From assembly GCF_000761215.1 (NCBI RefSeq), contig NZ_CP009438.1:1116001-1180000 (forward strand): a stretch of DNA of 64,000 nt. The letters are read 5' to 3'. Positions 1 through 64,000 of this stretch are shown here, in pieces (the stretch's first letter is position 1; every line of letters starts with the position of its first letter). Position numbers and translations under genes: made by a program. Below the pieces are notes generated by a model that searched no databases, was not told the origin of the DNA, and saw nothing but the letters and a program-made list of their open reading frames with translations. The DNA is from Streptomyces glaucescens. Its GTDB lineage: Bacteria; Actinomycetota; Actinomycetes; Streptomycetales; Streptomycetaceae.

Positions 1-897
1 CGCCGCGGCCCCGGCGAGCGGGACGCGCTCGCTGACCAGCGGCTTGATCGCGCCCCGGGCGGCCAGGTCGGTGAGCTGGTCGTGGCAGTGCCGGACCAGC
101 TTCGGGTTCTTGGTGTTGTACAGGCCCCAGTGCAGGCCGAGGACCGAGTAGTTCTTCACCAGGGCGTGGTTGAGCGCGGGGCTCGGGATGGTGCCGCTCG
201 CGAAGCCGACGACCACGATCCGCCCTTCGAAGGCGACCGTCTTGGCGGACTGGGTGTAGGCCTCCCCGCCCACGGGGTCGTAGATCACGTCGGCGCCCCG
301 GCCGCCGGTGGCCTCCTTGACGGCGGCGACGACGTCCTCGGTCCGCCGGTCGATCACGGTGTCGCAGCCCAGTTCCCGGGCGACGGCGGCCTTGTCGGCA
401 CCGCCGACGACACCGATGACGGTGGCGCCGGCCGCCTTGCCGAGCTGGACGGCCGCGCTGCCGACGCCGCCCGCGGCGGCGTGGACGAGCAGGGTCTCGC
501 CGGCCTGGAGGCCGGCCCGCCGGTGCAGGCCGAACCAGCCGGTCTGGTAGCCGATGTGCAGGGCGGCGGCCTCGGCGTCGTCCAGCGACTCGGGGGCGGG
601 CAGCAGGACGGCGGCGTCCGCGACGGCGTACTCGGCGAAGCCGCCGTACGGCAGCGCGGGGTTGCCGATGACCCGGCGGCCGTCCTCGGTCTCGCCGCAG
701 ATCTCCACTCCGGGGGTGAAGGGCAGCGGCGGCCGGATCTGGTACTGGCCCCGGCACAGCAGCGCGTCCGGGAAGTTGACGTTCGCGGCGCGCACTCTCA
801 CCAGGACCTGGCCGTCACCGGGTGTGGGGCGCTCGGCCTCCGCCAGGCGCATCACCTCGCCCGGCTCGCCGTTCTCGTGCACGTGCCATGCCTGCAT
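1..897 (-). CDS. NADPH:quinone oxidoreductase family protein (C-terminus outside window)
   Basis: This is a medium-chain, zinc-free quinone oxidoreductase of the MDR superfamily, expected to use NADPH to reduce quinones or enones in the cytosol. The protein starts MQAWHVHENGEPGEVMRL at the ATG at 897 and 299 residues are visible; the family is usually 320-330 residues, so roughly 25 residues are lost past base 1. An N-terminal GroES-like half (VRVRAANVNFPDALL, PGVEICGE) is followed by a Rossmann half with the nucleotide loop AAAGGVGSAAVQLGKA. The structural and catalytic zinc cysteines of alcohol dehydrogenases are absent, which supports the quinone reductase call. It is convergent with nothing in view, and the next gene on the same strand (XRE-cupin) starts about 700 bases upstream. 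The substrate is unknown. Confidence 0.9.
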   Translation of the reverse strand, partial: MQAWHVHENGEPGEVMRLAEAERPTPGDGQVLVRVRAANVNFPDALLCRGQYQIRPPLPFTPGVEICGETEDGRRVIGNPALPYGGFAEYAVADAAVLLPAPESLDDAEAAALHIGYQTGWFGLHRRAGLQAGETLLVHAAAGGVGSAAVQLGKAAGATVIGVVGGADKAAVARELGCDTVIDRRTEDVVAAVKEATGGRGADVIYDPVGGEAYTQSAKTVAFEGRIVVVGFASGTIPSPALNHALVKNYSVLGLHWGLYNTKNPKLVRHCHDQLTDLAARGAIKPLVSERVPLAGAAA

Positions 898-1005
898 GCG
901 GTGCCTCCACGGGGGACTGCTTCGTCTGACCGGGGTCGGATCGCATACTAAGCGGTCGCTTGCCGTTCAGGGAACAGCCGGAGGGGCACCCGTCTGATCC
1001 GGGGC

Positions 1006-1590
1006 TCACCCGCCGGCCGCGCTCTTCGGCCGCGCCCGCACGTGCATCCGCTCGCCCTGCGGGCCGAACAGGCTGAGGAACTCCACCGGCCCCTCCCCGG
1101 TCGACCCGAACCAGTGCGGCACCCGGGTGTCGAACTCCGCCGCCTCCCCGGACGTGAGCACCACGTCGTGCTCGCCCAGCACCAGCCTGAGCCGCCCGGC
1201 CAGCACGTACAGCCACTCGTAGCCCTCATGCGTCTGCGGGGCCGGGTCCAGGCGCCGCTTCGGCTCGATGATCTTGTACGCCTGGAGTCCGCCGGGCTGC
1301 CGGGTGAGCGGGATCAACGTCCGGCCGTCCCGCTCGATCGGCTTGACGGGCCGCACCCGGGGGTCCCCGACCCGCGGCGCGCCGACCAGTTCGTCCAGCG
1401 GGACCTGGTGGGCCTGGGCGATCGGCAGCAGCAGCTCCAGGGACGGCCTGCGCCGGCCGGACTCCAGCCGCGACAGCGTGCTCACCGAGATGCCGGTCGC
1501 CTCGGACAGCGCCGCGAGCGTCACCTCCTTCTCCTTGCGGATCCGCCGCAGTCTCGGGCCCACGCCCGCCAGAACCTCATCGGTACCCAT
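1006..1590 (-). CDS. XRE-family regulator with C-terminal cupin domain
   Basis: This is a DNA-binding regulator of 194 residues. An N-terminal helix-turn-helix of the lambda-repressor type occupies about residues 10-65 (LRRIRKEKEVTLAALSEATG, then ISVSTLSRLESGRRRPS). A single-stranded beta-helix cupin domain occupies about 110-185 (HEGYEWLYVLAGRLRLVLGE, then FDTRVPHWFGS) and probably senses a small ligand. The ATG at 1590 is the first in-frame start before the helix-turn-helix. It diverges from a TrxR-like flavoprotein at 1669, with a 78-base shared intergenic region that carries an inverted repeat. This is the usual arrangement for a regulator controlling itself and the oxidoreductase. The ligand is not predictable from sequence. 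Confidence 0.93.
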   Translation of the reverse strand: MGTDEVLAGVGPRLRRIRKEKEVTLAALSEATGISVSTLSRLESGRRRPSLELLLPIAQAHQVPLDELVGAPRVGDPRVRPVKPIERDGRTLIPLTRQPGGLQAYKIIEPKRRLDPAPQTHEGYEWLYVLAGRLRLVLGEHDVVLTSGEAAEFDTRVPHWFGSTGEGPVEFLSLFGPQGERMHVRARPKSAAGG

Positions 1591-1610
1591 GACTCACATT
1601 GCAGTTTCGG

Positions 1611-1622
1611 CAAACTTGTTTG
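1611..1622. promoter_or_regulatory. Inverted repeat between XRE-cupin gene and flavoprotein gene (candidate operator)
   Basis: CAAAC and GTTTG form a perfect 5-bp inverted repeat with a TT centre. It sits in an unusually A+T-rich 30-base patch of the 78-base divergent intergenic region (starts at 1590 and 1669). Its position suggests binding by the XRE-cupin regulator, but it is short and no second copy was found. Confidence 0.35.
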
Positions 1623-1668
1623 TCAATGCCGCCCTGCCCGCGCGACCGTCGGACGCGGAGGTGGTCAC

Positions 1669-2658
1669 ATGACCGAGCATTCGACCGAGACCCGCGCGGC
1701 GACCGGCGGGGCGGCCCGGCAGCCCGAGGGAACCGAGACGTACGAGGTGGTCGTCGTCGGCGGCGGCAGCGCCGGCCTGTCCGCCGCGCTGGTCCTGGGC
1801 CGGGCCCGCCGCCGGACGCTCGTCGTCGACGCCGGCGAGCCCCGCAACGCGCCCGCCGCCCACATGCAGGGCTATCTCTCCCGCGACGGCATGCCGCCCG
1901 CCGACTTCCTGGCCCTCGGCCGCGAGGAGGTCGCCCGCTACGGCGTCGAGCTGGTCCGGGACCGGGCGGTGGACGTCACCCGGGACGGGGACTTCGCCGT
2001 GGCGCTGGAGAGCGGCCGGACCGTGCGGGCCCGGCGGCTGATCGTCACCACCGGCCTGCGGGACGAGCTGCCCGCCGTGCCCGGGGTCGCCGAGCGGTTC
2101 GGGCGCGATGTGCTGCACTGCCCGTACTGCCACGGCTGGGAGGTGCGCGACCGGGCCTTCGGCGTGCTCGCCGCGTCACCGCTGAGCGTGCACCAGGCGC
2201 TGATGGTCACCCAGTGGTCGAAGGACGTGACGTTCTTCCTGCACACGGTCGCCGGGGACGACCTGCCGGACGGCGATCTGCGCAGGCTCGCCGCGGCCGG
2301 GGTGACCGTCGTGCCCGGCGAGGTGGCGGAGGTGGTGGCCGAGGACGACCGGCTCACCGCGGTCCGGCTCGCGGACGGCTCCGCGCACGCCCGCGAGGTG
2401 CTGTTCGTCTCCCCGCGCCCGGTGCCGCGGACCGGGCTGCTGGAGCGGCTGGGCGCCGCCTTCCACGAGACCCCGTTCGGCAGCTACCCCGTGGTGGACG
2501 CGCACGGCCTGACCAGCGTCCCCGGCGTCTGGGCGGCGGGCAACGCGATCGGCTTCGCCGAGCAGGTCGTCCACGCGGCGAGCGGCGGCTACCGGGCCGC
2601 CGCCGCGCTCAACGGGGAACTGCTGATGACCGACCTGGACTCCGCGGTGCGGGTGTAG
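1669..2658 (+). CDS. NAD(P)/FAD-dependent oxidoreductase, thioredoxin-reductase-like
   Basis: This is a 329-residue flavoprotein. The FAD-binding motif is VVVGGGSAGLSAALVLGRAR near residue 25-45. A redox-type CPYC motif (LHCPYCHGWEVRD) lies near residue 147, and the C-terminal FAD segment is GVWAAGNAIGFAEQVVHAAS. The protein resembles the small thioredoxin-reductase-like family that accompanies XRE-cupin or Lrp regulators in actinobacteria, rather than housekeeping TrxB: the NADP-binding central domain is divergent, with no intact GxGxxA where it is expected. The ATG at 1669 follows GGAGGTGG at about 1656-1663. An open frame extends further upstream, but that region overlaps the divergent regulator gene. 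The electron acceptor is unknown. Confidence 0.88.
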   Translation: MTEHSTETRAATGGAARQPEGTETYEVVVVGGGSAGLSAALVLGRARRRTLVVDAGEPRNAPAAHMQGYLSRDGMPPADFLALGREEVARYGVELVRDRAVDVTRDGDFAVALESGRTVRARRLIVTTGLRDELPAVPGVAERFGRDVLHCPYCHGWEVRDRAFGVLAASPLSVHQALMVTQWSKDVTFFLHTVAGDDLPDGDLRRLAAAGVTVVPGEVAEVVAEDDRLTAVRLADGSAHAREVLFVSPRPVPRTGLLERLGAAFHETPFGSYPVVDAHGLTSVPGVWAAGNAIGFAEQVVHAASGGYRAAAALNGELLMTDLDSAVRV

Positions 2659-2687
2659 ACCCGGCCGTGCCGGTGCACCATGACTGC

Positions 2688-4226
2688 ATGCTGCTGGCCC
2701 GGCTCGCCCAGGTGTCCCGGGAGGTCGCCGCCACCTCGGCGCGCTCCCGCAAGACCGCGCTGCTCGCGGAGCTGTTCCGCGAGGCACAGGCGGCGGACGT
2801 CCCCGTGGTCATCCCGTACCTGGCGGGGCGGCTGCCGCAGGGGCGGCTCGGCGTCGGATGGAAGGTGCTCGGCCGCCCCGTCGCCCCGGCCGCCGAACCC
2901 AGCCTGACCGTGCGGGAGGTGGACGCCCGGCTCACCGCCCTCGGCGAGGTCTCCGGACCCGGCTCGCAGGCCGAGCGGACGCGGCTGGTCGGGGAGCTGA
3001 TGGGCGCGGCCACGCAGGAGGAGCAGCGGTTCCTGCTGGGCCTGCTCACCGGCGAGGTCCGCCAGGGCGCGCTGGACGCGGTGGCCGTGGAGGGCCTGGC
3101 GGGCGCGACCGGCGCGCCGCCCGCCGACGTCCGCCGGGCGGTGATGCTGGCGGGCTCGCTCCAGACCGTGGCGCAGGCGCTGCTCACCGAGGGCCCGCCC
3201 GCCCTGGAGCGCTTCCGGCTCACCGTCGGCCGCCCGGTGCTGCCGATGCTCGCGCACAGCGCGTCCTCGGTGGCGGAGGCGGTCGGCAAGCTGGGCGTCT
3301 GCGCGGTGGAGGAGAAGCTGGACGGCATCCGTGTCCAGGTGCACCGGGACGGCGGCACCGTACGGCTGTACACCCGCACCCTCGACGACATCACCGGCCG
3401 GCTGCCCGAGGTGACGGCGGCGGCGCTGGAGCTGCGCGGCGAGCGGTTCGTCCTGGACGGCGAGGTCATCGCCTTCGACGCGGACGGCCGGCCGCGCTCG
3501 TTCCAGGAGACCGCGGGCCGCGTCGGCTCCCGAGTGGACGTGGCGACCGCCGCCGAGGCGGTGCCGGTCTCCCCCGTCTTCTTCGACGCCCTCTCGGTCG
3601 ACGGGCGCGATCTGCTCGACCTGCCGTTCGCCGAGCGGCACGCGGAGCTGGCCCGGCTGGTGCCCGAGCCGATGCGGGTGCGGCGCACGGTGGTGTCCGG
3701 GCCCGGCGGCCTGCCCGCGGCGGAGGAGTTCCTGGCCGAGACGCTGGCCCGGGGCCACGAGGGCGTGGTGGTCAAGGACCTCGGCGCGCCCTACAGCGCG
3801 GGCCGGCGCGGCGCGTCCTGGCTGAAGGTCAAACCCGTGCACACCCTCGACCTGGTGGTGCTCGCCGCCGAGTGGGGCCACGGCCGCCGCACCGGCAGGC
3901 TCTCCAACCTGCACCTGGGCGCCCGCCGCGAGGACGGCTCGTACGCCATGCTCGGCAAGACCTTCAAGGGCCTGACGGACGCGCTGCTGGCCTGGCAGAC
4001 CGAACGCCTGCGGGAGCTGGCGGTGTCCGACGACGGCCATGTGGTGACCGTCCGGCCGGAACTGGTCGTGGAGATCGCCTACGACGGCCTGCAGCGCTCC
4101 ACCCGCTACCCGGCCGGTGTCACGCTCCGCTTCGCCCGCGTGGTCCGCTACCGCGAGGACAAGCGGCCGCAGGACGCCGACACCGTCGAGACCGTGCTGG
4201 CCGCCCATCCGGAGGTACGGCCGTGA
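2688..4226 (+). CDS. ATP-dependent DNA ligase (LigB-type)
   Basis: This 512-residue enzyme seals DNA nicks with ATP and belongs to the archaeal/actinobacterial LigB group, accessory to NAD-dependent LigA. An N-terminal DNA-binding domain spans roughly residues 1-180. The nucleotidyltransferase motif I is EEKLDGIR at 208-215, so Lys210 is the predicted adenylated residue. Further motifs are VLDGEVIAFD, HEGVVVKD (motif IV) and SWLKVKP (motif V), and an OB-fold domain ends the protein. The ATG at 2688 was chosen because upstream in-frame sequence belongs to the flavoprotein. The stop overlaps the GTG of the following NUDIX gene, so the two are translationally coupled. There is no LigD polymerase or nuclease domain. 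Confidence 0.93.
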   Translation: MLLARLAQVSREVAATSARSRKTALLAELFREAQAADVPVVIPYLAGRLPQGRLGVGWKVLGRPVAPAAEPSLTVREVDARLTALGEVSGPGSQAERTRLVGELMGAATQEEQRFLLGLLTGEVRQGALDAVAVEGLAGATGAPPADVRRAVMLAGSLQTVAQALLTEGPPALERFRLTVGRPVLPMLAHSASSVAEAVGKLGVCAVEEKLDGIRVQVHRDGGTVRLYTRTLDDITGRLPEVTAAALELRGERFVLDGEVIAFDADGRPRSFQETAGRVGSRVDVATAAEAVPVSPVFFDALSVDGRDLLDLPFAERHAELARLVPEPMRVRRTVVSGPGGLPAAEEFLAETLARGHEGVVVKDLGAPYSAGRRGASWLKVKPVHTLDLVVLAAEWGHGRRTGRLSNLHLGARREDGSYAMLGKTFKGLTDALLAWQTERLRELAVSDDGHVVTVRPELVVEIAYDGLQRSTRYPAGVTLRFARVVRYREDKRPQDADTVETVLAAHPEVRP

Positions 4227-4687
4227 CCGCCCGGCGCAGCGCGGGGCTGCTGCTGTTCCGGCGCACCGGCCAGGGCCTCGAGGTGCTGCTCGGCCATATG
4301 GGCGGGCCGTACTTCGCCGGGAAGGACGCCGGGGCCTGGACGGTGCCGAAGGGCGAGTACGCGCCGGACGAGCCCGCCTGGGAGGCCGCCCGCCGTGAGT
4401 TCCGGGAGGAGCTGGGGCTGGAGCCGCCCGACGGGGAGGCCGTGCCGCTCGGCGAGGTCCGCCAGACCGGCGGGAAGACCGTGACGGTGTGGGCGGTGGA
4501 GGGCGACCTTGACCCGGAGGCCGTCCGTCCCGGCACGTTCACCATGGAGTGGCCGCCGCGCAGCGGGCGGGCGGCCGAGTTCCCCGAGCTGGACCGGGTC
4601 CGCTGGTTCGGCCTGGACGCGGGCAGGGCCGTGATCGTCGGCGCGCAGGCCGCGTTTCTCGACCGCCTGGCGGAGCACTCGCCCTGA
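4223..4687 (+). CDS. NUDIX hydrolase
   Basis: A 154-residue NUDIX-fold hydrolase that would cleave a nucleoside diphosphate linked to another moiety. The Nudix box is visible as GEYAPDEPAWEAARREFREE followed by LG, which fits Gx5Ex7REUxEExGU. The strand AWTVPKGEY precedes it, as in MutT/AP4A-type members. The GTG start at 4223 overlaps the DNA ligase stop in a GTGA arrangement, so the pair is probably one transcript. This suggests a nucleotide-sanitising or ligase-product-recycling role, but the substrate cannot be read from the sequence. Confidence 0.88.
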   Translation: MTARRSAGLLLFRRTGQGLEVLLGHMGGPYFAGKDAGAWTVPKGEYAPDEPAWEAARREFREELGLEPPDGEAVPLGEVRQTGGKTVTVWAVEGDLDPEAVRPGTFTMEWPPRSGRAAEFPELDRVRWFGLDAGRAVIVGAQAAFLDRLAEHSP

Positions 4688-4761
4688 GGAGACGCCCCGC
4701 GTTGCGGCCCCCGCCGCCGCGCGCGAAGGTCGAAGCACGCATCCTTGCCAGGAGGTCAGCC

Positions 4762-6147
4762 ATGCCCATCGCGACGGTGAACCCGGCGAACGGCGAGACG
4801 GTCAAGACGTACGAGGCCATGGGCGAGGAGGAGATCGAACGCCGGCTCCAGCTCGCCGAGGCCACCTTCCGCACCTACCGGACGACCTCCTTCGCCGAGC
4901 GGACCCGGCTGATGCACCGGGCCGCCGACCTCCTCGACGAGGACCGCCAGGACATCGCCCGGGTGATCACCACGGAGATGGGCAAGCCGGTGCGGCAGGC
5001 GCGGGCGGAGGCCGCCAAGTGCGCCAAGGCCATGCGCTGGTACGCCGACCACGCCGAGGAGCTGCTCGCCGACGAGGAGCCCGCGGCGGCCGATGCCCAC
5101 GACTCCGGCGCCTCCCGGGTGCTCGTCCGCTACCGGCCCCTCGGTCCCGTCCTCGCGGTGATGCCGTGGAACTTCCCGCTCTGGCAGGTGGTCCGGTTCG
5201 CCGCGCCCGCGCTGATGGCGGGCAACGTCGGGCTGCTCAAGCACGCCTCGAACGTGCCGCAGACCGCCCTGTACCTGGAGGACCTGTTCCACCGCGCGGG
5301 CTTCACCGAGGGCTGCTTCCAGACCCTGCTGATCGGCTCCGCGGCGGTCGACGACCTGCTGCGCGACGAGCGGATCAAGGCCGCCACCCTGACGGGCAGC
5401 GAGCCCGCGGGCCGCGCCGTCGCCTCCACCGCCGGAGAGATGATCAAGAAGACGGTGCTGGAGCTGGGCGGCAGCGACCCGTTCGTCGTCATGCCCTCGG
5501 CCGACCTGGACCGCGCCGCAGAGGTCGCGGTCGACGCCCGCTGCCAGAACGCCGGGCAGTCCTGTATCGCCGCCAAGCGGTTCATCGTGCACACGGACGT
5601 CTACGACGCCTTCGCCGAGCGGTTCGTCGCCGGGATGAAGGCGCTGAAGGTCGGCGACCCGGCGGACGAGGAGACCGACGTCGGGCCGCTGTCCAGCGAG
5701 CGCGGGCGGGCCGACCTGGAGGAGCTGGTGGACGACGCGGTGCGCGGCGGCGCGACGGTGCTGTGCGGTGGCGAACGCCCCGAGGGGCCGGGCTGGTACT
5801 ACCCGCCGACCGTCCTCGCCGGGATCACCCGGGAGATGCGCGTCCACCGCGAGGAGACGTTCGGGCCGGTCGCGACCCTGTACCGGGCGGGCGACCTGGA
5901 CGAGGCCGTGCTGATCGCCAACGACTCGGAGTTCGGGCTCAGTTCCAACGTGTGGACGCGGGACGAGAAGGAGGTCGACCGGTTCGTCAGGGACCTGGAG
6001 GCCGGCGGTGTGTACGTCAACGGGATGACCGCGTCCCACCCGGCGTTCCCGTTCGGCGGGGTGAAGCGTTCCGGGTACGGGCGTGAGCTGTCCGGGCACG
6101 GAATCCGCGAGTTCTGCAACATCACCACGGTTTGGCACGGTGCGTGA
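4762..6147 (+). CDS. NADP-dependent succinate-semialdehyde dehydrogenase family protein
   Basis: A 461-residue aldehyde dehydrogenase that oxidises an aldehyde to a carboxylate with NAD(P). MPWNFPLWQ at about 135-143 is the cofactor-binding motif, Glu234 (LELGG) is the general base and Cys268 (GQSC) is the nucleophile. The short length and close match to the YneI/GabD2 style (no long N-terminal extension) favour succinate-semialdehyde as substrate, though this is family-level inference. A strong ribosome-binding site (AGGAGG at about 4750) fixes the ATG at 4762. It is separated by about 75 bases from the ligase/NUDIX pair and stands as a single gene; gabT is not adjacent. Confidence 0.88.
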   Translation: MPIATVNPANGETVKTYEAMGEEEIERRLQLAEATFRTYRTTSFAERTRLMHRAADLLDEDRQDIARVITTEMGKPVRQARAEAAKCAKAMRWYADHAEELLADEEPAAADAHDSGASRVLVRYRPLGPVLAVMPWNFPLWQVVRFAAPALMAGNVGLLKHASNVPQTALYLEDLFHRAGFTEGCFQTLLIGSAAVDDLLRDERIKAATLTGSEPAGRAVASTAGEMIKKTVLELGGSDPFVVMPSADLDRAAEVAVDARCQNAGQSCIAAKRFIVHTDVYDAFAERFVAGMKALKVGDPADEETDVGPLSSERGRADLEELVDDAVRGGATVLCGGERPEGPGWYYPPTVLAGITREMRVHREETFGPVATLYRAGDLDEAVLIANDSEFGLSSNVWTRDEKEVDRFVRDLEAGGVYVNGMTASHPAFPFGGVKRSGYGRELSGHGIREFCNITTVWHGA

Positions 6148-6159
6148 GCGCCGCGCGGC

Positions 6160-6165
6160 TACGAT
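6160..6165 (+). promoter_or_regulatory. Candidate -10 element (leaderless start of the 6173 gene)
   Basis: TACGAT lies seven bases before the GTG start at 6173, with no purine-rich ribosome-binding site between them. Transcription would begin at or next to the start codon, as in many leaderless Streptomyces messages. Confidence 0.45.
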
Positions 6166-6172
6166 CCCGGTT

Positions 6173-6409
6173 GTGAACCGCGAAGTGACTCTGCCTCTGA
6201 TCGTCGATGACCGCGGGAACCTCCGAGTGGCCGCGGCCGATGTGAGCAAGCTGCTCCGCATGGTGGGCGGACGGTGGCTGCATCTCGTCGAGGCCGGTGA
6301 GGAAGGGCTCGACGAGGACACGGTGGCCACGCTGACCATCGAGCTGGCGAAACTGGCGGACCGGATCGACGTGGCGTGCATCGCGCACAGCAGCGGGGGC
6401 GCGCCGTAG
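6173..6409 (+). CDS. Small conserved streptomycete protein (DUF6213-like)
   Basis: A 78-residue cytosolic protein of unknown function. It begins VNREVTLPLIVDDRGNLRV and contains the conserved-looking segment LLRMVGGRWLHLVEAGEEG, followed by a helical, acidic half. I associate it with the DUF6213 family from memory. The GTG at 6173 was chosen because a -10-like TACGAT lies seven bases upstream (leaderless arrangement) and the residue pattern fits from that point. It is monocistronic and lies between the aldehyde dehydrogenase and the convergent small membrane gene. Confidence 0.72.
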   Translation: MNREVTLPLIVDDRGNLRVAAADVSKLLRMVGGRWLHLVEAGEEGLDEDTVATLTIELAKLADRIDVACIAHSSGGAP

Positions 6410-6432
6410 CGGGCACGCCGCGGCCCGGGTGC

Positions 6433-6546
6433 TCAGGCGCGGCGCCTGGCCCGGCACTCCCGGTGGAACTCGCGCACGATCCAGCAGCCCGTGGCGCCGA
6501 CGGTGAGCAGGACCAGCAGGCCGAGCAGGCCGGGAAGGACGATCAT
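6433..6546 (-). CDS. Single-pass small membrane protein
   Basis: A 37-residue open frame starting ATG at 6546. It encodes one hydrophobic segment (IVLPGLLGLLVLLTVGATGC, about residues 2-21) followed by an arginine-rich cytosolic tail (REFHRECRARRRA). The positive-inside tail and clean stop support a real membrane microprotein, but there is no family match I recognise. It lies 24 bases from the convergent DUF6213-like gene and just downstream of the acyl-CoA dehydrogenase on the same strand. Confidence 0.5.
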   Translation of the reverse strand: MIVLPGLLGLLVLLTVGATGCWIVREFHRECRARRRA

Positions 6547-6598
6547 GCGGTCAGCATGACAGACGCCCCGTCCCGGCCGGCGGCCGGTGTGCCGTCCG

Positions 6599-7828
6599 CT
6601 AGCGGATCGGCATCCCCGACAGGGTGCGGGCGATCACCAGGCGCTGGATCTCGCTGGTGCCCTCGAAGATCGTGTAGATGGCGCTGTCCCGGTGCATGCG
6701 CTCGACCGGGTATTCCCGGGTGTAACCGTTGCCGCCGAGGATCTGGACCGCCTGGGCGGTGACGGTCTTCGCCGTCTCGCTGGCGAACAGCTTCGACATC
6801 GAGCCCTCGGCCGCCGTGAACGGCTTGCCGTTGACCGCCATCCAGGAGGCCCGCCAGACCAGCAGCCGCGCCGCGTCGATCCGGGTGCGCATGTCGGCGA
6901 GCTGGAAGGCGACGCCCTGGTTGTCGATGATCGGGCGGCCGAACTGCTCACGGGTCTTCGCGTAGTCGAGGGCGACCTCGTACGCGGCCCGGGCGGTGCC
7001 CACGGCCATGGCGCCGACCGCCGGGCGGGACGCCTCGAAGGTCGCCATCGCCGCGTTCTTCACCCGCTCCCCGCCGGACGCCTTCGCCCGCTCCCGGGCC
7101 CGCGCCAGCCGCTCGTCCAGCTTCTCCTTGCCGCCGAGCAGGCAGGAGCCGGGCACGCGCACCTGGTCGAGGATGACCTCGGCGGTGTGCGAGGCGCGGA
7201 TGCCGTGCTTCTTGAACTTCTGGCCCTGGGACAGGCCGGGGGTGCCCGGCGGGACGATGAAGGACGCGTGCCCCTTGGAGCCCAGCTCCGGGTCGACGAC
7301 CGCGACGACCACGTGCACGTTGGCGATGCCGCCGTTGGTGGCCCAGGTCTTCGTGCCGTTGATCACCCACTCGTCCTTGGCCTCGTCGTAGACGGCGCGG
7401 GTGCGCATCGAGGCGACGTCGGAGCCCGCGTCGGGCTCGGAGGAGCAGAACGCGGCGACCTTGACGTCGTTCGCGTCGCCGTACATCTGGGGGATCCAGG
7501 TGCCGATCTGCTCATCGGTGCCGTTGGCGAGGACGCCGACGGCGGCGAGGCCGGTGCCGACGATGGACAGGGCGATGCCGGCGTCGCCCCAGAACAGCTC
7601 CTCCATGGCCATGGGGATGCCGAGGCCGGTGGGGTCGAAGTACTGCTGGGCGTAGAAGTCGAGGGAGTAGATGCCGACCTTCGCGGCCTCCTGGATGACC
7701 GGCCAGGGGGTCTCCTCGCGCTCGTCCCACTCGGCGGCGGCGGGACGGATCACATCGGCTGCGAAGCCATGGAGCCAGTCCCGGACCTCCCTCTGCTCGT
7801 CGTTCAGCTCCATGGTGAACTCGGCCAT
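6599..7828 (-). CDS. Acyl-CoA dehydrogenase
   Basis: A 409-residue FAD enzyme that introduces the alpha-beta double bond into acyl-CoA thioesters in beta-oxidation or branched-chain catabolism. Typical signatures are visible: AAFCSSEPDAGSDVA (substrate/FAD region), TKTWATNGGIA, REQFGRPIIDNQ, and the C-terminal YTIFEGTSEIQ, in which Glu389 is the likely catalytic base. The full length matches the family. It diverges from a TetR-family gene at 7998, and the intergenic region carries GTTAC inverted repeats 26-55 bases upstream of this start, so it is probably the direct target of that regulator. The chain length is not predictable. Confidence 0.94.
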   Translation of the reverse strand: MAEFTMELNDEQREVRDWLHGFAADVIRPAAAEWDEREETPWPVIQEAAKVGIYSLDFYAQQYFDPTGLGIPMAMEELFWGDAGIALSIVGTGLAAVGVLANGTDEQIGTWIPQMYGDANDVKVAAFCSSEPDAGSDVASMRTRAVYDEAKDEWVINGTKTWATNGGIANVHVVVAVVDPELGSKGHASFIVPPGTPGLSQGQKFKKHGIRASHTAEVILDQVRVPGSCLLGGKEKLDERLARARERAKASGGERVKNAAMATFEASRPAVGAMAVGTARAAYEVALDYAKTREQFGRPIIDNQGVAFQLADMRTRIDAARLLVWRASWMAVNGKPFTAAEGSMSKLFASETAKTVTAQAVQILGGNGYTREYPVERMHRDSAIYTIFEGTSEIQRLVIARTLSGMPIR

Positions 7829-7861
7829 GTCCCCTCCAGCGGCACCCGTGCGTGTTACTTG

Positions 7862-7883
7862 CGGTAACCGCAGTCTGTTACCG
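7862..7883. promoter_or_regulatory. Candidate TetR operator between acyl-CoA dehydrogenase and TetR gene
   Basis: CGGTAAC (7862-7868) and GTTACCG (7877-7883) form a perfect 7-bp inverted repeat with 8 bases between. A further GTTAC at 7854-7858 pairs with the GTAAC at 7864-7868. The site sits next to the acyl-CoA dehydrogenase start (7828) and 115 bases before the TetR gene, a usual position for an operator controlling both. Confidence 0.55.
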
Positions 7884-7997
7884 GCGGGTAGGGAAAGTCA
7901 ACTCACCCGGCACCCCCGGCAGCCCGTTCGATGGGTGCGGCGCCCCGGGTGTTAGTTTGCGCAGGCGTCACCGACAGAGCACGGGTGGGGAGAGCAC

Positions 7998-8642
7998 ATG
8001 GACACCACGCAGCGGACCGAGCAGCAGCGGTCCGCCGACCGCCGACGACGCGAGCTGCTGGAAGCCGCGGACCGGGTGGTGCTGCGCGACGGACCACAGG
8101 CGTCCATGAACGCCATCGCGGCGGAGGCGGGCATCACCAAGCCGATCCTCTACCGCCACTTCGGGGACAAGGGCGGGCTCTACGCCGCGCTCGCCACGCG
8201 GCACACCGACGCACTCCTGGACTCGCTGCGGGCGGCGCTGGACGCACCCGCGGAGCGGCGGGAGCGGGTGGAGTCCACGCTGGACACGTATCTCGCCGCC
8301 ATCGAGGCACGGCCCCAGGTGTACCGGTTCCTGATGCATCCCGCGGAGGGCGGCCAGGCCGGCGAGCAGGGCTTCGACGTGGGCAAGCACTCGGCGCCCG
8401 TGCTCCGCAGGATGGGCGAGGAACTGGGGAAGGTCATCGAGGAGCGGGTGGACCTCGGCCCGGACGGCGAGCGGCTGGCCCGGGTCTGGGGGCACGGGAT
8501 CGTCGGGATGATGCATGCCGCCGGGGACTGGTGGCTGGGGGAACGGCCCTGCTCCCGGCAGGAGTTGGTGCGGGGACTCGCCGACCTGCTGTGGGGCCGG
8601 CTCGCCGCGGCGGGAGACCGGGTGGGGGGCCCGGGCTTCTGA
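7998..8642 (+). CDS. TetR-family transcriptional regulator
   Basis: A 214-residue repressor-type protein. The N-terminal helix-turn-helix occupies about residues 20-65 (RRELLEAADRVVLRDGPQA, IAAEAGITKPILYRHFGDKG); the rest is the all-helical ligand domain, with a conserved WLGERPCSRQELV stretch near the C-terminus. A weak ribosome-binding site (GGGGAGAG at about 7986-7993) precedes the ATG at 7998. It diverges from an acyl-CoA dehydrogenase, so acyl-CoA or a fatty-acid derivative is a reasonable effector, by inference only. Confidence 0.92.
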   Translation: MDTTQRTEQQRSADRRRRELLEAADRVVLRDGPQASMNAIAAEAGITKPILYRHFGDKGGLYAALATRHTDALLDSLRAALDAPAERRERVESTLDTYLAAIEARPQVYRFLMHPAEGGQAGEQGFDVGKHSAPVLRRMGEELGKVIEERVDLGPDGERLARVWGHGIVGMMHAAGDWWLGERPCSRQELVRGLADLLWGRLAAAGDRVGGPGF

Positions 8643-9185
8643 CTCCGGCCGGGCGGCACGCGGGCCGGCCGGACACCGCTCGCACGGACGGACGCGGGCC
8701 GGAGGGACGCGGGCCGGGGTCGGACGGCGGGCCGGGGTCGGAACGGCGGGCCGGTCGGACGCCGCCCGGGCACACACAGCCCGGGGCGAAACTCGGACCG
8801 CGCACACACAGCCCGGGCGGAACTCGGACCTGACGGACAGGCCGGGCGAGACCGGAATTGGCCGGACGCGGGTCACGCGGAACGCCGGCCGGTTCGAAAC
8901 CGGGACCGACCGGACGCGCGTCATGCGGAACGCCGGCCGGGAGGACGGGCAGACGCGGGTCAGGCGGAAAGCCGGTTGCGCAGGCGGCCGGGCGAAACCG
9001 GGACCGACCGGACGCGGGTCACGCGGAACGCCGGCCTGGCAGGCGGTCGGACGGGAGCCGGGCGAAACCGGGACCGGCCGGACGCGGATCACGCGGAACG
9101 CCGGCCGGGCGGACGCGGATCACACGTCATGCCGGACGTCTGGGCGGTGGAGCCGCGTCGGCCCGGCACCGCGCTGCCGGGCGGG
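8643..9185. repeat. Gene-free 543-bp stretch with a degenerate direct-repeat array
   Basis: No supported gene lies here; open frames through it reflect composition. From 8864 to 9135 a unit of about 25 bp recurs six times (8864, 8912, 8951, 9010, 9080 and 9111), built on GGACGCGGGTCACGCGG then AACGCCGG. Spacers of 14-45 bp often contain CGAAACCGGGAC. The first and fourth copies are identical across 25 bp and the last is the most decayed. Before it, 8760-8830 holds two copies of a GCACACACAGCCCGGG unit, and 8690-8760 holds GGACGCGGGCCGG-type repeats. The array separates TetR (+) from the convergent def gene (-). Confidence 0.75.
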
Positions 9186-9731
9186 TCACACCGGACGGCG
9201 CCAGGAGGCCCGGCTCACCTGGCGCAGCAGCCTGCGGTGGCGCCAGCCCGTCAGGCGGTCCGCGTAGACCTTCCCGTCCAGGTGGTCGCACTCGTGCTGG
9301 AGACAGCGGGCGAAGAAGCCGGTGCCGTGCACGGTGACCGGATCGCCGGTCATGGTGAAACCCTCGACCACCGCGTGGTCGTGGCGCTCCGTGCCCGCCT
9401 CCAGGCCCGGCAGGGACAGGCAGCCCTCCGGGCCGCGGACCACCACCCCGTCCGCCGCCACCAGGCGCGGGTTCACAACATGTCCGAGATGCCGGACATC
9501 CTCGTCGTCGGGGCAGTCGTAGACGAACACCCGCAGCGACTCCCCCACCTGGTTCGCCGCCAGCCCCACCCCCTGTGCCGCGTACATCGTGGCGAACAAG
9601 TCCTCCACGAGCCGGGAGAGTTCGGGGCCGAAGTCGGTGACCTCCGCGCACGGGGCGTGCAGAACGGGGTCGCCGAGCAGGGTGAGGGGCCGGACGCGCC
9701 CGCGGGCGCCCGGGATCGAGCCGTGTCGCAT
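9186..9731 (-). CDS. def: Peptide deformylase
   Basis: A 181-residue metalloenzyme that removes the N-formyl group from nascent proteins. All three family motifs are present: GVGLAANQVG (54-63), EGCLSLPG with Cys104 as metal ligand, and QHECDHLDG with His146 and His150 as ligands and Glu147 catalytic. The ATG at 9731 gives a normal length. It is probably one of several deformylases, since streptomycetes usually carry paralogues and this copy is not next to fmt. Its 3' end faces the repeat array. Confidence 0.95.
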   Translation of the reverse strand: MRHGSIPGARGRVRPLTLLGDPVLHAPCAEVTDFGPELSRLVEDLFATMYAAQGVGLAANQVGESLRVFVYDCPDDEDVRHLGHVVNPRLVAADGVVVRGPEGCLSLPGLEAGTERHDHAVVEGFTMTGDPVTVHGTGFFARCLQHECDHLDGKVYADRLTGWRHRRLLRQVSRASWRRPV

Positions 9732-9879
9732 GGGCGCAAGGGTACGGTTCCCTCAGCCGCCCCGGGCCCGTGGGCACGGGCCGGGATTCGGGAGTGCGAA
9801 TGGATCTCGATAGGCTGACCACCACCACGTTGCCGACAGGCCCCAGGCGCGGCGCGTACGCAAGGAGGATCGAGAACTG

Positions 9880-11118
9880 ATGGCAGGCAACTCGGACCCG
9901 CTCACGCCGCGGGCCAAGCTGGCCGTGACCGCGGGCAAGGCGGTCGCTGCGGCATCCCGTGCCGCGGGACGCGGCAGCGGTTCGGTGATCGGTGGCCGGG
10001 TCGCGCTGAAACTCGACCCCGACCTCCTCGCCCGGCTCGCCCAGAACCTGGACGTCGTCCTGGTGTCGGCGACCAACGGCAAGACCACCACCACCCGGCT
10101 GATCGCCGAGGCGCTGCGGGCCGCCGGCCCGGTGGTGTCCAACGCGCTCGGCGCCAACATGCCGGCCGGCATCACCTCGGCGCTCGCCGGCGGCTCGGAC
10201 GCCAGGTACGGCGTCATCGAGGTCGACGAGAAGTACCTCGCGGGTGTCGCCCGGGACACCGACCCCAAGTGCATCGCGCTGCTCAACCTCTCGCGCGACC
10301 AGCTCGACCGGGCCGCCGAGACCCGCATGCTCGCGGAGAACTGGCGCGAGGGCCTGGCCGGCTCCAAGGCCGTGATCGTGGCGAACGCCGACGACCCGCT
10401 GGTCGTGTGGGCGGCCTCGTCCTCCCCGAACGTGATCTGGGTCGCCGCCGGGCAGATGTGGAAGGACGACGCCTGGTCCTGCCCCGCCTGCGGCGGAGTG
10501 ATGCAGCGTCCCGGCGACGACTGGTTCTGCGGCGAGTGCGGCTTCCGCCGCCCCACCCCGACCTGGGCGCTCTCCGGGGACCACGTCCTCGACCCGCACG
10601 GTTCGGCCTGGCCGATCCACCTCCAGCTGCCGGGCCGCGCCAACAAGGCCAACGCCGCCAGCTCGGCCGCCGTCGCCGCCGTGTTCGGCGTGCCGCCGCA
10701 GGTCGCCCTGGAGCGCATGTACCAGGTGCAGGCGGTGGCGGGACGCTACGACGTCGTCCAGTTCCAGGGCCGCGACCTGCGGCTGCTGCTGGCGAAGAAC
10801 CCCGCCGGCTGGCTGGAGACGTTCTCCCTGATCGATCCGCCGCCCGCCCCGGTGATCCTGTCCGTGAACGCGCGCGGCGCCGACGGCACCGACACCTCCT
10901 GGCTGTGGGACGTCGACTACACCCGGCTCACCGGCCACCCGATCTTCGTCATCGGCGACCGCAAGCTGGACCTGGCGGTGCGCCTGGAGGTCGCCAACCA
11001 GCACTTCCAGGTCTGCGACAACCTCGACCAGGCGGTGCAGATGTGCCCGCCGGGCCGGATCGAGGTCATCGCGAACTACACCGCGTTCCAGGACCTGCGC
11101 CGCCGAGTGGGCAACTGA
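9880..11118 (+). CDS. murT: Lipid II isoglutaminyl synthase subunit MurT
   Basis: A 412-residue Mur-ligase-like subunit that, with GatD, amidates the D-glutamate of lipid II to D-isoglutamine at the inner face of the membrane. The ATP loop SATNGKTTT lies at 63-71. A Cys4 ribbon (CPAC at 201-204, CGEC at 217-220) is inserted in the middle domain, and a DUF1727 C-terminal domain follows (VNARGADGTDTSWLWDVDY). A GGAGG-type site (AAGGAGG at about 9861) precedes the ATG. gatD follows 21 bases after the stop, confirming the identification. Confidence 0.96.
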   Translation: MAGNSDPLTPRAKLAVTAGKAVAAASRAAGRGSGSVIGGRVALKLDPDLLARLAQNLDVVLVSATNGKTTTTRLIAEALRAAGPVVSNALGANMPAGITSALAGGSDARYGVIEVDEKYLAGVARDTDPKCIALLNLSRDQLDRAAETRMLAENWREGLAGSKAVIVANADDPLVVWAASSSPNVIWVAAGQMWKDDAWSCPACGGVMQRPGDDWFCGECGFRRPTPTWALSGDHVLDPHGSAWPIHLQLPGRANKANAASSAAVAAVFGVPPQVALERMYQVQAVAGRYDVVQFQGRDLRLLLAKNPAGWLETFSLIDPPPAPVILSVNARGADGTDTSWLWDVDYTRLTGHPIFVIGDRKLDLAVRLEVANQHFQVCDNLDQAVQMCPPGRIEVIANYTAFQDLRRRVGN

Positions 11119-11139
11119 GTGAGCCGAAGGACAGTGACC

Positions 11140-11868
11140 ATGAGCGACAACAGCCTGCGCATCGTCTGGATCTACCCCGACCTGCTCAGCACCTACGGCG
11201 ACCAGGGCAACGCCCTCGTCGTGGAGCGCCGGGCGCGGCAGCGGGGCCTGGACGTGGCCCGCCTCGACGTGCGCAGCGACCAGCCGATCCCGACCTCCGG
11301 CGACATCTACCTCATCGGCGGCGGCGAGGACCGGCCGCAGCGGCTCGCGGCCGAGCGGCTGCGCCGGGACGGCGGCCTGTACCGGGCCGTGGAGAACGGC
11401 GCGATCGTCTTCTCGGTGTGCGCCGGCTACCAGATCCTCGGCCACGAGTTCATCAACGACCTCGGCCAGCGCGAGCCCGGCCTCGGCCTGCTCGACGTGG
11501 TGTCGGTGCGCGGCGAGGGCGAGCGGTGCGTCGGCGACGTGCTCGGGGACATCGACCCGCGGCTCGGGCTGCCGCCGCTGACCGGCTTCGAGAACCACCA
11601 GGGCGTCACCCACCTCGGCCCCACCGCCCGCCCGCTCGCCCAGGTGCGGCTCGGCAAGGGCAACGGCACCGGCGACGGCACGGAGGGCGCGTACAACGAC
11701 ACGGTGTTCGGCACGTACATGCACGGCCCGGTCCTCGCCCGCAACCCGCTCATCGCGGACCACCTGCTGAAGCTGGCCCTCGATGTGAACGCGCTGCCGC
11801 CGGTGGACGACCGCTGGTACGAGGCGCTGCGCAACGAGCGCATCGCGGCCGCGCAGCAGCCTGCCTGA
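11140..11868 (+). CDS. gatD: Lipid II isoglutaminyl synthase glutaminase subunit GatD
   Basis: A 242-residue class-I glutamine amidotransferase that supplies ammonia to MurT. The nucleophile elbow is SVCAGYQILGHEF (catalytic Cys) and the catalytic His is in GTYMHGPVLARNP. GGGEDRPQ forms the oxyanion region. An in-frame GTG at 11119 abuts the murT stop, but the ATG at 11140 has an AAGGA site eight bases upstream and fits the usual N-terminus, so it was chosen. It forms a two-gene operon with murT. Confidence 0.95.
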   Translation: MSDNSLRIVWIYPDLLSTYGDQGNALVVERRARQRGLDVARLDVRSDQPIPTSGDIYLIGGGEDRPQRLAAERLRRDGGLYRAVENGAIVFSVCAGYQILGHEFINDLGQREPGLGLLDVVSVRGEGERCVGDVLGDIDPRLGLPPLTGFENHQGVTHLGPTARPLAQVRLGKGNGTGDGTEGAYNDTVFGTYMHGPVLARNPLIADHLLKLALDVNALPPVDDRWYEALRNERIAAAQQPA

Positions 11869-12107
11869 GGACGGCTGCCGGGCGGGCCGTGCGCACGCGC
11901 ACGGCGGCGCGGCGACCCGCCCGGCCCCGGCGACGACGGTCCTCCGTCCACCAGCCCGTCTGACGGTACGTCCGCACAGGTGAGCGGGGTCGTCCAGCAG
12001 GCGGACGCCTGCTTCGGCCCCGCCCCCTTGTGCCGCTAGGGTGGCGGGGATTCCCGCCGGACAACGTGGTCCGGTCCCCGGCCCACACTGAGAAGGTAAT
12101 TCGGGCT

Positions 12108-13133
12108 ATGCGCATTGGTGTCCTCACGTCCGGCGGCGACTGCCCCGGCCTGAACGCCGTCATCCGGTCCGTCGTGCACCGTGCCGTCGCCGACCACGGC
12201 GACGAGGTCATCGGTTTCCGGGACGGCTGGAAGGGCCTCCTGGAGTGCGACTATCTGAAGCTCGACCTGGACGCCGTCGGCGGCATCCTGGCCCGCGGCG
12301 GCACCATCCTCGGCTCCTCCCGGGTCCGTCCCGAGCACCTGCGCGACGGCGTGGAGCGGGCCCGGGGCCATGTCGCCGAGTTGGGTCTCGACGCGATCAT
12401 CCCGATCGGCGGCGAGGGCACGCTGAAGGCGGCCCGGCTGCTGTCCGACAACGGCCTGCCGATCGTCGGCGTGCCGAAGACCATCGACAACGACATCGCG
12501 GTCACCGACGTCACCTTCGGCTTCGACACGGCCGTCGGTGTCGCCACCGAGGCGCTGGACCGGCTGAAGACCACCGCCGAGTCCCACCAGCGGGTGCTGA
12601 TCGTCGAGGTCATGGGGCGGCACACCGGCTGGATAGCGCTGCACTCCGGGATGGCGGCGGGGGCCCACGCCATCGTCGTGCCGGAGCGGCCGTTCGACAT
12701 CGACGAGCTGACCGCGCGGGTCGGCGAGCGGTTCGAGGCGGGCAAGCGGTTCGCCATCGTCGTCGCGGCGGAGGGGGCCAAGCCGAAGCCCGGCAGCATG
12801 GCCTTCGACGAGGGCGGCAAGGACATCTACGGCCACGAGCGGTTCGCCGGGATCGCCCGGCAGCTCTCCGTCGAGCTGGAGCGCCGGCTCGACAAGGAGG
12901 CCCGTCCGGTCATCCTCGGCCACGTCCAGCGGGGCGGGACGCCGACGGCGTACGACAGGGTGCTGGCCACGCGGTTCGGGTGGCACGCGGTGGAGGCCGC
13001 CCATCGCGGGGAGTTCGGGATGATGACGGCGCTCCGCGGCACCGACATCGTGATGGTGTCGCTGGCGGAGGCCGTCGAGTCGTTGAAGACCGTGCCGGAG
13101 TCCCGGTACGCGGAAGCGGAGTGCGTGCTCTAG
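12108..13133 (+). CDS. pfkA: 6-phosphofructokinase
   Basis: A 341-residue PFK that phosphorylates fructose 6-phosphate in glycolysis. Visible motifs are GVLTSGGDCPGLNAVIR (phosphate loop), GGEGT at 101-105, PKTIDNDI at 123-130 and MGRHTGWIAL. With E. coli numbering, position 104 is Gly (the ATP-type residue) whereas 124 is Lys (the pyrophosphate-type residue), a mixed signature known in actinomycete PFKs of the ATP-using group III. A perfect 13-bp hairpin follows 57 bases after the stop. It is monocistronic. Confidence 0.95.
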   Translation: MRIGVLTSGGDCPGLNAVIRSVVHRAVADHGDEVIGFRDGWKGLLECDYLKLDLDAVGGILARGGTILGSSRVRPEHLRDGVERARGHVAELGLDAIIPIGGEGTLKAARLLSDNGLPIVGVPKTIDNDIAVTDVTFGFDTAVGVATEALDRLKTTAESHQRVLIVEVMGRHTGWIALHSGMAAGAHAIVVPERPFDIDELTARVGERFEAGKRFAIVVAAEGAKPKPGSMAFDEGGKDIYGHERFAGIARQLSVELERRLDKEARPVILGHVQRGGTPTAYDRVLATRFGWHAVEAAHRGEFGMMTALRGTDIVMVSLAEAVESLKTVPESRYAEAECVL

Positions 13134-13190
13134 CCCTCCGGCGGGGTGCGGGTGGTCCGTGGCCGCCCGCGTCCCTGAGGTGATCGTCAC

Positions 13191-13220
13191 TGCCCCCGGT
13201 CGAGAGGTCGACCGGGGGCA
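13191..13220 (+). terminator. Hairpin terminator after pfkA
   Basis: TGCCCCCGGTCGA and TCGACCGGGGGCA form a perfect 13-bp stem with a 4-base loop (GAGG). It lies 57 bases after the pfkA stop and before ctaG. There is no long T run, as is usual in Streptomyces. Confidence 0.8.
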
Positions 13221-13275
13221 GCTCTACTCTTGTGGGCGGACATCAGCACAAACCCCCCACGACAGGAGCCGGCGG

Positions 13276-14226
13276 ATGGATCACAGCGGGCACGGCATGA
13301 TGACGGAGCTGCCGCCGTTCACGCTGGGGCGAGGGCTGCAGTGGTCCGCGGACCCGTTCTTCCTCGTCGCGTGTCTGCTGGGACTCGCGCTGTACACGTG
13401 GGGCGTCGTCCGGCTGACCCGGCGGGGTGACAGGTGGCCGGTCGGCCGGACCGCCTTCTTCTTCGCCGGTGTGCTCAGCATCGGACTGATGATGAATACC
13501 GGGCTGAACGACTACGGCATGGTCATGTTCAGCGTGCACATGGTGCAGCACATGGTGATCAGCATGCTGTCGCCGATCCTGCTCCTGCTCGGCGCGCCGA
13601 TCACGCTGGCACTGCGGGCGCTGCCGCCGGCCGCGCGGGGCAGCAAGGGACCGCGCGAACTGCTGCTGATGCTGCTGCACAGCCGGTACATGCGGATCAT
13701 CACCCACCCGGTGTTCACCATCCCGCTCTTCATCGCCAGCCTGTACGGCCTGTACTTCACCCCGCTGTTCGACTTCCTGATGGAGTCCAGGCCGGGGCAC
13801 GTGGTGATGATGGTGCACTTCCTCGCGACCGGCCTGGTGTTCTTCTGGCCGATCATGGGCGTGGACCCGGGACCGCACCGGCCCGGCTACCTGATGCGGA
13901 TGCTGGAGCTGTTCGCGGGCATGCCGTTCCACGCGTTCTTCGGCATCGCGCTGATGATGGCCTCGCAGCCGATGGTCAGGACCTACACCGATCCGCCCGC
14001 CTCCCTCGGCATCGACGCCCTCTCCGACCAGAACGCGGCGGGCGGCATCGCCTGGGCGTTCAGCGAGATCCCGTCCGTGCTGGTGCTGATCGTGCTGCTG
14101 TTCCAGTGGTACGGCTCGGAGCAGCGGCAGGCCAAGCGCAAGGACCGGGCCGCCGACCGGGACGGCGACAAGGAGCTCGAGGCGTACAACGCCTACCTGG
14201 CCTCGCTGAACGCCCAGGGCCGCTGA
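13276..14226 (+). CDS. ctaG: Cytochrome c oxidase assembly protein, CtaG/Caa3 type
   Basis: A 316-residue polytopic membrane protein of the CtaG_caa3 family, involved in copper insertion or assembly of the terminal oxidase. It starts MDHSGHGMM (His/Met-rich and potentially copper-binding) and has about seven membrane segments. Conserved histidines lie in the helices (SVHMVQHMVISM, VMMVHFLATG, GMPFHAFFGI). A charged tail (QRQAKRKDRAADRDGDKE) ends it in the cytosol. The ATG at 13276 has CAGGAG ten bases upstream; the longer frame upstream runs through the terminator and is not used. Confidence 0.9.
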   Translation: MDHSGHGMMTELPPFTLGRGLQWSADPFFLVACLLGLALYTWGVVRLTRRGDRWPVGRTAFFFAGVLSIGLMMNTGLNDYGMVMFSVHMVQHMVISMLSPILLLLGAPITLALRALPPAARGSKGPRELLLMLLHSRYMRIITHPVFTIPLFIASLYGLYFTPLFDFLMESRPGHVVMMVHFLATGLVFFWPIMGVDPGPHRPGYLMRMLELFAGMPFHAFFGIALMMASQPMVRTYTDPPASLGIDALSDQNAAGGIAWAFSEIPSVLVLIVLLFQWYGSEQRQAKRKDRAADRDGDKELEAYNAYLASLNAQGR

Positions 14227-14423
14227 GGGCCCCGGGCGGGGTGCCGCCGGTGGGCCCCCGGGAGGGTGCCGCCGGTGGCCACGGTGCGTCCGTGGTGGTG
14301 CACGGGGCGCGGTCGTGGTCCGGCCACGGGGGCCGAAATCCGGCACCGATCCGGTCGTCCGCGCCGTAAGAGCGCGGAACCGGGGCACCATGGAGGGGGA
14401 CGAACCATGAGGAGGGTGTTGCG

Positions 14424-14594
14424 ATGCCCGGTTCTGCGGACGGCTCGACGAAGACCATGGGGGTGCTCACCCTGGGCGGCCTCGTCATGGTGACGGCCTA
14501 CACGGTGGCGCTCGGCAGCAACGGCTGGCTGTGGTTCGGCTGGGTCGTGCTGGGGCTGATCACCCTCGGGATGGTGGCCACCCGCACCACCTGA
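14424..14594 (+). CDS. Small two-helix membrane protein
   Basis: A 56-residue protein with two hydrophobic segments (VLTLGGLVMVTAYTVALG and LWFGWVVLGLITLGMVATR) joined by a short SNGW turn. GGAGGG lies nine to ten bases before the ATG at 14424. The family is unknown to me; similar small proteins are common in streptomycetes. It follows ctaG by about 200 bases on the same strand and stops 14 bases from the convergent sensor kinase. The intervening 14227-14423 holds two copies of GGTGCCGCCGGTGG and no other gene. Confidence 0.65.
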   Translation: MPGSADGSTKTMGVLTLGGLVMVTAYTVALGSNGWLWFGWVVLGLITLGMVATRTT

Positions 14595-14608
14595 CCCCGG
14601 CGCCCGGC

Positions 14609-15814
14609 CTACTCCTGGCCGAGGCGCCCCGCCGAGTGCACGCCCGGCTGGTACTTGGGCAGCCGGGCGGTCACCTTCATGCCCGCGCCCACGGCGGTCT
14701 CGATGACCAGGCCGTGGTCGTCGCCGTACACCTGGCGGAGCCGGTCGTCGACGTTGGACAGGCCGATCCCGCCGGACGGGCTGACCTCGCCGGCGAGGAT
14801 GCGGCGCAGCAGCTCCGGGTCCATTCCGGCGCCGTCGTCCTCGATGACCACCAGGGCCTCGGCGCCCGCGTCCTGCGCGGTGATGCCGATCCGGCACGTG
14901 CCGGCCTTGCCTTCCAGGCCGTGTTTGACGGCGTTCTCCACCAGCGGCTGGAGGCACAGGTACGGCAGGGTCACCGGCAGCACCTCGGGGGCGATCTGGA
15001 GGGTGACGGAGAGCCGGTCGCCGAAGCGGGCCCGGACGAGGGCCAGGTAGTGGTCGATGGCGTGGAGTTCGTCGGCGAGGGTGGTGAAGTCGCCATGCCG
15101 GCGGAACGAGTAGCGGGTGAAATCGGCGAACTCCAGGAGCAGTTCGCGGGCGCGTTCGGGGTCGGTGCGGACGAACGAGGCGATCACCGCGAGCGAGTTG
15201 AAGATGAAGTGCGGGGAGATCTGGGCGCGCAGTGCCTTGATCTCGGCCTCGATCAGCCGGGTCCGGGAGCGGTCCAGGTCGGCGAGTTCGAGCTGCACGG
15301 AAACCCAGCGAGCGACCTCGGCGGCGGCCCGCACGAGCACGGCGGACTCGCGCGGGGCGCAGGCGACGAGGGCGCCGTGGACGCGGTCGTCGACGGTGAG
15401 CGGGGCGACCACGGCCCAGCGCAGCGGGCAGTCCGGCTCGTCGCAGGCGAGCGGGAAGGCCTCGCCGCGGCCGGTGGCCAGCGGGCCCGTGAGCCGGTCC
15501 AGCACCTCGGCGCGGTGATGGCCGCCGACGCCGTCCCAGACCAGCACCCGGGTGTCGTCGGTGAGGCACAGCGCGTCCGTGCCGAGCAGGGTGCGCAGCC
15601 GGCGGGCGGATCTGCGGGCCGTCTCCTCGGTGAGCCCGGCCCGCAGCGGGGGCGCGGCCAGGGAGGCGGTGTGCAGGGTCTGGAAGGTGGCGTGCTCCAC
15701 GGGGCTGCCGAGGCCGCCGGCGGCCCGGGTGCGGGCGGTGCGCCGGCCGAGCCAGAAGCCGGCGGCGAGCAGGGGCAGGGCGGCCACGCAGAGCCCGGCG
15801 AGGAAGCCGCTCAC
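14609..15814 (-). CDS. LytS/YpdA-type sensor histidine kinase
   Basis: A 401-residue kinase with an N-terminal membrane helix (LAGLCVAALPLLAAGFWLG). A GAF-like sensor region spans about residues 60-190. A His_kinase domain carries the phospho-acceptor in ISPHFIFNSL, and an HATPase_c domain has the N box LVENAVKHG. The GTG at 15814 overlaps the stop of the upstream symporter gene as GTGA, so both are one message with the DUF485 and response regulator genes. The arrangement suggests that it controls, and may sense flux through, that symporter, as in the BtsS/BtsR and YpdA/YpdB pyruvate systems of E. coli. Confidence 0.92.
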   Translation of the reverse strand: MSGFLAGLCVAALPLLAAGFWLGRRTARTRAAGGLGSPVEHATFQTLHTASLAAPPLRAGLTEETARRSARRLRTLLGTDALCLTDDTRVLVWDGVGGHHRAEVLDRLTGPLATGRGEAFPLACDEPDCPLRWAVVAPLTVDDRVHGALVACAPRESAVLVRAAAEVARWVSVQLELADLDRSRTRLIEAEIKALRAQISPHFIFNSLAVIASFVRTDPERARELLLEFADFTRYSFRRHGDFTTLADELHAIDHYLALVRARFGDRLSVTLQIAPEVLPVTLPYLCLQPLVENAVKHGLEGKAGTCRIGITAQDAGAEALVVIEDDGAGMDPELLRRILAGEVSPSGGIGLSNVDDRLRQVYGDDHGLVIETAVGAGMKVTARLPKYQPGVHSAGRLGQE

Positions 15815-17523
15815 GCCTTCACCTCCGTGCGCAGCTGTTCCGGCAGGTGGAAGCGGGCCAGGATGGCCGCGGTACCGGCCGGGACCCGGGCCGGGGTGGC
15901 GAGCGAGACCAGGATCATGGTGAGGAAGCCGAGCGGCACCGACCACAGGGCGGGCCAGGCCAGCAGGGCGTGCAGCGGGCCGCCGCCGGGGAAGCCCGCC
16001 ATGGTGGCCGCGACGGCGGCGAACGCGGAGCCGCCGCCGACCAGCATCCCGGCGGCCGCACCGGGCGGGGTGAGCCGCCGCCACCAGATGCCGAGGACGA
16101 GCAGCGGGCAGAAGGAGGACGCCGAGACGGCGAAGGCGAGGCCGACCGCGTCGGCCACGGGCAGTCCGCCCACCAGGACGCTCGCCGCGAGCGGGACGGC
16201 CATGGCGAGCAGGGTGCCGAGCCGGAAGTGCCGTACGCCGCGCGCCGGCAGCACGTCCTGGGTGAGCACTCCGGCGACGGCCATGGCGAGCCCCGAGGCG
16301 GTGGACAGGAACGCGGCGAAGGCGCCGCCGGCGAGCAGCGCGCCGAGCAGGTCGCCGGCGACGCCGCCGATCATGCGGCCGGGCAGCAGCAGGACGGCGG
16401 CGTCGGCGTCGCCGCTGAGGGTGAGTTCCGGGGCGTAGAGGCGGCCCAGCGCGCCGTAGACCGGGGGCAGCAGGTAGAAGGCGCCGATCAGGGCGAGGAC
16501 GGCGACGGTGGTGCGGCGGGCGGCGACGCCGTGCGGGCTGGTGTAGAAGCGGACGACCACGTGGGGCAGGCCCATGGTGCCGAGGAAGGTGGCGAGGATC
16601 AGCCCGTACGTGGCGTACAGCGGGCGTTCCTCGCGGCCCGCGGCGAGCGAGGCCGACATGCCGGCGGCGCCGCCGCGGTCGGCCGTGGGGACGGGGGTGC
16701 CCGGGGCGAAGGTGAGGCGGGTGCCCTGCTCCACGCGGTGCGTCCCGGCCGGCAGGCGGAGCTCCGTGCCGTCGTGGGCGCGGCCGTCCACGGTGCCGTC
16801 GACGGTGACCGTCAGGGGCCGCTGCAGGCGCAGGTCGAGGGTGGTGTCGACGCGCACGGCGCGCTGCTGGCGGAAGCCGGGCGGCTCGTCGAAGGGGCGG
16901 CGGGGGGCGCCATCGGCCTGCCAGGCGAGGAGCAGGAAGAAGGCGGGGACGAGCAGGGCGGTCAGTTTCAGCCAGTACTGGAAGGCCTGGACGAAGGTGA
17001 TGCTGCGCATGCCGCCCGCGGCGACGATGGCGGTGACGACGACCGCGACGATGATCCCGCCGAGCCAGCCGGGCGCCCCGGTCAGCACGGTGAGGGTGAG
17101 TCCCGCGCCCTGGAGCTGGGGCAGCAGGTAGAGCCAGCCGACGCCGACGACGAAGGCGCCCGCGAGCCGCCGCACCGCCTGCGAGGCGAGCCGGGCCTCG
17201 GCGAAGTCGGGCAGCGTGTAGGCGCCGGAGCGGCGCAGCGGGGCGGCGACGAAGAGCAGCAGGACGACGTAACCGGCGGTGTAGCCGACCGGGTACCAGA
17301 GCATGTCCGGGCCCTGGACGAGGACCAGGCCGGCGATGCCGAGGAAGGAGGCGGCGGACAGGTACTCGCCGCTGATGGCGGCGGCGTTCAGGCGGGGGCC
17401 GACGGTGCGGGAGGCGACGTAGAAGTCGGAGGTGGTGCGGGAGATGCGCAGGCCGAAGGCGCCGACGAGGACGGTGGCGAGCACGACGAGCGCGACGGCG
17501 GGGACGGCGTAGTTCGAGTTCAT
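15811..17523 (-). CDS. Sodium:solute symporter, cation acetate/monocarboxylate (ActP/MctC) type
   Basis: A 570-residue, roughly 13-helix transporter of the SSS family that takes up a small carboxylate such as acetate, propionate or pyruvate with a cation. Family motifs include DFYVASRTVGPRLNAAAISG and STASGLAMAVAGVLTQDV. An extra extracytoplasmic segment of about 100 residues (around 205-305, with VRVDTTLDLRLQRP and AGTHRVEQGTRL) interrupts the membrane core. The preceding DUF485 gene is the usual partner of such symporters. It lies between its response regulator and kinase in one operon; substrate assignment is by family and context. Confidence 0.9.
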   Translation of the reverse strand: MNSNYAVPAVALVVLATVLVGAFGLRISRTTSDFYVASRTVGPRLNAAAISGEYLSAASFLGIAGLVLVQGPDMLWYPVGYTAGYVVLLLFVAAPLRRSGAYTLPDFAEARLASQAVRRLAGAFVVGVGWLYLLPQLQGAGLTLTVLTGAPGWLGGIIVAVVVTAIVAAGGMRSITFVQAFQYWLKLTALLVPAFFLLLAWQADGAPRRPFDEPPGFRQQRAVRVDTTLDLRLQRPLTVTVDGTVDGRAHDGTELRLPAGTHRVEQGTRLTFAPGTPVPTADRGGAAGMSASLAAGREERPLYATYGLILATFLGTMGLPHVVVRFYTSPHGVAARRTTVAVLALIGAFYLLPPVYGALGRLYAPELTLSGDADAAVLLLPGRMIGGVAGDLLGALLAGGAFAAFLSTASGLAMAVAGVLTQDVLPARGVRHFRLGTLLAMAVPLAASVLVGGLPVADAVGLAFAVSASSFCPLLVLGIWWRRLTPPGAAAGMLVGGGSAFAAVAATMAGFPGGGPLHALLAWPALWSVPLGFLTMILVSLATPARVPAGTAAILARFHLPEQLRTEVKA

Positions 17524-17533
17524 GGCGGAGGGT

Positions 17534-17926
17534 TCAGCGGTCCTCGACCAGGCGGACGAAGTCGCGTTCGTTGCGTTCGGCGCGGCGGACGTACCAGTGG
17601 GCGAGCAGGACGAGCGGGGCGTAGAGGCAAAAGCCGAGCACCAGCCACTGGAGGCGGCCGGCGTGCGGTGCCGCCGCGAAGACCAGCGGCAGCGGGCCGA
17701 TCAGCAGGACGAGAACGGCGCAGCCGGTGAGGGCGGCGCGCAGCTGGCTGCGCATCAGGGAGCGGACGTAGGTGTGGCCGAGGGTGGTCTGCTCGGCGAT
17801 CTCGGTGCGCGGGCGGTAGGCGCCGGGGGCGCGCGGATCGCGTCCGCGCGGGCGGGGCCGGGCGGCGCGACGCGGCGGGCCGGTGACGACGACGCGGCGG
17901 TCGGCGGGGCTCTGCGGCACGGTCAC
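17534..17926 (-). CDS. DUF485-like membrane protein, symporter partner
   Basis: A 130-residue protein with a basic N-terminal region followed by two membrane helices (LTGCAVLVLLIGPLPLVFAA and LVLGFCLYAPLVLLAHWYV), ending NERDFVRLVED. It resembles DUF485 proteins that are co-encoded with acetate-type symporters (YjcH/ActP pairs). The GTG start at 17926 overlaps the response regulator stop as GTGA, and the symporter begins 10 bases after this stop. Its role is probably structural or regulatory for the transporter. Confidence 0.82.
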   Translation of the reverse strand: MTVPQSPADRRVVVTGPPRRAARPRPRGRDPRAPGAYRPRTEIAEQTTLGHTYVRSLMRSQLRAALTGCAVLVLLIGPLPLVFAAAPHAGRLQWLVLGFCLYAPLVLLAHWYVRRAERNERDFVRLVEDR

Positions 17927-18675
17927 GGCCTCCTCATCAGCAGGTCCCGCAGTTCACGGGCGTGGCGGCGGCTGACCTGGAGTTCCTCCGAGCCGACGAG
18001 GACGCTGACGGTGCCCGCGTCGAGGCGGAGCTCGCCGATGTGGCGCAGGGCGACCAGGTGGCGGCGGTGGATGCGGACGAAACCGCGGGAGCGCCAGCGG
18101 TCCTCCAGGGTGGACAGCGGGATGCGGACCAGGTGGCTGCCGCCCCGCCCGGTGTGCAGCCGGGCGTAGTCGCCCTGTGCCTCGACGTGGGTGATGTCGT
18201 CGACGGCGACGAAGCGGGTGACCCCGCCCAGCTCCACGGCGATGTGGTCCGGGTCGGGTTCGTGCACGGGGATGCGGGGGGTGGTGCCGCGCAGGTCGGC
18301 GGCGCGGCGCACGGCTTCGGCGAGGCGTTCCTTGCGGACGGGTTTGAGGACGTAGTCGACGGCCTTGAGGTCGAAGGCCTGGACGGCGAAGTCCTCGTGC
18401 GCGGTGACGAAGACGACCAGCGGGGGCCGGGCGAAGCCGGTGAGCAGCCGCGCGAGGTCGAGTCCGTCGAGGCCGGGCATCTGGATGTCGAGGAAGACCA
18501 CGTCGATCGCCTCGGGGCCGTCGGGGCCGGACTCCAGGGCGCGGTTGATCCGGCGCAGCGCCCCGGTCGCGTCGCCGGCGCCCTCGGCGCTGCCGATGCG
18601 GGGGTCGGCGCGCAGGAGGTAGAGCAGTTCCTCGAGGGAGGGGCGTTCGTCGTCGACAGCCAGGGCGCGCAGCAT
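17923..18675 (-). CDS. LytTR-family response regulator
   Basis: A 250-residue two-component regulator. The receiver domain (residues 1-120) has the acidic pocket AVDDE, phospho-acceptor Asp in VVFLDIQMPGLDG, and Lys in VLKPVRK. A LytTR DNA-binding domain spans about 145-250 (HIAVELGG, VEAQGDYARLHT, GFVRIHRRHLVAL). ATG 18675 was preferred over an in-frame ATG at 18696 because it begins the receiver directly; neither has a clear ribosome-binding site. It is first gene of the four-gene operon with DUF485, symporter and LytS-like kinase. Confidence 0.92.
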   Translation of the reverse strand: MLRALAVDDERPSLEELLYLLRADPRIGSAEGAGDATGALRRINRALESGPDGPEAIDVVFLDIQMPGLDGLDLARLLTGFARPPLVVFVTAHEDFAVQAFDLKAVDYVLKPVRKERLAEAVRRAADLRGTTPRIPVHEPDPDHIAVELGGVTRFVAVDDITHVEAQGDYARLHTGRGGSHLVRIPLSTLEDRWRSRGFVRIHRRHLVALRHIGELRLDAGTVSVLVGSEELQVSRRHARELRDLLMRRP

Positions 18676-18762
18676 GAACCCGGAGTGTAGGAGCATTTCG
18701 TACGGCTGCCCACGGGCCGACGTGGGGAGGTTCCGGTCCGTCTCCGGTACGTTCGCGCTGGA

Positions 18763-18768
18763 TACAGT
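18763..18768 (+). promoter_or_regulatory. Candidate -10 of the Lrp gene (leaderless)
   Basis: TACAGT ends six bases before the ATG at 18775 and no ribosome-binding site lies between. This suggests a leaderless message starting at the initiation codon. Confidence 0.45.
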
Positions 18769-18774
18769 GCCGCC

Positions 18775-19308
18775 ATGAACAGCAGGCCGGCACCCTTCGA
18801 CGACCTCGACCGGAAGATCGTCACCGCGCTGATGGCGAACGCGCGGACCAGTTTCGCCGAGATCGGGGCGGCGATCGGGCTGTCGGCGACGGCGGTGAAG
18901 CGCCGGGTGGACCGGCTGCGGGAGACCGGGGTGATCACCGGGTTCACGGCGACGGTGAAGCCGTCGGCGCTGGGCTGGCGGACCGAGGCGTACGTCGAGG
19001 TGTACTGCGAGGGGGCGGCGCCGCCGCGGCGGCTGGCGGAGGTGGTGCGCAACCATCCGGAGATCACCGCGGCGATGACGGTGACCGGTGGGGCGGACGC
19101 GCTGCTGCACGTGCGGGCGCGGGACGTGGCGCACTTCGAGGAGGTGCTGGAGCGGATCCGGGCGGAGCCGTTCATCCGCAAGACGATCAGTGTGATGGTG
19201 CTGTCCCATCTGCTGCCGGACAGCCCGGAGGCGGGCGCCAGCCATCCGGCACCGGACGAGCCGGGGGACGCATCCGGGAGTGGCGCAGCGGACGTGCGTA
19301 TCACCTGA
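18775..19308 (+). CDS. Lrp/AsnC-family transcriptional regulator
   Basis: A 177-residue amino-acid-responsive regulator. The helix-turn-helix is at about residues 8-55 (FDDLDRKIVTALMANARTSF, IGLSATAVKRRVDRLRETG). The RAM effector domain (ITAAMTVTGGADALLHVRAR) follows, then a longer than usual disordered tail. It precedes ddaH-rocD by about 120 bases on the same strand, which makes it the obvious candidate regulator of arginine/ornithine catabolism. It diverges from the LytTR operon. Confidence 0.92.
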   Translation: MNSRPAPFDDLDRKIVTALMANARTSFAEIGAAIGLSATAVKRRVDRLRETGVITGFTATVKPSALGWRTEAYVEVYCEGAAPPRRLAEVVRNHPEITAAMTVTGGADALLHVRARDVAHFEEVLERIRAEPFIRKTISVMVLSHLLPDSPEAGASHPAPDEPGDASGSGAADVRIT

Positions 19309-19425
19309 TCACAACGCAGTGATCCTGCGTAGGTGCGCAGCTTTCGTTTCTTGTCGGGCGTCGGTTCGCTTTCTACCGTTGTGTCAACCCCCAGTAGACA
19401 CCGCAGGAAGCGGAGGAACCCCTCT

Positions 19426-20250
19426 GTGTCCGACAGCCGTGTGCCGCGCCGACGGCGTTTCCTCGTCTGCGAACCCAGACACTTCGCCGTGCAGTACGCG
19501 ATCAACCCCTGGATGCACCCCGATGTCCGCGTCGACGTCGACCTCGCGCGGGAGCAGTGGCAGAAGCTGATCGCCGCCTACCGCGCCCACGGCCACACGG
19601 TCGACCGGGTGGAGCCGGTGGCGGGCCTGCCGGACATGGTCTTCGCGGCCAACTCGGCGCTCGTCGTCGGCGGGCGGGTCTTCGGCTCGCTCTTCCACGC
19701 GCCCGAACGCCGTCCGGAGTCCGTGCACTACGAGTCCTGGTTCAAGACGGCGGGCTACGACGTCCACCGGCCGGAGTCGGTGTGCGAGGGTGAGGGCGAC
19801 CTGGTGTGGACGGGCCGGTACGTGCTGGCCGGCACCGGGTTCCGCACCACCCGGGAGGCGCACCGCGAGGCGCAGGAGTTCTTCGGCCACCCGGTGATCA
19901 GCCTGACCCTGGTGGACCCGTACTTCTACCACCTGGACACGGCGCTGTTCGTGCTCGACGACTCCGCCGGCGGGAACAACATCGTGTACTACCCGGAGGC
20001 GTTCTCGCCGGGCAGCCGCGAGGTGCTGAAGCGGCTGTACCCGGACGCGGTGCTCGCCACCCGCGACGACGCGATGGCGTTCGGCCTCAACTCCGTCTCC
20101 GACGGCCGCCACGTCTTCATCGCCCCGCGGGCCGAGGCGCTGGCCGCCCGGCTCGACGACCACGGCTATGTCCCCGTCCCCGTCGACCTGTCGGAGTTCC
20201 ACAAGGCCGGCGGCGGCATCAAGTGCTGCACTCAGGAGATCCGTTCATGA
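19426..20250 (+). CDS. ddaH: Dimethylargininase / arginine deiminase-fold hydrolase
   Basis: A 274-residue amidinotransferase-fold enzyme, probably hydrolysing N-omega-methylated arginine to citrulline. Features are the N-terminal FAVQYAINPWM, the acidic substrate loop CEGEGDLVW, catalytic His169 (YFYHLDTAL) and the C-terminal catalytic cysteine pair in GGGIKCCTQE (267-268). The GTG at 19426 follows GGAGGAAC; a longer in-frame ATG at 19333 adds a non-conserved basic leader. It overlaps rocD by four bases (ATGA), linking guanidino-compound hydrolysis to ornithine use. An ornithine-forming activity is also possible for this family. Confidence 0.87.
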   Translation: MSDSRVPRRRRFLVCEPRHFAVQYAINPWMHPDVRVDVDLAREQWQKLIAAYRAHGHTVDRVEPVAGLPDMVFAANSALVVGGRVFGSLFHAPERRPESVHYESWFKTAGYDVHRPESVCEGEGDLVWTGRYVLAGTGFRTTREAHREAQEFFGHPVISLTLVDPYFYHLDTALFVLDDSAGGNNIVYYPEAFSPGSREVLKRLYPDAVLATRDDAMAFGLNSVSDGRHVFIAPRAEALAARLDDHGYVPVPVDLSEFHKAGGGIKCCTQEIRS

Positions 20251-21473
20251 CCGCACCCGCCCGCACCACCCGCGACTCCGCCGAGCTGATCGCCGCCGAG
20301 GAGCCCGTCCTCGCGCACAACTACCACCCGCTGCCCGTGGTGGTGGCCCGGGCCGAGGGCGCCTGGGTGGAGGACGTCGAGGGCCGCCGCTACCTGGACA
20401 TGCTGGCCGGCTACTCGGCGCTCAACTTCGGCCACCGCCACCCGGATCTCGTCGACGCCGCCCACCGCCAGCTGGACCGTCTCACGCTCACCTCCCGCGC
20501 CTTCCACAACGACCGGCTCGCCCTGTTCGCCGAGCGTCTGGCCGCGCTGACCGGGCAGGACATGGTGCTGCCGATGAACACCGGCGCGGAGGCCGTGGAG
20601 AGCGGCATCAAGGTGGCCCGCAAGTGGGCGTACGACGTCAAGGGCGTGCCCGCCGACCGGGCGACGATCGTGGTCGCGGCGGAGAACTTCCACGGCCGGA
20701 CGACGACGATCGTCAGCTTCTCCACGGACGAGGTGGCCCGCGGCGGCTTCGGCCCGTTCACGCCCGGGTTCCGGGTCGTCCCGTACAACGACCTGGCGGC
20801 GCTGGAGGCGGCGGTCGACGAGACCACGGCGGCGGTGCTGATCGAGCCGATCCAGGGCGAGGCGGGCGTCGTCATCCCCGACGACGGCTATCTGGCCGGG
20901 GTGCGGGAGCTGACCCGCCGCGCGGGCTGTCTGTTCATCGCCGACGAGATCCAGAGCGGGCTCGGCCGCACCGGCCGTACCCTCGCCGTCGAGCACGAGG
21001 ACGTCGTCCCGGACGTCGTGCTGCTCGGCAAGGCGCTGGGCGGCGGCATCGTGCCCGTGTCGGCGGTGGTCGCGCGCCGGGAGGTGCTGGGCGTGCTGCA
21101 CCCGGGCGAGCACGGCTCGACGTTCGGCGGCAATCCGCTGGCCGCCGCCGTCGGCACGGCCGTCGTCGGTCTGCTGGAGGGCGGCGAGTTCCAGCGCCGG
21201 GCCGCCGAGCTGGGCGTGGTGCTGCGGGACGGGCTGAGCGAACTGACCGGCAAGGGCGTGGCCGGCTTCCGCGCGCGCGGTCTGTGGGCGGGCGTCGACG
21301 TCGACCCGGCCATCGGCACCGGCCGCGAGATCAGCGAGCGGCTGATGCGGGAGGGCGTCCTGGTCAAGGACACCCACGGCTCGACGATCCGCCTGGCGCC
21401 GCCGCTGACCGTCACCGAGGAGGAACTGCGCACCGCGCTGGGGTCGTTGGAGAAGGTCCTGGCGCGGGGCTGA
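20247..21473 (+). CDS. rocD: Ornithine--oxo-acid transaminase
   Basis: A 408-residue class-III aminotransferase that converts ornithine and 2-oxoglutarate to glutamate semialdehyde. The PLP lysine is Lys262 (LLGKALGGGIVP), with Asp233 in FIADEIQSGLGRTG. MNTGAEAVESGIKVARKWAY is the characteristic ornithine aminotransferase segment, and HGSTFGGNPLAAA the dimer/phosphate segment. The start overlaps the ddaH stop. A strong hairpin follows, ending the lrp-ddaH-rocD group. Confidence 0.95.
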   Translation: MTAPARTTRDSAELIAAEEPVLAHNYHPLPVVVARAEGAWVEDVEGRRYLDMLAGYSALNFGHRHPDLVDAAHRQLDRLTLTSRAFHNDRLALFAERLAALTGQDMVLPMNTGAEAVESGIKVARKWAYDVKGVPADRATIVVAAENFHGRTTTIVSFSTDEVARGGFGPFTPGFRVVPYNDLAALEAAVDETTAAVLIEPIQGEAGVVIPDDGYLAGVRELTRRAGCLFIADEIQSGLGRTGRTLAVEHEDVVPDVVLLGKALGGGIVPVSAVVARREVLGVLHPGEHGSTFGGNPLAAAVGTAVVGLLEGGEFQRRAAELGVVLRDGLSELTGKGVAGFRARGLWAGVDVDPAIGTGREISERLMREGVLVKDTHGSTIRLAPPLTVTEEELRTALGSLEKVLARG

Positions 21474-21488
21474 ACCCGGGAACCCGCT

Positions 21489-21529
21489 GGGCGGGGGCCG
21501 TACCGCCGCGTCCGGTACGGCCCCCGCCC
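21489..21529 (+). terminator. Hairpin terminator after rocD
   Basis: A 16-bp perfect stem: GGGCGGGGGCCGTACC at 21489-21504 pairs with its complement at 21514-21529, with a 9-base loop. It begins 15 bases after the rocD stop. Confidence 0.85.
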
Positions 21530-21663
21530 GGCTGTCGGCGGGTGATCGGGGCGCAGCCGCCGGTCGGTCGGGGCCGGGGCCGGGTAGGTGTAGGACATCA
21601 CGTCCCTTCCAGTCCCCCGTCGTTCCGCCGAGGACCGGCAGCCCTGACACGAGGAGAGCGACC

Positions 21664-22386
21664 TTGTTCTACCACCTGCTCAAGTACGTGCTGCTCGGGC
21701 CGCTGCTGCGGCTGGTCTTCCGCCCCCGGATCGAAGGGCTGGAGCATGTGCCCGCGTCGGGGCCGGCCATCGTCGCCGGGAATCACCTGTCGTTCTCGGA
21801 CCACTTCCTGATGCCCGCGGTGCTCAAGCGGCGGATCACCTTCCTGGCGAAGGCGGAGTACTTCACGGGCCCCGGGCTGAAGGGGCGGCTCACCGCCGCG
21901 TTCTTCCGCAGCGCGGGGCAGATCCCGGTGGACCGCTCCGGGAAGGACGCGGGACAGGCGGCGATCCGGGAAGGGCTCGGGGTGCTGGGCAGGGACGAGC
22001 TGCTCGGGATCTACCCGGAGGGCACGAGGTCGCACGACGGGCGGCTGTACAAGGGGAAGGTCGGGGTCGCGGTGATGGCGCTGAGGGCCGGCGTGCCGGT
22101 CGTGCCGTGCGCGATGATCGGCACCTTCGAGGCCCAGCCGCCCGGCCGCAAGCTGCCCCGCGTCCGTCCGGTGACGATCCGCTTCGGCGAGCCGCTGGAC
22201 TTCTCCCGGTACGCCGGGATGGAGAACGAGAAGGCGGTCCTGCGCGCGGTCACGGACGAGATCATGTACGCGATCCTGTCGCTGTCCGGGCAGGAGTACG
22301 TCGACCGGTACGCGGCGGACGTGAAGGCCGCGGAGGCCGCCGCGGAGCGCAGGGAGCGGCCCTTCCGGCGGCTGCCGCTGAGCTGA
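21664..22386 (+). CDS. 1-acyl-sn-glycerol-3-phosphate acyltransferase (PlsC-like)
   Basis: A 240-residue membrane-associated acyltransferase of phospholipid synthesis. Motif I is NHLSFSDH (His41, Asp46), motif III YPEGTRSHDG, and motif IV GVPVVPCAMIGT. An N-terminal hydrophobic stretch (LLKYVLLGPLLRLVF) would anchor it. The start is a TTG at 21664, supported by GAGGAGAG about seven bases upstream and by the family N-terminus. It stops 11 bases from the convergent methyltransferase gene, with no room for a terminator between them. Confidence 0.92.
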   Translation: MFYHLLKYVLLGPLLRLVFRPRIEGLEHVPASGPAIVAGNHLSFSDHFLMPAVLKRRITFLAKAEYFTGPGLKGRLTAAFFRSAGQIPVDRSGKDAGQAAIREGLGVLGRDELLGIYPEGTRSHDGRLYKGKVGVAVMALRAGVPVVPCAMIGTFEAQPPGRKLPRVRPVTIRFGEPLDFSRYAGMENEKAVLRAVTDEIMYAILSLSGQEYVDRYAADVKAAEAAAERRERPFRRLPLS

Positions 22387-22397
22387 CCTCCGGCACG

Positions 22398-23246
22398 TCA
22401 AGCGAGACGGGCCCGGGCGACCCAGTGGTGGTCGCGGGGCGGGCACAGCCGCTCGGGCGGCGCCGGCACCCAGGGGCAGCGGCCCGCGGCGAGTTCCCGC
22501 AGCGTGTACGCCTCCGCCTGCCAGCCGCACCGGTCCAGGAGGCCGCCGAAGTCCTCCAGGCCGAGCCGGAAGGCGGAACCGCGGGCCCGCATGAACGCCA
22601 GGAAGGCCGCGTTCGCGGGATCCTGGAAGTAGGCGGCGTGCGGGGCGTCGGCCAGCAGGACCGAACCGGGGCCCGACATCTGCCCGATCCGCGTGAGCAG
22701 CCGCGTGAAGTGCTCGGGCTCCAGGTAGGGCAGCAGGCCTTCGACGATCCAGACCGCGGGTTTCGTCCCGTCATAGCCGGCCTCTTTCAGCCGCCGCGGC
22801 CAGGTGCCGTCCCGCAGGTCCTCGCCGAGGGTGACCCGGCGGCAGGTGAGCCGGTCCGCGACGGGGGCGAGCAGCGCGTCCTTGGCCTCCAGCTGACCCG
22901 GCAGGTCGATCTCGAAGAACCGCGTGCCGGGAGGGAACGGAAGGCGCCAGGCCCGGGTGTCGCCGCCCGCCGCGAGACACACCACCTGGCCGATCCCCTG
23001 GGCCGTCGCCTCACCGAGCGCGATGTCCCCGAACCGGCCCCGTACGATCACGGATCCGACGGTGCCGCCCGCGGCCAGCGCCTCCTCGGCGAGCGCCCGG
23101 GACCGTGGCGTGCTGAGCAGCGCCGCGTGGGGGTCCGCCAGGTAGGCGTCGGGGCGGTCGTTCTCCATGGCCCTGATCACGGCGGTGATGAAACCGGTCT
23201 CCTTGACGGCCGTGTGCCCGTCGTCGCGCCGGGTCGCGTCCGTCAC
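22398..23246 (-). CDS. SAM-dependent methyltransferase (TIGR00027/LCMT-like)
   Basis: A 282-residue class-I methyltransferase of the group found in natural-product and mycobacterial proteins (TIGR00027). Motifs are KETGFITAVIRAMENDRPDA near the N-terminus, the SAM site VVCLAAGGDTRAWRL, the acidic ribose-binding FFEIDLPGQLEAKD, and the family motif IVEGLLPYLEPEH. The GTG at 23246 overlaps the preceding monooxygenase stop (GTGA), so it is the last gene of the PrnB-type operon. It probably O- or N-methylates the product of the two oxidative enzymes. The substrate is unknown. Confidence 0.88.
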   Translation of the reverse strand: MTDATRRDDGHTAVKETGFITAVIRAMENDRPDAYLADPHAALLSTPRSRALAEEALAAGGTVGSVIVRGRFGDIALGEATAQGIGQVVCLAAGGDTRAWRLPFPPGTRFFEIDLPGQLEAKDALLAPVADRLTCRRVTLGEDLRDGTWPRRLKEAGYDGTKPAVWIVEGLLPYLEPEHFTRLLTRIGQMSGPGSVLLADAPHAAYFQDPANAAFLAFMRARGSAFRLGLEDFGGLLDRCGWQAEAYTLRELAAGRCPWVPAPPERLCPPRDHHWVARARLA

Positions 23247-24490
23247 CGCGCACCCCCGACGGACAGCGACGGCCTGGTGTTCACCCAGTCCTGGTCGAAC
23301 TTCCCGGTCACCGCGTAGCCACGGGAGATCTCCGCGAGTTCCTCCTCGCTGAAGACGTCCCGTACGTCGGCGAATCCGCCGGGGGCTCTCTGGTGCGCCA
23401 TCGTGAGTACCCTTTCCGGGCCCAGGGAGCGGTTGCTCCGCTGCAGTTCCGTCATCTGCGGCCGGCGTTCCGCTTCGTAGGCCCGCAGGGCCGTGCCGGG
23501 GTCGTCGGGGTGGCGGGCGAGGTGCCAGGCGAGCACGCGTGCGTCGATGACGGCCTGGGTGGCTCCGTTGGACCCGGCGGGATACATGGCGTGCGCGGCG
23601 TCGCCGAGGAGGGTCACGCCGCCGAACGTCCACCGCGGGAGGGGGTCCCGGTCGATCATCGGGTAGCGCTGGATGTCCGGTGTGCCCTCGACCAGCGCCG
23701 CCAGGTTCACCCCGGGTGGTGCCCAGTCGCCGAGGTGACGCAGGATGTGCTCGCGCATCTCCGCGGGGTCCGCGGCGGGCCGCTCGTCGGGGAAGGCGGC
23801 CACCCAGTTGATGAGGGTCGTGTGCGTGGTGTCGTCCCGGTCGATCGGGTAGAGGACGAGGCGCCTCCGGTCGTCCCCCAGGACGGCCATGGACTCCCCG
23901 GTCAGGAACGGCCGTGCCCAGACGGTTCCCCGGTACATCGTCATGCCGTTCGTCGGCGGCGGTCCCTCGCCGGGGTGGAGCGCCGCTCGCACGGCGGAGC
24001 GAATGCCGTCGGCGCCGATGAGCAGATCCGTCTCGACGGTCCTCGTGGTGCCGTCCCGGCTCGTGAAGACCGCGCGGGTCCGGCCGGGAGTGCGGTCCAG
24101 GCCGACGAGCCGGGCGTCGGTGACGACCGCGCCGTCACCGAGGCGGCGTCGAGTCTCCGCGGCCAGCACGTGCACCAGCCGGGCCCGTGACACGGACAGC
24201 TGCGGCCACCGGTAGCCGGCCGCCAGGCCGCGGTCCTCCCGCCACACCAGGGTGCCGCGCGGGTTGTACATCGCCAGTTCCCGCGTGCGGACGGCCCGTT
24301 GCCGCACCGCGTCCAGCAGTCCGAGTTCGTCCAGCTCGCGCACGGCGTTGGGCAGGATGTTCAGTCCCAGTCCGTGCGGGCGCAGCCCTGGGTCGGCCTC
24401 GAAGACGGTGACGTCGTGGAATCCGGCCGCGTGGAGACTGACCGCGGTGGCGAGTCCGGCTATCCCGGCACCGGCGACGGTGATCCTCAT
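23243..24490 (-). CDS. FAD-dependent aromatic monooxygenase, PhzS-like
   Basis: A 415-residue group-A flavin monooxygenase that would hydroxylate an aromatic substrate with NAD(P)H and oxygen. The FAD/ADP loop GAGIAG is at 7-12, the DG motif at about 159-166 (GADGIRSA), and the GD motif at about 295-312 (LLGDAAHAMYPAGSNGA). The segment MYRGTVWARPFL and the strand before the GD motif (YPMIDRDPLPRW) look like PhzS of pyocyanin synthesis. The tryptophan-halogenase WxWxIP motif is absent. It overlaps the PrnB-like gene (ATGA) and the methyltransferase gene (GTGA), so the three are one operon. Confidence 0.9.
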   Translation of the reverse strand: MRITVAGAGIAGLATAVSLHAAGFHDVTVFEADPGLRPHGLGLNILPNAVRELDELGLLDAVRQRAVRTRELAMYNPRGTLVWREDRGLAAGYRWPQLSVSRARLVHVLAAETRRRLGDGAVVTDARLVGLDRTPGRTRAVFTSRDGTTRTVETDLLIGADGIRSAVRAALHPGEGPPPTNGMTMYRGTVWARPFLTGESMAVLGDDRRRLVLYPIDRDDTTHTTLINWVAAFPDERPAADPAEMREHILRHLGDWAPPGVNLAALVEGTPDIQRYPMIDRDPLPRWTFGGVTLLGDAAHAMYPAGSNGATQAVIDARVLAWHLARHPDDPGTALRAYEAERRPQMTELQRSNRSLGPERVLTMAHQRAPGGFADVRDVFSEEELAEISRGYAVTGKFDQDWVNTRPSLSVGGAR

Positions 24491-25569
24491 CGCCCACCCA
24501 CCATGGCTCCGTTGCGGCGGGTGAGGGTGAGGATTTCCTCCAGCAGTTCCACGCTTCCTCCGCCGCTTCCCCGTTCGTAGAGCCGCACTTCGGCGTGGTA
24601 GGCCCGGCGCGCCATCACCAGGTGCTTCCCGCGGAAGGCGGTGAGCGACCTGAGGGCTCTGCGCAGTCCCCGCGCGCTGGACCGGGCGTGTTCCCCGGCC
24701 GGGGTACGGGAATCCCGGCAGTTCCCGAGCGCGGCGACCACACGCGAGGTGATGGACGGCATCTCGGTCCACTCGGCATGCCGCTCGCGCCAGCCGGGCA
24801 GGGTGTGCGAGGCGACCTCGTCGCAGAAGGCGAGGTAGTCCCGGCTGCCCCGGTCGGAGGCCCAGAGCAGCAGGTCGATGAGGAAGAGCGGGATGTGCGC
24901 GGCGGCCGGCCCCATGTAGGTGCGGCCCGCTATGCGCACCTCCTCGAAGTAGGGTCTGAGCACGAGGGCGAAGAACTCGGGGGTGACGTCCGCGAGGACA
25001 CCGCTCATCGCCTTGTCGGCCGCCGTGATGTGCGATGCCAGCGACGCCATCCCGGCGGCGCCTTCGGGGGTGCGGAGGTCCTCGTACTGGAGGGAGCGCC
25101 CGACCGTGACCGCCTTCGCCAGCTCCGGCACGCAGGTGCGCACCGCGTGGATGAGACTGCGCTCCATCGGCTGCCCGCTGTAGAGCCGCTCGCGCTCCCC
25201 CACCGGGTTCCAGCAGGTGTAGTGGTAGACGGTGTCCCGCGGGATCATACGGGTGCGCCGCCCGAGGAGTTCGAACAGCTCGGTGGCGCCCGGGACGATG
25301 TCGAAGGCGGACACTCCGTGGCGTTTGAGGCTGCCGACGTACATTCCCAGGTCGCGCATGGCGGCAAGACATTCCGGCAGGGTGAAGGAGGCGATGCGCT
25401 CATGGGGAGGAAGGGCCTCCCGGAGGACGCGCGCCAGCGCGGCGACGTCCCCGTTCTCGTTCATCTTCGGCAATGACCCGAGGTCTTCGTCCAGCCCCAG
25501 CGGATCGAGCCGCCTGACCTTCTCACTGTGTTCCTCGGACGTCACGTCCAGGTGCGCCCTGCCGTCCAT
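24487..25569 (-). CDS. PrnB-family heme enzyme (TDO/IDO superfamily)
   Basis: A 360-residue protein that I assign to the monodechloroaminopyrrolnitrin synthase (PrnB) family, heme enzymes of the tryptophan/indoleamine dioxygenase superfamily. The superfamily pattern Arg-x2-His followed by a glycine-rich loop is visible as FRGKHLVMARRAY, then YERGSGGGS, with the predicted proximal heme ligand at His316. Other segments are VYHYTCWNPVG, PYFEEVRIAGRTYMGPAAAH and LLLWASDRGSRDYLAF. The length matches PrnB (about 360). ATG 25569 has GGAGAG nine bases upstream; TTG 25578 and GTG 25575 are possible alternatives. Codon choice is slightly less GC-biased than in the neighbours. No other prn gene (halogenase, PrnD) is near, so the product is not pyrrolnitrin. 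Confidence 0.8.
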   Translation of the reverse strand: MDGRAHLDVTSEEHSEKVRRLDPLGLDEDLGSLPKMNENGDVAALARVLREALPPHERIASFTLPECLAAMRDLGMYVGSLKRHGVSAFDIVPGATELFELLGRRTRMIPRDTVYHYTCWNPVGERERLYSGQPMERSLIHAVRTCVPELAKAVTVGRSLQYEDLRTPEGAAGMASLASHITAADKAMSGVLADVTPEFFALVLRPYFEEVRIAGRTYMGPAAAHIPLFLIDLLLWASDRGSRDYLAFCDEVASHTLPGWRERHAEWTEMPSITSRVVAALGNCRDSRTPAGEHARSSARGLRRALRSLTAFRGKHLVMARRAYHAEVRLYERGSGGGSVELLEEILTLTRRNGAMVGGR

Positions 25570-25646
25570 GTGCACCAACTCTCCGACGAGGATCCATGAG
25601 CCGCCCGCCGGGCACGAAGGTAGTACGGACCGGACAATGCCTTCTT

Positions 25647-25668
25647 TGGCCTGAAACTAAGGTGAAAC
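25647..25668 (-). promoter_or_regulatory. Direct GTTTC repeats upstream of the PrnB operon
   Basis: On the minus strand GTTTCACCTTA is followed immediately by GTTTCAGGCCA, two 11-base units in tandem, about 80-100 bases before the PrnB-like start and in the most A+T-rich patch of the locus. The spacing of 11 and the GTTTCACC core resemble PHO-box direct repeats, but the match is weak. It may be an activator site or part of the promoter. Confidence 0.3.
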
Positions 25669-25743
25669 CAACCCTCGCGGGGGCGGACTCCACAGGACGG
25701 AGGGGTGGACGGCACACGGCGGCGGGATGGCCGGAACATGACG

Positions 25744-25776
25744 GAGGGGCGGCCGGTGTGGCACCGGCCGCCCCTC
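25744..25776 (-). terminator. Hairpin terminator after the tripeptidyl aminopeptidase gene
   Basis: A perfect 15-bp stem (GAGGGGCGGCCGGTG at 25744-25758 pairing with 25762-25776) with a 3-base loop lies 19 bases beyond the aminopeptidase stop. It insulates the PrnB operon, which starts further along the same strand. Confidence 0.85.
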
Positions 25777-25794
25777 GGCTCGTACGGATCGCGC

Positions 25795-27429
25795 CTACGG
25801 CTTGGGCGTGGCGTGCGGGGCGCAGGTCACGTCCCCGGCATCCAGCTTCCCGGTGAGCAGGTAGGCGTCCACGCGCTCGTTGATGCAGGAGTTGGCCAGG
25901 CCGGTCACCCCGTGGGAGCCGGCGTCCCGCTCGGTGATCAGGCGGGATCCCTTGAAGCGCTTGTGCAGTTCGAGCGCACCGCCGTAAGGGGTGGCCGCGT
26001 CCCGCTCCGCCTGGACGATCAGCACCGGCGGCAGGCCCTTGCCGGTCCGCACGTCCACCGGGGTCCGCTGCTTGACCGGCCAGGTCGCGCACGGCAGGTT
26101 CATCCAGGCGTTGGACCAGGTGAGGAACGGGTGGTCGCGGTGCAGCCGGGTGTTGTCCCGGTCCCAGCGCTCCCAGCTCGTCGGCCACTTGGCGTCGGCG
26201 CACTCGACCGCCGTGTAGACGGCGTTGCCGTTCTCGGCGGCGGCGTTGCCCGCGGTGTCGCCGAGGTCGGGGGCGGCGGCGTCGACGAGGGCCTGGGTGT
26301 CGCCCGCGACGTACTTGCTGAACACGGTGGCCACGGAGACCCACGCGGAGTCGTAGTACGGCGCGCTCTGGAAGAAGCCGGTCAGTTCGGCCGGGCCGAC
26401 GACGCCGCCGATGGGCTCCTTCTTGGCGGTGGCGCGCAACTGGAGCCACTTGGCCTGGACCTCGGCGCGGGTGGTGCCGAGGTGGAAGGTGGCGTCGTTC
26501 CGGGCGACCCAGTCCTGCCAGTCCTGCCAGCGGGTCTCGAAGGCGACGTCCTGGTCCAGGTTGGCCTGGTACCAGATCTTCTCGCGGGACGGGTTGACCA
26601 CGCTGTCGGTGATCATCCGGCGCACGTGGCCCGGGAAGAGGGTGCCGTAGACGGCGCCCAGGTAGGTGCCGTAGGAGACGCCGAGGAAGTTGAGCTTGCG
26701 CTCGCCGAGCGCGGCGCGGATGACGTCGAGGTCGCGCGCGGTGTTCGGGGTCGTCATGTGCGGCAGCATGGCGGCGCTGCGCTCGTAGCAGCCCTCGGCG
26801 TACTCGCGGGCCAGCTTGCGCTGGGCGAGCTTGTCGGCCTCGGAGTCGGGCACCGGGTCCAACTTGGGCGCCTTGACGAACTCCTGCGGGTCGACGCAGG
26901 AGATGGGCGCCGACTTGCCGACGCCGCGCGGGTCGAAGCCGACGAAGTCGTAGGCCTTGGCGACGTTCTGCCACACCGGCGCCTTGGTGGTGACGCGGCG
27001 CGGGAAGCGCAGGCCGGAACCGCCGGGCCCGCCCGGGTTGTAGACGAGGGCGCCCTGCCGTTCGGCCCGGGTGCCGGTGTTGCCGATGCGGTCGACAGCG
27101 ATCTCGATCTGCTTGCCGTACGGCTTGGCGTAGTCGAGCGGCACGGTGACCCAGCCGCACTGGATGGGCTTCTCCAGCCCCCAGTCCGCCGGGCAGTCCT
27201 GCCAGTCGATGCCCTGGTGGGCGGCGCGGGCCGCGGCGATCGCGACGCCCCGGGCCTCGCGGTCCTGACCGTGACGGGCCCCGGCGGCGGCCCGGTCGGT
27301 GCCGGTCGTGGCGCCCGCGTCGGCGCTGGCCGTCGGTGCCGCGACCGCGCCGGCTATCAGGGTCGCCGCGACGAGTGCTCCGGCCGAGCCGAGCGCCGCC
27401 GTCCGCCTGTTCGGTCTGTTGTCCCTCAA
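25795..27429 (-). CDS. Secreted tripeptidyl aminopeptidase, alpha/beta hydrolase S33 type
   Basis: A 544-residue exported serine peptidase that removes N-terminal tripeptides outside the cell. A Sec signal peptide (basic NRPNRRT, hydrophobic AGALVAATLIAGAVA, then ASA) opens it. The nucleophile is in GVSYGTYLGAVYG, the oxyanion strand is VYNPGGPGGSGL, the acid is likely Asp in AERDAATPYGG, and the catalytic His is in AGSHGV. A C-terminal TAP-like domain follows. The start is a TTG at 27429, with GGGGGAGA seven bases upstream. The TTGA overlaps the extended ureD frame by four bases. Confidence 0.9.
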   Translation of the reverse strand: MRDNRPNRRTAALGSAGALVAATLIAGAVAAPTASADAGATTGTDRAAAGARHGQDREARGVAIAAARAAHQGIDWQDCPADWGLEKPIQCGWVTVPLDYAKPYGKQIEIAVDRIGNTGTRAERQGALVYNPGGPGGSGLRFPRRVTTKAPVWQNVAKAYDFVGFDPRGVGKSAPISCVDPQEFVKAPKLDPVPDSEADKLAQRKLAREYAEGCYERSAAMLPHMTTPNTARDLDVIRAALGERKLNFLGVSYGTYLGAVYGTLFPGHVRRMITDSVVNPSREKIWYQANLDQDVAFETRWQDWQDWVARNDATFHLGTTRAEVQAKWLQLRATAKKEPIGGVVGPAELTGFFQSAPYYDSAWVSVATVFSKYVAGDTQALVDAAAPDLGDTAGNAAAENGNAVYTAVECADAKWPTSWERWDRDNTRLHRDHPFLTWSNAWMNLPCATWPVKQRTPVDVRTGKGLPPVLIVQAERDAATPYGGALELHKRFKGSRLITERDAGSHGVTGLANSCINERVDAYLLTGKLDAGDVTCAPHATPKP

Positions 27430-28330
27430 GTCGGGTCTCCCCCTGCGTCGTTGCGTGGACAGGGGGATCCTGGCCGCTGGGCGGGTGCCGGGAACAGGGG
27501 CGCACCGGCTTCTTTGCCAATCCGATAACCGGATAAAGCCATCCCGCTGAGCGGAGCGCCCGTACGGGGGGACTGTCCGAGGTCCGCCAGCGCCGCGTCC
27601 AGCAGCCCGCGCAGCCGCAGCGCGTCCGGCGCCACCGCGCTCACCAGTACGGCGGGCCCGGCGAGGGGCAGCACGGCGGCCCCCTCCCCGAGCGTCCGCG
27701 CCGCCGGCGCGCGCGCCGCGAACTCCGGGCGCGCCACCACGAGCTGCCCCACCGCGCGGTGCCCGCCCAGCCCGGCGGGCCCGTCCCAGCCGCCGGGCGC
27801 CCCGGGCCCGCACGCCAGTTCCTGGTCGAGCACGAGCCGCCCGCCCGTCCGCACCGTCAGACGGCTGGTCAGCCTGCCGGGGGCCTCACCCGTCCGCCCG
27901 AGCACCTGCTCCTCGCGCAGCACCAGCCGCCCGCCGGCCGCCAGGTCGACGCGGGTGCGCACGGTCAGCTCACTGCCGGCCGCGCAGATCAGCTGCTCGG
28001 GCAGCCAGTGCAGCTCGCCGCCCTCGGCCACGGTGAGCCGTACGTCGTAGCGGGCCCCGCCCCCGGCCTGACCCGGCAGGGCGATGGTGGCGGCGGCCGA
28101 GCCGACCCGCAGCCGGGCGTGCTCGGCGGCCTCCGCCGCGACGGTGAGGTGGTCGCCGCCCAGCGGTGCGCTCATCGCGCCGACGAGCAGGACTCGCGCC
28201 TCGCCCTCGTTCCCGCGGGTCCGCCGCAGGGCCAGCGGGGCCTCGCCCGTGAGGACGGGCAGCGCCGTACCGCCCCGGCCGTCGGCCACGGCGCGGATCC
28301 GGGCCGTGGCCCGTACCCCGGTGGCCGCGG

Positions 28331-28334
<4 letters not shown>
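27426..28334 (-). CDS. ureD: Urease accessory protein UreD (UreH)
   Basis: A 302-residue scaffold protein that with UreF and UreG delivers nickel to apo-urease. Recognisable segments are [40 protein letters not shown] and [16 protein letters not shown]. The GTG at 28334 overlaps the ureG stop (GTGA); an in-frame GTG at 28343 is also possible. The conserved domain seems to end near [11 protein letters not shown] (about 27580). The last 50-odd residues are unlike UreD, contain a TTA codon, and run into the start of the aminopeptidase gene. Alternatively this tail is simply read-through of a promoter region. Confidence 0.86.
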
Positions 28335-29008
<674 letters not shown>

Positions 29009-29239
29009 GGCAGCTCCTGTTTCAGCCGGGCCTGGGACACCGGCCCGTCCGATGCCTGCGAACGGGGCCGTTCAGGCCGGAAGGGGTCCGGGGCGCAGCC
29101 CCGGGGTCGGGAACGGGGAAGGGCAGGGGGCGGGAAGGGAAGGGCAGGGGCGGGAGACGGACGGGACGCCGGAGACGGGCAGGGGGCGGGAGACGGGCAG
29201 GGGGCGGGAGACGGGCAGGGGGCGGGGCCCTGCCACGCC
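29009..29239. repeat. ureF-ureG intergenic region with 18-bp tandem repeats
   Basis: Three perfect tandem copies of an 18-bp G-rich unit (GGAGACGGGCAGGGGGCG) occupy 29171-29224. Decayed relatives (GGGAAGGGAAGGGCAGGGG) start at about 29111. This interrupts an operon whose other junctions overlap or are nearly contiguous. No gene is supported here. The G-runs on the plus strand could form quadruplexes. Confidence 0.8.
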
Positions 29240-29914
29240 CTACGACGCGAACAGCCTGACGGGCCGGGCCGCGTGCTGCTCGGCCGCGATCTCCAGCAAC
29301 GGGCCGGAGCACGCGGGCAGGGCGTCGACGCCCTCGACGGCGGCCGCCCGCGCCGCCGTGACGGCTTGCTCCGCGACACGGTCCAGCTCCGGCGCCAGCC
29401 GCGCGAGCACCCCGGTCGCGTCGAACGGATCGAGACTCAGCAGGCGCACCGTCGCCGTCGCGGGCCCGCTGACGCTCTCGTACGCGGCGCAGTACGCGGC
29501 GTCCGCCGGGCCGAGCCCCGCGGCCCGCGCGGCGAGCCCGAGCACCACCGGCTGATGCGCCCCCTTGGGGAAGGCACCGGCCAGGGCGTCGAGTTCGGCG
29601 GACGGCCAGGCCGCCCGCGCGGCACGCGTCAGCTGCCGCCCCAGCCTGCGCGCGGCGGTGCGCAGCGCGGGCGACGGCGTGCGCGCGTCCGCGGCGGCGT
29701 CGAGTCCGGCGGCGTCCACACCGAGTGCAGCGGCCGCGGCGAGGGCGGCCGAGACCAGCCCCGCCGTGTGGAGCCGGCCCCGGCAGAAGTCCTCCAGGCC
29801 GGCCGCTGCGGTGATCCGTCCGGCCCGCACCGCCGCCTCGGCCCCGCCGGAGTGCGCGTGGCCTCCGGCGGGGAACCGGCCGTCGGCGAGGACGAGCAGG
29901 GCTGCGCGCGTCAT
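29240..29914 (-). CDS. ureF: Urease accessory protein UreF
   Basis: A 224-residue helical accessory protein that joins UreD and UreG in the urease activation complex. Recognisable segments are LVLADGRFPAGGHAHSGG, CRGRLHTAGLVSAA and the AYCAAYESVSGPATATVRLL region. Its ATG shares a base with the ureC stop (TGATG). The sequence is very alanine-rich, as in other streptomycete UreF proteins. Confidence 0.94.
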   Translation of the reverse strand: MTRAALLVLADGRFPAGGHAHSGGAEAAVRAGRITAAAGLEDFCRGRLHTAGLVSAALAAAAALGVDAAGLDAAADARTPSPALRTAARRLGRQLTRAARAAWPSAELDALAGAFPKGAHQPVVLGLAARAAGLGPADAAYCAAYESVSGPATATVRLLSLDPFDATGVLARLAPELDRVAEQAVTAARAAAVEGVDALPACSGPLLEIAAEQHAARPVRLFAS

Positions 29915-31635
29915 CAGAAGAGGAAGTAGCGCTGGGCCATGGGCAGTTCCGCGGCCGGTACCGCCTCGACCAGCTCCCCGTCGATGCGTACGGCGAAGCT
30001 GTCGGGGTCGATCCGGACGTCGGGCCGGGCGGCGTTCTCGCGCATGTCCGCCTTGGTCACCCCGCGCGTCGACTCGATGGCCACGAACCGCTTGCCGAGC
30101 GCCAGCCGCTCAGCCAGCCCGTCGTCCAGGGCGAGCGGCGCCACGAAGTTGACCGAGTTGGCGGCGGGCGCCCGGCCGATCGCGCCGTACATGGGCCGGG
30201 GCAGGACCGGCTGCGGGGTGGGGATGGAGGCGTTGGCGTCACCCATCTGCGCGTAGGCGATCTGCCCGCCTTTGAGGACGAGGAGCGGCTTGACGCCGAA
30301 GAAGGCCGGTTCCCACAGCACCAGGTCGGCGAGCTTGCCGCGCTCGACGGAGCCGATCTCGTGGGCGAGTCCCTGGGCGAGCGCCGGGTTGATCGTGTAC
30401 TTGGCGACGTACCGCCGCACCCGGTGGTTGTCCGCGCGCCCGTCGCCGGGCAGGGCGCCGCGCCGCCGCTTCATCACGTGCGCGGTCTGCCAGGTGCGCA
30501 GCACGACCTCGCCGACGCGGCCCATGGCCTGCGAGTCGGAGGAGATGATCGAGATGGCGCCCAGGTCGTGCAGGACGTCCTCGGCGCCGATCGTCGAGGG
30601 CCGGATGCGGGACTCGGCGAACGCGAGGTCCTCGGGGACGGCCGGGTTCAGGTGGTGGCACACCATCAGCATGTCGAGGTGTTCCTCGGCGGTGTTGACG
30701 GTGAACGGGCGGGTCGGATTGGTCGAACTGGGCAGCACGTGCGGCTCGGAGACCACGGTCATGATGTCCGGCGCGTGCCCGCCGCCCGCGCCCTCGGTGT
30801 GGTACGCGTGGATGCCGCGCCCCGCGATCGCGGCGAGGGTGTCCCCGACGAACCCCGCCTCGTTGAGGGTGTCCGTGTGGATGGCGACCTGGACGCCGGT
30901 CCGGCCGGCGACGGTGAGCGCGGCGTCGATGACGGCGGGGGTGGAGCCCCAGTCCTCGTGCAGCTTCAGCCCGAGCGCGCCGCCGCGGATCTGGGACAGC
31001 ATCGCCTCGTGGGAGACGGTGTTGCCCTTGCCGAGGAGACCGATGTTGAGCGGGTAGTGCTCCATCGCCTCCAGCATCCGGGCCAGGTGCCAGGGGCCGG
31101 GGGTGACCGTGGTGGCCTTGGAGCCCTCGGCGGGGCCGGTGCCGCCGCCGACGAGCGTGGTGATGCCCGACGCCAGTGCCTCGTCGGCGACCTGCGGGCA
31201 GATGAAGTGGACGTGCGCGTCGATGGCTCCGGCGGTGACGATCCGTCCGTTGCCCGCGATGACCTCGGTCTCCGGGCCGAGCACCAGCTCGGGGTGGACG
31301 CCGTCCATGGTGTCGGGGTTGCCCGCCTTGCCGATGCCGGTGATCCGGCCGTCCCGGATGCCGATGTCGGCTTTGACGACGCCCCAGTGGTCGACGATCA
31401 CGGCGCCCGTGACGACCGTGTCGGGGGTGCCGTCGGCCCGGGTGGCCCGGGACTGGCCCATGGACTCGCGGATGACCTTGCCGCCGCCGAACACGGCCTC
31501 GTCGCCGGCGAGTCCGGGACCGCCGCAGCGGTCCTCCTCGATCTCCACGAGCAGATCGGTGTCGGCGAGCCGGATCCGGTCGCCGGTGGTCGGGCCGAAC
31601 AGATCGGCGTACGCGGCGCGGGAGAGTTCAGGCAT
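29914..31635 (-). CDS. ureC: Urease alpha subunit
   Basis: The 573-residue catalytic subunit hydrolysing urea to ammonia and carbamate at a dinickel centre. The nickel-binding HVHF motif is in [12 protein letters not shown], the carbamylated lysine in [12 protein letters not shown], and the active-site flap in [20 protein letters not shown]. The length equals the family norm of about 570. It overlaps ureB by eight bases and shares a base with ureF. Confidence 0.98.
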
Positions 31636-31939
31636 CGAGGGCGCCTCCGGTCCGGCCGCGCAGTCCGGGCACGATCCGGGCGCCGGCGATCGGGACGAGT
31701 TCGACGTCGACGGGGATGCCGGGCTCGAACCGTACGGCGGTGCCGGCGGCGACGTGGAGCCGCTTGCCGCGCGCGGCGGCCCGGTCGAAGCGCAGGCCGG
31801 GGTTGGCCTCGGCGAAGTGGTAGTGGGAGCCGACCTGGACCGGCCGGTCGGCGGCGTTGAGGACGGTCAGCCGGGTGACCTCGCGGCCCGCGTTGACGAC
31901 GATCGGGTCCTCGGCGAACAGGATCTCTCCGGGAATCAT
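31628..31939 (-). CDS. ureB: Urease beta subunit
   Basis: A 103-residue structural subunit of urease. It shows the standard beginning [18 protein letters not shown] and the conserved [18 protein letters not shown] segment. It starts ten bases after ureA and overlaps ureC by eight bases. Confidence 0.97.
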
Positions 31940-31949
31940 CGGGGCCGCC

Positions 31950-32252
<303 letters not shown>

Positions 32253-32439
32253 GTCCCACCTCACATCCTCGCTCCGGGCCGTGCGGGGCCCGGCTGCCGC
32301 GGCCACCGCGTCGGGGACAGATGTAACACACAAACAAATGGCGCGATTCGGCGCGATCGGGAAAGAAGAACCCCTGGTGGCGTGGAGCGGCAGGCTAGTT
32401 CGCCGGAGTTTCAACGACGTTAACCGGCCCTTGGTGCGG

Positions 32440-33069
32440 TCATGACCCCTTGCTGGTCCGCCCCATACTCATCAGCGCCCGCAGTCCGTTGCGGAGCACC
32501 TCGACCGGCACCGGCCCGAACAGCGACTGCTGCACGATGAATCCCTGCGCGGCGGCGATCATGGTGCGGGCCACGTCGTCCGCGGGGAGGTCGTCCCGCA
32601 TCGCCCCGTCGCGCTGGTAGGCCCGGACGACCGCGGTCCAGGCCGCCCGCACCGCGTCGTAGCCCTCGCGGAGCACGGCGGCCAGTTCCTCGTTGCGCGC
32701 GGTCTCCGTCCACACCTGGACGACGAGCCGCGGGAAGGCCGGCTGCCCGTCGGCGCCGAGGAACCCGCGGGCCTCCAGCGTCCTTCCGAGGACGGTGGCG
32801 ACCAGGACGTCGGGGGGCGGCGGCGGGCTCTGCCGGGCGGCCTCCTCGAACGCGGCCCGCACCTCCCCCATGACCTCGGCGACGATCGCGCCGATCAGCT
32901 CCTCCTTGCCGCTGAAGTACCGGTAGACGGCGCCCGCGGAGAGGTCGACCTCCTTGAGCACGTCCTGCATGGAGGTGGCGTGGAAGCCGTTGCGGGCGAA
33001 GCAGAGCGCGGCGCCGTCGAGGATCTGCCGGCGGCGGGCGTCGAGGTGTTCCTGGGATACGCGGGCCAT
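32440..33069 (-). CDS. TetR-family transcriptional regulator
   Basis: A 209-residue repressor. The helix-turn-helix occupies about residues 8-55 ([39 protein letters not shown]). The C-terminal ligand domain ([33 protein letters not shown]) is of the TetR_C/AcrR type. ATG 33069 fits the family, and upstream in-frame sequence is the operator region. It diverges from a membrane protein at 33207, and two copies of a near-palindromic site lie between them, so it very likely represses that gene and itself. Confidence 0.93.
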
Positions 33070-33081
33070 GGTCCACAACCT

Positions 33082-33098
33082 AAAACGAACATTCCTTC
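33082..33098. promoter_or_regulatory. TetR operator copy 1
   Basis: AAAACGAACATTCCTTC. It repeats at 33138-33154 with two mismatches, and the GAACATTC core is partly palindromic. It lies 13 bases from the TetR start. Confidence 0.6.
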
Positions 33099-33137
33099 TT
33101 GACAAGGAACGGCGTCGGCGGGACGGTGAAGACAAGA

Positions 33138-33154
33138 AAAACGAACGATCCTTC
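33138..33154. promoter_or_regulatory. TetR operator copy 2
   Basis: AAAACGAACGATCCTTC; GAACGATCCTTC is a palindrome but for one base. It is 56 bp from copy 1 and 53 bases before the membrane protein start at 33207. A+T-rich DNA around both copies contrasts with the surroundings. Confidence 0.6.
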
Positions 33155-33206
33155 GCCAAGACGGCGTCCCTTCCCGGGCGCCGGCGACCAGGCTCCAGGA
33201 GATCCC

Positions 33207-34214
33207 ATGTCCGCTCCCCGCACCCCGGCCGCGGCACACCGGCTGATCGCGGTCGTCGCCCTCGTCCCGCTGATGGCCGCGCTGGCCCTGTGGGCCTTCG
33301 CCTGGCCCGCCGCCCGCACCGCCCCGCGCGACCTGCCGCTCGGCGTCGCCGGCCCCGCCGCCGCGGCCGCGCAGGCCGAACAGCGGCTGACCCGGCACGA
33401 GGGCGCCTTCGAGATCCACCGCTACCCCGACGAGGCCGCCGCCCGCGACGCGATAGCGGACCGGGAGGTGTACGGCGCGGTCGTCGTCACCGGGCACGGC
33501 CCCCGGCTGCTCACCGCCTCCGCCGCGAGCCCGGCGGTCGCGCAGCTGCTGCGGCAGGCGGTGGCCGGGCCCGCCGCCGACGGCGGCGGGCACGTCCCGG
33601 TGGCCGACGTCGTGGCCGCCCCGGCGGACGATCCGCGCGGCGCGGCCTTCGCCGCCGGCGCGCTGCCCCTCACGCTGGCCGGACTGGCGGCCGGCGCCGC
33701 GGTCACCCTGCTGGGGCTGCGCGGGCTGCCCGCCGTGGCGGCGCTCGGCGGCGCCTCCGCCGCGGTCGGCGTGGTCGCCGCCGCGATCACGCACAGCTGG
33801 CTGGGCGTGCTGACCGGCCACTGGTGGGCCGAGGCCGGGGTGTTCGGGCTGGTCTCGCTGGCCGTGGCGAGCGCCGTCGCGGGGCTCGCCGCCCTCCTGG
33901 GCACCGCCGGGATGGGCCTCACGGCCGCCGTGATGATGCTGCTCGGCAACCCGTTCTCCGGCGCCTCCTCCGCACCGGAGATGCTGCCGGCGCCCGCCGG
34001 GGCGCTCGGCCAGTGGCTGCCGCCGGGCGCCGGGGTGTCCCTGTTGCGCTCGGTGGCGTACTTCGACGGCGCGGCGGCGACCGGCCCGGCCCTCATCCTG
34101 ACCTGGTGGGCGGTACTGGGACTCGGGGCGGTGCTGCTCGGCGCGGCCCTGAGGCCCGGCCCGCAGGCGCCGGCCGGACGGGCGGCCGAGCGCGAGCCCG
34201 CACTCGCCCGCTGA
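33207..34214 (+). CDS. Polytopic membrane protein, ABC-2/YhgE-like permease fold
   Basis: A 335-residue membrane protein. One N-terminal helix (LIAVVALVPLMAALALWAFAW) is followed by an extracytoplasmic domain of about 130 residues, then about five helices from residue 150 on (for example LTLAGLAAGAAVTLLGLRGL and GVFGLVSLAVASAVAGLAAL), and a basic C-terminal tail. This topology matches DUF3533/ABC-2 type permeases, which act in export or membrane stress. There is no ATPase partner. CCAGGAG lies a few bases before the ATG. It is likely repressed by the divergent TetR protein and is probably an efflux component. Confidence 0.75.
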   Translation: MSAPRTPAAAHRLIAVVALVPLMAALALWAFAWPAARTAPRDLPLGVAGPAAAAAQAEQRLTRHEGAFEIHRYPDEAAARDAIADREVYGAVVVTGHGPRLLTASAASPAVAQLLRQAVAGPAADGGGHVPVADVVAAPADDPRGAAFAAGALPLTLAGLAAGAAVTLLGLRGLPAVAALGGASAAVGVVAAAITHSWLGVLTGHWWAEAGVFGLVSLAVASAVAGLAALLGTAGMGLTAAVMMLLGNPFSGASSAPEMLPAPAGALGQWLPPGAGVSLLRSVAYFDGAAATGPALILTWWAVLGLGAVLLGAALRPGPQAPAGRAAEREPALAR

Positions 34215-34583
34215 ACCGCCGGCCGGACGACTGGCCGCCACCGGCCGTGCGCCCCCGCGCAAGCGGACGGGGGCGCACGGTCTCGTCCGCCACGCGGGGG
34301 CCGGGGCCGGCGGGGGAAGGGCCCGGGAGGCGGGCGTCGCGCGGGCGGGCGGGCCTCAGGAGAGCGGGCATCGAGAGGGGCGGGGCTCCGAGGACGGGCC
34401 TCCGGGGCGGGCCTCCGGGGCGGGCCTCCGGGGACGGGCGGCCGGGGGCGTCCCGTCGGTCAGGCCGGACCGGGCGAGCGGCGAGCGGCGTCCGGTGCCG
34501 TGCGTCACCGGGCGGAGCGGTGACCTCCCTGACGCGGGCGGGGCCCGCCCTCCGGGCGGACGACGCGACGCTGCGGACACCCT
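34215..34583. repeat. Gene-free 369-bp stretch with 13-bp tandem repeats
   Basis: After the terminator there is no supported gene up to the convergent antitoxin. Three perfect tandem copies of CGGGCCTCCGGGG occupy 34395-34433, embedded in GGGC-rich low-complexity DNA. No toxin gene was found here to partner the antitoxin at 34584-34871. Confidence 0.65.
34245..34280 (+). terminator. Hairpin terminator after the membrane protein gene
   Basis: CCGTGCGCCCCC (34245-34256) pairs perfectly with 34269-34280, a 12-bp stem with a 12-base loop. It lies 31 bases after the stop at 34214. Confidence 0.75.
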
Positions 34584-34871
34584 CTAGGAGGGCCCCCGCC
34601 CCTGGTGCTCGGCCGCGATGTCGAAGCGCCGGCGTTCGCGGGGAGCGGACGCGGCCTCGCCGACGCGGGAGACGGCGCTGATCACGTGTTCCTCCGCCGG
34701 CTGCCCGGACTCCCCGTGCTCTTCGAGTCGCTCCAGGTCCGCGGCCGAGACGAGGGCGACGAGGGGCTTGCCGTGGCGGGTCACGACGACGCGCTCGCCG
34801 CCGTAGACCACCCGGTTGATCAGATCGGCTAGTTCGGCCCGGGCTTGCGTCACCGGAATCTCGTAGGCCAT
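34584..34871 (-). CDS. Phd/YefM-family antitoxin
   Basis: A 95-residue type II antitoxin. The N-terminal fold is diagnostic: MAYEIPVTQARAELADLINR then VVVTRHGKPLVALVSAADL. The C-terminal half, which normally wraps the toxin, is charged and glycine-rich here (PRERRRFDIAAEHQGRGPS). ATG 34871 is standard; an ATG at 34880 adds MET. No RelE/Doc-type toxin frame follows within 370 bases, so it is either orphan or acts with a distant partner. A palindromic operator lies 18 bases upstream. Confidence 0.85.
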   Translation of the reverse strand: MAYEIPVTQARAELADLINRVVYGGERVVVTRHGKPLVALVSAADLERLEEHGESGQPAEEHVISAVSRVGEAASAPRERRRFDIAAEHQGRGPS

Positions 34872-34888
34872 GGTCTCCACGTTACGTC

Positions 34889-34905
34889 ATGTACGTCCTG
34901 TACAT
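34889..34905. promoter_or_regulatory. Palindromic operator upstream of Phd/YefM gene
   Basis: ATGTAC and GTACAT are separated by five bases (GTCCT), followed by a run of six T. This is 18 bases from the antitoxin start and 40 before the small gene at 34945, consistent with autoregulation by the antitoxin. Confidence 0.6.
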
Positions 34906-34944
34906 TTTTTAGGAGACAGCTCCGTCGTGAGGAGGGGGTCCGCC

Positions 34945-35055
34945 ATGGCCCGAGAGTTCGTCCCGCCGTCCGGTCGCCGCGTGCCGTCCACCCGCCACGC
35001 GCCCCCCGGGCCCACCGGCCGCACGGGGCCGGGCGCCGCGCCCGGGGCGAGGTGA
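34945..35055 (+). CDS. Proline/arginine-rich microprotein
   Basis: A 36-residue frame, MAREFVPPSGRRVPSTRHAP then a Pro/Gly/Arg-rich end. The strong site GGAGGGGG about eight bases before the ATG is the main support. The next gene starts eight bases after its stop, so the two are probably co-transcribed. No known family; composition suggests disorder. Confidence 0.45.
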   Translation: MAREFVPPSGRRVPSTRHAPPGPTGRTGPGAAPGAR

Positions 35056-35062
35056 TCCGCCG

Positions 35063-35371
35063 ATGCTGCCGCCGGAGCCGCCGCCGCTGCCCGCCCTCAC
35101 GCGCGCCGAAGGCGAGTTGATCGACCGTTACCTGGAGGTCGTGGACCTGCTCGGCAGGATCAATCCCGGCCGTCCGGGTCACACGTACGGCGGACTGCGC
35201 GCCGCCCAGGCCCTGGTGACCAAGGCCACCGCCCTGCGGGACGCGTTGGCGCTGATGCACCGGCGGGGCGAGAGCGAGCTGCACGCGCCCACGCTGGCGC
35301 GGGCGCTGCGCGTCCTCGACGGCGAACGCCGCACGGCGCGCGTCACCCTCCCACCGCGCTCCGACAGTTGA
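35063..35371 (+). CDS. Conserved hypothetical protein (helical, about 100 residues)
   Basis: A 102-residue hydrophilic protein. After a proline-rich start (MLPPEPPPLPAL), a helix-rich body follows (LIDRYLEVVDLLGRINPGRP, LRAAQALVTKATALRDALAL, ALRVLDGERRTARVTL). I do not recognise a family with confidence; similar proteins appear in streptomycetes. It follows the microprotein at 34945 and precedes a long leader region. The role is unknown. Confidence 0.6.
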   Translation: MLPPEPPPLPALTRAEGELIDRYLEVVDLLGRINPGRPGHTYGGLRAAQALVTKATALRDALALMHRRGESELHAPTLARALRVLDGERRTARVTLPPRSDS

Positions 35372-35784
35372 CGCACCGGACGCGCTGTCAGGTACGGGAC
35401 CGCAGGTCACGGGGGGTCCGCGACACGCCTGAAACGGACCGAAGGGATGACCCACGTTCGGCGTAAACGGACCTCCTTTTTCGTGCCGGCCCAGGTTGCG
35501 CCGAGGGCGGCCCGCCGGGGCGGAATTGGTCATTCCGCCCCTGGTCCGGAGGCCGTCGGGAAGCTCGGCACCCGACTCCTCGTCAGGGTGTCCACCCGAA
35601 CGGGTGAGTGGTGAGGAACACCACAAATCCCCGGTTCCGTTGGGATTTTCAGACATCCGTGAGTCAAGATCCCTGACTGACGACAAGACCCCGCCACCGC
35701 GGCGGGGCGATCCGGGCGGACGCCGAGTCCTGCCGCCGCCCGGATGACCGGTCGACAGGAGTGGATCGGCAGGAGTGGAGGACC
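35372..35784. other. Long 5' region before the riboswitch and NlpC/P60 gene
   Basis: No gene is supported. The stretch contains relatively A+T-rich patches (about 35460-35495 and 35625-35680) that probably hold promoter elements for the riboswitch transcript. A short inverted repeat AGTCA/TGACT occupies 35662-35678. Confidence 0.5.
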
Positions 35785-35925
35785 CAAGCACGACGGGTCG
35801 CCGGAACGGTCAGCCCCCTGCGGGGAGGCGCCGGGCCGAGCAGCCCTTGGGGTGAAGCCGCGGCAACGCGGCCGGGCAACTTCGCCAGCCCGAATCCGAC
35901 AGGTCATCCTTCACAGGCGGCTGAC
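35785..35925 (+). ncRNA. ydaO/yuaA cyclic-di-AMP riboswitch
   Basis: This is the leader of the NlpC/P60 gene. Conserved ydaO blocks are visible: TTGGGGTGAA (35848-35857), then a GCAA-capped hairpin CCGCG/CGCGG (35858-35871). The 3' core is CGAATCCGACAGG (35891-35903) followed by TCATCCTTCACAGGCG to about 35919. The structure ends about 14 bases before the ATG, close to the GAAGG ribosome-binding site. In streptomycetes this riboswitch class turns off cell-wall hydrolase genes such as rpfA when c-di-AMP is high. The 5' boundary is approximate. Confidence 0.88.
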
Positions 35926-35938
35926 GAAGGGTTTGCGC

Positions 35939-36412
35939 ATGACCGCGCTCAATCGTGTCCCATCGCTCATGGCCCGGGCCGGAACGGCCTCGGCCCTGAC
36001 TCTCGCCGCGGTGGGCGGCTCCGTGGTCGCCCCCGGCATGGCCTCCGAGGCCGAGGCCGCCACGCCGGCCTACAAGGCGCTCCAGGTGGCGGCCTCGAAG
36101 AAGGGCTCCCCGTACAAGTGGGGTGCCACCGGACCCAGGCGGTTCGACTGCTCGGGGCTCACCCTCTACTCGTACAAGAAGGCGGGCAAGTCCCTGCCGC
36201 GTACGGCCGCCCAGCAGTACAACAAGACGCGTCACATCTCGCCCGGCAGCCGCAAGGCCGGGGACCTGGTGTTCTTCCACTCGGGGTCGAACGTGTACCA
36301 CGTGGGGATTTACGCCGGAAAGGGGAAGATCTGGCACGCCCCCAAGACCGGGGAGGTCGTGCGCCTGCAGAAGATCTGGACCAAGAGCGTCTGGTACGGC
36401 CGGGTCAAGTGA
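35939..36412 (+). CDS. Secreted NlpC/P60 peptidoglycan endopeptidase
   Basis: A 157-residue exported cell-wall hydrolase. The signal peptide is basic then hydrophobic (ALTLAAVGGSVVAPGMA, cleaved near AEA-AT). The NlpC/P60 domain has catalytic Cys in RRFDCSGLTLYSYKK, His in NVYHVGIYAGKGK and a third polar residue in IWHAPKTGEVV. No LysM or other wall-binding domain is present, so it is a minimal enzyme. Control by the c-di-AMP riboswitch in its leader ties wall turnover to osmotic or growth signalling. Confidence 0.93.
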   Translation: MTALNRVPSLMARAGTASALTLAAVGGSVVAPGMASEAEAATPAYKALQVAASKKGSPYKWGATGPRRFDCSGLTLYSYKKAGKSLPRTAAQQYNKTRHISPGSRKAGDLVFFHSGSNVYHVGIYAGKGKIWHAPKTGEVVRLQKIWTKSVWYGRVK

Positions 36413-36481
36413 CCCCTGCGGGCCGTGGACGGCGCCCTTGACCCGCCGTCACCGCGCCCGGAACTGCCCGTGAGCGACCAC

Positions 36482-36519
36482 GCCGGGCCCGTACGCGCGT
36501 ACGCGTGTGCGGGCCCGGC
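36482..36519. terminator. Hairpin between convergent NlpC/P60 and ATPase genes
   Basis: GCCGGGCCCG (36482-36491) pairs with CGGGCCCGGC (36510-36519), and the interior is nearly self-complementary, giving a long bidirectional hairpin. The two flanking genes converge here. Confidence 0.7.
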
Positions 36520-36539
36520 CTGCGCTTGTGCGGGCCGGA

Positions 36540-36557
36540 CCCCCGCTCGTGCGGGGG
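36540..36557. terminator. Second short hairpin in the convergent region
   Basis: CCCCCGC/GCGGGGG, a 7-bp perfect stem with a 4-base loop TCGT, 21 bases before the end of the ATPase gene on the minus strand. Confidence 0.6.
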
Positions 36558-36577
36558 CGACGGCCCACCGGGCGGGG

Positions 36578-37033
36578 TCAGGGCTCCTGCTGCCCCGCCG
36601 TCACCGGCCGGGCGGGGATCCGCCACGGCAGCTCGATCGCGACGGTCTTGCCGCCCTCGCGGGTGGGACGCACCCTCAGCCGGCCGCCGCACTCCGCGGT
36701 CAGACAGCGGATGATCACCATGCCGCGCCCGTTGTCCTGCTGGACGGCCGCCGGCAGCCGCTTGGGGAACCGCGGGTGGCTGTCGGTCACCCCGATGCGC
36801 AGGTGCTCGTCCCGGTCGAGCCGGACGTCCACCGTGAACGTGGGTGACTGCCCGAACGTGTGCTGCACGGCGTTGGTGGCCAGTTCGGAGACGATCAGCC
36901 GGATGGTGTCGGCCACGTCGGTGTCCGTCGGCAGACCCCACTCCCCCAGGGTGCCGACCACGTAGGCGCGAGCCGCGGAGACCGAGGCGGGATCGCTCGG
37001 CAGAGTGACGGATGCTTCCAGATGGTCTGCCAT
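36578..37033 (-). CDS. RsbW-like ATP-binding (HATPase_c) regulatory protein
   Basis: A 151-residue single-domain GHKL ATPase of the anti-sigma/serine-kinase type. The N box is LIVSELATNAVQHTFG, the G1 box VTDSHPRFP, and the G2 box DNGRGMVIIRCLTAEC. No sensor domain is present. ATG 37033 begins the conserved fold. It diverges from an XRE/DUF397 gene pair, the standard streptomycete regulatory module in which such ATPases accompany WhiJ-like regulators. Confidence 0.9.
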   Translation of the reverse strand: MADHLEASVTLPSDPASVSAARAYVVGTLGEWGLPTDTDVADTIRLIVSELATNAVQHTFGQSPTFTVDVRLDRDEHLRIGVTDSHPRFPKRLPAAVQQDNGRGMVIIRCLTAECGGRLRVRPTREGGKTVAIELPWRIPARPVTAGQQEP

Positions 37034-37160
37034 GGCGGCGTCGTCCCTTTCCCACGGGACCGCGGACCGACACGAAAAGGCGAGGGTTCGAGTACGGTCC
37101 CGGACTGGTGCTTCGTCGCCAGACTGCCACTCCGGCGCCGCTCCCGGTGGCGATCCACCA

Positions 37161-37176
37161 AGATATGCATATATCT
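37161..37176. promoter_or_regulatory. A+T-rich palindrome in the XRE/ATPase intergenic region
   Basis: AGATAT and ATATCT flank a 4-base GCAT centre. It is the only such A+T-rich symmetric site in the neighbourhood, 72 bases before the XRE start and 128 before the divergent ATPase start. It is a candidate binding site for the XRE protein. Confidence 0.45.
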
Positions 37177-37247
37177 GTCGCTCGAAGCGGTGAACTCTGC
37201 GACGGCAGACCGTATTCGGGCGGCCCGGCTGGAGTAAGGAGGAGCCC

Positions 37248-38108
37248 ATGCAGCACGGTCCCGCGGTGCGCCGCCGGAAACTGGGCGCCGAACTGCGCGC
37301 GCTGCGCACGGGTGCGGGCCTGACGAGCGGGGAGGCGGCCCGGCTGGTGGGCTGGCACCAGTCGAAGGTGAGCCGGATCGAGACGGGCGCGAGCGGGGTC
37401 AGACCGGCCGACGTCCGGTTACTCCTCGACGCCTACGGGGTGCGCGACCCCCAGCTGCGGGACCTGCTGCTGGTGCTGGCCGGATCGGGGGACGGGCAGG
37501 GCCGCGACCACTGGTGGCACGCCTACCGCGGGGTGCTGCCGCCCACCTACCGCGACTTCATCAGCCTGGAGTCCCAGGCCAGCGCGATGCGCACGCTGGA
37601 GACCTCGGTCGTGCCGGGGCTGCTCCAGACGGCGGAGTACGCCCGCGCGGTGACCCGGGCCGCCGTGGAGGGCCTGGACGAGGAGCGGCTGGACACGCTG
37701 GTCGAGGTGCGGCTCGCCCGGCAGGACGTGCTGCGGTCCCGGCCGCCGCTGGCGCTCAGCGCGGTGCTGGACGAGGCGGTGCTGCGGCGCGAGGTCGGCG
37801 GTCCGGACGTCATGCACCGCCAGTTGCTGCGGCTGCTGGAGGCGGCGCGGCTGCCCCAGGTGCGGCTTCAGGTACTGCCGTTCTCCGCGGGAGCACACAT
37901 CGGTGTGACGGGGCCTTTCGTTATCTTCTCATTTTCGAACACTTCTGATCTGGATGTAGTTGTTCTCGACCACCTGACGAGTAGCCTCTATCTCGAACGG
38001 AAAGAAGATGTCGGGGCTTACACCGAGGCGTTCGACGCTCTCCGGAACAACGCCCTGTCACCCGAGGAATCGCTGGATTACATCGCCGGGATAGCCGACG
38101 GCGCGTAA
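37248..38108 (+). CDS. XRE-family regulator with DUF5753 (WhiJ-like)
   Basis: A 286-residue regulator. The helix-turn-helix is at about residues 12-65 (LRALRTGAGLTSGEAARLVG, WHQSKVSRIETGA), and the DUF5753 domain extends from about 100 to the end (LETSVVPGLLQTAEYARAV). AAGGAGG precedes the ATG. Codon 58 is TTA (37419-37421), so translation should depend on the bldA tRNA. The last third (37915-38090) is markedly less GC-rich than neighbours. The DUF397 partner follows 10 bases on. Such pairs govern development and antibiotic production. Confidence 0.93.
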   Translation: MQHGPAVRRRKLGAELRALRTGAGLTSGEAARLVGWHQSKVSRIETGASGVRPADVRLLLDAYGVRDPQLRDLLLVLAGSGDGQGRDHWWHAYRGVLPPTYRDFISLESQASAMRTLETSVVPGLLQTAEYARAVTRAAVEGLDEERLDTLVEVRLARQDVLRSRPPLALSAVLDEAVLRREVGGPDVMHRQLLRLLEAARLPQVRLQVLPFSAGAHIGVTGPFVIFSFSNTSDLDVVVLDHLTSSLYLERKEDVGAYTEAFDALRNNALSPEESLDYIAGIADGA

Positions 38109-38118
38109 GGAGGCACCC

Positions 38119-38340
38119 ATGACCGCACTGCCTCGGAACGTACCCTCCACTACCCATCTGTCCGAGGTGCGCTGGCTGCGCAGCAGCTACAGCACGGGAG
38201 CGAACAACTGCGTGGAGACGGCCAGGACCCGCTCGGGTCCCTGGGCCGGACTGCTCGCGGTGCGCGACTCCAAGAACCCGGCCGGCCCCGCGCTGCTCTT
38301 CTCCCCCCAGAGCTGGGCGAGGTTCACGGCCGCCGTCTGA
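38119..38340 (+). CDS. DUF397 protein, partner of the XRE regulator
   Basis: A 73-residue protein with the family signature RWLRSSYSTGANNCVETA, then LLAVRDSKNP and a final FSPQSWARFTAAV. DUF397 proteins are encoded beside WhiJ-type XRE regulators and are thought to modulate them. AAGGAGG lies eight bases before the ATG. It is convergent with bioF. Confidence 0.93.
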   Translation: MTALPRNVPSTTHLSEVRWLRSSYSTGANNCVETARTRSGPWAGLLAVRDSKNPAGPALLFSPQSWARFTAAV

Positions 38341-38385
38341 CCCCTCTCCTCCGTCACGGGCGACGCACGGCCGTGTCACGCCGAC

Positions 38386-39513
38386 TCATGGCCGCGTCTC
38401 GCCGATCACACGTACAGCGCGTTCGATCTGGTCCCCGGAGAGGTCCGCGCGGGCCGTCAGCCGCAGCCGGGAGACGCCGTCGGGCACGGAAGGAGGGCGG
38501 AAGCAGCCGACGGCGAGCCCGGCGGTCCGGCAGTCGGCCGCCCAGCGCACGGCGCTCTCCGGGGACGGCGCGCGCACCGAGACCACCGCCGCGTCCGGCC
38601 GGACCGCCGCGTGTCCCGCGGCCGTCAGCCGGGCGTGCAGCTCGCCCGCCACGGCGCGCGCCCGCTCCGCCCGTTCCGGCTCGCGGCGCAGCAGCCGCAG
38701 GGCCGCGAGGGCCGCGCCCGCCGCCGCGGGGGCGAGACCCGTGTCGAAGATGAACGTCCGGGCCGCGTTGACCAGGTGGTCGATCACCCGCGCGGGTCCC
38801 AGCACGGCACCGCCCTGGCTGCCCAGCGACTTGGACAGGGTGACCGTCACGACGACGTCCTCCGCGCCCGCCAGGCCCGCCGCGTACGCGGCACCCCGGC
38901 CGCCCGCCCCCAGCACGCCGAGACCGTGCGCGTCGTCGGCCACCAGGCCCGCGCCGCGCTCCCGGCAGGCCGCCGCCAGCGCGGCCAGCGGGGCCGCGTC
39001 GCCGTCCACCGAGAACACCGTGTCGGACACCGCCACGGCGGGCCCGTCGTGGGTGTGGAGCGCCTTGCGCACCGCGTCCGGGTCGGCGTGCGCCACCACC
39101 TGGGTGGTGCCGCGGGCCAGCCGGCAGCCGTCGATGAGCGAGGCGTGGTTGCCGGCGTCGGAGACGATCAGTGAGCCGTGCGGTCCCAGCGCGGTCACGG
39201 CGGCCAGGTTGGCCGCGTAGCCGGAGGAGAAGACCAGGGCCGCCTCGAAACCGCAGAAGCCGGCCAGCTCGCGTTCGAGTTCGGCGTGCAGTCCGGTGGT
39301 GCCGGTGACCAGCCGGGAGCCGGTCGAGCCGCCGCCCCAGACCCGGGCCGCGCGGGCCGCGCCCTCGGTGACCTCCGGGTGGCGCGCCAGGCCCAGGTAG
39401 TCGTTGCTCGCGAGGTCCAGCAGCGGCGAGTCGGCGGGCCGGGGCCGCAGGGTCCGCACCAGTCCGGCCCGGCGGCGCAGCTCCGCCTGCTCGTCGATCC
39501 AGCCGAACGCCAT
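38386..39513 (-). CDS. bioF: 8-amino-7-oxononanoate synthase
   Basis: A 375-residue PLP enzyme condensing pimeloyl-ACP/CoA with alanine in biotin synthesis. Motifs include [38 protein letters not shown], and [10 protein letters not shown]. The PLP lysine is in [19 protein letters not shown] precedes the ATG at 39513. It diverges from bioBAD with a 149-base shared control region. Confidence 0.95.
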
Positions 39514-39577
39514 GGGTCCTCCGGGGGGATTTTGTAGGCAGTGCACAGACACTAGCGGTCGGGCTCGCAGGCCAGGA

Positions 39578-39591
39578 TGTGGCAATCCACA
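39578..39591. promoter_or_regulatory. Inverted repeat in the bioF/bioB control region
   Basis: TGTGG and CCACA flank a 4-base CAAT centre. It lies between the divergent bioF (39513) and bioB (39663) starts. It does not match the E. coli BirA operator; it is a possible site for an actinobacterial biotin repressor. Confidence 0.4.
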
Positions 39592-39662
39592 CACGACGAA
39601 GTGGCGCCGTTGTACGAACTCTCCTTGGCCACGGACCCCTCCGTAGGACAGGATCGGCTCTC

Positions 39663-40889
39663 ATGGACCTGCTGAACACGCTGGTGGACAAGGGGCTTCG
39701 GCGCGAGCTGCCGACCCGCGAGGAGGCGCTGGCCGTCCTCGCGACGACCGACGACGAACTGCTCGATGTGGTGGCCGCGGCCGGGAAGGTGCGCCGCCAC
39801 TGGTTCGGCCGACGGGTGAAACTCAACTATCTCGTCAACTTGAAGTCCGGACTGTGTCCGGAGGACTGCTCCTACTGCTCCCAGCGGCTCGGCTCCACGG
39901 CCGGCATCCTCAAGTACACCTGGCTCAAGCCCGACGAGGCGTCCCGGGCCGCCGCCGCGGGCCTGGCCGGCGGGGCCAAGCGGGTCTGCCTGGTGGCGAG
40001 CGGGCGCGGTCCCACGGACCGGGACGTCGACCGGGTCTCCGAGACCATCAAGACGATCAAGGAGCAGAACGAGGCCGTCGAGGTGTGCGCGTGCCTGGGC
40101 CTGCTCTCCGACGGCCAGGCCGAGCGGCTGCGCGAGGCGGGGGCCGACGCCTACAACCACAACCTGAACACGTCCGAGGGGACGTACGGGGACATCACGA
40201 CCACGCACACGTACGCCGACCGGGTCGACACCGTGCAGAAGGCGCACGCGGCGGGCCTGTCGGCGTGCTCCGGGCTGATCGCGGGCATGGGCGAGAGCGA
40301 CGAGGACCTGGTCGACGTCGTCTACGCGCTGCGCGAGCTGGACCCGGACTCGGTACCGGTCAACTTCCTGATCCCCTTCGAGGGCACCCCGCTGGCCAAG
40401 GAGTGGAACCTCACCCCGCAGCGCTGCCTGCGCATCCTGGCGATGGTCCGGTTCGTCTGCCCCGACGTGGAGGTGCGGATCGCGGGCGGCCGGGAGGTGC
40501 ACCTGCGCACCATGCAGCCGCTGGCGCTGCACCTGGCCAACTCCATCTTCCTGGGCGACTACCTCACCAGTGAGGGCCAGGCCGGCAAGGCCGACCTGGA
40601 GATGATCGCGGACGCCGGGTTCGAGGTGGAGGGCGCGGGCGAGGTGACGCTCCCCGAGCACCGGGCGGCGGCCGGCGGCGGCTGCGGGTCGCACGCGGAA
40701 CCGGCGGGCGGCGGCTGCGGCTCGCACGCGGAGGCCGGGTGCGGGTCCCACCAAGGCGCCGGGTGCGGGTCGCACGAGGGGGGCGGAGTGTGCGGTACGG
40801 CCGCTGCCGCGCCCGCCGGCGAGCCGCGCACCGATCTGGTCGCGGTGCGCCGCCGGGGTGCGGGAACGGACCTCGCGCCCAATGCCTGA
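39663..40889 (+). CDS. bioB: Biotin synthase with CGSH-repeat C-terminal tail
   Basis: A 408-residue radical-SAM enzyme that inserts sulfur into dethiobiotin. The cluster motif CPEDCSYC gives Cys65, Cys69 and Cys72, and [11 protein letters not shown] and the [2Fe-2S] arginine region [12 protein letters not shown] follow. The core ends near residue 330, the usual end. It is then extended by about 75 residues carrying four Cys-Gly-Ser-His repeats (from residue 341 to about 371) plus a fifth Cys-Gly, with Gly/Ala linkers. Such a tail could bind iron or a cluster. The stop is overlapped by bioA. Confidence 0.95.
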
Positions 40890-42162
40890 GCTGAGCGTGC
40901 CGGAGCTGCTGGAGCTCGACCGGCGGCACGTCTGGCATCCGTACGGCCCGATGCCGGGCCGCCAGGAACCGCTCGTCGTGGAGTCGGCGAGCGGGGTGCG
41001 GCTGAAGCCGGCGGACGGCTCCGGGGAGCTGGTCGACGGGATGTCCTCCTGGTGGTCGGCGATCCACGGCTACAACCACCCGGTGCTGAACGAGGCGGCG
41101 CGCGAGCAGCTCGCGCGGATGAGCCACGTCATGTTCGGCGGGCTCACCCACGAGCCCGCCGTACGGCTCGCGAAGCTCCTTGTCGACTTGTCGCCCGAGG
41201 GGCTGGAGCATGTGTTCCTCGCCGACTCCGGTTCGGTGTCGGTCGAGGTCGCCGTCAAGATGTGCCTGCAGTACTGGCGTTCGCTGGGCCGTCCCGAGAA
41301 GCACCGGATGATGACCTGGCGGGGCGGCTACCACGGCGACACCTGGCAGCCCATGGCGGTCTGCGACCCGCACGGCGGCATGCACGAGCTGTGGAGCGGG
41401 GTGCTGCCGCGCCAGGTGTTCGCGGACCCGCCGCCCGCCGGGTACGAGGAGGCGTACGCCGGCCACCTGCGCGCGCTGATCGCCGAGCACGCGCACGAGC
41501 TGGCCGCGGTCATCGTGGAGCCGGTGGTGCAGGGCGCGGGCGGCATGCGGTTCCACTCCCCCGCCTATCTGCGGGTGCTGCGGGAGGCGTGCGACGCGTA
41601 CGACGTACTGCTGGTGTTCGACGAGATCGCCACCGGGTTCGGCCGCACCGGCGCGTTGTTCGCGGCCGGGCACGCGGCGGTCTCACCGGACGTGATGTGC
41701 GTGGGCAAGGCGCTGACCGGCGGCTACCTCACCCTGGCGGCGACCCTCTGCAACCGCCGGGTGGCCGAGGGCATCTCGCGGGGCGAGGTGCCGGTGCTCG
41801 CGCACGGGCCGACCTTCATGGGCAATCCGCTGGCCGCTGCCGTGGCCTGCGCCTCGATCGAGCTGTTGCTCGGCCAGGACTGGCTCGCCGAGGTCAAGCG
41901 GATCGAGGCGGGCCTGCGGGACGGCCTCGCCCCGGCCGCCCGGCTGCCCGGGGTGCGGGAGGTACGGGTCCTCGGCGCCATCGGAGTGGTGCAGCTCGAC
42001 CACCCCGTCGACATGGCGGCGGCGACCGCGGCCGCCGTGCGCGAGGGCGTGTGGCTGCGGCCGTTCCGGGACCTGGTCTACACGATGCCGCCCTATGTCA
42101 CGGGCGACGCGGATGTGGCACGCATCGCGCGCGCGGTGTGCGCCGCGGCACGGGAGGGATGA
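40882..42162 (+). CDS. bioA: Adenosylmethionine--8-amino-7-oxononanoate transaminase
   Basis: A 426-residue class-III aminotransferase that makes 7,8-diaminononanoate using SAM as amino donor. Motifs include [38 protein letters not shown], and the PLP lysine in [17 protein letters not shown] 40882 overlaps the bioB stop by eight bases; an in-frame ATG at 40858 would overlap further and lacks conservation. bioD follows after one base. Confidence 0.96.
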
Positions 42163-42163
42163 C

Positions 42164-42886
42164 ATGCCGGTCCTGGTGATCACAGGGACGAACACGGAGG
42201 TCGGCAAGACCGTCGCGACGGCTGCGGTCGCCGCGGCGGCGCTCGCGGCCGGCCGGTCGGTGGCCGTGCTGAAGGCCGCGCAGACCGGCGTACGGCCGGA
42301 CGAGCGCGGCGACGCGGACGAGGTGGCCCGGCTCGCCGGTCCGGTCACGGCGACGGAACTGGCCCGCTACCCCGAGCCCTTGGCGCCCGGCACGGCGGCC
42401 AGACGGGCCGGGATGGCGCCGGTGCACCCGCGGGACGTCGCCGAGGCGGCGGCCAAGCTGGCCACCGAGCACGATCTGGTGCTGGTGGAGGGCGCGGGCG
42501 GGCTGCTCGTCCGCTTCGACCCGGCGGGCGGGACGCTCGCCGACGCGGCGGCGCTGCTCGGCGCGCCGGTGCTGCTGGTGGCCTCGGCGGGCCTGGGCAC
42601 GCTGAACATCGCCGAGCTGTCCGCCCGCGAACTGCGCCGCCGTGACGTGGAGTTGGCCGGTGTGGTGATCGGAAGCTGGCCCGCCGAGCCCGATCTGGCC
42701 TGCCGCTGCAACGTCACGGACCTCACCGAGGTCACGGGTGCCCCGCTGCTCGGCGCCCTCCCGGAGGGCGCCGGTTGTCTCGCCCCGGCCGCCTTCCGCG
42801 CCACGGCCCCGGACTGGCTGGCGCCCCGGCTCGACGGGACGTGGGACGCGGAGGCGTTCCGGGTGCGGGCGGCCGCGGGACGGTAG
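42164..42886 (+). CDS. bioD: ATP-dependent dethiobiotin synthetase
   Basis: A 240-residue carboligase closing the ureido ring of dethiobiotin. The P-loop is GTNTEVGKTVATAA, and substrate motifs KAAQTGV and VEGAGGLLVRFDP are present. It starts one base after the bioA stop, preceded by GGGAGGG. It is the last gene of bioBAD; bioC/bioH-type pimeloyl genes are not in the window. Confidence 0.96.
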   Translation: MPVLVITGTNTEVGKTVATAAVAAAALAAGRSVAVLKAAQTGVRPDERGDADEVARLAGPVTATELARYPEPLAPGTAARRAGMAPVHPRDVAEAAAKLATEHDLVLVEGAGGLLVRFDPAGGTLADAAALLGAPVLLVASAGLGTLNIAELSARELRRRDVELAGVVIGSWPAEPDLACRCNVTDLTEVTGAPLLGALPEGAGCLAPAAFRATAPDWLAPRLDGTWDAEAFRVRAAAGR

Positions 42887-43125
42887 CCGGCGGGCGCGGG
42901 ACGGGTACCCGGCGGGCGCGACGGCCCCGGAGCCATGGAGCGCCGCAGCGGTGGCGCCGGGCCGTGGGGCGCCGCCGCCGTGGCGGGCCGGGGCGGCAGG
43001 TGGCCCGAGGTGCCGCCGGGGACGGCGGTGCGGGAGGTGCCGCCGTCCGTGCGCCGGCGAGGGTGCGCGGGGGCCGTCAGGGGGGACAATCCCGGAAGGA
43101 GCAGTCCGCCCTCAGGGAGGTCCCC

Positions 43126-43818
43126 ATGCCCCTTCGGTTCGCCGGTGCCGGCACGGCGGCGCGAGATTCCGTGCACCATCCCCTGTTCGCCCGCTGCTAC
43201 GCCCGGTTCAGCGTGGCCGCCGAGACCCGGATGGGCATGGCCGGGATCCGCGACCGGCTGCTCGCCGGCCTGTCCGGGCGGGTGCTGGAGGTCGGCGCGG
43301 GCAACGGCCTGAACTTCGCGCACTACCCGGGGACGGTCGCCGAGGTCGTGGCGATCGAGCCGGAGCGCGTGCTGCGGCAGCTCGCCGTGGAGGCCGCCGT
43401 GCGCGCCGGGACGCCGGTCGACGTGGTGCCGGGCGCGGCGGAGGCGCTGCCGGTCAAGAGCGAGGGCTTCGACGCGGTCGTGCTGTCGCTGGTGCTGTGC
43501 AGCGTGCGGGACGTGCCGCGGGCGCTCGGCGAGGTGCGGCGGGTGCTGCGGCCGGGCGGTCAGGTGCGGTTCTTCGAGCACGGGCGGGGCGGCGGCCGGG
43601 CGATGCGGGTGACCCAGCGCGTCCTGGACCGTACGGTGTGGCCGCCGCTGAGCGGCGGCTGCCACGTGGGCCGGGACCCGGTGGCCGCGCTGCGGGACGC
43701 CGGCTTCGAACTGGGACCGTACCGGCGGCTGCTGATGCCCGAGAAGGGGCCGGTGCTGCCCGCCTCGTACTGCGTGCTGGGCACCGCCTGGCGGCCGCCG
43801 GAGCCGGTGCGCCCGTAG
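43126..43818 (+). CDS. Class I SAM-dependent methyltransferase
   Basis: A 230-residue methyltransferase of the UbiE/Methyltransf_11 type. The SAM motif I is VLEVGAGNGLNFAHYP, motif II is around LPVKSEGFDAVVLSLVLCSV, and motif III is VLRPGGQVRFFEHG. GGGAGG precedes the ATG at 43126 by seven bases. The substrate is unknown; members of this family include thiol and phospholipid methyltransferases. It lies 240 bases after bioD (that gap holds two copies of CCGGCGGGCGCG and no gene). Confidence 0.88.
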   Translation: MPLRFAGAGTAARDSVHHPLFARCYARFSVAAETRMGMAGIRDRLLAGLSGRVLEVGAGNGLNFAHYPGTVAEVVAIEPERVLRQLAVEAAVRAGTPVDVVPGAAEALPVKSEGFDAVVLSLVLCSVRDVPRALGEVRRVLRPGGQVRFFEHGRGGGRAMRVTQRVLDRTVWPPLSGGCHVGRDPVAALRDAGFELGPYRRLLMPEKGPVLPASYCVLGTAWRPPEPVRP

Positions 43819-43834
43819 GGCCCGTCCCACTGGC

Positions 43835-43859
43835 CCCGTCCGCGCCGGGCGCGGACGGG
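43835..43859. terminator. Bidirectional hairpin between methyltransferase and Fic-type genes
   Basis: CCCGTCCGCGC and GCGCGGACGGG form an 11-bp perfect stem with a 3-base loop, midway between two convergent genes. Confidence 0.8.
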
Positions 43860-43902
43860 AATCGTCCGCGCGGCACACCTGGGGGCGTCCTCGGCCTCCC
43901 GG

Positions 43903-44277
43903 TCACCGGCACCAGTGGCGCAGTTCGCGCGCGATCTCGTGCACCGACGCGTCGCCCGACTTGACCAGCCGGGCCAGGTCGCGGACCTGCTCCGGCGAGG
44001 TGACGACCTTGCAGCCGCTGGCGACGAGGTAGGCGTAGGCGACCGCGGAGGCGAACAGCGCGTTGGAGCGCTCCAGCGCGGGGATGTGGATGAGCTGCTG
44101 GAGCAGGGCGGCGGCGCGGGTGTGCGGGGAGTCGTAGACGGGGACGTCGAATATCTCGGCCTGGTGCCGGGCGACCGCGGCGACGAGCGCGCCCCAGTCG
44201 GTGACCTGCGGGTCCCCGGGGGTCCGGCGCTCGGCGAGCATCAGCAGCCAGGCGAGGTCGATGCGCACATCGCTCAA
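43903..44277 (-). CDS. Fic/Doc-type toxin of a toxin-antitoxin pair (degenerate Fic motif)
   Basis: A 124-residue helical protein of the Doc type. The Fic core His-x-Phe-x3-Asn-Lys-Arg is only partly kept: HIPALERSNALFASAVAYAY retains His and Asn but lacks the Asp/Glu-Gly-Asn-Lys core. Catalytic activity is therefore uncertain, or the phosphotransfer mechanism is altered. The start is probably the TTG at 44277, four bases after the antitoxin stop; GTG 44268 is an alternative. The pair order antitoxin-toxin is classical. Confidence 0.8.
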   Translation of the reverse strand: MSDVRIDLAWLLMLAERRTPGDPQVTDWGALVAAVARHQAEIFDVPVYDSPHTRAAALLQQLIHIPALERSNALFASAVAYAYLVASGCKVVTSPEQVRDLARLVKSGDASVHEIARELRHWCR

Positions 44278-44281
44278 GGGA

Positions 44282-44500
44282 TCAGCGACCGCCCTCGCCG
44301 AACTCCTCGGCGAACACCTTCTCGTACTGCTTCATGAAGTCGGCCGCGGCCTCCACGAAGGTGTGACCGGCCTCCCCGGTGTCCTGCCGGACCAGTTCCT
44401 CGATGTAGCGGTTGACGCTCATCCCGCGGGCCAGGGCGCGCTCCCGGGCGGCCCGGGCCGTGTCCTCGTCCACCCGCACGTTCAGCTGGGTCTTCGCCAT
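44282..44500 (-). CDS. Ribbon-helix-helix antitoxin
   Basis: A 72-residue antitoxin. The N-terminal ribbon-helix-helix domain is LNVRVDEDTARAARERALAR then GMSVNRYIEELV, and a C-terminal amphipathic segment (FVEAAADFMKQYEKVFAEEF) would contact the toxin. It is first in the two-gene operon. Two GCTAGC palindromes lie just upstream and are the probable autoregulatory operators. Confidence 0.88.
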   Translation of the reverse strand: MAKTQLNVRVDEDTARAARERALARGMSVNRYIEELVRQDTGEAGHTFVEAAADFMKQYEKVFAEEFGEGGR

Positions 44501-44508
44501 ACCTCGAC

Positions 44509-44531
44509 GCTAGCGCCGGGGTGCTAGCACC
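44509..44531. promoter_or_regulatory. Paired GCTAGC palindromes upstream of the antitoxin gene
   Basis: GCTAGC occurs at 44509-44514 and 44523-44528, 14 bp apart. The second is the centre of a perfect 12-bp palindrome, GGTGCTAGCACC (44520-44531). Ribbon-helix-helix dimers bind short paired palindromes like these. The site starts eight bases upstream of the antitoxin ATG. Confidence 0.65.
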
Positions 44532-44636
44532 AGCAAGGGCGCCCGTCCGCCCGATGGGGTGTACCGGTGTGCGCCGGGTCACATTACGCTCGGCCGGGAC
44601 AAGGAAGTCCGCCCGTCCCCCAGCTAGGAGGCCGCC

Positions 44637-45476
44637 TTGTCCACTCCTGCGGAGCACGTCCCGGGGCTCGCGTCCGCGGGCGCGGTCGCCGCCCGCGCCC
44701 GCGCGCTGACCAAGGCCTACGGCTCGGGCGAGACGGCCGTGCTCGCCCTGGACTCGGTGGACGTGGACATCGCGCGCGGCCGGTTCACGGCCGTCATGGG
44801 GCCCTCCGGGTCCGGCAAGTCCACCCTGATGCACTGTCTGGCCGGACTGGACACCGTCTCGGCCGGGCAGGTCTGGCTCGGCGACACCGAGATCACCGGG
44901 CTGAAGGAGCGGGAGCTGACCCGGCTGCGGCGGGACCGGATCGGGTTCATGTTCCAGTCGTTCAACCTGATCCCCACGCTGGACGCGCTGGAGAACATCA
45001 CCCTGCCCATGGACATCGCGGGCCGCCGGGCCGATCCGGAGTGGCTGGACCGGGTCGTCGACACGCTCGGGCTGCGGGACCGGCTGCGGCACCGGCCGGC
45101 GCAGCTGTCCGGCGGCCAGCAGCAGCGCGTGGCCTGCGCGCGGGCGCTCGCCGCCCGGCCGGACCTGATCTTCGCCGACGAGCCGACCGGCAACCTCGAC
45201 TCGCGGGCCGGCCTGGAGGTGCTGGGCATCCTGCGGGAGGCCGTGGACGAGCTGGGGCAGACCGTCGTCATGGTCACCCACGACCCGGGCGCCGCCGCCC
45301 ACTCCGACCTGGTGCTGTTCCTCGCGGACGGCCGGATCGTCGACGAGCTGGGCCGCCCGTCGGCGGAGGCCGTGCTGGAGCGCATGAAGCGCTTCGACGT
45401 GATCCGCGGACCCTTCGGCCGGCCCCCCGGCCCCGGCCGGTCCGCGGGCACCGGCCGGCCCGTCGGGGAGGGCTGA
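44637..45476 (+). CDS. ABC transporter ATP-binding protein (MacB/LolD type)
   Basis: A 279-residue ATPase. Walker A is MGPSGSGKST, the Q-loop is FMFQSFNLIPTLDALEN, the signature is LSGGQQQRVACARALA, Walker B is LIFADEPTGNLDS and the H-loop is MVTHD. The C-terminus (from about residue 240) is a proline/glycine-rich extension. The start is TTG 44637, nine bases after TAGGAGG. The permease follows after three bases. This family energises MacB/FtsX-type exporters of lipoproteins, peptides or drugs. Confidence 0.95.
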   Translation: MSTPAEHVPGLASAGAVAARARALTKAYGSGETAVLALDSVDVDIARGRFTAVMGPSGSGKSTLMHCLAGLDTVSAGQVWLGDTEITGLKERELTRLRRDRIGFMFQSFNLIPTLDALENITLPMDIAGRRADPEWLDRVVDTLGLRDRLRHRPAQLSGGQQQRVACARALAARPDLIFADEPTGNLDSRAGLEVLGILREAVDELGQTVVMVTHDPGAAAHSDLVLFLADGRIVDELGRPSAEAVLERMKRFDVIRGPFGRPPGPGRSAGTGRPVGEG

Positions 45477-45479
45477 CCC

Positions 45480-48047
45480 GTGCTGAAGGCGACGCTCAGG
45501 AGCTTCCTCGCGCACAAGGGCCGGCTGCTGCTCTCGGCGCTCGCGGTGGTGCTGTCCGTGGCGTTCGTGGCGGGCAGCCTGATCTTCTCGGACACCGTCA
45601 GCCGTACCTTCGACCGGCTGTTCGCCTCGTCGGCGGCCGATGTCACGGTCGGCCCGAGGCAGAACCTCGACGAGGCGTTGCCCTCCGGGGCCACCGCCAC
45701 CCTGCCCGCCGCGCTCGCCGCCCGGGTGGCCCGGGTCGACGGGGTGGCCGCGGCGCGCGCGGAGGCGGAGGTGGAGGACATCACGGTCGTCGACGCGCGG
45801 AACGAGTCGGTCAGTCCCAGGACCGGCGCCCCCACCATCGGCGGCGCCTGGGACCCGAGCGGCCGCAGCCCCGTGGAGCTCGGCTCCGGGCGCGCCCCGC
45901 GCGGTCCCGGCGAGGCGCTGCTGGACGCGCGGACCGCGGACCGCGCGGACGTGCGGATCGGCGACACCGTGACCGTGGTCGCGCCGCCGGGATCGTTCCG
46001 GGCGCGGGTCGTCGGGACCGTCACCTTCACCACCGCCAACCCCGGCACGGCCCTGCTGTTCGTGGACCCGGGCACCGCCCGGACGAAGCTGCTCGGTGAC
46101 GCCGGCGCGGCCACCTCCATCACCGTCGACGCGGCGCCCGGGGTGAGCGACGCGACGCTGAAGCGGCGGGTGGCCGACGCGCTGGGCGCCGACCGCTACG
46201 TGTACCGGACAGCAGGTGAACAGGCCCAGTCGGACGTCCAGGAGCTGGGCGGATTCCTCGACGTCATCAAGTACGTGATGGTCGGCTTCGCCGGGGTCGC
46301 CGTGCTCGTGGGCGTGTTCCTCATCGTGAACACCTTCTCGATGCTGATCGCCCAGCGCACCCGCGAGCTGGGGCTGCTGCGCGCGCTCGGCGCCGACCGG
46401 CGCCAGGTGCGCCGCTCGGTGCTGACCGAGGCGCTGCTGCTCGGCCTGGTCGGCGCCACGCTGGGCCTGGTCTCCGGCATCGCGCTGGCCGCGGGGCTGA
46501 TCGAGCTGATGGGCCTGCTCGGCATGGGCATCGACACCGCCGGGATGGTGATCGGCTGGGTGACCCCGGTGACGGCGTACGCCGTCGGGGTCGGTGTCAC
46601 CTTCGTGGCGGCCTACCTGCCCGCCCGGCGCGCGGCGGCCGTGTCGCCGATGGCGGCGCTCTCGGACGCGGAGGTCGCCGGGGTGGGCCGCCCGCTGCGG
46701 CTGCGCGCGCTGGCCGGCGCGGTCGTCGGCGCGGCCGGGGCGGCCGCGCTCGCGGGCTGTGCGGCGGCGGCCGACACCGGCTCGGCGGCGTCGCTGCTCG
46801 GCGCCGGGATCGTGCTGACCCTGGTCGCGACCGTCATCGCGGGGCCGCTGCTGGTGCGGCCGGTGATCCGCGTGCTGGGCGCGGCGTTCCCGGCCCTGTT
46901 CGGGCCGGTGGGGCTGATGAGCCAGCGCAACGCCCTGCGCAATCCGCGCCGTACGGGGGCCACGGCGGCCGCCCTCATGGTGGGGCTCGCGCTGGTCGGC
47001 GGGCTGTCGGTGGCCAGCGTCTCGATGACCGAGTCGTTCGACCGGCAGATCGACCGGACGCTGGGCGCGGACTACGTCGTCCAGAGCGGCAACTTCACAC
47101 CGTTCCCCCGGGAGATCACCGAGGCGGTGCGCCGCACCGAGGGGGTCGGTCTGGTGGTGCGCTCGGCGTTCACCCCGGTCGCGGTGCGGCTGCCGGACGG
47201 CGACCGGGTGGAGACGACCGCGGCGGGCTACGAGCCGCGGCTCGACGAGGTCGCCAACATCGACTACGCGCGGGGCGGCACGGCGTCCGCGCTCGCCGCA
47301 GGGCGGCTGGGGATGGACGCGGACTTCGCGCGCGAGCACGGGGTGCGGGTCGGCAGCGTGCTGCCGGTGGAGTTCCGGGGCGGGCGGACGGCCGAGCTGA
47401 CCGTGGGCGCGCTGACCGACCAGGAGTCCGCCGAGGGTTTCGGCACCACCGGCGGGATCTACTTCGGCCTGGGCACGGTGGAGCGGTACGCGCCGGGCGG
47501 GCAGGACGCCGCCGTCTACGTGAACGCCGCGGCGGGCACGGACGACGACGAGCTGCGGGCCGCGCTGGAGCGGACCCTCGATCCGTACCCGCAGGTGCAG
47601 GTGCGCGACCTGGCGGACTACAAGCAGCTCGTCCGCGACCAGATCGCCGTCCTGCTCTACCTCGTCTACGCCCTGCTCGGGCTCGCGATCGTCATCGCGG
47701 TGCTCGGAGTGGTCAACACCCTGGCCCTGTCGGTGGTGGAGCGGACGCGGGAGATCGGGCTGCTGCGCGCCATCGGGCTGGGGCGGCGGCAGCTGCGGCG
47801 GATGATCCGGCTGGAGTCGGTGGTGATCGCGGTGTTCGGGGCGGTGCTCGGGCTCGCGCTCGGGCTGCTGTGGGGGCTGTGCACCCAGCAGGTGCTGGCC
47901 CTGCAGGGCATGACGGCGCTGGCGATCCCCTGGGGCACGATCGTCGCCGTGGTGGTGGGGTCGGCGGTGATCGGCGTGGTGGCGGCCCTGCTGCCGGCGC
48001 TGCGCGCCTCCCGGATGAACGTCCTGGCGGCCATCGCCCACGAGTGA
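45480..48047 (+). CDS. ABC transporter permease, MacB/FtsX family
   Basis: An 855-residue membrane protein with a duplicated layout. An N-terminal helix and periplasmic MacB-like domain are followed by an FtsX helix bundle (about residues 260-400), a central linker with extra helices (about 415-475), a second periplasmic domain, and a second FtsX bundle (about 720-850). Characteristic FtsX segments LIVNTFSMLIAQRTRELGLL and ALSVVERTREIGLLRAIGLG are visible. It starts GTG three bases after the ATPase gene. The cargo is unknown; such mechanotransmission complexes export antimicrobial peptides or lipids. Confidence 0.93.
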   Translation: MLKATLRSFLAHKGRLLLSALAVVLSVAFVAGSLIFSDTVSRTFDRLFASSAADVTVGPRQNLDEALPSGATATLPAALAARVARVDGVAAARAEAEVEDITVVDARNESVSPRTGAPTIGGAWDPSGRSPVELGSGRAPRGPGEALLDARTADRADVRIGDTVTVVAPPGSFRARVVGTVTFTTANPGTALLFVDPGTARTKLLGDAGAATSITVDAAPGVSDATLKRRVADALGADRYVYRTAGEQAQSDVQELGGFLDVIKYVMVGFAGVAVLVGVFLIVNTFSMLIAQRTRELGLLRALGADRRQVRRSVLTEALLLGLVGATLGLVSGIALAAGLIELMGLLGMGIDTAGMVIGWVTPVTAYAVGVGVTFVAAYLPARRAAAVSPMAALSDAEVAGVGRPLRLRALAGAVVGAAGAAALAGCAAAADTGSAASLLGAGIVLTLVATVIAGPLLVRPVIRVLGAAFPALFGPVGLMSQRNALRNPRRTGATAAALMVGLALVGGLSVASVSMTESFDRQIDRTLGADYVVQSGNFTPFPREITEAVRRTEGVGLVVRSAFTPVAVRLPDGDRVETTAAGYEPRLDEVANIDYARGGTASALAAGRLGMDADFAREHGVRVGSVLPVEFRGGRTAELTVGALTDQESAEGFGTTGGIYFGLGTVERYAPGGQDAAVYVNAAAGTDDDELRAALERTLDPYPQVQVRDLADYKQLVRDQIAVLLYLVYALLGLAIVIAVLGVVNTLALSVVERTREIGLLRAIGLGRRQLRRMIRLESVVIAVFGAVLGLALGLLWGLCTQQVLALQGMTALAIPWGTIVAVVVGSAVIGVVAALLPALRASRMNVLAAIAHE

Positions 48048-48178
48048 GGGCACCGCGTCGGCCGGCCCGCCCGGGGCGGGGAGCGCCGGCGGCCGTCGAC
48101 CGGCGCCCGTGGCGCGGACGTGGTGTCCGCATCCTGGAATCCGGCCTCCCGCGCGGTGTCCCGTGGTGGGATGCCGGC

Positions 48179-48607
48179 ATGAGTGAGCTGCGGATACGGG
48201 CCGCCACGGCCGACGACATCGACAGCGTGCTGGCCTTCTGGCGGACCGCGGCCGAGGGGACGAGCATCAGTGACGACCGGGACGGGGTGGAGCGGCTGGT
48301 GGCCCGGGACCCGGAGGCGCTGATCCTGGCCGAGCGGCCGGGCGAACTGGTGGGCACCGTGATCGCCGGGTTCGACGGGTGGCGGTGCCATCTCTACCGG
48401 CTGGCGGTGCACCCGCGGCGGCGCCGGCAGGGCATCGGCACGGCGCTGCTCGCCGCGGCGGAGGAGCGGTTCGTACGGCTGGGCGGGCGCCGCGCGGACG
48501 CGATGGTGCTCACCCGGAACGAGACCGCGCACCATGCCTGGGGCGCCGCCGGGTACACGGCGGAGGAACACTGGCGGCGCTGGGTGAAGCCGCTGACCGG
48601 ACACTGA
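48179..48607 (+). CDS. GNAT-family N-acetyltransferase
   Basis: A 142-residue acetyltransferase. The acetyl-CoA site is RLAVHPRRRRQGIGTALLAA (motif A), preceded by the ELVGTVIAGFDGWRCHLYRL strand and followed by VLTRNETAHHAWGAAGYTAE. ATG 48179 begins the conserved fold; the longer frame upstream overlaps the permease. The acceptor is unknown. A 130-base gap separates it from the ABC operon. Confidence 0.9.
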   Translation: MSELRIRAATADDIDSVLAFWRTAAEGTSISDDRDGVERLVARDPEALILAERPGELVGTVIAGFDGWRCHLYRLAVHPRRRRQGIGTALLAAAEERFVRLGGRRADAMVLTRNETAHHAWGAAGYTAEEHWRRWVKPLTGH

Positions 48608-48763
48608 CCCGACACCCGACCGTTTTTGCCGAGCCTTTACCCTTGGCGGATCACTCGGTCCCCGGATGAAAGATTGTGAACGTCCCCCCATGGGCGACCC
48701 TCCCCGTACCCGACACCACGCGACCCCCCAGGCACTGGCCGGCCATGGGACGGAGGTGACCCG

Positions 48764-50092
48764 ATGACCGAAGTGCTCCTCCTGCTGGCGGCCATCGCGC
48801 TGTCGCTGATCTGCGGCGCCTTCGTCGCGGCCGAGTTCTCGCTGACCACGGTCGAGCGCGGCGACCTGGAGGCCGCGGCCGAACGCGGTGAGCGCGGCGC
48901 GGCAGGCGCGCTCAAGGCCGTCCGCAACCTGACCTTCCAGCTCTCCGGCGCGCAGCTCGGCATCACCGTCACCAACCTGGTGGTCGGCATGCTCGCCGAG
49001 CCGTCGATCGCCCGGCTGATCGCGGGCCCGCTGCGCGGCCTCGGCGTCTCCGCATCCACGGCCTCGTCGATCGCCCTGGTGATCGGCACCGCGCTGTCGA
49101 CGGTGTTCCTGATGGTGGTGGGCGAGCTGGTGCCGAAGAACTGGGCCATCTCCTCCCCGCTCGCCGTCGCCAAGCGGGTGGGCAACGCCCAGCGCTGGTT
49201 CAGCGCGCTGTTCCGGCCGTTCATCACCCACCTCAACAACACCGCCAACCGCGTGGTGCGCCGCTTCGGCGTCGAGCCCGCCGAGGAGCTGGCCTCCGCG
49301 CGCGGTCCGCAGGAACTCGCCGCGCTGGCCCGGCACTCGGCCCGGGAGGGCGCCCTGGAGCCGGACACCGCCGAGCTGTTCGTGCGGACCCTGAACCTCG
49401 CCGACCTGACCGCGGAGAACGTGATGACCCCGCGGGTCCAGGTGATCGCCCTCGACGCCCAGGCCACCTGCGAGGACGTGGCGAACGCCACCCGGGCGAC
49501 CGGGCTGTCCCGGTTCCCGGTCTACCGCGGCACCCTGGACTCCGTCGTGGGCACCGCGCACATCAAGGACGTCCTGGCCGTCCCCGCCGAGCGCCGGCCC
49601 AGGGTGCCCGTCTCGGAGCTGATGCGCGAGCCGCTGCTGGTGCCGGAGACGCTGACCGTCGACCGGCTGCTGGACCGGCTGTCCGGCCGGCGCACGATGG
49701 CCGTGGTCATCGACGAGTACGGCGGCACGGCGGGGGTCGCCACCCTGGAGGACATCGTCGAGGAGGTCGTCGGCGAGGTCCGCGACGAGCACGACCCGCA
49801 CGAGACCCCGGACCTGGCCCCGGCCGGCACCGACGAGGACGGCCACGCGCTGTACTCCGCGGACGGGGCGGCCCGCACCGACCAGCTGGCCCGGGTGGGC
49901 CTGCGGACGCCGGACGGGCCGTACGAGACGCTGGCCGGGCTGATCGCCGCCGAGCTGGGCCGGATCCCGGCCGTCGGGGACGTGGTGCTGGTCGACGGCT
50001 GGCGGCTGGAAGTGGTGGACGCCTCCGGGCGCAGGGCGGCGCGGGTGCTGCTGCACGCGCCGCTGGACGACCAGAAGGGGGCGCGGGCATGA
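48764..50092 (+). CDS. CNNM/CorC (HlyC-type) membrane protein, first copy
   Basis: A 442-residue protein with the CNNM transmembrane domain (residues 1-180, four helices, with SLICGAFVAAEFSLTTVERG). Two CBS domains follow (about 205-330; ENVMTPRVQVIAL, MAVVIDEYGGTAGVATLEDI), then a CorC/HlyC C-terminal domain. CNNM/CorC proteins export magnesium or regulate its transport. GGAGGTGA precedes the ATG. It overlaps its paralogue by four bases (ATGA). Confidence 0.93.
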   Translation: MTEVLLLLAAIALSLICGAFVAAEFSLTTVERGDLEAAAERGERGAAGALKAVRNLTFQLSGAQLGITVTNLVVGMLAEPSIARLIAGPLRGLGVSASTASSIALVIGTALSTVFLMVVGELVPKNWAISSPLAVAKRVGNAQRWFSALFRPFITHLNNTANRVVRRFGVEPAEELASARGPQELAALARHSAREGALEPDTAELFVRTLNLADLTAENVMTPRVQVIALDAQATCEDVANATRATGLSRFPVYRGTLDSVVGTAHIKDVLAVPAERRPRVPVSELMREPLLVPETLTVDRLLDRLSGRRTMAVVIDEYGGTAGVATLEDIVEEVVGEVRDEHDPHETPDLAPAGTDEDGHALYSADGAARTDQLARVGLRTPDGPYETLAGLIAAELGRIPAVGDVVLVDGWRLEVVDASGRRAARVLLHAPLDDQKGARA

Positions 50093-51102
50093 CCGTCGTA
50101 CAGCTGCTGATCGGTCTGGCGACCCTGGTCGTCAACGCCTTCTTCGTGGGCGCCGAGTTCGCGCTGATCTCGGTGCGCCGCTCGCAGATCGAACCGTACG
50201 CCGAACAGGGCGACCGGCGGGCCAGGAGCGTGCTGTGGGGTCTGCGGCACGTGTCCGCGCTGATGGCCGCCGCACAGCTCGGGATCACCCTGTGCACGCT
50301 GGTCCTGGGCGTGGTCGCGGAACCGGCCATCGCGCACCTGCTGGAGCCCGCCTTCCACGCGATGGGCGTGCCGAGCGGTGCCGGGCACGCGGTGTCGTTC
50401 GTCATCGCGCTGACCCTGGCGACGTACCTGCACATGCTGCTGGGCGAGATGGTGCCGAAGAACATCGCACTGGCCGAGCCGGTGCGCAGCGCGCTGTTCC
50501 TCGGGCCGCCGCTGGTGACGCTGTCGCGGGCGCTGCGGCCGGTGATCTTCACGGTGAACGCCTTCGCCAACGGCCTGCTGAAGCTGCTGGGCATCCACAC
50601 CCGGGACGAGGTGACGTCGACCTTCTCGGACGCCGAGCTGGCCCGGCTGGTCAAGGACTCCGGTGCGGCGGGGCTCATCGACGACCGGGCGCAGGAGCGC
50701 CTGCACGACGCGCTGGAGCTGGGCCGGCGGCCGGTGCGCGACGTCGTCCTGCCCCTGGAGCGCGTGGTCTACGCGCGCGTGGGCGTCACCCCGGAGGAGC
50801 TGGAGGACCTCTCGGCCGAGTCGGGCTTCTCCCGCTTCCCCGTGGTCGACGAGGGCCGCCGGATCGTCGGCTACCTCCACGTGAAGGACGCCCTGGACGC
50901 CTCCCCGCGCGAGGTGCCCTTCCGGCTGCGCGACATGCGGCCCATCGCCCGGGTGCGGGAGGCGACCCCGCTGGACGACGTCCTGACCGCGATGCGCCGC
51001 AGCCGCACCCACCTGGCGGCGGTGCTGGGCGCGGACGGCCGGCTGGCGGGGCTGGTGACGATGGAGGACGTGCTGCGGGAGCTGTTCGGTCAGCGGGCCT
51101 GA
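50089..51102 (+). CDS. CNNM/CorC membrane protein, second copy
   Basis: A 337-residue paralogue of the preceding protein, with CNNM domain (VNAFFVGAEFALISVRRSQI, LHMLLGEMVPKNIAL) and paired CBS domains (RDVVLPLERVVYARVGVTP, SRFPVVDEGRRIVGYLHVKD), but without the C-terminal CorC domain. The tandem long-plus-short arrangement is typical of actinobacteria and suggests a heteromeric complex. Confidence 0.92.
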   Translation: MTVVQLLIGLATLVVNAFFVGAEFALISVRRSQIEPYAEQGDRRARSVLWGLRHVSALMAAAQLGITLCTLVLGVVAEPAIAHLLEPAFHAMGVPSGAGHAVSFVIALTLATYLHMLLGEMVPKNIALAEPVRSALFLGPPLVTLSRALRPVIFTVNAFANGLLKLLGIHTRDEVTSTFSDAELARLVKDSGAAGLIDDRAQERLHDALELGRRPVRDVVLPLERVVYARVGVTPEELEDLSAESGFSRFPVVDEGRRIVGYLHVKDALDASPREVPFRLRDMRPIARVREATPLDDVLTAMRRSRTHLAAVLGADGRLAGLVTMEDVLRELFGQRA

Positions 51103-51158
51103 GGGCGGGTCCCGGCCGCGCCGCCGGGGGGACCGACCGATGGGTATGTGCTTCGGGA

Positions 51159-51164
51159 TACCAT
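51159..51164 (+). promoter_or_regulatory. Candidate -10 of the SGNH hydrolase gene
   Basis: TACCAT ends ten bases before ATG 51175, with no ribosome-binding site visible. The spacing suggests a leaderless or nearly leaderless message and argues against the longer GTG start at 51148. Confidence 0.4.
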
Positions 51165-51174
51165 CGGTGCCGCC

Positions 51175-51972
51175 ATGCAGAAGAACTCCCCTCCCACGCA
51201 CGCCAGCCTGGTCGCGGTCGGCGACTCCTTCACCGAGGGCATGTCGGACCTGATGCCCGACGGCACCTACCGGGGCTGGGCGGATCTGCTCGCCGCGCGG
51301 ATGGCCGCCCGCACCCCCGGCTTCCGGTACGCCAACCTGGCGGTGCGCGGCAAGCTCATCGGGCAGATCGTCGACGAGCAGGTGGACGTGGCCGCCGCCA
51401 TGGGCGCCGATGTGATCACCCTGGTCGGCGGCCTCAACGACACCCTGCGGCCCAAGTGCGACATGGGCCGGGTGCGGGGTCTGCTGGAGGAGGCCGTCGA
51501 GAAGCTGGCGCCCGCCTGCGAGCAGCTGGTGCTGATGCGCAGCCCCGGCCGGCAGGGGCCCGTCCTGGAGCGGTTCCGGCCGCGCATGGAGGAGCTGTTC
51601 GCCTGCATCGACCGGCTCGCGGCCCGGCACGGCGCGCTCGTCGTCGACCTGTACGCCGCCCCCTCGCTGGCCGACCCGCGGCTGTGGGACGTGGACCGGC
51701 TGCACCTGACGGCCGACGGGCACCGGCGGGTCGCCGAGGCGGTGTGGCAGTCCCTGGGCTACGAGCCGGAGGACCCGGACTGGCACGTCCCGCCGCCGGC
51801 CACCGCCCCGCCCGGCTGGGCCACCCGCCGGGTCGCCGACCTCCGCTTCACCCGGCAGCACTTGCTGCCGTGGATCGGACGGCGGCTGACCGGCCGCTCC
51901 TCCGGGGACGGCCGTCCGCCGAAGCGGCCCGACCTGCTGCCCTACGAGACGGCGGCCGACACGGGAACGTGA
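51175..51972 (+). CDS. SGNH/GDSL-type hydrolase
   Basis: A 265-residue cytosolic esterase/lipase-fold protein. Block I is VAVGDSFTEGMSD (nucleophile Ser), block II has the Gly in YANLAVRGKL, block III is ITLVGGLNDTLRP (Asn), and block V is DVDRLHLTADGH (Asp and His). No signal peptide is visible. ATG 51175 was chosen over GTG 51148 because a -10-like element lies between them. The substrate is unknown. Confidence 0.9.
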   Translation: MQKNSPPTHASLVAVGDSFTEGMSDLMPDGTYRGWADLLAARMAARTPGFRYANLAVRGKLIGQIVDEQVDVAAAMGADVITLVGGLNDTLRPKCDMGRVRGLLEEAVEKLAPACEQLVLMRSPGRQGPVLERFRPRMEELFACIDRLAARHGALVVDLYAAPSLADPRLWDVDRLHLTADGHRRVAEAVWQSLGYEPEDPDWHVPPPATAPPGWATRRVADLRFTRQHLLPWIGRRLTGRSSGDGRPPKRPDLLPYETAADTGT

Positions 51973-52183
51973 CCCCCGGGCCGCACCACGGGCGCGGGGC
52001 CGCCGCGGCGCGGGAGGGCGGCGGGTACGCGCCGAGCCGGCCGTTCCCGCGGGCGCGCGGGGGCAGCGCGGGGGCGCCCGCCCGGAGTGCGGGGCCCGCC
52101 CCGACGGCGGTGCGAGGCGCGTGACCGCCGTCTCGTAGCTTCCGCCGAAGGATCCCGTGGCGCTGGCCTGCACGAACCGCCAG

Positions 52184-52189
52184 TAGAAT
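52184..52189 (+). promoter_or_regulatory. Candidate -10 of purB (leaderless)
   Basis: TAGAAT ends eight bases before the GTG at 52198 and no Shine-Dalgarno sequence intervenes. This is the classical leaderless layout for a housekeeping gene. Confidence 0.55.
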
Positions 52190-52197
52190 CTGGACAC

Positions 52198-53640
52198 GTG
52201 ACTTCAGCGCCCGCCAAGCCCCGCATCCCGAACGTCCTCGCCGGACGCTACGCCTCCACCGAGCTCGCCACGCTCTGGTCGCCCGAGCAGAAGGTGAAGC
52301 TGGAGCGTCAGCTCTGGCTCGCCGTGCTGCGGGCCCAGAAGGACCTCGGGATCGAGGTGCCGGACGAGGCGATCAGCGACTACGAGCGTGTCCTCGACAC
52401 CGTCGACCTCGCCTCCATCGCCGAGCGCGAGAAGGTCACCCGGCACGACGTGAAGGCGCGGATCGAGGAGTTCAACGACCTCGCCGGGCACGAGCACGTG
52501 CACAAGGGCATGACCTCCCGCGACCTCACCGAGAACGTCGAGCAGCTCCAGATCCGGCTCTCCCTGGAGCTGATGCGCGACCGTACGGTCGCCGTGCTCG
52601 CCCGTCTCGGCAAGCTGTCCGCCGAGTACGCCGAACTGGTCATGGCCGGCCGCTCGCACAACGTCGCCGCGCAGGCCACCACCCTCGGCAAGCGCTTCGC
52701 GACCGCCGCCGACGAGCTGCTGGTGGCCTACGGCCGGGTCGAGGAACTGCTCGGCCGCTACCCGCTGCGCGGCATCAAGGGCCCGGTCGGCACCGCCCAG
52801 GACATGCTGGACCTGCTCGGCGGGGACGCCGCGAAGCTCGCGGAGCTGGAGGGCCGGATCGCCGCGCACCTCGGCTTCTCGCAGGCCTTCACCTCGGTCG
52901 GCCAGGTCTACCCGCGCTCCCTGGACTACGAGGTCGTCACCGCGCTGGTGCAGCTGGCCGCGGCGCCCTCGTCGCTGGCGCGGACGATCCGCCTGATGGC
53001 GGGGCACGAGCTGGTCACCGAGGGCTTCAAGCCCGGCCAGGTCGGCTCCTCGGCGATGCCGCACAAGATGAACACCCGCTCCTGCGAGCGCGTCAACGGC
53101 CTCATGGTCATCCTGCGCGGCTACGCCTCGATGACGGGCGAGCTGGCCGGTGACCAATGGAACGAGGGCGACGTGTCGTGCTCGGTGGTGCGCCGCGTCG
53201 CGCTGCCCGACGCGTTCTTCGCGCTCGACGGCCTGCTGGAGACGTTCCTGACCGTGCTCGACGAGTTCGGTGCCTTCCCGGCCGTCGTCGCCCGTGAGCT
53301 GGACCGCTACCTGCCGTTCCTCGCCACGACCAAGGTGCTGATGGGCGCGGTGCGCGCGGGCGTCGGCCGTGAGGTCGCGCACGAGGCCATCAAGGAGAAC
53401 GCCGTCGCCTCCGCGCTCGCCATGCGCGAGCAGGGTGCCGAGCGCAACGAACTCCTCGACAAGCTGGCCGCCGACGAGCGCATCCCGCTCGACCGCGCCG
53501 CGCTGGACGCGCTGATGGCCGACAAGCTGTCCTTCACGGGCGCCGCCGCCAACCAGGTCGGCGCCGTCGTCGCCCGGATCGAGGAGATCGTGAAGCAGCA
53601 CCCGGAGGCCGCGGGCTACACGCCCGGGGCCATCCTCTGA
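52198..53640 (+). CDS. purB: Adenylosuccinate lyase
   Basis: A 480-residue fumarase-superfamily enzyme acting twice in purine synthesis, on SAICAR and adenylosuccinate. The superfamily signature is SSAMPHKMN, preceded by GHEHVHKGMTSRDLTENVEQ (catalytic His region) and AGRSHNVAAQATTLG. The GTG at 52198 is eight bases after a -10-like TAGAAT, so the message is probably leaderless. The mismatch glycosylase gene starts 13 bases after the stop. Confidence 0.96.
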   Translation: MTSAPAKPRIPNVLAGRYASTELATLWSPEQKVKLERQLWLAVLRAQKDLGIEVPDEAISDYERVLDTVDLASIAEREKVTRHDVKARIEEFNDLAGHEHVHKGMTSRDLTENVEQLQIRLSLELMRDRTVAVLARLGKLSAEYAELVMAGRSHNVAAQATTLGKRFATAADELLVAYGRVEELLGRYPLRGIKGPVGTAQDMLDLLGGDAAKLAELEGRIAAHLGFSQAFTSVGQVYPRSLDYEVVTALVQLAAAPSSLARTIRLMAGHELVTEGFKPGQVGSSAMPHKMNTRSCERVNGLMVILRGYASMTGELAGDQWNEGDVSCSVVRRVALPDAFFALDGLLETFLTVLDEFGAFPAVVARELDRYLPFLATTKVLMGAVRAGVGREVAHEAIKENAVASALAMREQGAERNELLDKLAADERIPLDRAALDALMADKLSFTGAAANQVGAVVARIEEIVKQHPEAAGYTPGAIL

Positions 53641-53653
53641 CGCGCGCCGCACG

Positions 53654-54199
53654 ATGGCCCGCTTCACCCCCGCGGAGCTGGAGGCCGCCCGCGACCGGCT
53701 CGTGCCGGACGTCGTCGCGGACGGCCTCCGCGTGCTGTTCTGCGGCATCAACCCCGGTCTGATGACCGCCGCGACCGGCCACCACTTCGCCCGCCCCGGC
53801 AACCGGTTCTGGCCGGTGCTGCACCTGTCCGGGTTCACGCCGCGTCTGCTGAAGCCCGCCGAGCAGCGGGAGCTGCTGTCGTACGGGCTCGGCATCACCA
53901 ACGTGGTGCCGCGGGCCACGGCCCGGGCCGACGAGCTGACCGCCGAGGAGTACCGCGAGGGCGGGCGGCAGCTCGCGGTGAAGGTGGCGCGGCTGCGCCC
54001 GCGCTGGCTCGCGGTGGTCGGGGTGACCGCCTACCGCGCGGCGTTCGACGACCGCAAGGCGCAGGTGGGCCCGCAGGAGCGGGTCATCGGGGACACGCGC
54101 GTGTGGGTGCTGCCCAACCCCAGCGGGCTGAACGCCCATTGGACGGCGCAGACGATGGCCGAGGAGTTCGCCCGGCTGCGGGCCGCCGCGCAGGACTGA
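53654..54199 (+). CDS. mug: G/U mismatch-specific DNA glycosylase
   Basis: A 181-residue uracil-DNA glycosylase of the Mug/TDG family that removes U or T opposite G. Motif 1 is FCGINPGLMTAATGHHFA, with Asn in the catalytic position, and the intercalation loop is LPNPSGLNAHW. The length fits the family. It starts 13 bases after purB and may be co-transcribed with it. Confidence 0.92.
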   Translation: MARFTPAELEAARDRLVPDVVADGLRVLFCGINPGLMTAATGHHFARPGNRFWPVLHLSGFTPRLLKPAEQRELLSYGLGITNVVPRATARADELTAEEYREGGRQLAVKVARLRPRWLAVVGVTAYRAAFDDRKAQVGPQERVIGDTRVWVLPNPSGLNAHWTAQTMAEEFARLRAAAQD

Positions 54200-54215
54200 C
54201 CCGCGGGCCGCGCCC

Positions 54216-54659
54216 TCACGGCGGATCCGTGTCCGTGACCACCGCGAGCAGCCGTATCGCGTCCTGCGGGTCCCGGTCGGCCACGGCGAGGGCCACCCAG
54301 CGGCCGGTGCCGTCCGCCCGCCACACGTACGCCTCGTCGGCGAGCTGGCTCAGGCTCGCCCACGGCTCCGGTATCTCCTCGCCGCGCAGGCCGCGCACCC
54401 GCAGCGTCAGCGTGCCCCACGCGGGCACGGTCCCCCACCGCTCGTGCAGCCGCCCGGCGACGGCCTCCTTGCGGGCGTCGGCATCCTCCGCCGCCGTCTC
54501 CCGTGACGTCTCCCACGACGCCTCCTCCCCCTCCCCCGCCGGCAGTTCCGCCATGAAGTAGCCCGGGCCCGCCCGGCCCACGTCCGACCAGCCGGGCCCC
54601 GCGGGGAAGGGGCGCAGGCACAGCCGGTCGATCGTGTCCAGGCACCGTGCGATGTCCAT
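54216..54659 (-). CDS. Hypothetical protein, streptomycete type
   Basis: A 147-residue acidic cytosolic protein of unknown function. It begins MDIARCLDTIDRLCLRPFPA and includes LTLRVRGLRGEEIPEPWASL and EAYVWRADGTGRWVALAVAD, suggesting a mixed alpha/beta fold with one aromatic-rich sheet. No catalytic motif is visible. It stands alone, convergent with mug and 40 bases downstream of the ABC-2 permease on the same strand. Confidence 0.65.
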   Translation of the reverse strand: MDIARCLDTIDRLCLRPFPAGPGWSDVGRAGPGYFMAELPAGEGEEASWETSRETAAEDADARKEAVAGRLHERWGTVPAWGTLTLRVRGLRGEEIPEPWASLSQLADEAYVWRADGTGRWVALAVADRDPQDAIRLLAVVTDTDPP

Positions 54660-54699
54660 GCCGTCAGTAAACCGGGCACCACTGACAACTGGCGTCGCG

Positions 54700-55425
54700 T
54701 CAGGCGTCCCGCCGCCACACCCGCCGGCCGCCCGCCGCCGCCACGGCCGCCGTCCACAGCGCGGTCACCGCGAGTCCGCTCCACGGGCCGAGGGGCCCCT
54801 CGGGGCGCGCGTGCAGGACGACTTGCCCGGCGCGGTCGGGCAGGTACTCGGGCAGACCGCCCGCCGAGGTCCCGAGGACGAACGACACCACGAGCAGGAG
54901 GGGGACGAGGATGCCGAGCGCGCCGACGGCGCTGCGCAGCAGGGCGGTGAGGCCGGCCGCGAGCAGGGCCATCAGGGCGAGGTAGAGGCCGCAGCCGGTC
55001 ACGCCGCGCAGTTGCTGCCCCGCCGTGAGCCCGTCGGCGGCGGGGCCCAGGCCCGCGCGGGCCACCACCAGCGAGGCGGCGCCCGTGACCAGCCCGACGA
55101 GGAACGCGGGCACGGCGACGGCGGTCAGCTTGGCCGCGTACCACCGGCCCCGCTGGGGCACGGCGGTGAAGGCGAGGCGCAGTCCGCCGCCGGCGAACTC
55201 GGAGGAGACGGCGAGGGCGCCGAAGGACAGGGCCGCGATCTGGCCGGGGCCGATCCCGAGGAAGGCCGTGAACAGGGGGTCGAAGCCGGGGTCGGAGGTG
55301 CTGCCGGTGGCGGCGATCGCGGAGAACGCCGTCGTCACCGCGAACAGCGCGGCGAGGGCGCCGTACAGCGCGCGCAGGGTGCGGATCTTCAGCCATTCGG
55401 CGTGCAGGACGGGGGCGAACGGCAT
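54700..55425 (-). CDS. ABC-2 type transporter permease
   Basis: A 241-residue permease with about six membrane helices (ALYGALAALFAVTTAFSAIA, VPAFLVGLVTGAASLVVA, LALMALLAAGLTALLRSAVG and others). The ABC-2 element ALAVSSEFAGGGLRLAFTAV lies in the first cytoplasmic loop region. The ATG at 55425 is two bases after the ATPase gene stop. With that ATPase it forms a simple exporter, probably regulated by the divergent two-component system. Confidence 0.88.
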   Translation of the reverse strand: MPFAPVLHAEWLKIRTLRALYGALAALFAVTTAFSAIAATGSTSDPGFDPLFTAFLGIGPGQIAALSFGALAVSSEFAGGGLRLAFTAVPQRGRWYAAKLTAVAVPAFLVGLVTGAASLVVARAGLGPAADGLTAGQQLRGVTGCGLYLALMALLAAGLTALLRSAVGALGILVPLLLVVSFVLGTSAGGLPEYLPDRAGQVVLHARPEGPLGPWSGLAVTALWTAAVAAAGGRRVWRRDA

Positions 55426-55427
55426 GG

Positions 55428-56348
55428 TCAGGCCTCCTGGCGCTGGGCGGTGAACTCGGTCTCGGCGGCGGTCAGGTCGAGGTAGGCCTGCTCCAGGGTG
55501 CCCTCCTGGGCGGTCAGTTCGAGGAGGGGCAGGCCTGCCCCGGAGGCGAGGCGGCCGATGTCCTCCACGCGCGCGCGGCGCACGACCCAGCCGCCGTCCT
55601 CGCCGGGAGCGGCGTCGTGGCCGTGCCGGGCGAGGAGGTCCCGCAGCGCGGCGTCGTCGGTGCTGCGCACCCGGACGGCGGGCTGCACGCGCGCGTCGAT
55701 GAAGGCGCGCATCGGCATGTCGGCGAGCAGCCGCCCCCGGCCGAGGACCACCAGGTGGTCGGCGAAGGACGCGGTCTCGTTCATCAGGTGGCTGGAGACC
55801 AGGACCGTACGGCCCTCGGCGGCGAGCCGGCGCAGCAGTGCGCGGATCCAGATGATGCCCTCGGGGTCGAGACCGTTGGACGGCTCGTCCAGCATGATCA
55901 CGGGTGGGTCGCCGAGCAGGGCGGCCGCGATGCCCAGGCGCTGGCGCATGCCCAGGGAGTACGTCCTGACCCGGCGTCGGGCGGCCGCCGTGAGTCCCGT
56001 CCCGGCCAGCACCTCGTCCACGCGGGACACCGGGATGCGGTTGCTCGCGGCGAGGGTGCGCAGATGGTCGCGGCCGGTGCGCGAGCCGTGCGCGGCGTGG
56101 GCGTCGAGCAGGGCGCCGACTTCACGCAGCGGCTCGCGCAGTTCGGTGTAGGGGCGGCCGCCGACGGTCGCGGTGCCGGAGGTCGGCCGGTCGAGGCCGA
56201 GCACGAGCCGCATGGTGGTGGACTTGCCGGCCCCGTTCGGGCCGAGGAAGCCGGTGACCCGGCCGGGCGCGACGGTGAAGGTGAGGTGGTCGACGGCGCG
56301 CCGGGTGCCGTACTCCTTGCTGAGGTCTCGGACGTCGATGCTGGTCAT
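55428..56348 (-). CDS. ABC transporter ATP-binding protein (drug/bacitracin-export type)
   Basis: A 306-residue ATPase. Walker A is FLGPNGAGKSTTMR, the signature is YSLGMRQRLGIAAALLG, Walker B is VIMLDEPSNGLDPEG and the H-loop is LVSSHLMNE. A C-terminal domain of about 90 residues follows, as in BcrA-like exporters. It starts ATG at 56348, 109 bases from the divergent histidine kinase gene, so a shared promoter region is likely. Confidence 0.94.
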   Translation of the reverse strand: MTSIDVRDLSKEYGTRRAVDHLTFTVAPGRVTGFLGPNGAGKSTTMRLVLGLDRPTSGTATVGGRPYTELREPLREVGALLDAHAAHGSRTGRDHLRTLAASNRIPVSRVDEVLAGTGLTAAARRRVRTYSLGMRQRLGIAAALLGDPPVIMLDEPSNGLDPEGIIWIRALLRRLAAEGRTVLVSSHLMNETASFADHLVVLGRGRLLADMPMRAFIDARVQPAVRVRSTDDAALRDLLARHGHDAAPGEDGGWVVRRARVEDIGRLASGAGLPLLELTAQEGTLEQAYLDLTAAETEFTAQRQEA

Positions 56349-56456
56349 GGCCTCAGACTGGCGCCGGCGCCGCGGACTTCGCCTCCCCTGCGGGTGGAGG
56401 GCGTCTCCCCCGCCCGGGGGAGGCACCCGGGCGGGGGCGGCTGGCACGATGAGCCG

Positions 56457-57611
56457 ATGGTCCGCCTCCTCAGCCCGCTGCTGCGCGGGACGACGTACAC
56501 GCGACTGCTGCACCTGTGGGTCCCGGTGCTGCTGGTCAGCGTGTGGTTGTTCATCGACATGGCGCGGCCGTGGGTGCCCGCCCTGATGATGGTGCCCGTG
56601 GGGCTGATCCCCGCCACGCGGCGGGGCGAAGGGCTCCAGGCCCGGTTCATGCTCACGCCGGACGAGCCGGACTCGGGCATCTCCACGGCGCCGTCGGCGA
56701 CCTGGGGCGACCGGCTGCGCACCGTGGTGTGGCTGGAGGCCCGGATGCTGCTGGGCGCGCTCACCGTCTTCCTGACGGTCTGGATGCCCGTCTTCGCCGT
56801 GGACCTGGCCGAGGCGTCGCTCGGCCGGCAGCAGCTCGACAATCCGGTCCTGCGGATCACCGAACCGCACTGGGGCTACGCCTTCCTGGCTCCCCTCCCC
56901 CTGGTCGTGATGGCCGCGGCGGTGGTGGGCCTCGGCGAGCTGATCACCGTGCTCGCGCGCGGGCTGCTCGGGCCGTCGGCGGCCGAGCGGCTGGCGGCCC
57001 TGGAGGAGCGCACCGAGCAGCTGCTGGAGCGCACCCGCATCGCGCGGGAGCTGCACGACTCCATCGGGCACGCGCTGACCGTGGCGGTGGTGCAGGCGGG
57101 CGCCGCGCGGGCGGCGGGAGATCCGGCGTTCACTCGGCGGGCGCTCGGCGCGATCGAGGAGACCGGGCGGGCCGCGCTGGAGGACCTCGACCGGGTGCTG
57201 GGCATCCTGCGGGAGGCGGGGCGCCCGGCGAGCAGCCGGCCGACGCTCGCCGAGGCGGACCGGCTGCTCCAGTCCGCGCGGGCCTCCGGGACGAAGGTCG
57301 AGGCGGAGTTCCACGGGCCGCTCGAGGAGGTTCCCGGCCCGGTCTCCCGGGAGGGCTACCGCATCCTCCAGGAGGCGCTCACCAATGTGCTGCGGCACGC
57401 GGGCGGCGTCCCCGCGCGGGTGCGGGTCGCCGTCGCGCAGGGGCGGCTCGACCTGGAGGTCCGCAATCCGCTGCCGACGGCGGTGCCCGGGCCGGGCCGG
57501 GGCAGCGGCCTGCGCGGGATACGGGAGCGGGCGGCGCTGCTCGGGGGGCGGGCGCGCACGGGCCCCGACGCCGGTGACTGGCAGGTGCACGTCGAGCTGC
57601 CGCTCGGCTGA
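56457..57611 (+). CDS. NarL-type sensor histidine kinase
   Basis: A 384-residue kinase with four or five N-terminal membrane helices (LWVPVLLVSVWLFIDMA, LGALTVFLTVWMPVFAVDLA, APLPLVVMAAAVVGLG). The HisKA_3 dimerisation domain carries the phospho-acceptor in ELHDSIGHALT, followed by HATPase_c with YRILQEALTNVLRHAGG and GSGLRGIRERAALLGG. No extracellular sensor domain is present. The cognate regulator starts 15 bases after it. It diverges from an ABC-2 exporter that it probably controls. Confidence 0.93.
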   Translation: MVRLLSPLLRGTTYTRLLHLWVPVLLVSVWLFIDMARPWVPALMMVPVGLIPATRRGEGLQARFMLTPDEPDSGISTAPSATWGDRLRTVVWLEARMLLGALTVFLTVWMPVFAVDLAEASLGRQQLDNPVLRITEPHWGYAFLAPLPLVVMAAAVVGLGELITVLARGLLGPSAAERLAALEERTEQLLERTRIARELHDSIGHALTVAVVQAGAARAAGDPAFTRRALGAIEETGRAALEDLDRVLGILREAGRPASSRPTLAEADRLLQSARASGTKVEAEFHGPLEEVPGPVSREGYRILQEALTNVLRHAGGVPARVRVAVAQGRLDLEVRNPLPTAVPGPGRGSGLRGIRERAALLGGRARTGPDAGDWQVHVELPLG

Positions 57612-57613
57612 TC

Positions 57614-57619
57614 TACGCT
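57614..57619 (+). promoter_or_regulatory. Possible internal -10 for the response regulator gene
   Basis: TACGCT ends six bases before the GTG at 57626, overlapping the end of the kinase gene region. It may give a separate leaderless message for the regulator. Confidence 0.3.
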
Positions 57620-57625
57620 GGGCTG

Positions 57626-58291
57626 GTGCCGCCGATCACCGTTCTGCTCGTCGACGACGAACCGCTCGTCCGCGCGGGCCTGCGTGCCGTTCTGGAGGCG
57701 CAGCCCGACCTGGAGGTGGCCGGGGAGGCCGCCGACGGGGCCGCGGTGATCCCGCTGGTGCGGCAACTGCGGCCGGACGTGGTCGCCATGGACGTGCGGA
57801 TGCCGCTGCTGGACGGGATCGAGGCCACCCGCGCGGTGCTGCGCACCGTGCCGGACCCGCCGAAGATCCTGGTCGTCACGACGTTCGAGAACGACGAGTA
57901 CGTCTACGAGGCGCTGCGGGCCGGGGCCGACGGGTTCCTGCTGAAGCGGGCCCGCCCCGCGGAGATCGTGCACGCGGTGCGGCTGGTCGCGGAGGGCGAG
58001 TCGCTGCTGTTCCCGGCGTCCGTGCGGCAGCTCGCCGCCGAGTACGGCGACGGCGGCGGGAACCCGGCGGCACGGGCCGCGCTGGAGCGGGCGCAGCTCA
58101 CCGAGCGGGAGGCGCAGGTGCTGCGGCTGATGACGCGCGGTCTGTCGAACGCGGAGATCGCGGGGCGGCTGGTCGTCGGCACGGAGACGGTGAAGTCCCA
58201 TGTCAGCGCGGTGCTGGCGAAGCTCGGGGCGCGGGACCGCACGCAGGCGGTGATCGCGGCCTACGAGTCCGGGTTCGTCTCCCCCGGCTGA
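57626..58291 (+). CDS. NarL/LuxR-family response regulator
   Basis: A 221-residue regulator. The receiver has VLLVDDEPLVRAG, phospho-acceptor Asp in VVAMDVRMPLLDG and Lys in GFLLKRARP. The LuxR helix-turn-helix (about 155-215) is LTEREAQVLRLMTRGLSNAE, then GTETVKSHVSAVLAKLGARD. It starts GTG, 15 bases after the kinase stop; no ribosome-binding site is visible, so coupling or a leaderless start is likely. Confidence 0.93.
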   Translation: MPPITVLLVDDEPLVRAGLRAVLEAQPDLEVAGEAADGAAVIPLVRQLRPDVVAMDVRMPLLDGIEATRAVLRTVPDPPKILVVTTFENDEYVYEALRAGADGFLLKRARPAEIVHAVRLVAEGESLLFPASVRQLAAEYGDGGGNPAARAALERAQLTEREAQVLRLMTRGLSNAEIAGRLVVGTETVKSHVSAVLAKLGARDRTQAVIAAYESGFVSPG

Positions 58292-58348
58292 CCGGGGGCG
58301 GCGGACGGGCGCCGGGCCGGGGCGCTCGCCGGGGTGGGCGGTGCCGAG

Positions 58349-58354
58349 TACGAT
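58349..58354 (+). promoter_or_regulatory. Candidate -10 of the ROK regulator gene
   Basis: TACGAT at 58349-58354 would place the transcription start near 58361. That is downstream of the GTG at 58334 and upstream of the ribosome-binding site GGGAGGA at 58377-58383. Confidence 0.4.
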
Positions 58355-58390
58355 CCGGCCAACACGCGCACGAGCTGGGAGGACAGGACG

Positions 58391-59548
58391 TTGGCGGGGC
58401 TGACCGGCGGGGATCCCTCGCTGCTGCGAAGGATCAATTCCGCGGTGGTGCTGCACGCACTGCGTGCCACGGACTGCGCGACGCTGACCGAGATCACCCG
58501 GGTCACCGGACTGTCCCGGCCGACCGTCGAGGGCGTCGTCGAAGGGCTCATCGAGGCCGGCCTGGTCGTCGAGAAGGCCGCGGAGGAGGGCGCCGCCCGG
58601 CGGCAGGGGCGGCCCGCCCGGCGGTTCCGGTTCCGGGCCGAGGCCGGTCATCTGCTGGGCCTGGAGATCGGGCCGCACCGGGTCGCCGCGCTCCTCGCCG
58701 ACCTGGACGGGAAGGTGCTCGGCGCGCAGGCCAAGGACGTCTCCGAGACGGCTCCGGCCGACGAGCGGCTGGAGCGGCTGCGGACGGCGGTCGCCGAACT
58801 GCTGCGCCGCGCGGGGGTCTCCCGGGGCTCGCTGCGCGCGGTGGGGGTCGCGTCACCGGGCATCGTGGAGGCGGACGGCACGGTGCGGCTGGGCACGGCG
58901 CTGCCCGGCTGGACGGGGCTTCGGCTCGGCGAGCGGCTGAGCCGGTCCTTCAAGTGCCCGGTGCTGGTGGAGAACGACGCCAACGCGGCGGCCGTCGCCG
59001 AGCACTGGAAGGGTTCGGCGACCGGGTCCGACGACGTGGTGTTCGTGCTGGCCGGGCTGAGCCCGGGCGCCGGGGCGCTGATCGGGGGGCGGCTGCACCG
59101 GGGGTACGGCGGGGCGGCCGGGGAGATCGGGGCGCTGCATCTGCTGGGCCGGGAGGTGACGCCGGAGACGCTGCTGTCCACCACGGACGAGCCGCTGCAC
59201 CCGCTGGACGAGCAGCAGGTCGCCGAGGTGTTCGCGCGGGCCCGCGAGGGCGACCAGCGGGCCCGCGCGGCGGTCGACCGGTTCATCCGGCGGCTGGTCC
59301 ACGACGTGGCCGCGCTGGTGCTGGCGCTCGACCCGGAGCTGGTGGTGATCGGCGGCTGGGCGGCGGGGCTGGACGGTGTCCTCGATCCGCTCCGCCGCGA
59401 GCTGGCCCGCTACTGCCTGCGCCCGCCGAAGGTCACCCTCTCCTTGCTGGGCGAGGCGGCCGTCGCGATGGGCGCCCTGCGGCTCGCCCTCGACCATGTG
59501 GAGGAGCAGCTCTTCGCGGTCGAGGGGACGGTGACGGCCCGCCGCTGA
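58391..59548 (+). CDS. ROK-family transcriptional regulator
   Basis: A 385-residue sugar-responsive regulator. The winged helix-turn-helix is at the N-terminus (RRINSAVVLHALRATDCATL, ITRVTGLSRPTVEGVVEGLI). The ROK domain has GVASPGIVEADGTV, VENDANAAAVAEHW and GGAAGEIGALH. The zinc-binding Cys cluster of active ROK kinases is missing, so it binds rather than phosphorylates sugar. TTG 58391 is preferred because GGGAGGA lies seven bases upstream and a -10-like element lies at 58349; GTG 58334 would add 19 residues. No sugar transporter is adjacent. Confidence 0.88.
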   Translation: MAGLTGGDPSLLRRINSAVVLHALRATDCATLTEITRVTGLSRPTVEGVVEGLIEAGLVVEKAAEEGAARRQGRPARRFRFRAEAGHLLGLEIGPHRVAALLADLDGKVLGAQAKDVSETAPADERLERLRTAVAELLRRAGVSRGSLRAVGVASPGIVEADGTVRLGTALPGWTGLRLGERLSRSFKCPVLVENDANAAAVAEHWKGSATGSDDVVFVLAGLSPGAGALIGGRLHRGYGGAAGEIGALHLLGREVTPETLLSTTDEPLHPLDEQQVAEVFARAREGDQRARAAVDRFIRRLVHDVAALVLALDPELVVIGGWAAGLDGVLDPLRRELARYCLRPPKVTLSLLGEAAVAMGALRLALDHVEEQLFAVEGTVTARR

Positions 59549-59557
59549 CGGGCGGGC

Positions 59558-59582
59558 GGCGCCAGGGCGGGCCACTGGCGCC
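59558..59582 (+). terminator. Short hairpin after the ROK gene
   Basis: GGCGCCAG and CTGGCGCC form an 8-bp perfect stem with a 9-base loop, ten bases after the stop and before the convergent GntR gene. Confidence 0.55.
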
Positions 59583-59715
59583 CGGCCCGGCAGCCGGGCC
59601 CGGCGAACGGAACGCCCAGGGACGCGACGCGCCCGCGTGCCCCGGCGGTGCGGGCACGGGCACCGGGCGGCCCGTGCGCGCGCCGGGCCCCGCGGGCCCG
59701 TCCGCGCGATAGGCG

Positions 59716-60480
59716 TCAGGACGCCCGGCGCTCCGGATCCGGGTGGATCTCGACGCCGCCCGCGTCGCCGAAGGTCAGCCGGCAGGTGTCCGCGCGGTAG
59801 GTGGCCACGGAGAGCGCGGCGGTGCGGCCCCCGGCGAAGAAGCGGGTGGTGACGACGAGGACGGGGGCGCCCGGCAGCCGGTCCAGCTGCTTGGCGTCGT
59901 CCGCGCGGGCCGAGCCCAGCTCGACGGCGCTGTCGCGTCCTTCGAGCTCCAGCCGCTGGAGCTCGCGCAGTACCGCACGCGCGCGTGCCGGTCCGGACGG
60001 CGCGTCGATGGCGGTGAGGTCGGGCACGGAAGCCGCGGGGATGTGGAGCACTTCGGTCGCGACCGGCTGGCCGTGGGTCATCCGGGTGCGGCGGACGGTG
60101 TGCACCGCCTCGTCGGGTCCGGTCTCCAGGGCGGCGGCGACGGCGGCGGGCGGGACCTCGGTGGTGCAGTCGACGGCCTGCCAGGCGTCGTCCCCCGGCG
60201 TGCCGGGCCAGGCGTGCTGCTCGGTGCCGACGGCGACGCCGACGCGCGGCGGCGCCACGGTCGTCCCGACCCCGCGGCGGCGCTGCAGCCGGCCCTCCAG
60301 TTCGAGCTGTTCCAGGGCCTGGCGGAGGGTCGCGCGCGCGACCCCGAAGCGGGCGGCCAGCTCGCGCTCGTTGGGCAGGATCTCACCGACCGAGAACTCG
60401 GAGTCCAGTGCCTCGGTGAGCACGGTCTTGAGATGCCAGTACTTCGGTTCCGGCACCGTTTCCAGTTGCGTGGTCCCCAC
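59716..60480 (-). CDS. GntR/HutC-family regulator with UTRA domain
   Basis: A 254-residue regulator. The GntR winged helix occupies about residues 10-75 (YWHLKTVLTEALDSEFSVGE, LPNERELAARFGVARATLRQ, ALEQLELEGRL). The UTRA effector domain spans about 90-245 (VHTVRRTRMTHGQPVATEVL, PVLVVTTRFFAGGRTAALSV). It resembles DasR-type sugar-phosphate sensors. The GTG at 60480 is followed directly by conserved residues. A TTGGTC/GACCAA palindrome of the DasR-site type lies about 100 bases upstream. Confidence 0.92.
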   Translation of the reverse strand: MGTTQLETVPEPKYWHLKTVLTEALDSEFSVGEILPNERELAARFGVARATLRQALEQLELEGRLQRRRGVGTTVAPPRVGVAVGTEQHAWPGTPGDDAWQAVDCTTEVPPAAVAAALETGPDEAVHTVRRTRMTHGQPVATEVLHIPAASVPDLTAIDAPSGPARARAVLRELQRLELEGRDSAVELGSARADDAKQLDRLPGAPVLVVTTRFFAGGRTAALSVATYRADTCRLTFGDAGGVEIHPDPERRAS

Positions 60481-60578
60481 CCTGTCCTCCGCAAAAGCCG
60501 GTGTTCCCGCGGCGTTTTAGCGCCCTTGTTTATTAAAGGTTGTTGCACTTGTCTGCGACCATAGGACGGCCCCCACCC

Positions 60579-60592
60579 TTGGTCAAGACCAA
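60579..60592. promoter_or_regulatory. DasR-type (dre-like) operator upstream of the GntR gene
   Basis: TTGGTC and GACCAA flank an AA centre, giving a 12-of-14 palindrome close to the dre consensus core TGGTCTAGACCA. It lies 99 bases upstream of the GntR/UTRA start, next to an A+T-rich promoter patch (60520-60550), so autoregulation is plausible. Confidence 0.6.
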
Positions 60593-60675
60593 TCCTCGAT
60601 CCCCGGTACGGCGCACGGGAGCGCGGCGACGGAGCGTTCATGCGGCGTTCGCACGGTCCGGCGTTTCGTGACACG

Positions 60676-60713
60676 GCGGCGAAGCCCCCGTCATGGGACG
60701 GGGGCTTCGCCGC
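60676..60713 (-). terminator. Strong hairpin terminator after the ECF41 sigma gene
   Basis: A 17-bp perfect stem: 60676-60692 (containing CGAAGCCCCCGTC) pairs with 60697-60713, with a 4-base loop. It lies 15 bases beyond the sigma factor stop. Confidence 0.88.
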
Positions 60714-60728
60714 GGGGAAGGGCTCCGG

Positions 60729-61613
60729 TCAGGCGCCGGCGGTGAAGGACCGCAGCTTGTCGGGGTTGCGCACGATGTAGACGGACTGGACGCGCCCGTC
60801 GAGGACGTCGAGCTGGAACACGGAGTCGGGCCGGTCGCCGTCCATCGCGAGGAGGGCGGGCCCGCCGTTGACCTCCAGGATCCGGAAGGACATCGGGCCG
60901 CGCTTCCCGGCGGCACCGATGAGGAAGCGGCCCACCTTGTCGGCGCTCCGCAGGATCCGCAGCGGCGCCCGGGACTTGCCGCCGCTGTCGCCGACGAGCC
61001 GCACGTCGGGCGCGAGCAGCGCCATCAGGCCGGCCAGATCGCCCCCCTCGGCGGCGGCGAGGAAGCGTTCGGTGAGGTCGCGGCGCTGGGCCGGGTCGAC
61101 GTCGTAGCGGGACCGCCGCTCGTCGACGTGCCTGCGGGCCCGGCCCGCCATCTGCCGCACGGCCGGCTCGCCGCGGTCGAGCAGGGCCGCGATGTCGGCG
61201 TACGGGTAGCCGAAGGCCTCGCGGAGCACGAACACCGCGCGCTCCAGCGGCGACAGCGACTCCAGGACGACGAGTACGGCGAGGGAGACGGAGTCGGCGA
61301 GCAGGGCGCGCTCGGCGGCGTCCGGGACGGTGTCCTCGTAGGCGGTGACGTACGGCTCGGGCAGCCAGGGGCCGACGTAGGTCTCGTCGCGCGCCTTGAT
61401 CTGGCGGAGCCGGTCGACGGCGAGGCGGGTGGTGATCCGCACCAGGTAGGCGCGCGGCTCGCGCACCTCGCTCCGGTCGGCGCCGGCCCAGCGCAGCCAG
61501 GCGTCCTGGACCACGTCCTCCGCGTCGGCCACCCGGCCGAGCATGCGGTAGGCGACCCCCATGAGGAGGGGGCGGTGTTCTTCGAAGACGTCGGTGGCGG
61601 TGTCGGTGGTCAC
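60729..61613 (-). CDS. ECF41-type RNA polymerase sigma factor (SigJ-like)
   Basis: A 294-residue extracytoplasmic-function sigma factor. Region 2 is in EEHRPLLMGVAYRMLGRVAD then AEDVVQDAWLRWAG, region 4 in LSPLERAVFVLREAFGYPYA then IAALLDRGEPAVRQMAGRAR. A SnoaL-like C-terminal domain (about 185-290) follows. The ECF41 hallmarks are present: GPWLPEP in the linker and a DGGGK-like GDSGGKSR in the extension. In this group the extension, not a separate anti-sigma factor, controls activity. The GTG at 61613 begins the conserved part. It diverges from an alpha/beta hydrolase, its probable target. Confidence 0.93.
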   Translation of the reverse strand: MTTDTATDVFEEHRPLLMGVAYRMLGRVADAEDVVQDAWLRWAGADRSEVREPRAYLVRITTRLAVDRLRQIKARDETYVGPWLPEPYVTAYEDTVPDAAERALLADSVSLAVLVVLESLSPLERAVFVLREAFGYPYADIAALLDRGEPAVRQMAGRARRHVDERRSRYDVDPAQRRDLTERFLAAAEGGDLAGLMALLAPDVRLVGDSGGKSRAPLRILRSADKVGRFLIGAAGKRGPMSFRILEVNGGPALLAMDGDRPDSVFQLDVLDGRVQSVYIVRNPDKLRSFTAGA

Positions 61614-61734
61614 GGCCACATCCCAGCGGACGCGTGCGGTGGTGTCCAGGCGGTTCCGGAGTGCGCGCGGCGGATGGCACGGGCGGACGGCGTGCCGGGG
61701 CGTGCGCTCGGACGCGGCCGGTGGCTTCCGGGGG

Positions 61735-61748
61735 CTACCCGTCGGTAG
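61735..61748. promoter_or_regulatory. Inverted repeat in the sigma/hydrolase intergenic region
   Basis: CTACC and GGTAG flank a 4-base CGTC centre, followed by a looser TTGCT...AGCAA dyad at 61752-61774. Both lie within 70 bases of the hydrolase start, so they may bind a repressor or overlap its promoter. Confidence 0.45.
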
Positions 61749-61802
61749 TGATTGCTGACAAGGTGTCTGAGCAAGGTCGCCGGCGCAACGACGAGGAGCA
61801 GC

Positions 61803-62666
61803 ATGTCCGCCACCGTCTCCTTCGAGGTCCCCACTCCCTCCGGACCCCGGCCCATGACCGTCTCGTACACGCGCGCGGGCGACGGCGAATCGCTGCTCCT
61901 GCTGCACGGCATCGGCCACCACCGGCAGGCCTGGGACCCGGTGATCCCCGTGCTGGCCAAGGAGCGCGACGTGATCGCCGTCGACCTGCCCGGCTTCGGG
62001 GAGTCCCCCGCGCTCCCGGACGGACTGGCGCACGACCTGCCGACGATGACGGCCGTGCTCACCGCGCTGTGCGCGGCGCTGGGGCTTCAGCGGCCGCACG
62101 TGGCGGGCAACTCGCTGGGCGGACTGCTGGCACTGGAGCTCGGCCGCGCGGGCGCGGTCCGTTCGGTGACGGCGCTGTCCCCGGCCGGTTTCTGGTCGGA
62201 GGCCGAGCGGCGCTACGCCTTCGGCGTGCTGTCGGCCATGCGCGGCATCGCCCGCCGCACGCCCCCGTCGGTGGTCGAGCGGCTGGCGCCGTCCGCGGCC
62301 GGCCGGACCCTGCTGACGAGCACCATCTACGCCCGCCCGGCACGCCGCCCGGCCGCGGCGGTGGTGGCCGAGACCCGGGCGCTGGCCCAGGCGCCGGGCT
62401 TCACGGAGACCCTGCGCTCGGGCCGCTCCGTCCGGTGGACCGAGGATGTGCCGGGCCTGCCGGTCACCGTCGCGTGGGGCAGCCGCGACCGGCTGCTCGT
62501 GCCCCGGCAGGGCGTCCGCGCCAAGACCGTCATCCCACGGGCCCGGCTGGTCCGGCTGCCCGGCTGCGGGCACGTCCCGATGAACGACGACCCGGCACTG
62601 GTCGCCCGCGTCCTGCTCGACGGCAGCCGCCAGGAGCCCGCGGGAGCCGGGCGGCCGGACGCGTGA
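61803..62666 (+). CDS. Alpha/beta hydrolase
   Basis: A 287-residue alpha/beta-fold hydrolase. The oxyanion strand is LLLLHGIGHHRQAW, the nucleophile elbow GNSLGGLLALELG (Ser), the acid likely Asp in WGSRDRLLVP, and the catalytic His in LPGCGHVPMNDDP. ATG 61803 has GAGGAGC upstream; an earlier in-frame start at 61752 lies in the operator region. It is divergent from the ECF41 sigma factor. The substrate is unknown. Confidence 0.9.
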   Translation: MSATVSFEVPTPSGPRPMTVSYTRAGDGESLLLLHGIGHHRQAWDPVIPVLAKERDVIAVDLPGFGESPALPDGLAHDLPTMTAVLTALCAALGLQRPHVAGNSLGGLLALELGRAGAVRSVTALSPAGFWSEAERRYAFGVLSAMRGIARRTPPSVVERLAPSAAGRTLLTSTIYARPARRPAAAVVAETRALAQAPGFTETLRSGRSVRWTEDVPGLPVTVAWGSRDRLLVPRQGVRAKTVIPRARLVRLPGCGHVPMNDDPALVARVLLDGSRQEPAGAGRPDA

Positions 62667-62811
62667 CCCCCTCACCGCAGCCTGCCCCCGCACGGCGGCG
62701 TCCCTAGCCCCGCGAGGTTCCTCGGTCCGGCGGTGCGGGCCGGCGCCGGCCCGCCGTGCTGCGGGAGGGCGCGGCGGGCTCGCGCGGACTCGCCGGCCGG
62801 GACCTGGCGGC

Positions 62812-63744
62812 TCACTCCCGCTCGTGTGCGAGCGGGCGCGCCCCCTCGTCGACGGGCAGCGACCGCGGCCGTGCGGCCCGCCCCGGCGCTCCGGAGCCCA
62901 GCGCGACTCCCGCACCGACCAGGGCGCTGCCCACGGCCTGGGCGAGGCCGTAGGAGCCGGTGCCGACGAGCGGGGCGGTGCAGGCGGCGGCGACGGGGAT
63001 CAGCCCGGAGAACAGCGTGGCGCGCTCCGCGCCGATCCGCTGCATGCCCATGTACCAGCAGACGAAGCCGATGACGGTGACGATCGCCGCCTGCCACAGC
63101 AGGGCGGTGGTCTCGGTGGCGTCGGGACGGCGCAGCCAGCCGGTGCCGTCCAGCAGGAGTCCGGCCGCGGCCGACTCCAGCGCGGCGACGCCGCACACCG
63201 TGGCGGACAGCAGGCGCGGCCCCAGCGGGCGCAGCACGGGGACGGCGAGGACCGCGAAGCCGACCTCGCCGGCCAGCGCGCACACCGACCAGCCGAGTCC
63301 GGCGCCGTCGGTGCGGCCCCAGCCCTGGACGGTGAAGGCGCCGACGGCGACGAGCAACGCCCCGGACAGCACCGCCCGCCGGGGCCGCCTGCCGTCCAGC
63401 AGCGGGACGAGCACGGCGACGACGACGGGCGCGCAGCCCACGAGGACGCCCGGCACGGCGGGTTCGGCGGTGCGTTCCGCCGCCAGGACCGCCAGGTTGA
63501 AACCGACCATGCCGACGGCCGCGAGCAGCGCGAGGCGTGCCCACTGCCGGGGGGCGAGGGAGCGCAGCCGGGCGGCGGCGCCGGGACCGGCCAGCGGGAC
63601 GAGGAGCAGGCAGGCGAGGGTGTAGCGCAGGAACTGGCCGCCGGCGTACGGGTAGTCGCCGAGGAGGCTGTTGGCGGTGAAGGATCCTCCGACGAGGACG
63701 CAGGCGAGCGCGGCGAGCAGGCAGCCGCGGGTGGTGGCGTTCAT
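62812..63744 (-). CDS. EamA/DMT-family transporter
   Basis: A 310-residue exporter with ten membrane helices in two EamA repeats (LLAALACVLVGGSFTANSLL, LALLAAVGMVGFNLAVLAAE, LWQAAIVTVIGFVCWYMGMQ, LVGTGSYGLAQAVGSALVGA). The basic-acidic tail is cytosolic. DMT transporters export amino acids or other metabolites. It is divergent from a MocR-type regulator 47 bases away, which probably controls it. Confidence 0.9.
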   Translation of the reverse strand: MNATTRGCLLAALACVLVGGSFTANSLLGDYPYAGGQFLRYTLACLLLVPLAGPGAAARLRSLAPRQWARLALLAAVGMVGFNLAVLAAERTAEPAVPGVLVGCAPVVVAVLVPLLDGRRPRRAVLSGALLVAVGAFTVQGWGRTDGAGLGWSVCALAGEVGFAVLAVPVLRPLGPRLLSATVCGVAALESAAAGLLLDGTGWLRRPDATETTALLWQAAIVTVIGFVCWYMGMQRIGAERATLFSGLIPVAAACTAPLVGTGSYGLAQAVGSALVGAGVALGSGAPGRAARPRSLPVDEGARPLAHERE

Positions 63745-63791
63745 GGGGCCGACGCTAGGGAGCGCGGCGGCCCGGATTAAGGTCCACTTCC

Positions 63792-64000
63792 ATGACGGTG
63801 TCCCGGACCAATTCGCTTCCCCCCGGCGGCCGGGAGGGCGGCTCGGCCGCCTGGGAGGTGCTGTTGCCGGCCGCCTCGGCACCGGTGCGGTCGAGGGGCC
63901 GGGCCCTGCAGGCGGCGCTGCGGGAGGCGGTGCGCTCCGGGCGGCTGGCGGCGGGGACGCGGCTGCCGTCGAGCCGGGACCTCGCCGCGGACCTCGGGGT
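63792..64000 (+). CDS. MocR/PdxR-type GntR-aminotransferase regulator (N-terminus only)
   Basis: The first 69 codons of a protein cut by the window end. It starts ATG at 63792 and contains a GntR-type winged helix, RGRALQAALREAVRSGRLAA followed by GTRLPSSRDLAADLG, preceded by WEVLLP. This N-terminus is typical of MocR fusion regulators, whose PLP aminotransferase domain would lie outside. The divergent EamA transporter is a common MocR target. Confidence 0.82.
   Translation, partial: MTVSRTNSLPPGGREGGSAAWEVLLPAASAPVRSRGRALQAALREAVRSGRLAAGTRLPSSRDLAADLG

Follow-up and report, generated by a model that had tools for sequence, protein, structure and literature searches.

A PrnB-family gene cassette in Streptomyces glaucescens and its association with a tryptophan halogenase cluster

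PrnB of pyrrolnitrin biosynthesis (PDB 2v7i/2x67; 9dfg, from a Flavobacteriales bacterium) is the closest described relative of the protein considered here. PrnB itself is inactive in vitro, its activity is unreconstituted and its mechanism open, according to one account (PMC11791213). 3-(2'-Aminophenyl)-pyrrole is described as a real bacterial metabolite in another (PMC2630848), and so provides a precedent for a halogen-free product. In the pyrrolnitrin locus of Burkholderia pyrrocinia, prnB is surrounded by genes for two halogenases and a Rieske protein. In contrast, the PrnB-family gene of Streptomyces glaucescens is accompanied by genes for a flavin monooxygenase (FMO) and a methyltransferase. 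These three minus-strand genes (25569-22398) form a cassette in the window, the whole 64,000-nucleotide stretch that was analysed (Table 1). Full-text searches of openly licensed papers, with most subscription journals outside their scope, returned no account of the cassette.

Gene identities and the predicted heme site

The cassette genes overlap by four bases at each junction, ATGA where the prnB homologue stops and the FMO starts and GTGA where the FMO stops and the methyltransferase starts. The scripted gene calls used in the analysis rest on codon GC bias, which misplaces some starts and calls some small ORFs incorrectly. All three products exceed the curated cut-off of a matching profile model; the overlaps and the family assignments proposed in the first-pass annotation stand. 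The match of the PrnB-like product to PF08933 is clear (96.9 bits, cut-off 27), none of 14 control genomes matched this profile, and a PDB sequence search (E<=10) returned only the two solved PrnBs, at about 30-33% identity. With these it shares an IDO-like fold with a proximal heme histidine, the serine that binds the substrate carboxylate, and Trp/Tyr/His pocket residues. His316, the position that the same annotation had predicted for the proximal heme ligand, aligns with His313 of PfPrnB and is invariant across 82 aligned homologues. The loop at residues 328-333 is unlike that of PfPrnB. We read the cassette as a dedicated tryptophan-oxidising unit, for which family, fold and pocket favour PrnB-type chemistry.

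The FMO scores 471 bits against the subfamily model NF005720 (cut-off 400), and its best solved relative in a PDB sequence search is 2rgj/3c96 (251 bits; runner-up 95 bits), which carries the PDB title 'flavin-containing monooxygenase' and which we take to be PhzS. The alignment with this structure runs throughout residues 3-359 and includes the FAD motifs. Unlike 2rgj/3c96, some relatives of the window FMO are fused to a methyltransferase: both lie in one frame without a stop in five of nine related loci (Verrucosispora, three Micromonospora, Nonomuraea), and three scanned database proteins of 673-716 aa contain both domains. The methyltransferase scores 186.1 bits against TIGR00027 (cut-off 93.55) and 143.8 bits against PF04072; its PDB matches are mycobacterial methyltransferases of unknown substrate. 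The fusions lend weight to the earlier suggestion of ring hydroxylation followed by methylation, of which the product and the order of steps stay conjectural.

Table 1. Features of the cassette and its surroundings (window coordinates)
Feature	Position	Strand	Remarks
Inferred inserted stretch, about 3.35 kb	22397..25743		blastn against six cassette-free relatives; flank spacing in relatives
Left flank, homologue of PlsC-type acyltransferases (named by reading sequence)	21664..22386	+	outside cassette
TIGR00027/PF04072 SAM-dependent methyltransferase	22398..23246	-	282 aa, GTG start
PhzS-like single-component FAD monooxygenase (FMO)	23243..24490	-	415 aa; NF005720, PDB 2rgj/3c96
prnB-like, PF08933 protein, predicted heme enzyme, proximal His316	24487..25569	-	360 aa
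Perfect hairpin, 15-bp stem, 3-nt loop, no T run	25744..25776		common to cassette-free relatives
Right flank, alpha/beta-hydrolase-like gene (named by reading sequence)	25795..27447	-	outside cassette

Insertion site and distribution

Homology to six cassette-free relatives (blastn: L073-L076, L078, L079) ends at 22350-22396 and restarts at 25725-25796; three of the six have a short gap at this point and three a gap of ~1.1 kb. Homologues of the left-flank and right-flank genes occur in 120/120 and 115/120 relatives, respectively, in agreement with the initial view that the cassette sits between widely conserved genes. Among the matches listed from a search of the 120 relatives, and by hand count, at least 44 genomes (our own included) carry both flanks within 3.5 kb. 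The cassette lies between them in two, our own and S. glaucescens NRRL B-2706 (G017); in genomes without it the spacing among the matches listed is 95-351 bp (22 genomes) or 1.12-1.33 kb (19 genomes), and a partial match in G005 leaves 1.63 kb between the aligned parts of the flanks. A PrnB homologue of >90% identity was found in only 2 of the 120 relatives, nine others having second-clade (see below) or distant homologues. The cassette is inserted into a conserved intergenic site, and its GC3 of 0.89-0.93, compared with 0.97 in both flanks, fits later arrival. It had also been described as insulated by a terminator. A perfect 15-bp hairpin is indeed present, but it lacks a T run, and it belongs to the 3' region of the neighbouring gene, because cassette-free relatives share it (homology restarts at 25725-25745 in four of the six). 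The search for terminator-like sites found none, with 0.9 expected in shuffles.

A scan of GTDB genomes identified nine further loci encoding a PrnB-like protein at 67-91% identity, in Streptomyces (4), Micromonospora (3), Verrucosispora and Nonomuraea. In all nine the prnB homologue is followed by the FMO and then the methyltransferase, with order and strand kept; the co-occurrence in other genomes by which the operon proposal was to be judged thus came out in its favour. PrnB and FMO distances correlate at 0.979 over 35 loci, a value partly carried by the split into clades, and at 0.940 within the ten cassette loci; neither correlation was reached in 2000 permutations.

In a sample of 392 Streptomyces genomes, PF08933 occurs in 49, at 50 places, all of which were examined: 4 belong to the cassette clade, 37 to a second clade and 9 are more distant. 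Immediately downstream of PrnB there is an FMO homologue in 4/4, 36/37 and 0/9 of these, respectively, the one second-clade exception (G217) being known from a 3.8-kb stretch only. Second-clade PrnBs are 41-48%, and their FMOs about 47-56%, identical to those of the window. The adjacent PrnB-FMO pair is therefore common to both clades, whereas the second has HpaB, MFS and AraC genes in place of the methyltransferase, which is present in 4/4 cassette-clade and 0/37 second-clade loci (several of the latter as 4-kb stretches only). The usual second-clade order is AraC-HpaB-MFS-PrnB-FMO, and HpaB occurs in 23 of the 24 loci longer than 12 kb. Seventeen of these 24 are flanked by glgE/glgP and four show one of the two genes; the remaining three, with neither, contain a ketosynthase and a second FMO. 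The 35 FMO-linked PrnBs form one clade in the PrnB tree (support 100/94), in which the placement of FbPrnB, among long branches, is unsure, and which took in L060 as a 230-residue piece (branch 8.8) on which no conclusion rests.

A plasmid origin of the cassette was considered and rejected, the six plasmid records that matched all being <60% identical. One of them, NBC_01717, has a PrnB-FMO pair together with a ketosynthase. The two trees disagree on this pair, placing the PrnB with the cassette clade (99/89) and the FMO with the second clade (100/100).

The halogenase and its partner cluster

The first-pass annotation recorded that no halogenase, PrnC or PrnD was present, which is true of the operon but not of the genome, where a single full-length tryptophan halogenase (451 bits) is encoded ~95 kb away. 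At least one halogenase is also encoded in each of the other nine cassette genomes (best scores 449.9-537 bits). Because 5 of the 14 control genomes likewise gave PF04820 scores above the cut-off, the analysis used only full-length matches scoring about 450 bits or higher. In S. halstedii the halogenase and the cassette lie within 10 kb, in a 17-kb stretch with genes for HxlR, flavin reductase, halogenase, aminotransferase and thioesterase, the divergent series aryl-AMP ligase-PrnB-FMO-methyltransferase, and then a P450 and tryptophan 2,3-dioxygenase (TDO); in the other eight the two loci are on different contigs. The argument that the lack of an adjacent halogenase implies an unchlorinated 'something else' therefore fails at the scale of the genome. 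Pyrrolnitrin biosynthesis proper was also rejected: the gene content around the cassette includes no PrnA, PrnC or PrnD in the nine related loci, and the S. glaucescens halogenase is not PrnA-like, scoring 808 bits against a solved 6-halogenase and 794 against a 5-halogenase versus 384 against the 7-halogenase PrnA.

Beside this halogenase are genes for an aminotransferase, a thioesterase, an aryl-AMP ligase, an MFS exporter, an A-T didomain, an NRPS fragment and TDO. The core of halogenase, aminotransferase, thioesterase and ligase is found in 9/10 cassette genomes from four genera (ligase 76-100%, aminotransferase 77-100% identical), the exception being S. lucensis, where the cassette is present with a halogenase and ligase of only 37% and 48% identity. 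The ligase scores 584 bits against TIGR02275, below the cut-off of 723.55, and its pocket motif HNAALGCPG departs from the salicylate (HNFALACPG) and DHB (HNYPLSSPG) motifs at the second and third positions. A quinaldate-type gene set, defined as A-T didomain, P450, thioesterase, TDO, aminotransferase and aryl-AMP ligase in one locus, is represented by five of its six members in the 19 kb covered in our genome, a stretch that gave no P450 match, and by all except the A-T didomain in S. halstedii. A motif search for a carrier protein returned large NRPS proteins and false matches only.

Any match to the S. glaucescens halogenase is found in 82/392 Streptomyces, the group in which the background frequency was measured, including 4/4 cassette genomes (p=0.0018). 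A ligase of >=76% identity occurs in 5/392 (G000, G017, G225, G238, G152; next best 61%) and the cassette in 4/392, with both in three (p=4e-6; p=2.4e-4 if G000 and G017 are treated as one). G225 and G152 encode the ligase but lack PrnB, and G152 lacks any halogenase match as well; the partner cluster can thus exist without the cassette, and its association with the cassette is strong, not exclusive. Four longer halogenase loci of other Streptomyces (16-19 kb) contain no aminotransferase and no ligase above 30%. Another 28 halogenase loci of about 4.5 kb without aminotransferase are no usable control, because L147 shows none there though its genome has it farther away. For the second PrnB-FMO clade no link to the halogenase is seen, 9 of its 37 genomes being among the 82/392 with a match (hand count). 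Our conclusion is that the cassette is probably one part of a split chlorotryptophan pathway, a chlorinated substrate being favoured by the partner cluster.

Candidate pathways and comparison with known systems

Our tentative first choice, which we place somewhat short of an even chance, is a co-inherited biosynthetic cassette in which the PrnB-family protein, predicted to bind heme, would rearrange tryptophan, likely chlorinated by the enzyme encoded ~95 kb away, to an aminophenyl-pyrrole that the FMO would hydroxylate and the methyltransferase would then methylate. The halogenase, judging from its association with the cassette, would chlorinate tryptophan; the PrnB-family protein, from its fold and pocket residues, would bind heme and substrate and, this being the only reaction known for the family, would turn (chloro)tryptophan into the aminophenyl-pyrrole. 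The PhzS-like FMO would hydroxylate that product and the methyltransferase would act afterwards, an order suggested by the fusions. The partner cluster would supply a nonribosomal peptide with a chlorinated quinoline-type acid, cassette and cluster forming one split pathway.

The weak point of the arylpyrrole proposal is its first step, since the partner cluster already uses tryptophan via the dioxygenase and the aryl-acid ligase, a use that a hydroxylating heme enzyme would fit about as simply. An aminophenyl-pyrrole has no carboxylate and so is no obvious substrate for the aryl-acid ligase adjoining the cassette in S. halstedii. The resemblance of the halogenase to 6- and 5-halogenases, and not to the 7-halogenase PrnA, also counts against this first choice, as do the S. 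lucensis cassette with only a divergent halogenase and ligase, the G225 and G152 ligases without PrnB, the second clade without a halogenase link, and the inactivity of PrnB itself in vitro. Only slightly less probable, in our judgement, is that the heme protein instead hydroxylates (chloro)tryptophan without rearrangement and that the cassette decorates the quinoline-type acid of the partner cluster, heme enzyme and FMO adding hydroxyls and the methyltransferase making a methoxy group. Such decoration is consistent with the S. halstedii cassette being embedded among genes for halogenase, TDO, P450, aminotransferase and ligase, with the presence of such a cluster but no cassette in G225, which an optional modification would predict, and with a ligase motif that could admit a larger acid. 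Two reports point the same way: the authors of one suggest, and call it speculative, that tryptophan residues of paenidepsin are hydroxylated by a PrnB homologue (PMC13036774), and in the other hydroxylases are among the members of PrnB's superfamily (PMC11904535). However, the pocket residues are those of PrnB, characterised heme tryptophan hydroxylases are said in a further report to lie outside PrnB's superfamily (PMC12921851), and there would be some redundancy between a hydroxylating heme enzyme and the hydroxylating FMO that always follows it.

We regard as decidedly unlikely a self-contained cassette pathway from plain tryptophan, in which only shared ancestry or a shared precursor would account for the association with the halogenase cluster: the separation of the two loci in every genome but S. 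halstedii, and a second clade with its own HpaB/MFS/AraC genes and no halogenase link, would suit such independence, but the cluster core accompanies the cassette across four genera and the two are contiguous in S. halstedii. FMOs and methyltransferases of these broad families are also found in catabolism, but a catabolic or detoxifying role for the cassette is highly improbable given its patchy distribution (4/392 Streptomyces), its insertion at one site and its position within a biosynthetic cluster in S. halstedii.

A broader extension of the arylpyrrole proposal, which we consider speculative and rather unlikely as a whole, is a second class of PrnB pathway, in which a mobile heme-flavin-methyltransferase cassette would convert 5-/6-chlorotryptophan into a methoxylated chloro-arylpyrrole alongside an unlinked chloroquinaldate-type nonribosomal peptide cluster, one halogenase serving two tryptophan-derived building blocks. 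A larger, halogen-free PrnB-FMO-HpaB sister class would lie mostly between glgE and glgP across Streptomyces. If the halogenase-cluster link holds, two seemingly unrelated gene sets lead to one undescribed chlorinated product. The S. halstedii locus, where the two adjoin, offers an uninterrupted target for expression.

The partner cluster is similar to the 3-hydroxyquinaldate/quinoxaline pathways, as portrayed in PMC3578932 (echinomycin Qui15, Qui17, Qui18), with respect to TDO, aminotransferase, thioesterase and aryl-AMP ligase and, in some partner clusters, the A-T didomain and P450. Relative to those pathways it adds a tryptophan halogenase and a flavin reductase. To our knowledge, those pathways contain nothing equivalent to the PrnB, FMO and methyltransferase of the cassette. 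With respect to pyrrolnitrin, one type of FMO comes directly after the PrnB homologue in 40/41 Streptomyces cases, in two naturally paired groups; this pairing points to a partner or downstream enzyme absent from the pyrrolnitrin locus examined (Burkholderia pyrrocinia), and suggests a reason, open to testing, for the possible silence of PrnB on its own.

Intergenic site of the cassette

The intergenic site occupied in S. glaucescens by the PrnB-family/FMO (PhzS-like FAD monooxygenase)/methyltransferase cassette may be preferred for insertion, since a stretch of ~1.1-1.3 kb fills it in 19 relatives. The related loci L075, L078, and L079 cover this site.

Other PrnB-FMO arrangements and halogenases

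An AraC-HpaB-MFS-PrnB-FMO gene set, widespread in Streptomyces and apparently new to the literature, is present at L054 and 23 other Streptomyces loci of >12 kb, with a glgE/glgP pair bracketing it in 17 of the 24. A PrnB-FMO pair is also carried by a 799-kb plasmid of Streptomyces sp. NBC_01717 (L104), where it adjoins genes for a ketosynthase and a phosphopantetheine-binding protein. The FMO relatives P0170 and P0192 are fused to a flavin-reductase domain (PF01613).

Coordinates of the Streptomyces gene set
Feature	Locus	Positions
AraC-HpaB-MFS-PrnB-FMO set	L054	4762-11466

In Nonomuraea (L163), a single aminotransferase-thioesterase-AMP-ligase set is flanked on either side by different tryptophan halogenases, which are 79% and 62% identical to the S. 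glaucescens halogenase.

Distant PrnB-like proteins

Three loci (L080, L084, and L088) encode distant PrnB-like proteins (28-31% identity), neighbored by a PLP decarboxylase together with a GHMP kinase and/or a HAD hydrolase. These could be tryptophan-oxidizing clusters that also carry out decarboxylation and phosphorylation. The pocket residues of their PrnB-like proteins differ from those of PrnB.
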